IMG/VR virus record: IMGVR_UViG_3300042907_000479
Span: 1 to 21,508 of that record
Origin: a virus
DNA length: 21,508 nt
Strand: one strand, 5' to 3'
Shown: positions 1 through 21,508 of the stretch, one piece after another
Layout: the number at the start of each line of letters is the position of its first letter
Numbering within the stretch: the first letter of the stretch is position 1
Program-made: the position numbers and the translations under genes
The notes under the pieces: model-generated
Told to the model about the DNA's origin: nothing
The model's input: only the letters and a program-made list of their open reading frames with translations
Database searches by the model: none

Positions 1-470
1 GCATCCTGTTCTGCCTCTTGGTCTGTTACTTGAACACCGTTTATTGTAGTGGCGTTATTTTCAATTACCCAATCTGACCCTACAAGAGAACCGACAGGAT
101 TTGAACCCTCTGAAAGTACAGGAATGTCCTCCGTGCCTCCGCTTGCAACCGTAGCGACTGGCACACCGTTTAGTTCGATGTTTCCATCTGCGCAAGGTGG
201 GCTTGTAACCTCCCAAGTTTGCGTACCAGAATTCCACGTTCCCGATGGATTACCGTCTAATTCAACAGCAATAAAGGCATCTTGTTCAGCGGCTTGGTCA
301 GTAACTTGAACGCTATTTATATACGTGGCGTTGTTGGCGATAACCCAATCCGTTCCACTTTGTGAGCCAACTGGATTTGAACCCGTGTCAATAACTGCAA
401 TATCTAAAGTTCCTCCGCTTGGAACGGTATCGAATGGCAACCCGTTAATATCAATGGTTGCATCTAAGCA
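1..470 (-). repeat. Tandem 276-bp coding repeat (92 codons), two copies, second cut by the edge
   Basis: The DNA at 277-360 closely repeats that at 1-84, an exact offset of 276 bp, which keeps the reading frame. Copy one encodes residues 221-312 (195-470) and copy two begins at residue 313 (194) and is cut at position 1. By hand count 44 of the 65 overlapping residues are identical, each unit beginning with a cysteine. Third-position differences are common between the copies, so the duplication is not brand new. More copies may lie beyond the left edge. Confidence 0.9.
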
Positions 471-1130
471 AGGTTCGCATAAAGCATCTTCCAAACAGGC
501 CACTTGCGTTGGCGTTAATTCAGCGACTACATTAGGATTGCAAAAGTCAAAGATGTGCAGAATGTTCGGGTCAATATCGCACTCATTCTGCCAACAGTCG
601 CGGCTACCAATTACCGTTACCGAAACGCTTAAGGCCATTATAGCCCGTGTATAATTAAGGTCGTTTACTTGCGTGCCTGTAAATTCTTCGCCCCATATCT
701 TCGGGATGTTTGTATCTATTGAATTAACCCTAATGCTAACGGATTGGGCTTTGAGTAGAAGTTTCAAATCGGGAAAGCTGCCCGTTATTTGGTTAGCGAT
801 GTCCTCCGCTAACCTTGTTGGCATAAAGGCATCGTCTACTGTGCTATCCTTGCGCCTTGCAACGACAACCAAACGTAGGTCGTAAGTACCTGACATTTGA
901 TTAACGCCATATTTTCCAACAATCGGTTCAAAGCTAATTGGGTTATCCATCCTCCAATAAGACAAGTTACCGCCATCAATGTTAATCGGTACTACTTGCC
1001 CAGTTCCGCTGTAAACGTAGGGTACGGTAGTCGTGCCATCACTCCGTAATTCAGCAAGGCAATGAATAACCCCTAACCTTCCAACGGTTTCAAGTTTAAG
1101 ATTAAGGTAGTTTACTATTGCTTCGGTCAT
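1..1130 (-). CDS. Tail-completion-like protein with tandem beta repeats (C-terminus off the window)
   Basis: An open frame starts at the ATG at 1128-1130 and runs without a stop through position 1, so at least 376 codons are present and the C-terminus lies outside the window. The ATG overlaps the TGA of the upstream gene (ATGA), which fixes the start. Residues about 1-185 form a mixed alpha/beta domain with no motif I can name. Its place just after the capsid, connector and a gp10-like gene suggests a tail terminator or neck protein; that is inference. Residues 186-220 are a cysteine-bearing linker. From Cys221 a repeat of 92 residues begins, and a second copy starts at Cys313. The copies share SGGT-DI, SNPVGS, DWVI-NNAT and VQVTDQ-AEQDA. 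Repeats of this Gly/Thr/Asn-rich, beta-type kind occur in virion surface proteins of Bacteroidota phages. A fusion of a completion domain to a repeat tail is unusual. Confidence 0.7.
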   Translation of the reverse strand, partial: MTEAIVNYLNLKLETVGRLGVIHCLAELRSDGTTTVPYVYSGTGQVVPINIDGGNLSYWRMDNPISFEPIVGKYGVNQMSGTYDLRLVVVARRKDSTVDDAFMPTRLAEDIANQITGSFPDLKLLLKAQSVSIRVNSIDTNIPKIWGEEFTGTQVNDLNYTRAIMALSVSVTVIGSRDCWQNECDIDPNILHIFDFCNPNVVAELTPTQVACLEDALCEPCLDATIDINGLPFDTVPSGGTLDIAVIDTGSNPVGSQSGTDWVIANNATYINSVQVTDQAAEQDAFIAVELDGNPSGTWNSGTQTWEVTSPPCADGNIELNGVPVATVASGGTEDIPVLSEGSNPVGSLVGSDWVIENNATTINGVQVTDQEAEQD

Positions 1131-1684
1131 GATTGAAGTAGTTTTGTCATTTCAAAAGCGTATCTCCTTTGAAAATCGTCTTTCTCTTTTTGAGTGAATG
1201 CCACAAAGTTACCGAAACGCTTTATATTGCCTTTCAGCTTATCCACGTTCTCCGACCTCCGCAATGCTTCCACATATAAATTATTGTTTACCTTAATTAC
1301 TTCACCTACTGGAGGTGCGCCCGTTGTGTTAGTTTTCTGTGAGTTTGCAAAGTCGCTTTGTAAGTCGTTTGTCAAACGCATATTAACCGTGTTCGGGTCA
1401 AAGCCTTGCTGCTGTTTAAGGTCGTAATAGCTTGGGTAATACGTGGTCTTTATTTGCTTGCCTGTTTTGCCTTTGTGAGTTCCCGCCCGCCTTAAATCCT
1501 TGTCGGCTACATAAAGCGCGTCTGTTTTATTGTAACTCGCGCCACTTATGCCATCGCTAAAAATCCGAATTACCCTATCTGCGTGGACGGATTGCGCTGC
1601 AATTTGTAAAGGTGCGTTTAACGCTATTGCCTTTGCTTTCTCGCGCAACTTAGCCGCAAATTGTTCGGGCGTTAATTGAGCCAT
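1127..1684 (-). CDS. Phage tail-completion / HK97 gp10-like minor structural protein
   Basis: A 185-residue, lysine-rich and basic protein beginning MAQLTPEQF. It starts with an amphipathic helix (residues 5-30), followed by a Gly/Lys/Thr-rich middle (about 65-80, THKGKTGKQIKTTYYPSYYD) and a C-terminal helix. I see no catalytic motif. Size, charge and place between the connector protein and the presumed tail terminator fit the head-tail joining class represented by HK97 gp10, but this is assigned by position and general look. Its stop overlaps the next gene's start by four bases, and its own start lies inside the candidate small gene at 1672-1776. The probable role is to seal or shape the neck, or prepare the tail-joining surface. 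Confidence 0.5.
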   Translation of the reverse strand: MAQLTPEQFAAKLREKAKAIALNAPLQIAAQSVHADRVIRIFSDGISGASYNKTDALYVADKDLRRAGTHKGKTGKQIKTTYYPSYYDLKQQQGFDPNTVNMRLTNDLQSDFANSQKTNTTGAPPVGEVIKVNNNLYVEALRRSENVDKLKGNIKRFGNFVAFTQKEKDDFQRRYAFEMTKLLQS

Positions 1685-1776
1685 AACTGAAAAGTAAAAG
1701 ATGTATAAGTGCGTGTAAATCGGCAGTAACCTAAGCCACTAATCCACTCGCAAGCCCTATCCCTTTCGCGGATCAT
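1672..1776 (-). CDS. Candidate small gene, 34 residues, coupled to the connector gene
   Basis: An ATG at 1774-1776 overlaps the TGA that ends the upstream 329-residue protein (CATGA), then 34 codons run to a TAA at 1672-1674, which lies 13 bases inside the following gene. It fills the otherwise empty stretch 1685-1772. The predicted peptide starts MIRERDRACEW, has two cysteines, five arginines and an aromatic-rich C-terminal half. The ATGA junction matches other junctions in this operon, which favours real translation by coupling. At this length an open frame can easily occur by chance, and I recognise no family. Confidence 0.4.
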   Translation of the reverse strand: MIRERDRACEWISGLGYCRFTRTYTSFTFQLWLN

Positions 1777-2762
1777 GGCAAGGTCGTTCTAATCTGGATG
1801 CCGCGTCGGCAATTAAAACATATCGGGTCGTTGGGTAGGTTAACGGTATTGAATACCCTATCCATTGCCGTGTTGAAATTATCGCGGTACATACTTTGCC
1901 GAGCCACAAGTTTGTCATAGTCGCGAACCGTGTTGGTGTTACCCCTCGAAGTGTTGTAAAGCGCGTATTCCATAACCAACTCGGCAACCTTAAAGAGTAT
2001 TGGCATAGCTAATTGCTGCCTGTACTGGCACATCCAACCCTCCGCATCGCACTCCATCGATACGCTCAATATAAGCCCTCCCATGTCGCTTAAAGTTGAT
2101 TGGGTAAGTGGCGCACCTATTGTAGCCGTTATTGCCTGTGCGGTCACGTGTGCGTTTATGCTGCACGATGTCGGGCAAGTGTAGCAAGTTTGCCCCGATG
2201 TTGTTGGGGTTGTTTTGTAGGCTGTAATCGCGCTTGCATTGTAAATGATAAGCAACTTTTCCACGCGATACAATGCGTTCACGTCAACGCTTATTTCTTG
2301 ACCAGCCACCGCGGCAACTACCTGACTTCCTAAAGTTACGCCCGTAATACCATCCACAAATAACACCGTTACGTTGCCCGTGTAATTACCGATGAACCCA
2401 ACACTTGTAACCCGATAAGCTAAGAAAGGCATAGGGTACTTGCGCCAAAGTTTAACGCCTTTGTACTTCGCCAATGCAGCCGAAGTAGCTAAGGACGTAC
2501 CAGCGTACCCAATCGTTTGAGTGCTTACAACGGTCTTGGCAACGAACCCATCTTTCATGTGGGCTGTAATCGAATCAATTACCTCACGAACCGCCTGACT
2601 ACGTAACGCGATAAACAAGTCATCAACGCTTGGGTAGTCGTTTTGGTCTACATAAGATGAAAGTTCGGAGTAGGTGACTTTGGTATTTAGGTAGGTATTT
2701 GCAGCCGTACTAATGTCGGCACAACCCCCTTGCAATCCTATAAGTGTTTCTAAGCAAGTCAT
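1773..2762 (-). CDS. Putative head-tail connector / head completion structural protein
   Basis: A 329-residue protein immediately following the major capsid gene and its terminator. The N-terminal third is helical (about residues 30-85). A beta-rich middle (about 110-170) follows, then a cysteine cluster near residue 195 (CYTCPTSC), a helical stretch, and a second pair near the C-terminus (CFNCRRG). The paired cysteines could bind metal or form disulfides in the released virion. Nothing in it is diagnostic; an adaptor or completion role is inferred from the place after the capsid protein and before the gp10-like gene. The start is the first ATG after the terminator and sits five bases after a promoter-like box, so this gene may head its own transcript. 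Confidence 0.5.
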   Translation of the reverse strand: MTCLETLIGLQGGCADISTAANTYLNTKVTYSELSSYVDQNDYPSVDDLFIALRSQAVREVIDSITAHMKDGFVAKTVVSTQTIGYAGTSLATSAALAKYKGVKLWRKYPMPFLAYRVTSVGFIGNYTGNVTVLFVDGITGVTLGSQVVAAVAGQEISVDVNALYRVEKLLIIYNASAITAYKTTPTTSGQTCYTCPTSCSINAHVTAQAITATIGAPLTQSTLSDMGGLILSVSMECDAEGWMCQYRQQLAMPILFKVAELVMEYALYNTSRGNTNTVRDYDKLVARQSMYRDNFNTAMDRVFNTVNLPNDPICFNCRRGIQIRTTLP

Positions 2763-2766
2763 ATCG

Positions 2767-2774
2767 CAAATTTA
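2767..2774 (-). promoter_or_regulatory. Bacteroidota-type -7 box (TAAATTTG) before the connector gene
   Basis: Read on the minus strand the sequence is TAAATTTG, an exact match to TAnnTTTG, the -7 element of primary-sigma promoters in Bacteroidota. It lies between the capsid terminator and the ATG at 2762. No TTTG-like -33 element is evident upstream, where the terminator U-tract sits. A start about seven bases downstream would give a leaderless or nearly leaderless message. This would restart transcription after the terminator. Confidence 0.45.
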
Positions 2775-2777
2775 AGT

Positions 2778-2812
2778 AAAAAAAAAGGGGTTAGGTATTA
2801 GCCCAACCCCTT
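2778..2812 (-). terminator. Rho-independent terminator after the major capsid gene
   Basis: On the minus strand AAGGGGTTGGG, a six-base loop, and CCTAACCCCTT form an 11-bp stem containing one G-U pair, and the run of T continues to nine (2778-2786). The U-tract follows only in the minus-strand direction, and the one mispair is a G-U wobble in minus-strand RNA but an A-C mismatch in plus-strand RNA, so it terminates minus-strand transcripts. It begins 18 bases past the capsid stop codon. It would set a high-level capsid transcript apart from the connector genes. Confidence 0.88.
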
Positions 2813-2830
2813 CAATTTTAGGTTAATCAA

Positions 2831-3919
2831 TTATCCTTCTGCACAAGCAGCCAAATCAGTACAAACTACTTCCAACGCTGCAAGTCCTTTTACTCCTTCA
2901 AAGTTGCTGCCAACTTGGTAAAGGTATGCTGGGGCTGTGTAGTATTGGTATGTTGCACGTATGTTGATGTTCCAATCATCACAAAGGCGTTGCATACGGT
3001 AGTCGAACTTCATGCCAGTAGCTGGATCGAAGATGGTATCTGCGATGTTGGAAGAATCCGACAACTTATTGAAGTCAGCTTCGTACAAGCTAAATCCAAC
3101 TGGAACGATAGAACCAAGACCAACGGCAAGGTTAGTAGCGTTAACCGATACCAAAGCATTGGCCAAATGACGGTCATAAACCGCGGCAAGACCGAAACGC
3201 TCGATAATTGCCATCAAGTCATATCCAAGTCCATCAGATGAACCACCAGCTATTGCCTTACGCAAGTAGCTTGCCAACTCATTCGCTCCAAAGATTGAAG
3301 CACCGTTAATACGGCTCATCAAAAGAGCGGTTTGAATTTGCTCAAACAAAGCAGAGTTAACAGGACGTGCATCCGTTCCGTTTGCCAAAGTGGTATTAAC
3401 CTGAAGAATGTTACCACTAAGGTTAGTTCCAAGAATATCACCAGTGTCCTTTGACCATCCACCGAATTGAGTAGCAGCAGCAAGGGCAAGGCGCTCACTT
3501 TCTTTCTCCTTAATTCCGTTTATAATCTTTTGAACTTTGCGGGCAACAAATGCGCTATTTTCTTCGCAAGTACCAACCAAATCGGAAGGGCTAACTGTGA
3601 AGTCCTTACCTACGTTCAAAGACGTGTCAAAGCTGTAAGTTTCAACAAAGTCGCATTCGGTGTGACTAGCCGCACAACCAGAAGTATTCTCGTTGATGTC
3701 GGAGGTTAGGAAGGGTTGGTCATAAACAATCTCGACCTGACGCACTTTAGACGCGCCTGTTAAGCCTTTGATTGTTGATGCTGAACGGTTACCCTCGCTC
3801 ATTACGTGGGTAAGGAATGGCAACGCAATGGGAGCCATATTGTTTTGATTAGCAAAAGCAGAATCCAAAGAGTTCTGTATTGCTGGGCAAGTTACGATTT
3901 CGCACAATGATTGTGACAT
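2831..3919 (-). CDS. Major capsid protein (probable)
   Basis: A 362-residue protein beginning MSQSLCEIV, the usual size for an HK97-fold capsid subunit. It follows a scaffold-like gene and is followed by a strong terminator, as expected for the most highly expressed virion gene. After an extended N-arm (residues 1-60) comes a long charged helix (about 125-150, KVQKIINGIKEKESERLALA), which resembles the spine helix of HK97-type subunits. A beta-rich body and an Asp/Tyr/Arg-rich segment (about 305-330) resembling the E-loop/P-domain end follow. Nine or so cysteines are present, including two near each terminus, unusual for a capsid protein. The gene has a 99-base leader without a Shine-Dalgarno sequence. 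The call rests on size, position and general fold-like pattern, not on a diagnostic motif. Confidence 0.75.
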   Translation of the reverse strand: MSQSLCEIVTCPAIQNSLDSAFANQNNMAPIALPFLTHVMSEGNRSASTIKGLTGASKVRQVEIVYDQPFLTSDINENTSGCAASHTECDFVETYSFDTSLNVGKDFTVSPSDLVGTCEENSAFVARKVQKIINGIKEKESERLALAAATQFGGWSKDTGDILGTNLSGNILQVNTTLANGTDARPVNSALFEQIQTALLMSRINGASIFGANELASYLRKAIAGGSSDGLGYDLMAIIERFGLAAVYDRHLANALVSVNATNLAVGLGSIVPVGFSLYEADFNKLSDSSNIADTIFDPATGMKFDYRMQRLCDDWNINIRATYQYYTAPAYLYQVGSNFEGVKGLAALEVVCTDLAACAEG

Positions 3920-4018
3920 GATGTTTTAGTTTTAAGGTTTGATGTCATGCAGTAGGCCGCAATCCTCGCCAAAAAACATTTTAAGGGATGTCACGCCCAA
4001 AGTGTACTCGTATTCGTA
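3920..4018 (-). promoter_or_regulatory. 99-base leader before the major capsid gene
   Basis: One of the few gaps in the operon. On the minus strand it starts with a near-repeat of six bases (TACGAA TACGAG TACACT) and contains TACACTTTG, one base longer than the TAnnTTTG box. The last 25 bases before the capsid ATG are A-rich with no Shine-Dalgarno, as is typical of highly expressed Bacteroidota genes. The frame of the upstream scaffold gene stays open for 28 codons past its TAA, and a GTG in that frame would give a 20-residue peptide; I regard this as probable chance. A capsid promoter here is plausible but not shown. Confidence 0.3.
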
Positions 4019-4798
4019 TTAATGCCTTGCAGCTACCTTCTTGACGTTATTCTGTCCGATTGGTGGCGTGTAAGTGGTGGCAAAGTTAGGTACTTTTTTT
4101 GAATCGATTACAGCACCCAATTTTGACTCTTCAAACTTGGCTTTAATCACTTCTTCGTAGGTAGCTGGCTCACCACTTTTAACTTTTGATTTAATCAGTT
4201 CGCCTTTAATATCGCGGACAATCGGGTTGCCTTCTTCGCTCAAATCAAATTTGAATGTTTCGTTCAAATCGGCTTTGAATCCCTTTACGGCTAACGGGCT
4301 TGCGGCTTCTGAAAACTTCAATCCTTTTAGCACGTTTTCAAATTCGCCTTGAATTTTGCCCGTACGCTTTTCAGAAATTACGCTTTCTTTAAACTGGTTA
4401 AATTCGTTTTTCGTTCCTTCATGAAGCCCGCTCAAATCTTCGAGTTGCTTCTTGTACTTGTCCAAATCACCTTTAAACTTAGCCTCTGCCTGTTCAGCCG
4501 TCAAACCTTTTGCGGCTTCAAGTTCGGCAAATCGTGACTTAACCGCGCCCGCAAAAATTGATGGCAAATCAGTAAGGTTTTTATCTTTCAATTCAGACGG
4601 GTCAATTTCAACCCCTATATCTTTAAACCCCTTTTTAATGGCGTGTGATACTTTTCCGTTCAATTCGCCTAACGCTGTTGAATGCCTTTCAGTTGGCACG
4701 TACTTCGCGTTTATTTCTTCTTTGACGTTATCAATAGTGGTGTCGGCTGTTATGGTAACGCCCAAAAAGTCGGCAAGGTCTTTAACTTCAATTGGCAT
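4019..4798 (-). CDS. Scaffold-like protein (phage GP20/capsid-assembly type)
   Basis: I take the ATG at 4796-4798 (MPIEVKDLADF, 259 residues) because it overlaps the upstream gene by only 11 bases; an in-frame ATG at 4846 would overlap by 59. The protein is highly charged. Residues about 75-150 are a long Lys/Glu/Ala-rich helical region with coiled-coil character (AELEAAKGLTAEQAEAKFKG and on), and the C-terminal tail is short and basic (VKKVAARH). This layout, a small N-terminal domain, coiled coil, charged tail, and the position between portal and capsid, fit internal scaffolding proteins, which guide capsid shell assembly and then leave. In such proteins the basic C-terminus binds the capsid subunit. 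No protease domain or motif is seen. Confidence 0.7.
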   Translation of the reverse strand: MPIEVKDLADFLGVTITADTTIDNVKEEINAKYVPTERHSTALGELNGKVSHAIKKGFKDIGVEIDPSELKDKNLTDLPSIFAGAVKSRFAELEAAKGLTAEQAEAKFKGDLDKYKKQLEDLSGLHEGTKNEFNQFKESVISEKRTGKIQGEFENVLKGLKFSEAASPLAVKGFKADLNETFKFDLSEEGNPIVRDIKGELIKSKVKSGEPATYEEVIKAKFEESKLGAVIDSKKVPNFATTYTPPIGQNNVKKVAARH

Positions 4799-5090
4799 CT
4801 GTTTTTGGTTTACGGGTTTGTTTTGGTTTTTCGGTAGGCGTTTCAAATTCCTCCAACGGCAAAGGTTCGGGCTTCCTTACTTTAGGCGCAAGGTACTCAA
4901 ACCTTTGGGCAAGCTGGCTAAATTCGTCTTTGGTTAATTTGTCCTCTAAATTCGGGTCGCTTACTTCGATGCTTTTGATGTTCGGCAGTTTAAGTAACCG
5001 ACTAAAGAACTCACCCGTTAGGGCTTCATAGTTAAATAGGCGTAACTCTTTGCCGTTAACTATGCACTTAATTAAAGTATTTTTAGGCAT
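4788..5090 (-). CDS. Small hypothetical head-module protein
   Basis: A 100-residue protein between portal and scaffold, overlapping portal by eight bases and the scaffold gene by eleven. The N-terminal 65 residues look folded (MPKNTLIKCIVNGKELRLF...). The last 35 residues are a disordered Pro/Glu/Lys/Thr-rich tail (PEPLPLEEFETPTEKPKQTRKPK). I recognise no family. A head assembly or accessory role is suggested only by its neighbours. The overlaps on both sides indicate it is a true gene rather than a chance frame. Confidence 0.6.
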   Translation of the reverse strand: MPKNTLIKCIVNGKELRLFNYEALTGEFFSRLLKLPNIKSIEVSDPNLEDKLTKDEFSQLAQRFEYLAPKVRKPEPLPLEEFETPTEKPKQTRKPKTDAN

Positions 5091-6882
5091 TCAAGATTTG
5101 ATTCGTGAGTAATGAATTAGGCACAAAGGTATTCAATTTCGCCCGTTCTACAAGTTTTGCCACACGTTCAGCATTATCCAGCTCCAAGAACTTAGGATCT
5201 TCTTGTATCAACTCCTGTGCAATCTGAATAGACGAATCATGCAAGGTAATTTGCCACGGCTCAATTGAGTTGGTTGCCTTACGCAATGCGATGGCCGTGT
5301 CGCTTAAAGCAAACAACTTGTCTGCAATAACAATAGAACTTAGAACCGCCTGTGCATCAACGTCTGAACTAAGTAGATTGTTCATTAGTTGGTAGAACAA
5401 CGTGTGCATAATGTATGCGGGTGCTTCGCTATCCCTTGCCATCTTAATCTGCTCCCATATATCGGCTTCGGTTCTAAAATCAAACGTCTGCGGATAAATC
5501 AAAGTCGGGGCAAGGTCAGCATCTTCATAGCGTTGGAATGCTATCCTGTGATTGGCAAAGTCAAACACATCGAATATCTGCTCACTCACGCTCTTAACAA
5601 ACGAAAACATAGACTGCTGGTCTATTGCCATCCCTGTAGCCGTCATATCCTTTGAACCCTTTACATCGGTTGTAGACGTTTGTAGGTGCAGAATTGACCG
5701 CGCTTCTTTGGTATCAATATCCACCTGTTCACGCACGAAAGACATTGCATTGGTGGACGGTTCTACGTATTCGACAAGTGGGTAGTTGCTTGCTTGGCCT
5801 TCGCTGAATCGGTCTGAATCAGTCCAAAGCAAAGTACCCATCGGGCTAACTGGGCGATATGCTCCCGTACCTTGACACGCCCCACACGTACCTACGTCTT
5901 TGCCCGTTTCAATTGAAATCAAATGTCCGTTTTGGCAATTGCTTACTTCATCGTGGAACTCGCACTTTGAAGCTTTCATAATTCTAAATGGAAACGCGCT
6001 ATTAGCTATTGATAGCTGTAAGTAATTGCGATTTGTTAAGGCTAAGTTCAGCAGACCAACCGCGTAATAAAAAGGACTTACCCAATAGATACTGCCATCG
6101 GGCGAAATCTGTGGCGCTCCTTTTAATTCAATAACGGGCAAGATACCCTCACCGTGTGCAAAGTATTCAAAGATTGCGTAAGTGTTTTCGGTTTGTCTGC
6201 CCACTTGCTCAATTCTCCAAATGGTTTCGCGGGTATACAAATACATAACCCGCCCCATTCTATGTTCTTTTCCGTTGTACTCGACCCGTGACATTTCAGA
6301 ACTAACGCAAAGGGCATAATGGCCGCTTTTGTAGTCGATAACCTTATCGCTGGCATAATAGTAAATGGTTGGCTCAAATAGTTTTTGGTCATCAACTCTA
6401 CTTTCACCATCCTCACTTTCTACATACTCAAATCCGTGCGGCATAACGGCAACCAAACCGTTTGCATCTTTTGTTTTGATGGAAGGTAATACGCCTTTCA
6501 CAAAGGTTTCAACAGATCCATAAATAGGCAAGTCGGTAAGTAGGTATTTCATCAAATCCTCACTACCTTCTTTCGGTATTACTTGCCAGTTGGAATCTAT
6601 AAACGCCCTACCAATAACGGTTAGGTAGTCTTGGAATACTTGCGATGTGGTGTTGGTATAATTGTCCTTTATATACTTTTGTTGCTCCAAATCTTGATTC
6701 GGGGCGCGGTTTCTAAATAGCTTTTCGGGGAATACGTTAGGGTCTGCATGGACAAGTATAGAATTGCGCTGCTCGATTGCGGCAACGTAACCATCCCGAT
6801 ACTTAGGAATATCACCTTTTTTAGTGTTCTTTTCAACTTCAAGAACATTATCTAATAACCGCCTAACATCGACCTCGTTCAT
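5083..6882 (-). CDS. Portal protein with zinc-ribbon-like insertion
   Basis: A 599-residue protein, within the range of portal proteins. The N-terminal half shows the typical mix of helices and beta strands, with FRNRAPNQD-type wing sequence and repeated aromatic/Asn segments (YWVSPFYYAVGLLNLALTNRNY at about 266-287, split here by helix and turn) that resemble the stem of SPP1 gp6-like portals. Residues 307-340 hold C307, C316, C333 and C336, the latter two in a CGACQGTG motif like the DnaJ CxxCxGxG knuckle; this probably binds zinc. The C-terminal third is helical and rich in Ile, Leu and Asn, like the crown. Upstream is a candidate 38-residue gene with ATGA overlap, downstream the small protein and scaffold. 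Twelve copies would form the DNA channel and docking site for terminase. Confidence 0.8.
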   Translation of the reverse strand: MNEVDVRRLLDNVLEVEKNTKKGDIPKYRDGYVAAIEQRNSILVHADPNVFPEKLFRNRAPNQDLEQQKYIKDNYTNTTSQVFQDYLTVIGRAFIDSNWQVIPKEGSEDLMKYLLTDLPIYGSVETFVKGVLPSIKTKDANGLVAVMPHGFEYVESEDGESRVDDQKLFEPTIYYYASDKVIDYKSGHYALCVSSEMSRVEYNGKEHRMGRVMYLYTRETIWRIEQVGRQTENTYAIFEYFAHGEGILPVIELKGAPQISPDGSIYWVSPFYYAVGLLNLALTNRNYLQLSIANSAFPFRIMKASKCEFHDEVSNCQNGHLISIETGKDVGTCGACQGTGAYRPVSPMGTLLWTDSDRFSEGQASNYPLVEYVEPSTNAMSFVREQVDIDTKEARSILHLQTSTTDVKGSKDMTATGMAIDQQSMFSFVKSVSEQIFDVFDFANHRIAFQRYEDADLAPTLIYPQTFDFRTEADIWEQIKMARDSEAPAYIMHTLFYQLMNNLLSSDVDAQAVLSSIVIADKLFALSDTAIALRKATNSIEPWQITLHDSSIQIAQELIQEDPKFLELDNAERVAKLVERAKLNTFVPNSLLTNQILNA

Positions 6883-6995
6883 GCTGCCTGTTTCATTACG
6901 ATATAAAAGTCAGTCAATTGGCAGCCTGACTTTTTGCCGCCACACCGCCCCCGTATTGGCCTATCTTGAGGACGTATCTTTATATTTCGTGCCAT
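6879..6995 (-). CDS. Candidate small gene, 38 residues, coupled to portal
   Basis: From the ATG at 6993-6995 an open frame runs 38 codons to a TGA at 6879-6881 that overlaps the portal ATG (ATGA). It fills nearly the whole gap before portal. The peptide is very basic, beginning MARNIKIRPQDRP, with a RGRCGGKKSGC segment containing two cysteines five residues apart... and a more hydrophobic end. A TAACTTTG promoter box lies just before its ATG. It could be a small nucleic-acid-binding or assembly peptide, or a leader whose translation controls portal. A nine-bp inverted repeat lies inside it. Confidence 0.45.
   Translation of the reverse strand: MARNIKIRPQDRPIRGRCGGKKSGCQLTDFYIVMKQAA
6905..6934 (-). 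repeat. Inverted repeat / hairpin between sugar cassette and portal
   Basis: Perfect nine-base arms AAAAGTCAG and CTGACTTTT surround a 12-base loop. In minus-strand RNA the hairpin ends in UUUU followed by AUAUC, a weak terminator-like end; in the plus direction it is followed by five T. It is AT-rich at the base and short, so as a terminator it would be weak, but it could attenuate transcription running from the sugar cassette into the head genes. It lies wholly within the candidate 38-residue gene. Confidence 0.5.
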
Positions 6996-6999
6996 GCCA

Positions 7000-7007
7000 C
7001 AAAGTTA
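7000..7007 (-). promoter_or_regulatory. Bacteroidota-type -7 box (TAACTTTG) before the head module
   Basis: Exact TAnnTTTG on the minus strand, five bases upstream of the ATG at 6995 and just after the dehydratase stop at 7016. No clear TTTG -33 element is visible at the usual distance. It would drive the 38-residue ORF, portal, scaffold and capsid genes up to the terminator at 2778. One identical octamer also occurs inside a gene at 1204-1211, so the box alone is not proof. Confidence 0.4.
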
Positions 7008-7015
7008 GTTAATTT

Positions 7016-8005
7016 TTAGCGTGTGCTTTCTTTGCCGTTTATCTCATCAGTCCAATGCTGGCACATTTCGATTATCATACTTTCAAAAGTGTATGTCGGT
7101 TGCCATCCTAATTCGCTCCGCAACTTTGTCGAATCGCCTTTCAAGTATGGCAGTTCCTCCGCACGTAAGTATTTCGGGTTAAGTGTTACATGATCGCGAT
7201 AATTCAAATCGAAGTAACTAAACGCCAACTCGCATAACTCGCGTACGGTGTGCGTTTCCATCATGCTGCATACGTAATCAGTCGGCTCGCTAAGTTGCAG
7301 CATGGCGTGCATCACTTTCACGTAGTCTTTAGCGTGACCCCAATCCCTACTTGCATCTAAGTTGCCCAACTCCAGTTTGTCCTGTTTGCCGTGTGCTATC
7401 ATTGCGGCAGCCTTGACTACCTTATTCGTTACAAAGTCAACACCTCTGCGCGGGCTTTCGTGGTTAAATAGAATCCCATTACTCAAGTGCATTCCGTAAG
7501 CCCTCCGATAATGGCGAACCACGTTGTAAGCGAATACCTTTGAGCAGCCGTAAGGGCTAACAGGATTGAGCGGTGTTGTTTCGCGTTGGTAGCCGTCCGC
7601 ATCACAACTAAGCCCAAACATTTCGCTGCTGCTTGCTTGGTACATCTTGGCATTCGGGCAAACCCTCCGCATCGATTCCAACAAGTTAATCACGCCAACG
7701 GCATCGGTTTGAACGGTAAATTGCGGCACGTCAAAAGAAATGCGTACGTGTGATTGTGCTGCTAAGTTGTAAACTTCATCGGGCTGTACGTCTGTTAATA
7801 TCCGCTCCAAACTTAACGGGTCGGTCATATCCCCGTAGTGCGTGTGGAATTTCGGGTTTGAGTAGCACAACTTTAACCGTTTAGATTCTTGCACGATGTT
7901 TGAACTTGCGCGAATCATGCCGTGTACTTCGTAGCCTAAGCTAAGAAGGTACTCCGAAAGATAGCTTCCATCCTGACCCGTTGCACCAGTTACAAATGCT
8001 TTCAT
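7016..8005 (-). CDS. gmd: GDP-mannose 4,6-dehydratase
   Basis: A short-chain dehydrogenase/reductase that converts GDP-D-mannose to GDP-4-keto-6-deoxy-D-mannose, the branch point to GDP-fucose, GDP-rhamnose and related deoxysugars. The NADP-binding Rossmann motif is GATGQDG at residues 7-13. The catalytic set is present: SSSEMFG at 125-131 with Glu128, and YGCSK with Tyr152 and Lys156. The family signatures NHESPRRG (181-188) and LGNLDASRDWGHAKDYV (213-229) mark it as Gmd rather than a generic epimerase. I chose the ATG at 8003-8005 (MKAFVTGATG, 329 residues) because it overlaps the FkbM stop as ATGA; an ATG at 8017 would add four residues. It is somewhat shorter than many bacterial Gmd enzymes (about 340-370). 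No reductase or epimerase partner (such as fcl or rmd) is in the window, so the host must finish the sugar or the keto sugar is used otherwise. Confidence 0.93.
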   Translation of the reverse strand: MKAFVTGATGQDGSYLSEYLLSLGYEVHGMIRASSNIVQESKRLKLCYSNPKFHTHYGDMTDPLSLERILTDVQPDEVYNLAAQSHVRISFDVPQFTVQTDAVGVINLLESMRRVCPNAKMYQASSSEMFGLSCDADGYQRETTPLNPVSPYGCSKVFAYNVVRHYRRAYGMHLSNGILFNHESPRRGVDFVTNKVVKAAAMIAHGKQDKLELGNLDASRDWGHAKDYVKVMHAMLQLSEPTDYVCSMMETHTVRELCELAFSYFDLNYRDHVTLNPKYLRAEELPYLKGDSTKLRSELGWQPTYTFESMIIEMCQHWTDEINGKESTR

Positions 8006-8676
8006 ATCGGAGTACAAATAATGTCCACTTGCGCCCCTTCCAATCCCTCATTTTTGTAAAGGTTGCGGTACTCATATCCCATAGAATCCAACAAGGCAAG
8101 CAAAGAAGCGCGGCTTTCACCTTGCCTTTCAAGTGCGGTTTCGTTCACCTCTATTAACATAGTAGGTGCGAATTTTTTAATGGTTAACGCTGCGCCTTTT
8201 AACGCTTTGACTTCCATACCCTCGCAATCCATCTTAATGAAGTCGCATTCGGGTAGGTTAATTGAATCTAATGAAACGCATTGGATATTGCCCTCTGCGA
8301 TGGCGTGAGTAGCCCCAGCGTTAATATCGTGGGCTAATCCTATGGTGTGTTTCTTGTCGCTTACCCCACGCTTAAAGCATACCGTGTTATCCTTGCCTTT
8401 CAAATTATACTCCAAACATTCAAAGGCTTTCGGGTTTGGCTCAAATGCGTAAACAGAACCACGCGACCCGACCCGATTAGAATAGGCAATGGTATGGTCA
8501 CCGATATAAGCCCCAATGTCAACTACCGTAAAGCCCCGATGGATAAATTCATCTAATAGCGGTAACGTGCTTCGGTCGTGGTCTAAGCGTTGGTTCTCAA
8601 TTACCCACTTGCTTATGTGAGTATCGTCCTCAATTAACGCTACTTTTTTACCGTTTGGAAATTCGTGTATAATCAT
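8002..8676 (-). CDS. FkbM family SAM-dependent methyltransferase
   Basis: A 224-residue enzyme of the FkbM type, which places methyl groups on hydroxyls of sugars and polyketides. The SAM-binding motif I is VVDIGAYIGDHT (residues 51-62), followed by AFEPNP (77-82) with the acidic residue that contacts the ribose, and by DFIKMDCEGME (145-155), the FkbM hallmark. The gene overlaps its neighbours by four bases on both sides (ATGA type), so it is translationally coupled to the upstream glycosyltransferase and the downstream dehydratase. The likely role is O-methylation of a sugar attached by the two transferases; the acceptor is not readable from sequence. FkbM genes are common in capsular and O-antigen loci and also occur in phages. 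Confidence 0.9.
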   Translation of the reverse strand: MIIHEFPNGKKVALIEDDTHISKWVIENQRLDHDRSTLPLLDEFIHRGFTVVDIGAYIGDHTIAYSNRVGSRGSVYAFEPNPKAFECLEYNLKGKDNTVCFKRGVSDKKHTIGLAHDINAGATHAIAEGNIQCVSLDSINLPECDFIKMDCEGMEVKALKGAALTIKKFAPTMLIEVNETALERQGESRASLLALLDSMGYEYRNLYKNEGLEGAQVDIICTPI

Positions 8677-9353
8677 TTGATTTGCGCTAAAACATCATTA
8701 GTAATCCCGCCCCAACTCCAAAACTGCATTGCCTTAATCTTTGGCATATCAGCCCCGTTGGTATCTTTGAATACGTAACCTTTCGGCTCATGCACTTCGG
8801 CAAATGCACCCATCACATTAAATTCCGAAAAGGAACGATAAGGAACGCGGCTTAGGTAAGTGAACAGCGGTAATTTATGAACTTCCTCTAAATACATACA
8901 TACGTTCTTTAGCGTCTTTGTGTGGTAAACTAAAGGCATCCTCCGCATATATTCCCACTCCACCATGTATTTCATCGCGGCTTCGGTTATCGGTTGCCAT
9001 GGGCAAGTAATTTCTGAATAACGTGTTTTCCAAATGATAGGTTTTCCATTCTCAAAATACTCGTTAACATCCAACGGTTCGATGGCAATTACATCGCTAT
9101 CCCAAAACACAACGGCATCGGCATCGGTATATTTCCATGCTTCCAACTTGGTCAGCTGCTGCCCAATGTAACCATCAGGAAGGTCAGGTACTTGAACTAC
9201 TCTTTCAGCGGTTAGGTGTTCCAATCCGCGCGGTTTTGGTGTGCAAATAACGATATTACGATAGCCCGTGACGTGCTTTTGAATAGATGCAAGGGCTAAG
9301 TGCAGCCACTCGTAATCTTTGGGATAAGTCCTTATTAGAATGTCTATTTGCAT
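8673..9353 (-). CDS. GT-A-like glycosyltransferase (DUF6492-like)
   Basis: A 226-residue protein starting MQIDILIRTYPKD, the form of the first strand of a GT-A nucleotide-diphosphosugar transferase. The metal-binding DxD motif is WDSDVIAI (residues 84-91). Before it stands GYIGQQLTKLEAWKY (61-75), whose Gln/Lys pattern is seen in DUF6492-type transferases. The C-terminal part has a conserved-looking SEFNVMGAFAE segment (about 175-185) that in this fold lies near the acceptor site. No membrane segment is present. It overlaps the first transferase by ten bases and the FkbM gene by four. Donor and acceptor sugars cannot be read; GDP-linked deoxymannose is suggested by the neighbouring Gmd. Confidence 0.75.
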   Translation of the reverse strand: MQIDILIRTYPKDYEWLHLALASIQKHVTGYRNIVICTPKPRGLEHLTAERVVQVPDLPDGYIGQQLTKLEAWKYTDADAVVFWDSDVIAIEPLDVNEYFENGKPIIWKTRYSEITCPWQPITEAAMKYMVEWEYMRRMPLVYHTKTLKNVCMYLEEVHKLPLFTYLSRVPYRSFSEFNVMGAFAEVHEPKGYVFKDTNGADMPKIKAMQFWSWGGITNDVLAQIK

Positions 9354-10027
9354 TTGGCTTGAATCAATCTAAACACCGTGTTGTTTATGTCCTGTGGCCG
9401 CCCTCTTTCTAAGTAGTTTTCCACCCAACTAAAGTGCCTTGTCATTCTGTGCCATTCATCAGCGTTGTATTGCACGGGATGGCGTTCGTGCATAAATATA
9501 GGGTCTTTGATTAGAAACAACTGCACGCGGCTCATAATGAAGCGATACGGTAGCCAATAATCCCACCATGTTTGCCCCATTGCAAATAGCGTGTGAGGTA
9601 TCAAATCGTAATAGTCGGAGTGAATAAAGAAAACGTCAAAGCCATTAGGGTATAACTTTTGGTCTTGAAAATCGCGGTTAAAATCCGTTCGGTTGCAAAA
9701 TACCAAACCTTGTTTGCATTTGCTGAAATACTCCGATACCGACCCGCGTAGAATAATGTCGCTATTGATTAGCATTATTGATTCAAACCCGTTATTCCTT
9801 GCGTGGTCTATAAACGAACTAATCAGAATATAAGGTGCTTTGTATAGCCCTTTTGTGGTTACCGTTACCTCGACAAACTCAATATCGTAGCGGTCTTTAA
9901 GTAGCGAAATTTCGCTGGCCGTATTCAAAGATATAACTCTGCAACCTTGCGCTTTCCAACTTTCAACTGCTTTTATTTGAGCATCACCAATCGCGTGGCG
10001 TGGTGAAATAGACGTTAGTGCAATCAT
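9344..10027 (-). CDS. Putative glycosyltransferase, first gene of the sugar cassette
   Basis: A 227-residue protein starting MIALTSISPRH. An Asn-Ser-Asp-Ile motif (LINSDIIL, 86-93) after a run of hydrophobic residues corresponds to the DxD position of GT-A transferases, with Asn for the first Asp. GFDVFFI (129-135) and GQTWWDYWLPYRF (151-163), followed by IFMHERHPVQYN (177-188), resemble conserved segments of uncharacterised viral transferases; a His-rich end such as this often lies at the acceptor or metal site. I am confident of the fold more than of activity, because of the Asn. It starts 18 bases after the MuF-like gene's stop, with a promoter-like box between, and overlaps the second transferase. 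Confidence 0.65.
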   Translation of the reverse strand: MIALTSISPRHAIGDAQIKAVESWKAQGCRVISLNTASEISLLKDRYDIEFVEVTVTTKGLYKAPYILISSFIDHARNNGFESIMLINSDIILRGSVSEYFSKCKQGLVFCNRTDFNRDFQDQKLYPNGFDVFFIHSDYYDLIPHTLFAMGQTWWDYWLPYRFIMSRVQLFLIKDPIFMHERHPVQYNADEWHRMTRHFSWVENYLERGRPQDINNTVFRLIQAKCK

Positions 10028-10034
10028 TCACGCG

Positions 10035-10042
10035 CAAAATTA
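10035..10042 (-). promoter_or_regulatory. Bacteroidota-type -7 box (TAATTTTG) before the sugar cassette
   Basis: Exact TAnnTTTG on the minus strand, in the 17-base gap between the MuF-like gene and the first glycosyltransferase, seven bases before the ATG. The upstream sequence is AT-rich (AATATAGTT) but has no TTTG at the usual -33 distance. Its position suggests that the sugar cassette has its own promoter, as morons do. Confidence 0.42.
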
Positions 10043-10044
10043 AA

Positions 10045-10977
10045 CTATATTCCCAATAGTTTACGGGTTTTTGCATCGGGCTTATAGAATCCTTTGGCTA
10101 TTGCTTCCTTCAAAGTTTCAATAGGTACTGCTGCTTCGGAAACTGGCAATATAGAATGTTGGCAATTATAGCCACCAGCATAGGCAAAGATTGTACTTGA
10201 ATCAGTAGCGCGATTCATGCCCGCCCATCCTTTGCCTGTGTTGCATTCGCCTAAATTCTCTTTGTTGCCCCAGCTTTCAATCTCTTTTTTATGATACCAC
10301 TTGCCGTTGCGTTTTTCGCAAAAGCATCTGGTCGTGTCCATTAAACCTCCCGTGTAACGATACCACTCTAAGCCTAAGTCTGCTGCGATAATCTCGGTAA
10401 ACGCCCGATCCGTTATGCCAATGGTATCGGTAACAAGTTGCCGCGAATAAGCAAGTAACCGCCCGTCGTAGTTAGGTGTGCCAACTATGCTATCCGTTAC
10501 GCTTACCAATAAATCGGAGTAACTCGCTTTGGTTTCAATCCCTGTAAGTAGCGTTTCAAAGACGGGATTCAACACGGCTTCATCTATTCCGTTTACCAGT
10601 TGCCCTACAAGTTGCGCCCGTCTTGCTGCGTATGTTTGGGCTGCAAATGTGGTTTCGATACCTTGCCCGCCTAAAGTTGTCATGTAGGCTGTGGAAGTGG
10701 CTTGCTGCTGAATGAAGTCTTTATTTAATTCACCTATCACCGTAGCATATTCGCCTTGCGTCATGTAAGCCCGCAAGTCCTCAAGTATAGCCGTGACCGT
10801 TCTAAGGTTTGCGCCTGTTTGGTCAACTACTCCGTTGGTAGTGGTTAGCTTAGCCATTAACCGCGTTAACCTTGCAGCTATCTTTGGCTGTATCCCCGTC
10901 ACTCGATTAACCCAACTGTCAGGAATATCCGTTAGGCCGTTAACCTTGTCGCGAAGTAATTCGGCTGCGGTAGGCAT
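10045..10977 (-). CDS. MuF-like (SPP1 gp7 family) head morphogenesis protein
   Basis: A 310-residue protein. Residues 1-200 are helical. The C-terminal domain matches the MuF pattern: WYRYTGGLMDTTRCFCEKRNG (205-225) corresponds to the family's strand with Asp-(Ser/Thr)-x-Arg and Cys, and AGGYNCQHSILPV (267-279) to the closing His/Cys-Asn-Cys-Arg-type strand. C218, C220, C245, C272 and H274 could form a metal site. MuF/gp7 proteins bind the portal and enter the head. They are normally encoded right beside portal; here the gene lies after the tail genes and four sugar genes separate it from portal. It follows the upstream gene with a one-base gap. No effector domain is attached. Confidence 0.72.
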   Translation of the reverse strand: MPTAAELLRDKVNGLTDIPDSWVNRVTGIQPKIAARLTRLMAKLTTTNGVVDQTGANLRTVTAILEDLRAYMTQGEYATVIGELNKDFIQQQATSTAYMTTLGGQGIETTFAAQTYAARRAQLVGQLVNGIDEAVLNPVFETLLTGIETKASYSDLLVSVTDSIVGTPNYDGRLLAYSRQLVTDTIGITDRAFTEIIAADLGLEWYRYTGGLMDTTRCFCEKRNGKWYHKKEIESWGNKENLGECNTGKGWAGMNRATDSSTIFAYAGGYNCQHSILPVSEAAVPIETLKEAIAKGFYKPDAKTRKLLGI

Positions 10978-10978
10978 A

Positions 10979-11533
10979 CTAAGGCGTTGGGATTAGTATG
11001 TAGGTAAGTGTAACGGTAATATCTGAATCGCCAGCCGTTGGGTTGCCAATATCAATATACGCCTCCAAGTCTGCACCGCTAATTAGTTGGTTTGACGTAA
11101 CGCTAGTTCCTGACGTTAGTGAGCCTGTAGAATATCGGTTTGTTGTGCCGAATAAAAACTGAGCCCCACTCCATCCAGCTTGCGGGTCGGTAGTTCCAAC
11201 GGTTTTTATTAGCAGTTTTCCATTGGTTGCATAAGCTATTGTATTAAAATCTAAATACCCATCGCAACCTAGCACACGTAAATAGTACCCAACAGGAACG
11301 GTAATTCCAAAAGGTACGGGAGTAGTGAACAATGTCAATACTTCGGCCGTTGGAATGGTAACGCTTGCAATGTTTATGGCCGCGTTTGCGTTCAAACTAT
11401 TAGCCTGTGCCACCGCTTCATTAAATGGCGTTTGAGTAGTATCTCCGCTTGCCGTAAAGGTCATCACTTGGTCGGCCGTTGTAATTGCTGCGGCTGCCTT
11501 TGCTGGTAAATTATTGACGTTAATACTTGCCAT
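10979..11533 (-). CDS. Beta-rich virion protein, probably tail fibre or tip accessory
   Basis: A 184-residue protein rich in Thr, Ala, Asn and Gly, with alternating hydrophobic residues suggesting beta sheet. It starts MASINVNNLPAKAAAAITTADQV, the type of short N-terminal anchor and oligomerisation helix seen at the beginning of phage fibre proteins, then a beta-sandwich-like part (about 55-184). No enzyme motif. It sits one base after the 543-residue baseplate-type gene and one base before the MuF-like gene. A role as a trimeric fibre or host-contact subunit is inference. Confidence 0.5.
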   Translation of the reverse strand: MASINVNNLPAKAAAAITTADQVMTFTASGDTTQTPFNEAVAQANSLNANAAINIASVTIPTAEVLTLFTTPVPFGITVPVGYYLRVLGCDGYLDFNTIAYATNGKLLIKTVGTTDPQAGWSGAQFLFGTTNRYSTGSLTSGTSVTSNQLISGADLEAYIDIGNPTAGDSDITVTLTYILIPTP

Positions 11534-11534
11534 C

Positions 11535-13166
11535 TTATATCGGTTTAGGTATGTTTATTGTCTTGCCTGTTGATGTGTTTATTATGGGCTTGCGTGTGCC
11601 TACGTTTACCTCCAATTCGACACCATTAATGTCGCATCCCAAAGGCACACCGTCTGCACATGGCCGTTTCTCGGTTAATTCTACGGCATCGCTGAACGTA
11701 TAAGTAGCAACTCCAAAATCAACTTCATCGCTCCAGCTTATCGATGGCGGTTCTTCATCTTCGCAGAATGAAGCCCTACCATCTAAATAGACGTTATCAA
11801 ACCCAAGCGTTAAACGTATAAAGTCATGCACGTATTCGGGCGCACCGTAAGCAAAAGACCGCGCCTTTCGAGTACGCATATAGGTAGTCTTTTTTTGCCC
11901 TGTGCTGAACTCATAGGCTTCACGGGTAGTTGGGTAGTTTGAAGTCCTTAAAGTTGATTCCAAGCGAATAGACGGGTTAAAGCCCGTGCCAACAAATCCC
12001 ATATTAAACTGGTCACCATTACCGCAGGCTGAAACTAAAACTGTGCATTGGCAAAAGGTATTTTTCAATTCAAACGCCACGCTTGTGTAAGTAGCTATTG
12101 GAGTAACCGCTTCAATAGTGAAATCGGTAATCAATACGAAATGCAAAGTAGCAATGTCCAACAAGAATAAGAACCGCAAATCCAACGGGTCATCATTTGT
12201 CCACGTTGGGGTTATTACCTCCGTATACGTTCCGTCCGTGTCGTAATAAGTTCCGCTTGTTAGCCCCGATGCAAATTGGAATGTATCCGATCCTTGCATT
12301 CCGCTAATGGTGAACGTGATTGTGTACGCCACATCTCGGCAAAGAACATCCCTTCGCCTAACGTAGTGCGATGCAGTACCTATCGCGCTTGCTTGCATCG
12401 TTCCGCCTGTGATAACAATTAAGTCATCACCGCCCGCGTATACATCCCATTGCGCTTGGCTTTGGAAGTCATCACCAGCAAATCCAAACTGCGAGCATTG
12501 GCAAGGGTCGTAAGCGGCTAAGTAAAGGCAACCTTCGGGAAAACCAAGCCCGTTCCAATTTATGTTATACGTTAAAAATCCGTTGTTGTAGGTTACGGCA
12601 GCATATATTGGATCATCTAAAAATGCTAAAAACGTGCCATCTTGATAAAATAACCCCAACTTAACCCGCGTTAAAATCGGCTTCATTATAACATTAGCAA
12701 CCGTACCCCCTAACGCTGAATTGAAAAAGAACTCCACGTAAGTCTTGCCCACGCTTTCAAACGTGTAGGTATACGTTCCACTTGCTGAATAGGGAATGAT
12801 TGTTCCATCGCTAAAGTTCAGCAACATTAGCCCGTTATTTACCACAATTGTAAACTCCAGTTCGTAATATAAACCGCTTGCATTGGCTATTGCTTGCCGA
12901 ATATAACCAGCACCGCCTATTGGACTAACAGCCCGCGTATCAGGAAACGTCCACAATCCGCCTTGTATCCAGTCAACTCCACCGCCTGTAAAGTTGCCAT
13001 CTATCGTTTCGCTAAACGTATTAGCGCAAGCCCCGTATGCGAATTGAATAGATGTAACGTCTGTGCTGCCTTGTACCTTTTGCATCCAACCCTCATAACA
13101 CGGTAGGGTGCAGTTGTCCTCTAATCCAAAGGGTAACGGCTGGTATGGGATTAAGTCGAGGCTCAT
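11535..13166 (-). CDS. Tail tip protein with two carbohydrate-binding-like beta-sandwich domains
   Basis: A 543-residue, aromatic and Thr/Gly-rich protein. Two segments have the same architecture: residues about 55-165 and 230-355 each open with an Asp/Asn-Phe element then a Trp and a Gly-Gly turn (DGNFTGGGVDWIQGG; DDFQSQAQWDVYAGGDD), and run through alternating strands ending in a V/I-rich strand. That is how carbohydrate-binding jelly-roll modules appear. Cys pairs (CQCSQ at 222-226, CQC near 375) stand between the domains. The C-terminal part (about 380-543) has another fold and ends with a Lys/Pro/Ile/Thr tail. The likely role is host receptor recognition at the tail tip. Starts with an ATGA-type overlap with the preceding tail gene. 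Confidence 0.6.
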   Translation of the reverse strand: MSLDLIPYQPLPFGLEDNCTLPCYEGWMQKVQGSTDVTSIQFAYGACANTFSETIDGNFTGGGVDWIQGGLWTFPDTRAVSPIGGAGYIRQAIANASGLYYELEFTIVVNNGLMLLNFSDGTIIPYSASGTYTYTFESVGKTYVEFFFNSALGGTVANVIMKPILTRVKLGLFYQDGTFLAFLDDPIYAAVTYNNGFLTYNINWNGLGFPEGCLYLAAYDPCQCSQFGFAGDDFQSQAQWDVYAGGDDLIVITGGTMQASAIGTASHYVRRRDVLCRDVAYTITFTISGMQGSDTFQFASGLTSGTYYDTDGTYTEVITPTWTNDDPLDLRFLFLLDIATLHFVLITDFTIEAVTPIATYTSVAFELKNTFCQCTVLVSACGNGDQFNMGFVGTGFNPSIRLESTLRTSNYPTTREAYEFSTGQKKTTYMRTRKARSFAYGAPEYVHDFIRLTLGFDNVYLDGRASFCEDEEPPSISWSDEVDFGVATYTFSDAVELTEKRPCADGVPLGCDINGVELEVNVGTRKPIINTSTGKTINIPKPI

Positions 13167-15139
13167 ATTTCAGTTTGCCCAAAGGTACTAACTATTTTAA
13201 CCTCGGTCATTCCCGTGTGAAGGTTGCGGCTAAGGTCGTTTGTCCTTCCTTGTATTGCCCCGTTGTTAAATGGAACGGATATTATACCATGCCTATTGTT
13301 TAGATAGGTTTGCCATGTTTGCGAAGTAATCGGGTATTTGATGGCGGTATCAATTAGGTTGGCATCTTGGGGGTTGTACGTCTGTGATATTGTGAAGTTG
13401 CTGCCTACTGTAAAAGATGAACCCGCTAAAATAGTAACGGGTGATTGTGATATTTGAAAGAACACCGCTAACCGCTCATCTTGTAGCAAGTTAAAAGTAA
13501 ACGACCCCTCCCAAACCCAAACGCCATTTTGTAAATTTAGGTTTCCTAATTCGGGTATATCTCCATTTTGCAACGAAACAATGTTGCCACTCACAACGGT
13601 ATCAAAACGCGATATGAATAAATTGTGGAACGCTTGAGAGTCAAAGTTTGCCATCAATAAGCGAACCTGCGCGGTGTAAATCCCATCAATAGGGGCAACG
13701 AACATACTTTGCCCTAATGTCCAAATAACTGGAGGTGTGCCGCCTAAAAGTAGGTTGTCGGTACTTTGAACAAAGTTTCCGTTCGGGTCGTAACCGTTTG
13801 GAAAAGTGTCAAATGGAAATGACAAGTAAGCCGCTGCCGAAATACCCGAAAGCGTTTGATAACTTGGAACGTAATTAGATAACGTAACCCCTTGCGCCCC
13901 GTTTAACCCCGACCCCAAGAACAAATAAATAGAGTTAGGTATGCCATCGCCCCACCTTAACGCGGTTTGAAAGTTAGTAAGCAACTCATTAAAGTAGACT
14001 AATGTAGTTGGAAATAACGGATTAGGATAGTTGGCTACGCTGTTATCGGAGTAGTGAAGAATTAAATACGTGTCCTCGTCTGTTATGTTTGACGGGTCAG
14101 CAGCCCCACCGCTTGCAACTGGTAACGCGGCTTGTATTCGGTTCGTGTCGGTTATCAATACCTCCGTTCTTAGCTTCAATACGTTGTTGGTATTACATTG
14201 GCCGCCTAAGTGGTATTCCTCCTTCCTTGCCCCTAAGAATGCAACCTTTGGAAAATAAGTATAATCATCGTTATCAAATTCATTAGATCCAAATTCAACT
14301 TTTTGATAAAAACTCTTTTCGTTCGATGTTTGGAAAACAGCATCAGGGTCGGCAAGTGTAATACTGTTATTTGTTTGCCTAAAGAATGAAGTGGGTTCAA
14401 TCCTTAGCCGTTTAACACCGCCTACCGTTTCAGTTGTAAACGATAAATTGAACAACCTTTGGCAGTCCTTGTAAAGTTCCTCAAACGAAATATAAGGCCA
14501 ACTATTTATATCGCCCGTCCTTAGCGAGTTGCCTGTGATAAGCGTGTAATAACCGCGTCCTAAGTCATCAGGTCTAAAGAAATCCGATTCAAACCCCAAT
14601 GCCCCATCAGTCATAAAGGCAACAAGCATCTTAAAGGCATCGTAAACCCGAACGCCTACACGATTTTGCGCTGCAATATCACCGCCACCGCCTTGTTGGT
14701 TTTGCCCGTAATAGTATAGATTAGTTTGCTCCAAAACACTCGAAGAAATATCTACATCATTCTTTGACCGCCCGACATTCACATAGGCTTTAATCCCCAT
14801 GTTCTGGTCAATAAGCGATAAGAACCCAGCATCTACAAGCTGCCCTTTGACTTGGCATAAGTCAGGCCGCCACTCGCATTCGTTCAAAAACATATTGCAG
14901 TCCAATACCAAACCGCACCCGTCCGATATTTCAAAGGGTATTATATTGCATGAGTTGGTAAGGTAGGCACGTCTAAGGAATGTATAGTCTGCACCGTGAA
15001 ATGTTAATTCCCCGTTTATTTCTTCAAGAAAACCGCTTAACTCACTTGAGTAATATACACGATGCGTTAATTCGGTTATGCCATTAGGTTGGTTAGCAAT
15101 GCTAAAGTCGGTCGATGTAATACTAAGCATATCCTCCAC
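13163..15139 (-). CDS. Baseplate/tail tip hub-like protein
   Basis: A 658-residue protein directly after the tape measure gene, where siphophages encode the distal tail protein and tail-associated hub. Segments such as ISFEELYKDCQRLFNLSF (about 215-235) followed by RLRIEP recall the hub (gp27/Tal) fold, in which a helix-loop precedes a beta strand. Residues about 480-600 look like an added beta-sandwich (IDGIYTAQVRLLMAN, then GSFTFNLLQDERLAVFF) of C1q/TNF-like type as in host-binding domains. Six cysteines lie in the first 105 residues. Overlaps the tape measure gene by 17 bases; an alternative ATG nine bases in (residue 4) would overlap by eight. No lysozyme or peptidase motif seen. Confidence 0.6.
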   Translation of the reverse strand: MEDMLSITSTDFSIANQPNGITELTHRVYYSSELSGFLEEINGELTFHGADYTFLRRAYLTNSCNIIPFEISDGCGLVLDCNMFLNECEWRPDLCQVKGQLVDAGFLSLIDQNMGIKAYVNVGRSKNDVDISSSVLEQTNLYYYGQNQQGGGGDIAAQNRVGVRVYDAFKMLVAFMTDGALGFESDFFRPDDLGRGYYTLITGNSLRTGDINSWPYISFEELYKDCQRLFNLSFTTETVGGVKRLRIEPTSFFRQTNNSITLADPDAVFQTSNEKSFYQKVEFGSNEFDNDDYTYFPKVAFLGARKEEYHLGGQCNTNNVLKLRTEVLITDTNRIQAALPVASGGAADPSNITDEDTYLILHYSDNSVANYPNPLFPTTLVYFNELLTNFQTALRWGDGIPNSIYLFLGSGLNGAQGVTLSNYVPSYQTLSGISAAAYLSFPFDTFPNGYDPNGNFVQSTDNLLLGGTPPVIWTLGQSMFVAPIDGIYTAQVRLLMANFDSQAFHNLFISRFDTVVSGNIVSLQNGDIPELGNLNLQNGVWVWEGSFTFNLLQDERLAVFFQISQSPVTILAGSSFTVGSNFTISQTYNPQDANLIDTAIKYPITSQTWQTYLNNRHGIISVPFNNGAIQGRTNDLSRNLHTGMTEVKIVSTFGQTEI

Positions 15140-17753
15140 GTTTAGGTTGTCTACGGTCTAATTTAGCCGCTAACATTTTGAACCCAGCTACATCGGCTGC
15201 CCTGTGTCTATCCATTGCCGCGATAATGTTATGGTCTTTTAGATTGGCTGTTAACCCGTTAACCTCCGCACTCTTGCCCATGTCTGCGAATCCGCTTAAC
15301 ATCGCAGAATCCAACGCGGGCTTTACGTAATTACTTAGAATGTACTTTTCGGCAAGTCCTTTATTCATCGCTTCCAATAGCCCTTTGTGCTTGCTTGTTT
15401 CCTTAGCTGTGATAACGCTTTCACCTTTTGATAACTTGGCACTAATCGAATCGCTTGTTCCTGTACCTTCACCTTGCAAATCTACAACACCCTTAGCGAA
15501 TTGGGGCGGTTGCTGTGATGTGATAAACGCGATTTGTGCCGCGCCTAAAATACCCGCCAACGCTGCTAATATAGGGCCAACAATAGGGCCAGCAGTTAAC
15601 GCACTTGTAACCGCTAATGCCGTGTTTATTATTGCTTGGAATATAGCCGCCTGTTTGGCCGCATCATTTTGTTTGCTTAATAATTCCCTTTTTTCCTTGT
15701 CGTATTCCTGTTCTGAAATTAATCCTTGATTAAGCCGCTCATCTAAGTTTTGTAAATCTCTTTGATATCCCTCTTGTATGGATTGGCTAACCATTCCAAT
15801 TAACTGAATAGTAGTATTTGCAGCGGCTTCCCATATTTGCCGTTTTTCTTCCTCAGTTAATTCGGTTGCTTTAGTGGTTTCCTTATTAGCATCTAATTGA
15901 GTTTGTACCCAGTTTTCAAGTTCCCCCTTTTGCCATTCGTTGAACTCTTCATGCGCTTCCTTTTTACCATCAAGCATTTTGTTTTCAGCATCTAATTCTG
16001 CTGTTATCTTATTCATTAAAGCCTGACTTTCGGGTTCTTCATCGGGTATTAACGCTTCCGCAAACTTTGTCATCGCTTGCGCTTGTGTTAACTGCTTAAT
16101 CTTAGCTTCAATTTTGTCAAGTATCTTCCAAAATGTGCCACCACCGATTGCCGACTTTTCAAGTTGCTCTTTGAGTATCTTTAATTCATTTGATAGCGTT
16201 TCGATGTTGTTTATTCTAACCTCTGCACTACCATTTGCACCAGCCACATTATCAAGTGCAATTGCTAAGTTATTAACCGCGTCAACAGTTGGAGCGTTAT
16301 CACCTACGTCTGTTTGCCTATCTCTAAATTCCTTTAATGCCTCACGCGCAATAAGTAACTTATCGTAAAGTAGCTGGGTAACCGTTGCCTGTTGCTCTAC
16401 TTGTTTCCTGAAATATTCAGCATCTACTCCCTTTCCTTGTGTAGCCCGTAGGTCAGCAAGCGCAATGTTTGCATTCCTATATTGTTCCGCAATATCCTCA
16501 CCGCTTCTTAATATACCAAGCCCCGACATACCAAGTAACGATTCCTTGTATTCATCAAGTGATAGTTTACCCTGTACAAATTGCTCATTCGATTCGGCCA
16601 TTGCATCCGCTTGACCGCGTATCATTTCAGATAAAGCCCTAACCGCTTTCTCCGCTTCCTCCGTACTAATTAACTGCAACACCAAACCCTCCCATGCGCT
16701 TGACAATTCATCCACCGCGCCCTTAAAGTTGTCTTGCATAATGTCAGCCATAACCTTTGCCGAGCCAGCCGCGCCATCTAATGCCGTCTTTAATTCTTGC
16801 ACCGTGTCAATTCCCTTAATCAAAGAAAGGAATGCAGCCTTTGACCTTTCATCGGTTAATTCGGTGGCAGCCGTTAGGTCTATATTACCGCCTTCAAGTT
16901 GCTTAAACGCTCTGAATAGGTCGTTTGAGTTTTTAACCGTAAATCCTAATTCCTGTGATAGTACACTACTGGTATCAGATAGTTTTGATAGTAGGTTTTT
17001 TAAGCCCGTTCCCGCTATCGAACCCTTTAGGCCAACGTCAGAAAGTCGGGCTAATAATGCGGTAGTTGTTTCAAGGTCGATGTTTGCAGCCGCAGCGATA
17101 GGTGCGACAAGTTTCATAGATTCTCTAAAGTCCTCAATATCCAATGCTGACTTTGAGAACGCCAAAGCCATAACGTCAGCAACCCGCCCCGCTTCGCTCG
17201 CATCCAATCCAAAACCGCGAATAGTTGAACCCGCTACACTTGCCGCATCGCTTAGAGTAGTGCCAGCGGCAGCAGCAAGGGCAAGAGTTCCATCGGTTGC
17301 CGCTAATATCTCTTTCGTGGTAAAACCTAACTTACCGAACTCTTCTTGAAGTTGTCCTACTTCGGTTGCTGTGAACTTAGTGCTTGCCCCTAATGCTTTC
17401 GCTGAATTATTAAGCGCATACATTTCTTTTGCAGTCGCACCAGTTACCGCCTTAACCTTTGACATTTGCGCCTCAAAGTTGGTAGTGATTCCGATAGCGT
17501 TACGCATGATGGAAACAAAGCCCGCAATGCCAGCCGTAATACCAAACGCTCCAGCTATTGTGCTACCTAAATTGGCAAACTTTGAGCCAAGACCTTGTAC
17601 GCTTGAACCTATATTATTAACCGCTGCCGACCCTTTTGCGCCCGCCTTTTCGAGTTTAGATTCTAAAAATAGTACGCGGTTAGAAAGGTCTGTTAGGCTT
17701 TTACTTGCGTTATCTACATCAACCCTATACTTTGCTACTATTTCGTCTGCCAT
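15123..17753 (-). CDS. Tail tape measure protein
   Basis: An 876-residue protein, the longest gene in the window. Residues about 90-290 are a TP901-1/PhageMin_Tail-type domain (STKFTATEVGQLQEEFGKLGFT, and GLKGSIAGTGLKNLL near 230-245). Residues 300-680 are charged, helical and coiled-coil-like. A hydrophobic, Ala/Gly/Ile-rich segment at about 699-745 would cross a membrane, as expected for a protein that leads DNA injection. After it comes FAKGVVDLQGEGTGTSDSI and a short C-terminal part, a common end of tape measures. At the usual ~1.5 angstrom per residue, it implies a tail on the order of 130 nm. Start ATG overlaps the -1 frame chaperone ORF by 29 bases, as in most siphophages. Confidence 0.93.
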   Translation of the reverse strand: MADEIVAKYRVDVDNASKSLTDLSNRVLFLESKLEKAGAKGSAAVNNIGSSVQGLGSKFANLGSTIAGAFGITAGIAGFVSIMRNAIGITTNFEAQMSKVKAVTGATAKEMYALNNSAKALGASTKFTATEVGQLQEEFGKLGFTTKEILAATDGTLALAAAAGTTLSDAASVAGSTIRGFGLDASEAGRVADVMALAFSKSALDIEDFRESMKLVAPIAAAANIDLETTTALLARLSDVGLKGSIAGTGLKNLLSKLSDTSSVLSQELGFTVKNSNDLFRAFKQLEGGNIDLTAATELTDERSKAAFLSLIKGIDTVQELKTALDGAAGSAKVMADIMQDNFKGAVDELSSAWEGLVLQLISTEEAEKAVRALSEMIRGQADAMAESNEQFVQGKLSLDEYKESLLGMSGLGILRSGEDIAEQYRNANIALADLRATQGKGVDAEYFRKQVEQQATVTQLLYDKLLIAREALKEFRDRQTDVGDNAPTVDAVNNLAIALDNVAGANGSAEVRINNIETLSNELKILKEQLEKSAIGGGTFWKILDKIEAKIKQLTQAQAMTKFAEALIPDEEPESQALMNKITAELDAENKMLDGKKEAHEEFNEWQKGELENWVQTQLDANKETTKATELTEEEKRQIWEAAANTTIQLIGMVSQSIQEGYQRDLQNLDERLNQGLISEQEYDKEKRELLSKQNDAAKQAAIFQAIINTALAVTSALTAGPIVGPILAALAGILGAAQIAFITSQQPPQFAKGVVDLQGEGTGTSDSISAKLSKGESVITAKETSKHKGLLEAMNKGLAEKYILSNYVKPALDSAMLSGFADMGKSAEVNGLTANLKDHNIIAAMDRHRAADVAGFKMLAAKLDRRQPKRGGYA

Positions 17754-18062
17754 CTTTCGCCTGTTTAATCTCGCTTAACCGCGATTCCACAAAGGTAAAC
17801 AATTCCAAAAGGAAGTCGGAACGCCCCATATCCCGTAGCCTTGCGAACCCGTCCGAATCCTTGCCCATAAAGCGAAGGAATCGCGTCCACTCAAGCCGTT
17901 GCTTGCTTATTCGTTGGTGGGCTGCTCTGAACGTAAAATCGACCACCTTCTTTTCAGATTTTCGCTTACCAGTTGAAAGTTTCTCGATAAGGTCGTTGCA
18001 TCTTGCTTGGAAACCGTTAGCCCGCTCAGTAATTTGATGAACATGGGCAGTCGAAAAAAAAA
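17725..18062 (-). CDS. -1 frame extension of the tail assembly chaperone (T-like part of a G-GT pair)
   Basis: In the -1 frame relative to the chaperone gene, the sequence is open from a TGA seven codons before the T9 run at 18054-18062 through to the stop at 17725, so the open stretch begins almost exactly at the slippery run. If ribosomes slip there, 156 residues of the zero frame join 109 residues of this frame, giving about 265 residues. It has no ATG in its first part; the only start is a GTG at 17946, which would give a 73-residue protein. The product is Lys/Arg/Phe-rich (TFRAAHQRISKQRLEWTRF). It ends inside the tape measure gene. This is how gpG and gpGT of lambda-like tails are organised, although no sequence match is claimed. 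Confidence 0.75.
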
Positions 18063-18521
18063 GCGACCTTCCTCCGTTTCATGCTTAAGGTAGTCGCACT
18101 TTTCAGCATGGATGGACGCGCTAATCTTTGACACGTCCTCGTCTTCGCGCACGTAGTTGATGGCGATAATGTTCACCAAAGCATCCAAGTTCACGATCTT
18201 CTTTTCAAGGTCGGTCAGGTCGTTAATTACCACGCCAGCTTTGATAATGTCCTGTTTGGCAAGGCATACGGTAATCGTTTCAAGTGCTTGCTTCCACGTT
18301 TCAGAACTTAACCCCGCTGCCATGTATTGTAGGTGCGTGTGGGCTTCGGATAGGCGTGTGATAGGGACATCACCCTCGTCACGAAATGAGTAATACCACC
18401 GTCCTTTGTCATCTTTGAACTCGGCTACCATTCCACTACGCACGTTGGTAGCTTGGTTAGCCCTATGCCAATCGCTTAGACGTTGCGCCCCAAAAAGTAG
18501 GTTTGCTAATTTGATACCCAT
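17907..18521 (-). CDS. Tail assembly chaperone (G-like)
   Basis: A 204-residue protein immediately before the tape measure gene, overlapping the membrane-protein gene by 16 bases. It is charged and mostly helical in the middle (residues 60-135). Residues 154-156 are Phe-Phe-Phe, encoded by nine consecutive T. The zero frame continues 48 residues after the run and ends at a TAA at 17907. Tail assembly chaperones coat the tape measure protein during tail assembly and are made as a short form and a frameshifted long form; position and frame arrangement give the call, since chaperone sequences diverge greatly. It has no known domain that I recognise. Confidence 0.7.
   Translation of the reverse strand: MGIKLANLLFGAQRLSDWHRANQATNVRSGMVAEFKDDKGRWYYSFRDEGDVPITRLSEAHTHLQYMAAGLSSETWKQALETITVCLAKQDIIKAGVVINDLTDLEKKIVNLDALVNIIAINYVREDEDVSKISASIHAEKCDYLKHETEEGRFFFRLPMFIKLLSGLTVSKQDATTLSRNFQLVSENLKRRWSILRSEQPTNE
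18054..18075 (-). promoter_or_regulatory. Candidate programmed -1 ribosomal frameshift site
   Basis: On the minus strand GGAGGAAGG, then TCGC, then nine T. The T run, in the zero frame as TTT TTT TTT, allows P- and A-site tRNA-Phe re-pairing in the -1 frame. GGAGG eight bases before the run is a Shine-Dalgarno-like sequence, which in known -1 sites such as dnaX stimulates slippage by pairing with 16S rRNA. Such a strong match is otherwise rare before the gene starts in this window. The -1 frame is closed just upstream and open downstream. Confidence 0.72.
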
Positions 18522-18793
18522 TTGTTAAGTAGTGTGTTTAGAAATGCAACGGATAGAACGGTAACAGGCCAAAGGTATAGTTCGCCACCTAAGTAAAAGT
18601 GTCCAATCGTACCCCAAACCGAAGCCATGCAAGTAGGGCAATACCAAAGCGGCTTGGATAGCTTTTGGTGCAGCTTGCTTAGTGATAGGTAAAAGTTCTC
18701 AGGCAGCCCGTAGAATGTGAAGATTAGTTCCATTGTAGCCAAGTGAAAGCCAACGGAAACTAAGGACGTAAGAATGATTATTCCTAATTGCAT
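18506..18793 (-). CDS. Small membrane protein with a CPTC motif
   Basis: A 95-residue protein with hydrophobic segments at about residues 3-28 and 66-90, and a third, weaker one near 55-65. The motif YCPTCMASVWG (about 51-61) resembles the Cys-x-x-Cys and Trp segment of small membrane proteins of the DUF1360 type. It lies within the tail region, overlapping the chaperone gene by 16 bases. Its role is unknown; host membrane contact, superinfection exclusion or lysis support would all fit, but none is shown. Confidence 0.55.
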   Translation of the reverse strand: MQLGIIILTSLVSVGFHLATMELIFTFYGLPENFYLSLSKLHQKLSKPLWYCPTCMASVWGTIGHFYLGGELYLWPVTVLSVAFLNTLLNKWVSN

Positions 18794-19125
18794 ACGGTCA
18801 ACACATTAGCAGCACCCGTAACTATTCCACTTGCGCCCTGTACTAAGCCAAACTCAACTATTGCACACGTTAATCCCGTCCACGTGTGTGATGCGCTTAC
18901 CTTGTACCGAACGCCCGCCACGAATGAAGGTAACGCGGCTGCAAGTATTGTGAGGTTACCCGCGTTTGTGCTTGTTTGGGTAACGGTACTAACGCTTCCA
19001 TCCGCAAGTGATTCAAAGGTTAGCGTTACCGATGTGCTGACTGGAAACGTACCGAAATTAACGGACGCAAGGCACAAATTCATTCGTTCAGTTTCGGAGC
19101 AACCTCCGCAATTATAGCAGCTCAT
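18784..19125 (-). CDS. Cysteine-rich small virion-type protein
   Basis: A 113-residue protein beginning MSCYNCGGCSETE, with three cysteines spaced CxxCxxC in the first nine residues, further single cysteines and one at the last-but-one position. The rest is Thr/Ser/Ala/Val-rich, alternating as in a beta sandwich. It overlaps neighbours by 10-14 bases. A virion accessory or decoration role is a guess. It is too small for a typical major tail protein, though that gene is otherwise missing from the window. Confidence 0.5.
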   Translation of the reverse strand: MSCYNCGGCSETERMNLCLASVNFGTFPVSTSVTLTFESLADGSVSTVTQTSTNAGNLTILAAALPSFVAGVRYKVSASHTWTGLTCAIVEFGLVQGASGIVTGAANVLTVCN

Positions 19126-19363
19126 TTTGTTTCTTTTTGTAGTATTTGATTACATAGGCAAGGAATGTAGCAAGTTCGCAGTATGGGTCAATTCCTAATT
19201 CCTGTGCCATTGGTAAGTCTAATTCAATTCGCACTTGCTCACATATCGGTAACTCCTTAGTCACGATATAACCCAATCGATAACTAACGCCCTCCAACTG
19301 CTTTATGAACTCCGCATCTTTTACGCGCTTATCAATTATGCGTTCTTGTTCAGTCTTCATCAT
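19112..19363 (-). CDS. Small hypothetical helical protein
   Basis: An 83-residue charged protein, with a predicted helical N-terminal half (TEQERIIDKRVKDAEFIKQL) and a basic C-terminal helix (FLAYVIKYYKKKQNELL). It overlaps both neighbours by 14 bases. A second ATG at residue 2 is equally possible as start. I recognise no family. Being between the terminase-small-like gene and virion genes it may be a packaging or assembly accessory. Confidence 0.55.
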   Translation of the reverse strand: MMKTEQERIIDKRVKDAEFIKQLEGVSYRLGYIVTKELPICEQVRIELDLPMAQELGIDPYCELATFLAYVIKYYKKKQNELL

Positions 19364-19805
19364 TTGAACCGCTCATATCGGTGAAGTTAAATGTAACCGA
19401 GGTCGGCAAGTTGCCTGTTAATTCGGTTGTTGTGCTTTCAGTTAGGTTGTTAAGCCTATTGGTTATGCTTGCATTGTAGTTACCCAATAGCCCGCCAGTT
19501 ATTTGGTCGGCTCTTATTTCCTTACGTATATGCGAACAGATAGTAACGAAGTCATCGTAATACCCGTCTTTATTATCAAAGTATTGGTTAACGCATCCAT
19601 AAAAATCATAACAAAATGATTCAAAGCCATCCATTACCAAAGGCAACTTTGGATAGTCCTCAACTCTTGTGCCATCTTTACCGACATACTGAATTTTAGG
19701 CCATTCCAACGCTTTAGATTGTAGGCTTTTCTTGTACGCTTTCCACGCTTCAAGTAAATCGTTAGGCGTCTTAAAAATACGCGATGGATGTGGTAATTTA
19801 TCCAT
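19350..19805 (-). CDS. Terminase small subunit-like DNA-packaging protein
   Basis: A 151-residue protein with the layout of GP3-type terminase small subunits: FKTPNDLLEAWKAYKKSL (residues 11-28) as the opening helix, a Pro-Leu-x-Met-Asp-Gly-Phe-x-x-Phe turn (55-64) at the putative helix-turn-helix, YFDNKDGYYDDFVTICSHIRKEI (75-97), and then ADQITGGLLGNYNASITNRLNNL (99-121) near the oligomerisation region. Small terminases bind the packaging site and stimulate the large ATPase. The gene starts inside the terL end (overlap eight bases), so it follows terL rather than preceding it. The C-terminal 30 residues are Thr/Ser/Asn/Asp-rich and probably disordered. Confidence 0.68.
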   Translation of the reverse strand: MDKLPHPSRIFKTPNDLLEAWKAYKKSLQSKALEWPKIQYVGKDGTRVEDYPKLPLVMDGFESFCYDFYGCVNQYFDNKDGYYDDFVTICSHIRKEIRADQITGGLLGNYNASITNRLNNLTESTTTELTGNLPTSVTFNFTDMSGSNDED

Positions 19806-21099
19806 TGTTTGTTTTCCTATGAATGTTTGCCCAAGCCTGCACGTCTTTACCGTTAATCATGTATCGTGCAGCGTCTAAATGGTCGGCTCTTTGGTTACCC
19901 TGTGAACGGTCTGACTTGCGAATACTGCCATCTGGGTTAATTTCAACACGTTCAAAGTCACGGGTCAAATATAAGCATTTCGGGTCGATTCTAAAGTCTG
20001 TAAAGTTTCGCAGAAAATAGTTGACATCATTTCGGCTGTTAACGTGTTTCGGGTTTGGTCTTAAATCGAATTGCCTATCCTGTAAACGTAACCCTTTCTG
20101 TAAAGTTTTGTAAACGCTCAACTTGTCGGGCGATACCATGCTGCGATTAGTGCCGTTGTAATCGCCTTGTATGGTTAACAGATGCAATGCTTGGCCGTAC
20201 TTGTTTTTGATTCGGTTAATTGCTTCATCAACCGTGCCGCCTAATATCGTTTCCTCCTCAAATACGTGCAAATGGTAGCCCTCCGTATCGCGCCAAAATT
20301 GATAGTAGATAAACGCAAACGGGTCGATGTTAAAGTCCATCGAAATGTAAAGCGGTCGGGTCGGGCTGTAGCTGCAAGGCTTAACGTGAGTGCTACGGTC
20401 GAACGCATGGGCGAAAGGTGCAACTACTTTTTTACCACCCCAAAGTCCAAGAACATAAACTCGGTAATAGTCGGGGTCTACTGTTTGCAGCGTGGTAAGC
20501 GTTCGGATATACGCGCTGTCTAAGTTCTTTGCATTGGTTTCGTATGTCGTATGGCAGTAGAAAGTATCATCGCGGTCTTGGTCGTGAAAGTCTGTTCTAA
20601 GCCAATGCGTTTCCTCAATATCGGTATTATAGCTAATTAAGATTTGCAGCCGCCCCCGTGTTGTTCTCACCGACATATCAGCCTTACGGAAATCTTCCGC
20701 GCTTATTTCATCCGCTTCCTCAAACCAAATAACGCTGGGGTCTTTAATGGATTTGACCTTTGCCGTTTCGTTCTTGCTTGTTTTCTTTAGCCCCCTTGAA
20801 ATGATGGTATTTCCTGTGAGCAAGCATCGAAAGGCCATTGTCGTTTCGTTAACCTGAAACATAGGCGTTAATCCATGCGCTTCAATAAGGTCTTTCATTT
20901 CCCTAAATTGGCTGTCACGAATTGACCCGTGTATCTCACGCATTAGAACGCCCCTAAAGTAATCGGGCTGCATACAACGTCCCAAAAGGTAAAGGGCTAT
21001 ATTGTGCGATTTCCCTGACGCTCGGCCTCCGTAGAAATGGATGTATCGTTTACTTGAAGCAAACGCGGGCGCAAATGCCTTATTAATACTAATTTCCAC
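19798..21099 (-). CDS. terL: Terminase large subunit
   Basis: A 433-residue terminase of the PBSX/Terminase_3 type, the motor that cuts and packages phage DNA. Walker A is GGRASGKS (24-31), Walker B VIWFEEADE (123-131), with the following Glu as catalytic base, and ISYNT (155-159) as the coupling motif. The C-terminal nuclease has the acidic residues of the RNase H fold: SMDFNIDP (Asp255), IQGDYNG (Asp313) and RADHLDAARY (Asp407, and Asp409 region). All expected residues are present and the length is normal. It overlaps the upstream gene by 11 bases and the following small terminase-like gene by eight. Confidence 0.94.
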   Translation of the reverse strand: MEISINKAFAPAFASSKRYIHFYGGRASGKSHNIALYLLGRCMQPDYFRGVLMREIHGSIRDSQFREMKDLIEAHGLTPMFQVNETTMAFRCLLTGNTIISRGLKKTSKNETAKVKSIKDPSVIWFEEADEISAEDFRKADMSVRTTRGRLQILISYNTDIEETHWLRTDFHDQDRDDTFYCHTTYETNAKNLDSAYIRTLTTLQTVDPDYYRVYVLGLWGGKKVVAPFAHAFDRSTHVKPCSYSPTRPLYISMDFNIDPFAFIYYQFWRDTEGYHLHVFEEETILGGTVDEAINRIKNKYGQALHLLTIQGDYNGTNRSMVSPDKLSVYKTLQKGLRLQDRQFDLRPNPKHVNSRNDVNYFLRNFTDFRIDPKCLYLTRDFERVEINPDGSIRKSDRSQGNQRADHLDAARYMINGKDVQAWANIHRKTNNG

Positions 21100-21508
21100 G
21101 ATTCAAATGCTTGTCTTGCCTAATCCTTGCCAGCTGCGAAGGTGCATTAAGTTGTTTCAATTCGCGTTCGTACATCGCGAAATAACGCTGCAAAGTTAAG
21201 GTTTTTCCAATTCCTTGCCCGTAAATTGATAGAATGTAGTAACCCGTTTTTACTTCGCTTTCGGTTTTGACGTTATCGCGGTTGCCAAAGTAGATAACAG
21301 GCTTGGAGGTTTCTCGCTTTGGAACTATCCCCATCTTTGCGAACACCCCTTGATAAAGTAATTCATCGGGTACTGTACCACCCCAATCAAATTGAAGCAT
21401 ATCGCGCGGGATTCCAACTTCCATGTAGTAATCAAGGTACTCTTGCATCTTATCGCAAACACGCCCAGCTTCAAAGTACATCCAACTTGACTGAATGCCG
21501 CAAAGTGT
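21089..21508 (-). CDS. Hypothetical protein, N-terminus off the window
   Basis: The frame is open to the right edge: nine codons stand upstream of the first ATG seen (21481), so the gene may begin outside the window. From that ATG there are 130 residues. They hold MLQFDWGGTVPDELLYQG (about 28-45), then IYGQGIGKTLTLQRYFAMYEREL (about 85-107) and a basic C-terminal tail. GQGIGKT looks like a P-loop but has one residue too few between the first Gly and GK, so I do not call an ATPase. I know no family. Its 11-base overlap with terL puts it in the packaging operon. Confidence 0.6.
   Translation of the reverse strand, partial: TLCGIQSSWMYFEAGRVCDKMQEYLDYYMEVGIPRDMLQFDWGGTVPDELLYQGVFAKMGIVPKRETSKPVIYFGNRDNVKTESEVKTGYYILSIYGQGIGKTLTLQRYFAMYERELKQLNAPSQLARIRQDKHLNRGN

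Follow-up and report, generated by a model that had tools for sequence, protein, structure and literature searches.

As a short gene that directly precedes the tail tape measure protein (TMP) gene in a stretch of viral DNA contains an uninterrupted run of nine T, the question arises whether this gene is translated in two ways. A sequence-only reading of the window (i.e., the whole 21,508-nucleotide stretch of DNA analyzed here) had proposed that the gene encodes a tail chaperone with a programmed -1 frameshift at the T9 run and an upstream Shine-Dalgarno (SD)-like stimulator. Our analyses indicate that two products are very likely translated from the gene, owing to a -1 slip on the T run; for the complete model, in which ribosomes would slip on T_TTT_TTT and thereby produce tail-chaperone forms of 204 and 265 amino acids, we estimate a probability of approx. 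84%.

The features of the locus are listed in Table 1. The T9 run, its reading as Phe154-156, the TGA seven codons upstream, the 109 open codons and the GGAGG were all found where the sequence-only reading had placed them, and its lengths for the two forms (204 and 265 amino acids) were reproduced as well; the predicted long, GT-like form comprises 156 + 109 = 265 amino acids, with the predicted junction peptide FFFSTAHVHQITER. The TMP gene was matched by both Pfam (PF10145, E = 3.8e-36) and PHROG (phrog_1533, E = 1e-65), and its start, at position 17753, is overlapped over 29 nt by the -1-frame extension. Given the base composition, approx. 0.1 T9 runs would be expected per strand of the window. 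The only other T9 on the coding strand (2778-2786, minus strand) forms the T-tract in a hairpin that resembles an intrinsic terminator (2778-2811, minus strand; GGGGTTGGGC...CCTAACCCC-T9) and that follows the gene for the probable major capsid protein (2831-3919).

Table 1. Features of the candidate frameshift locus in the window
Feature	Position	Strand	Observation
Zero-frame gene, predicted short (G-like) form, 204 amino acids	17907..18521	-	Kept in 32 relatives
Putative slippery heptamer T_TTT_TTT, inside the T9 run	18054..18060	-	In-phase U_UUU_UUY in 33/33 sequences
T9 run, Phe154-156, phase 0	18054-18062	-	Reading of the zero frame
-1-frame extension, 109 codons + TAG	17725..18053	-	Open in 33/33 sequences; third-position bias
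TAG ending the -1 frame	17725-17727	-	109 codons past the T9 run
Probable dual-coding overlap, 48 codons (relatives: 41-62)	17907..18053	-	Frame comparisons
TGA that ends the -1 reading frame before the heptamer	18079..18081	-	Seventh -1 codon upstream
SD-like GGAGG, 8 nt upstream of the T9 run, 10 nt upstream of the heptamer; lost in close relatives	18071..18075	-	
Decoy GTG start codon of a seemingly separate ORF of 73 amino acids	17944..17946	-	Without SD
Tail tape measure protein (TMP) gene, 876 amino acids	15123..17753	-	PF10145, phrog_1533

We propose that translation of positions 17907-18521 would normally yield a short, G-like tail assembly chaperone, while a few ribosomes, with tRNA-Phe in both the P and the A site on T_TTT_TTT (codons 155-156), would slip back by one base. 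The slipped pair of tRNA-Phe would re-pair perfectly, and the -1 frame would then be read for 109 codons to give the GT-like long form. If lambda is a guide, many copies of the short form and few copies of the long form may coat the TMP, and the extension may recruit the tail-tube protein. The site is most simply explained by two tRNA-Phe slipping in tandem on U_UUU_UUU; we infer both the identity of the slipping machine (the ribosome rather than RNA polymerase) and the efficiency of the slip. Under nested folding, no RNA structure was found downstream of the heptamer, either as an unusually stable fold (z-scores from -0.90 to +1.35 among 14 members) or as a consensus structure among the relatives, and an Rfam search of the window gave no match.

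To place the site in an evolutionary context, we compared the window with 32 relatives (n = 33 sequences; protein identity from 99% down to 17%), which were collected by widening searches from IMG/VR and from one Bacteroidota MAG; of two scans of genome contigs, the first yielded no relative and the second yielded this MAG. Among named phages, tblastn searches with the short form and with one of the relatives (L066) found no relative. The MAG copy (L102, 8747-9181) retains both frames and the heptamer, as T_TTT_TTC. The 430 bases between this copy and the end of its contig contain no TMP gene, and host-like genes lie upstream; this locus may perhaps be what is left of a prophage, or a module that has been rearranged.

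An in-phase U_UUU_UUY heptamer was present in all 33 sequences, and the -1 frame was open for 94 to 122 codons after it in every case, which strongly supports the proposed frameshift just ahead of the TMP gene. In none of the 32 homologues was the run disrupted, were the two frames merged by indels, or did the downstream frame have a clear independent start. In 32 of the 33 sequences, the end of the -1 frame lay close to where a long ORF (442 to 947 amino acids) begins, the exception being the L102 contig, which lacks such an ORF; in the window and 31 relatives the long ORF started between -90 and +44 nt from the -1 stop. The TMP domain PF10145 was detected in the window, L012, L016 and L018, as well as in L066, where the match was below the curated cut-off.

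We assessed whether the -1 frame could be open by chance by synonymously recoding the zero frame with local codon usage. The probability of an open -1 frame ranged from 0.0005 to 0.145 per sequence among 22 representatives (0.016 for the window); these sequences are not independent of each other, but the major lineages all agree. Moreover, past the zero-frame stop, differences between close relatives fell predominantly at the third position of -1 codons (15/0/55 and 8/2/34 for first, second and third positions, respectively). Within the overlap, all 12 pairs compared showed more residue identity in the -1 frame than the average predicted when synonymous changes are relocated, with P values (0.0025 to 0.35 for each pair) that are modest when taken singly. 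As the zero frame was likewise constrained there in most comparisons, the overlap of 41 to 62 codons is probably dual-coding.

The designation "tail chaperone" is one that we infer from the position of the gene, which lies directly upstream of the TMP gene in the window and 31 relatives, and from the two-form architecture, rather than from sequence or fold homology. Known tail assembly chaperone families are themselves highly diverged. Searches of Pfam, PHROG and PDB sequences and a Foldseek/BFVD fold search gave no convincing match for the family; phrog_38593 matched one member (E = 0.0026), and a match to 5isw (E = 0.0028) was rejected as an unrelated enzyme. AlphaFold modeled the short form as mostly helical with a small beta hairpin (pLDDT 79) and the extension as helical (pLDDT 80), and neither model had a significant match to a known fold. 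A search for the major tail protein gene found no Pfam or PHROG match for the upstream genes at 18506-19363. Immediately before the chaperone gene lies a small membrane-protein-like gene (18506-18793, minus strand) with the motif C-x-x-C-M-A-S-V-W-G; a neighbor bearing the same motif precedes the chaperone gene in L102 (7411-7743, plus strand) and thus represents a conserved neighbor.

The host is probably a member of the Bacteroidota, as judged from the nearest named relatives of the TMP (phages of Flavobacterium, Cellulophaga and Bacteroides), the MAG match and the SD-less gene starts. Elsewhere in the window, between structural genes, a block at 7016-10027 (minus strand) reads by eye as nucleotide-sugar and glycosyl/methyl-transferase genes, including one (7016-8017, minus strand) that by eye resembles a GDP-mannose 4,6-dehydratase-type epimerase.

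One possible refinement of ribosomal slippage is that the slip requires GGAGG as a dnaX-like SD stimulator, as the sequence-only reading had suggested. Within the window, GGAGG and the heptamer lie 10 nt apart, and predicted anti-SD pairing is strong in the window, L002, L006 and L008-L010 (dG -9.5) as well as in L012-L015 (dG -11.2 to -12.1). In one further clade (L065-L071 and L077) all eight members carry a G-rich motif, located 9 to 13 nt upstream of the heptamer, with dG values of -7.6 to -12.1 (P = 0.065 to 0.26 each against synonymous recoding); the persistence of this motif despite changes in the encoded residues (KEG, KDG, QGG, TGG, RGV, MEG, EGG) is no more than suggestive. On the other hand, pairing is absent or weak in nine relatives (L005, L007, L011, L016, L017, L035, L038, L064 and L102), in which the native pairing is equaled or surpassed by 87 to 100% of synonymous recodings (P = 0.87 to 1.0). 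The GGAGG itself is gone in L011 and also in L005 and L007, even though the latter two share 94 to 96% protein identity with the window. GGAGG is also abundant, with 31 copies on the same strand of the window, and an SD was found at just one of the window's gene starts, an uncertain TTG. Moreover, Bacteroidia ribosomes do not recognize SDs, as their anti-SD is sequestered (PMC9976891). Taken together, weak pairing in nine relatives and SD-blind ribosomes do not support an SD stimulator in general, and we reject it as a family-wide feature; a slip that depends on GGAGG appears unlikely.

Across the family the pattern of SD pairing looks two-sided, with a motif kept in one clade and pairing worse than in most synonymous recodings in much of the rest, and a role specific to one lineage would be an option. 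The still less likely combination, in which an internal SD stimulates the slip in the window phage and one lineage despite anti-SD sequestration and both overlap-encoded tails are functional, would, if true, mean that SD pairing is still open to ribosomes that are elongating, modified by the phage or poor in bS21.

Next in standing is slippage of RNA polymerase rather than of the ribosome; if the polymerase added one U or dropped two on the T9 run, some mRNAs would encode the long form, to be made by ordinary translation. Known cases involve A/T runs of approx. 8 or more, and homopolymers of 8 or more bases are the usual setting (PMC3711429), and the T run is long enough in most members; T9 is kept exactly in 23 of the 33 sequences, in two different phases. 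A homopolymer of approx. 8 or more was, however, found in 31 of 33 sequences rather than in all, as the run is T8 in eight members, T7 in L078 and T6C in L102; the latter two retain the in-phase heptamer although their runs are too short for typical polymerase slippage. The sites read CGC TTT TTT TTT CGN in the window clade (in L017 and L035 the run is followed by CAA), TCT TTT TTT TTG in L018 and L037, AGT TTT TTT TTG in L038, GAT TTT TTT TAY in L065-L071 and L077, TCT TTT TTT GTG in L078 and GAT TTT TTC GTT in L102, with two overlapping heptamer registers in L064 and L079. Comparison of the 33 sites thus indicates that the encoded residues (FFF, SFFL or DFFY) set the length and phase of the run while the heptamer stays constant. 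The proposal that the T9 run is the slip signal therefore holds for the heptamer within it, whereas nine Ts as such are not the conserved unit.

Transcriptional slippage does not require a phase, and the heptamer, as the sole constant part of a varying T run, favors tandem slippage on the ribosome over slippage of RNA polymerase. Moreover, a -1-frame stop directly abuts the heptamer in L038, L069 and L071, so that the shift must happen within the heptamer. We regard polymerase slippage as improbable but retain a small weight for it, because the evidence against it comes from two sequences and the contig of one of these, L102, lacks a downstream TMP gene; it may possibly act as a partner mechanism in members with T9.

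Ribosomal slippage also has to be set against readings without any recoding. One of these is that the downstream frame is a separate gene that starts at the GTG (17944-17946); gene callers would pick this codon, which occurs in the window clade, L016 and L017. The sequence-only reading had warned that this GTG would mislead automatic annotation, and the codon proved to be absent from 20 relatives (L012-L015, L018, L035, L037, L038, L064-L071, L077-L079 and L102). It had also taken the GTG for the sole start in the -1 frame; it is the first after the run, but in-frame ATG, TTG and GTG codons follow further downstream. The GTG lacks an SD and a conserved context, and the conserved -1 frame stays open between the heptamer and this position in all 33 sequences. 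As the GTG is missing outside the window clade and two relatives, we conclude that the downstream frame does not form a gene of its own and assign hardly any probability to this explanation. Even less probable is a sequencing or assembly indel that split one gene in two; homopolymers are error-prone, but this is refuted by an identical frame relation in 33 independent assemblies with runs of T6C, T7, T8 and T9, and by the conservation of the zero-frame tail itself.

The lambda slippery site is G_GGA_AAG, as opposed to U_UUU_UUU here. The window system resembles lambda gpG/gpGT (PMC5009743) in that a gene directly before the TMP gene gives a short form and a -1 long form, the extension ends at the TMP start and there is no clear stimulatory structure; it differs in that no sequence or fold homology to the window family was detectable and in that the lambda zero frame stops soon after the site while 41 to 62 more codons follow here. 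In its working, the window system appears even more like the P2 E/E' type, with which it shares a T-run site of varying length, the -1 direction, an extension overlapping the next gene and a decoy ORF that begins at GUG and lacks a ribosome binding site (PMC3931495). P2-like relatives such as Smp131 have slip sites of T6G, T7G and T7C (PMC3931495). Conversely, the P2 type belongs to myophages of Gammaproteobacteria with unrelated proteins, and E' reaches back just 37 nt into E (PMC3931495), as compared to an overlap of approx. 125 to 190 nt here.

The nearest named relatives of the TMP, in Flavobacterium phage hattifnatt9-1 and Cellulophaga phage Nekkels_1 (48% and 36% identity in the TMP core, respectively), likewise have a gene of 186 to 192 amino acids directly before the TMP gene; unlike in the window, this gene shows no such run with an overlapping -1 ORF, and tblastn with the window chaperone found no match in either phage. 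Escherichia coli dnaX uses a -1 frameshift with an SD stimulator. The window shares with dnaX a homopolymer-like heptamer and, together with one distant clade, an SD-like sequence approx. 10 nt upstream; it differs in that the SD is not conserved, no downstream stem-loop was found and the probable host has ribosomes that do not use SDs.

Overall, comparative sequence data make it very likely that this locus represents a programmed -1 frameshift of the lambda G/GT and P2 E/E' type in a previously undescribed family of putative chaperones. The phage trick is known; this case stands apart by its unrelated proteins, its probable Bacteroidota host and the length of its probably dual-coding overlap. 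A search of the open-access literature turned up no chaperone frameshift reported for phages of Bacteroidota, although such absence is weak evidence. A putative tail-chaperone family without a convincing Pfam, PHROGs, PDB or BFVD match was thus found through its recoding signal, which suggests a rule for annotation, i.e., to seek an in-phase U_UUU_UUY before the TMP gene and to distrust the GTG ORF. The family also offers natural test cases for whether the ribosomes of Bacteroidota, which make no use of SDs, can carry out -1 frameshifting, and for the evolution of two protein tails from one stretch of DNA.
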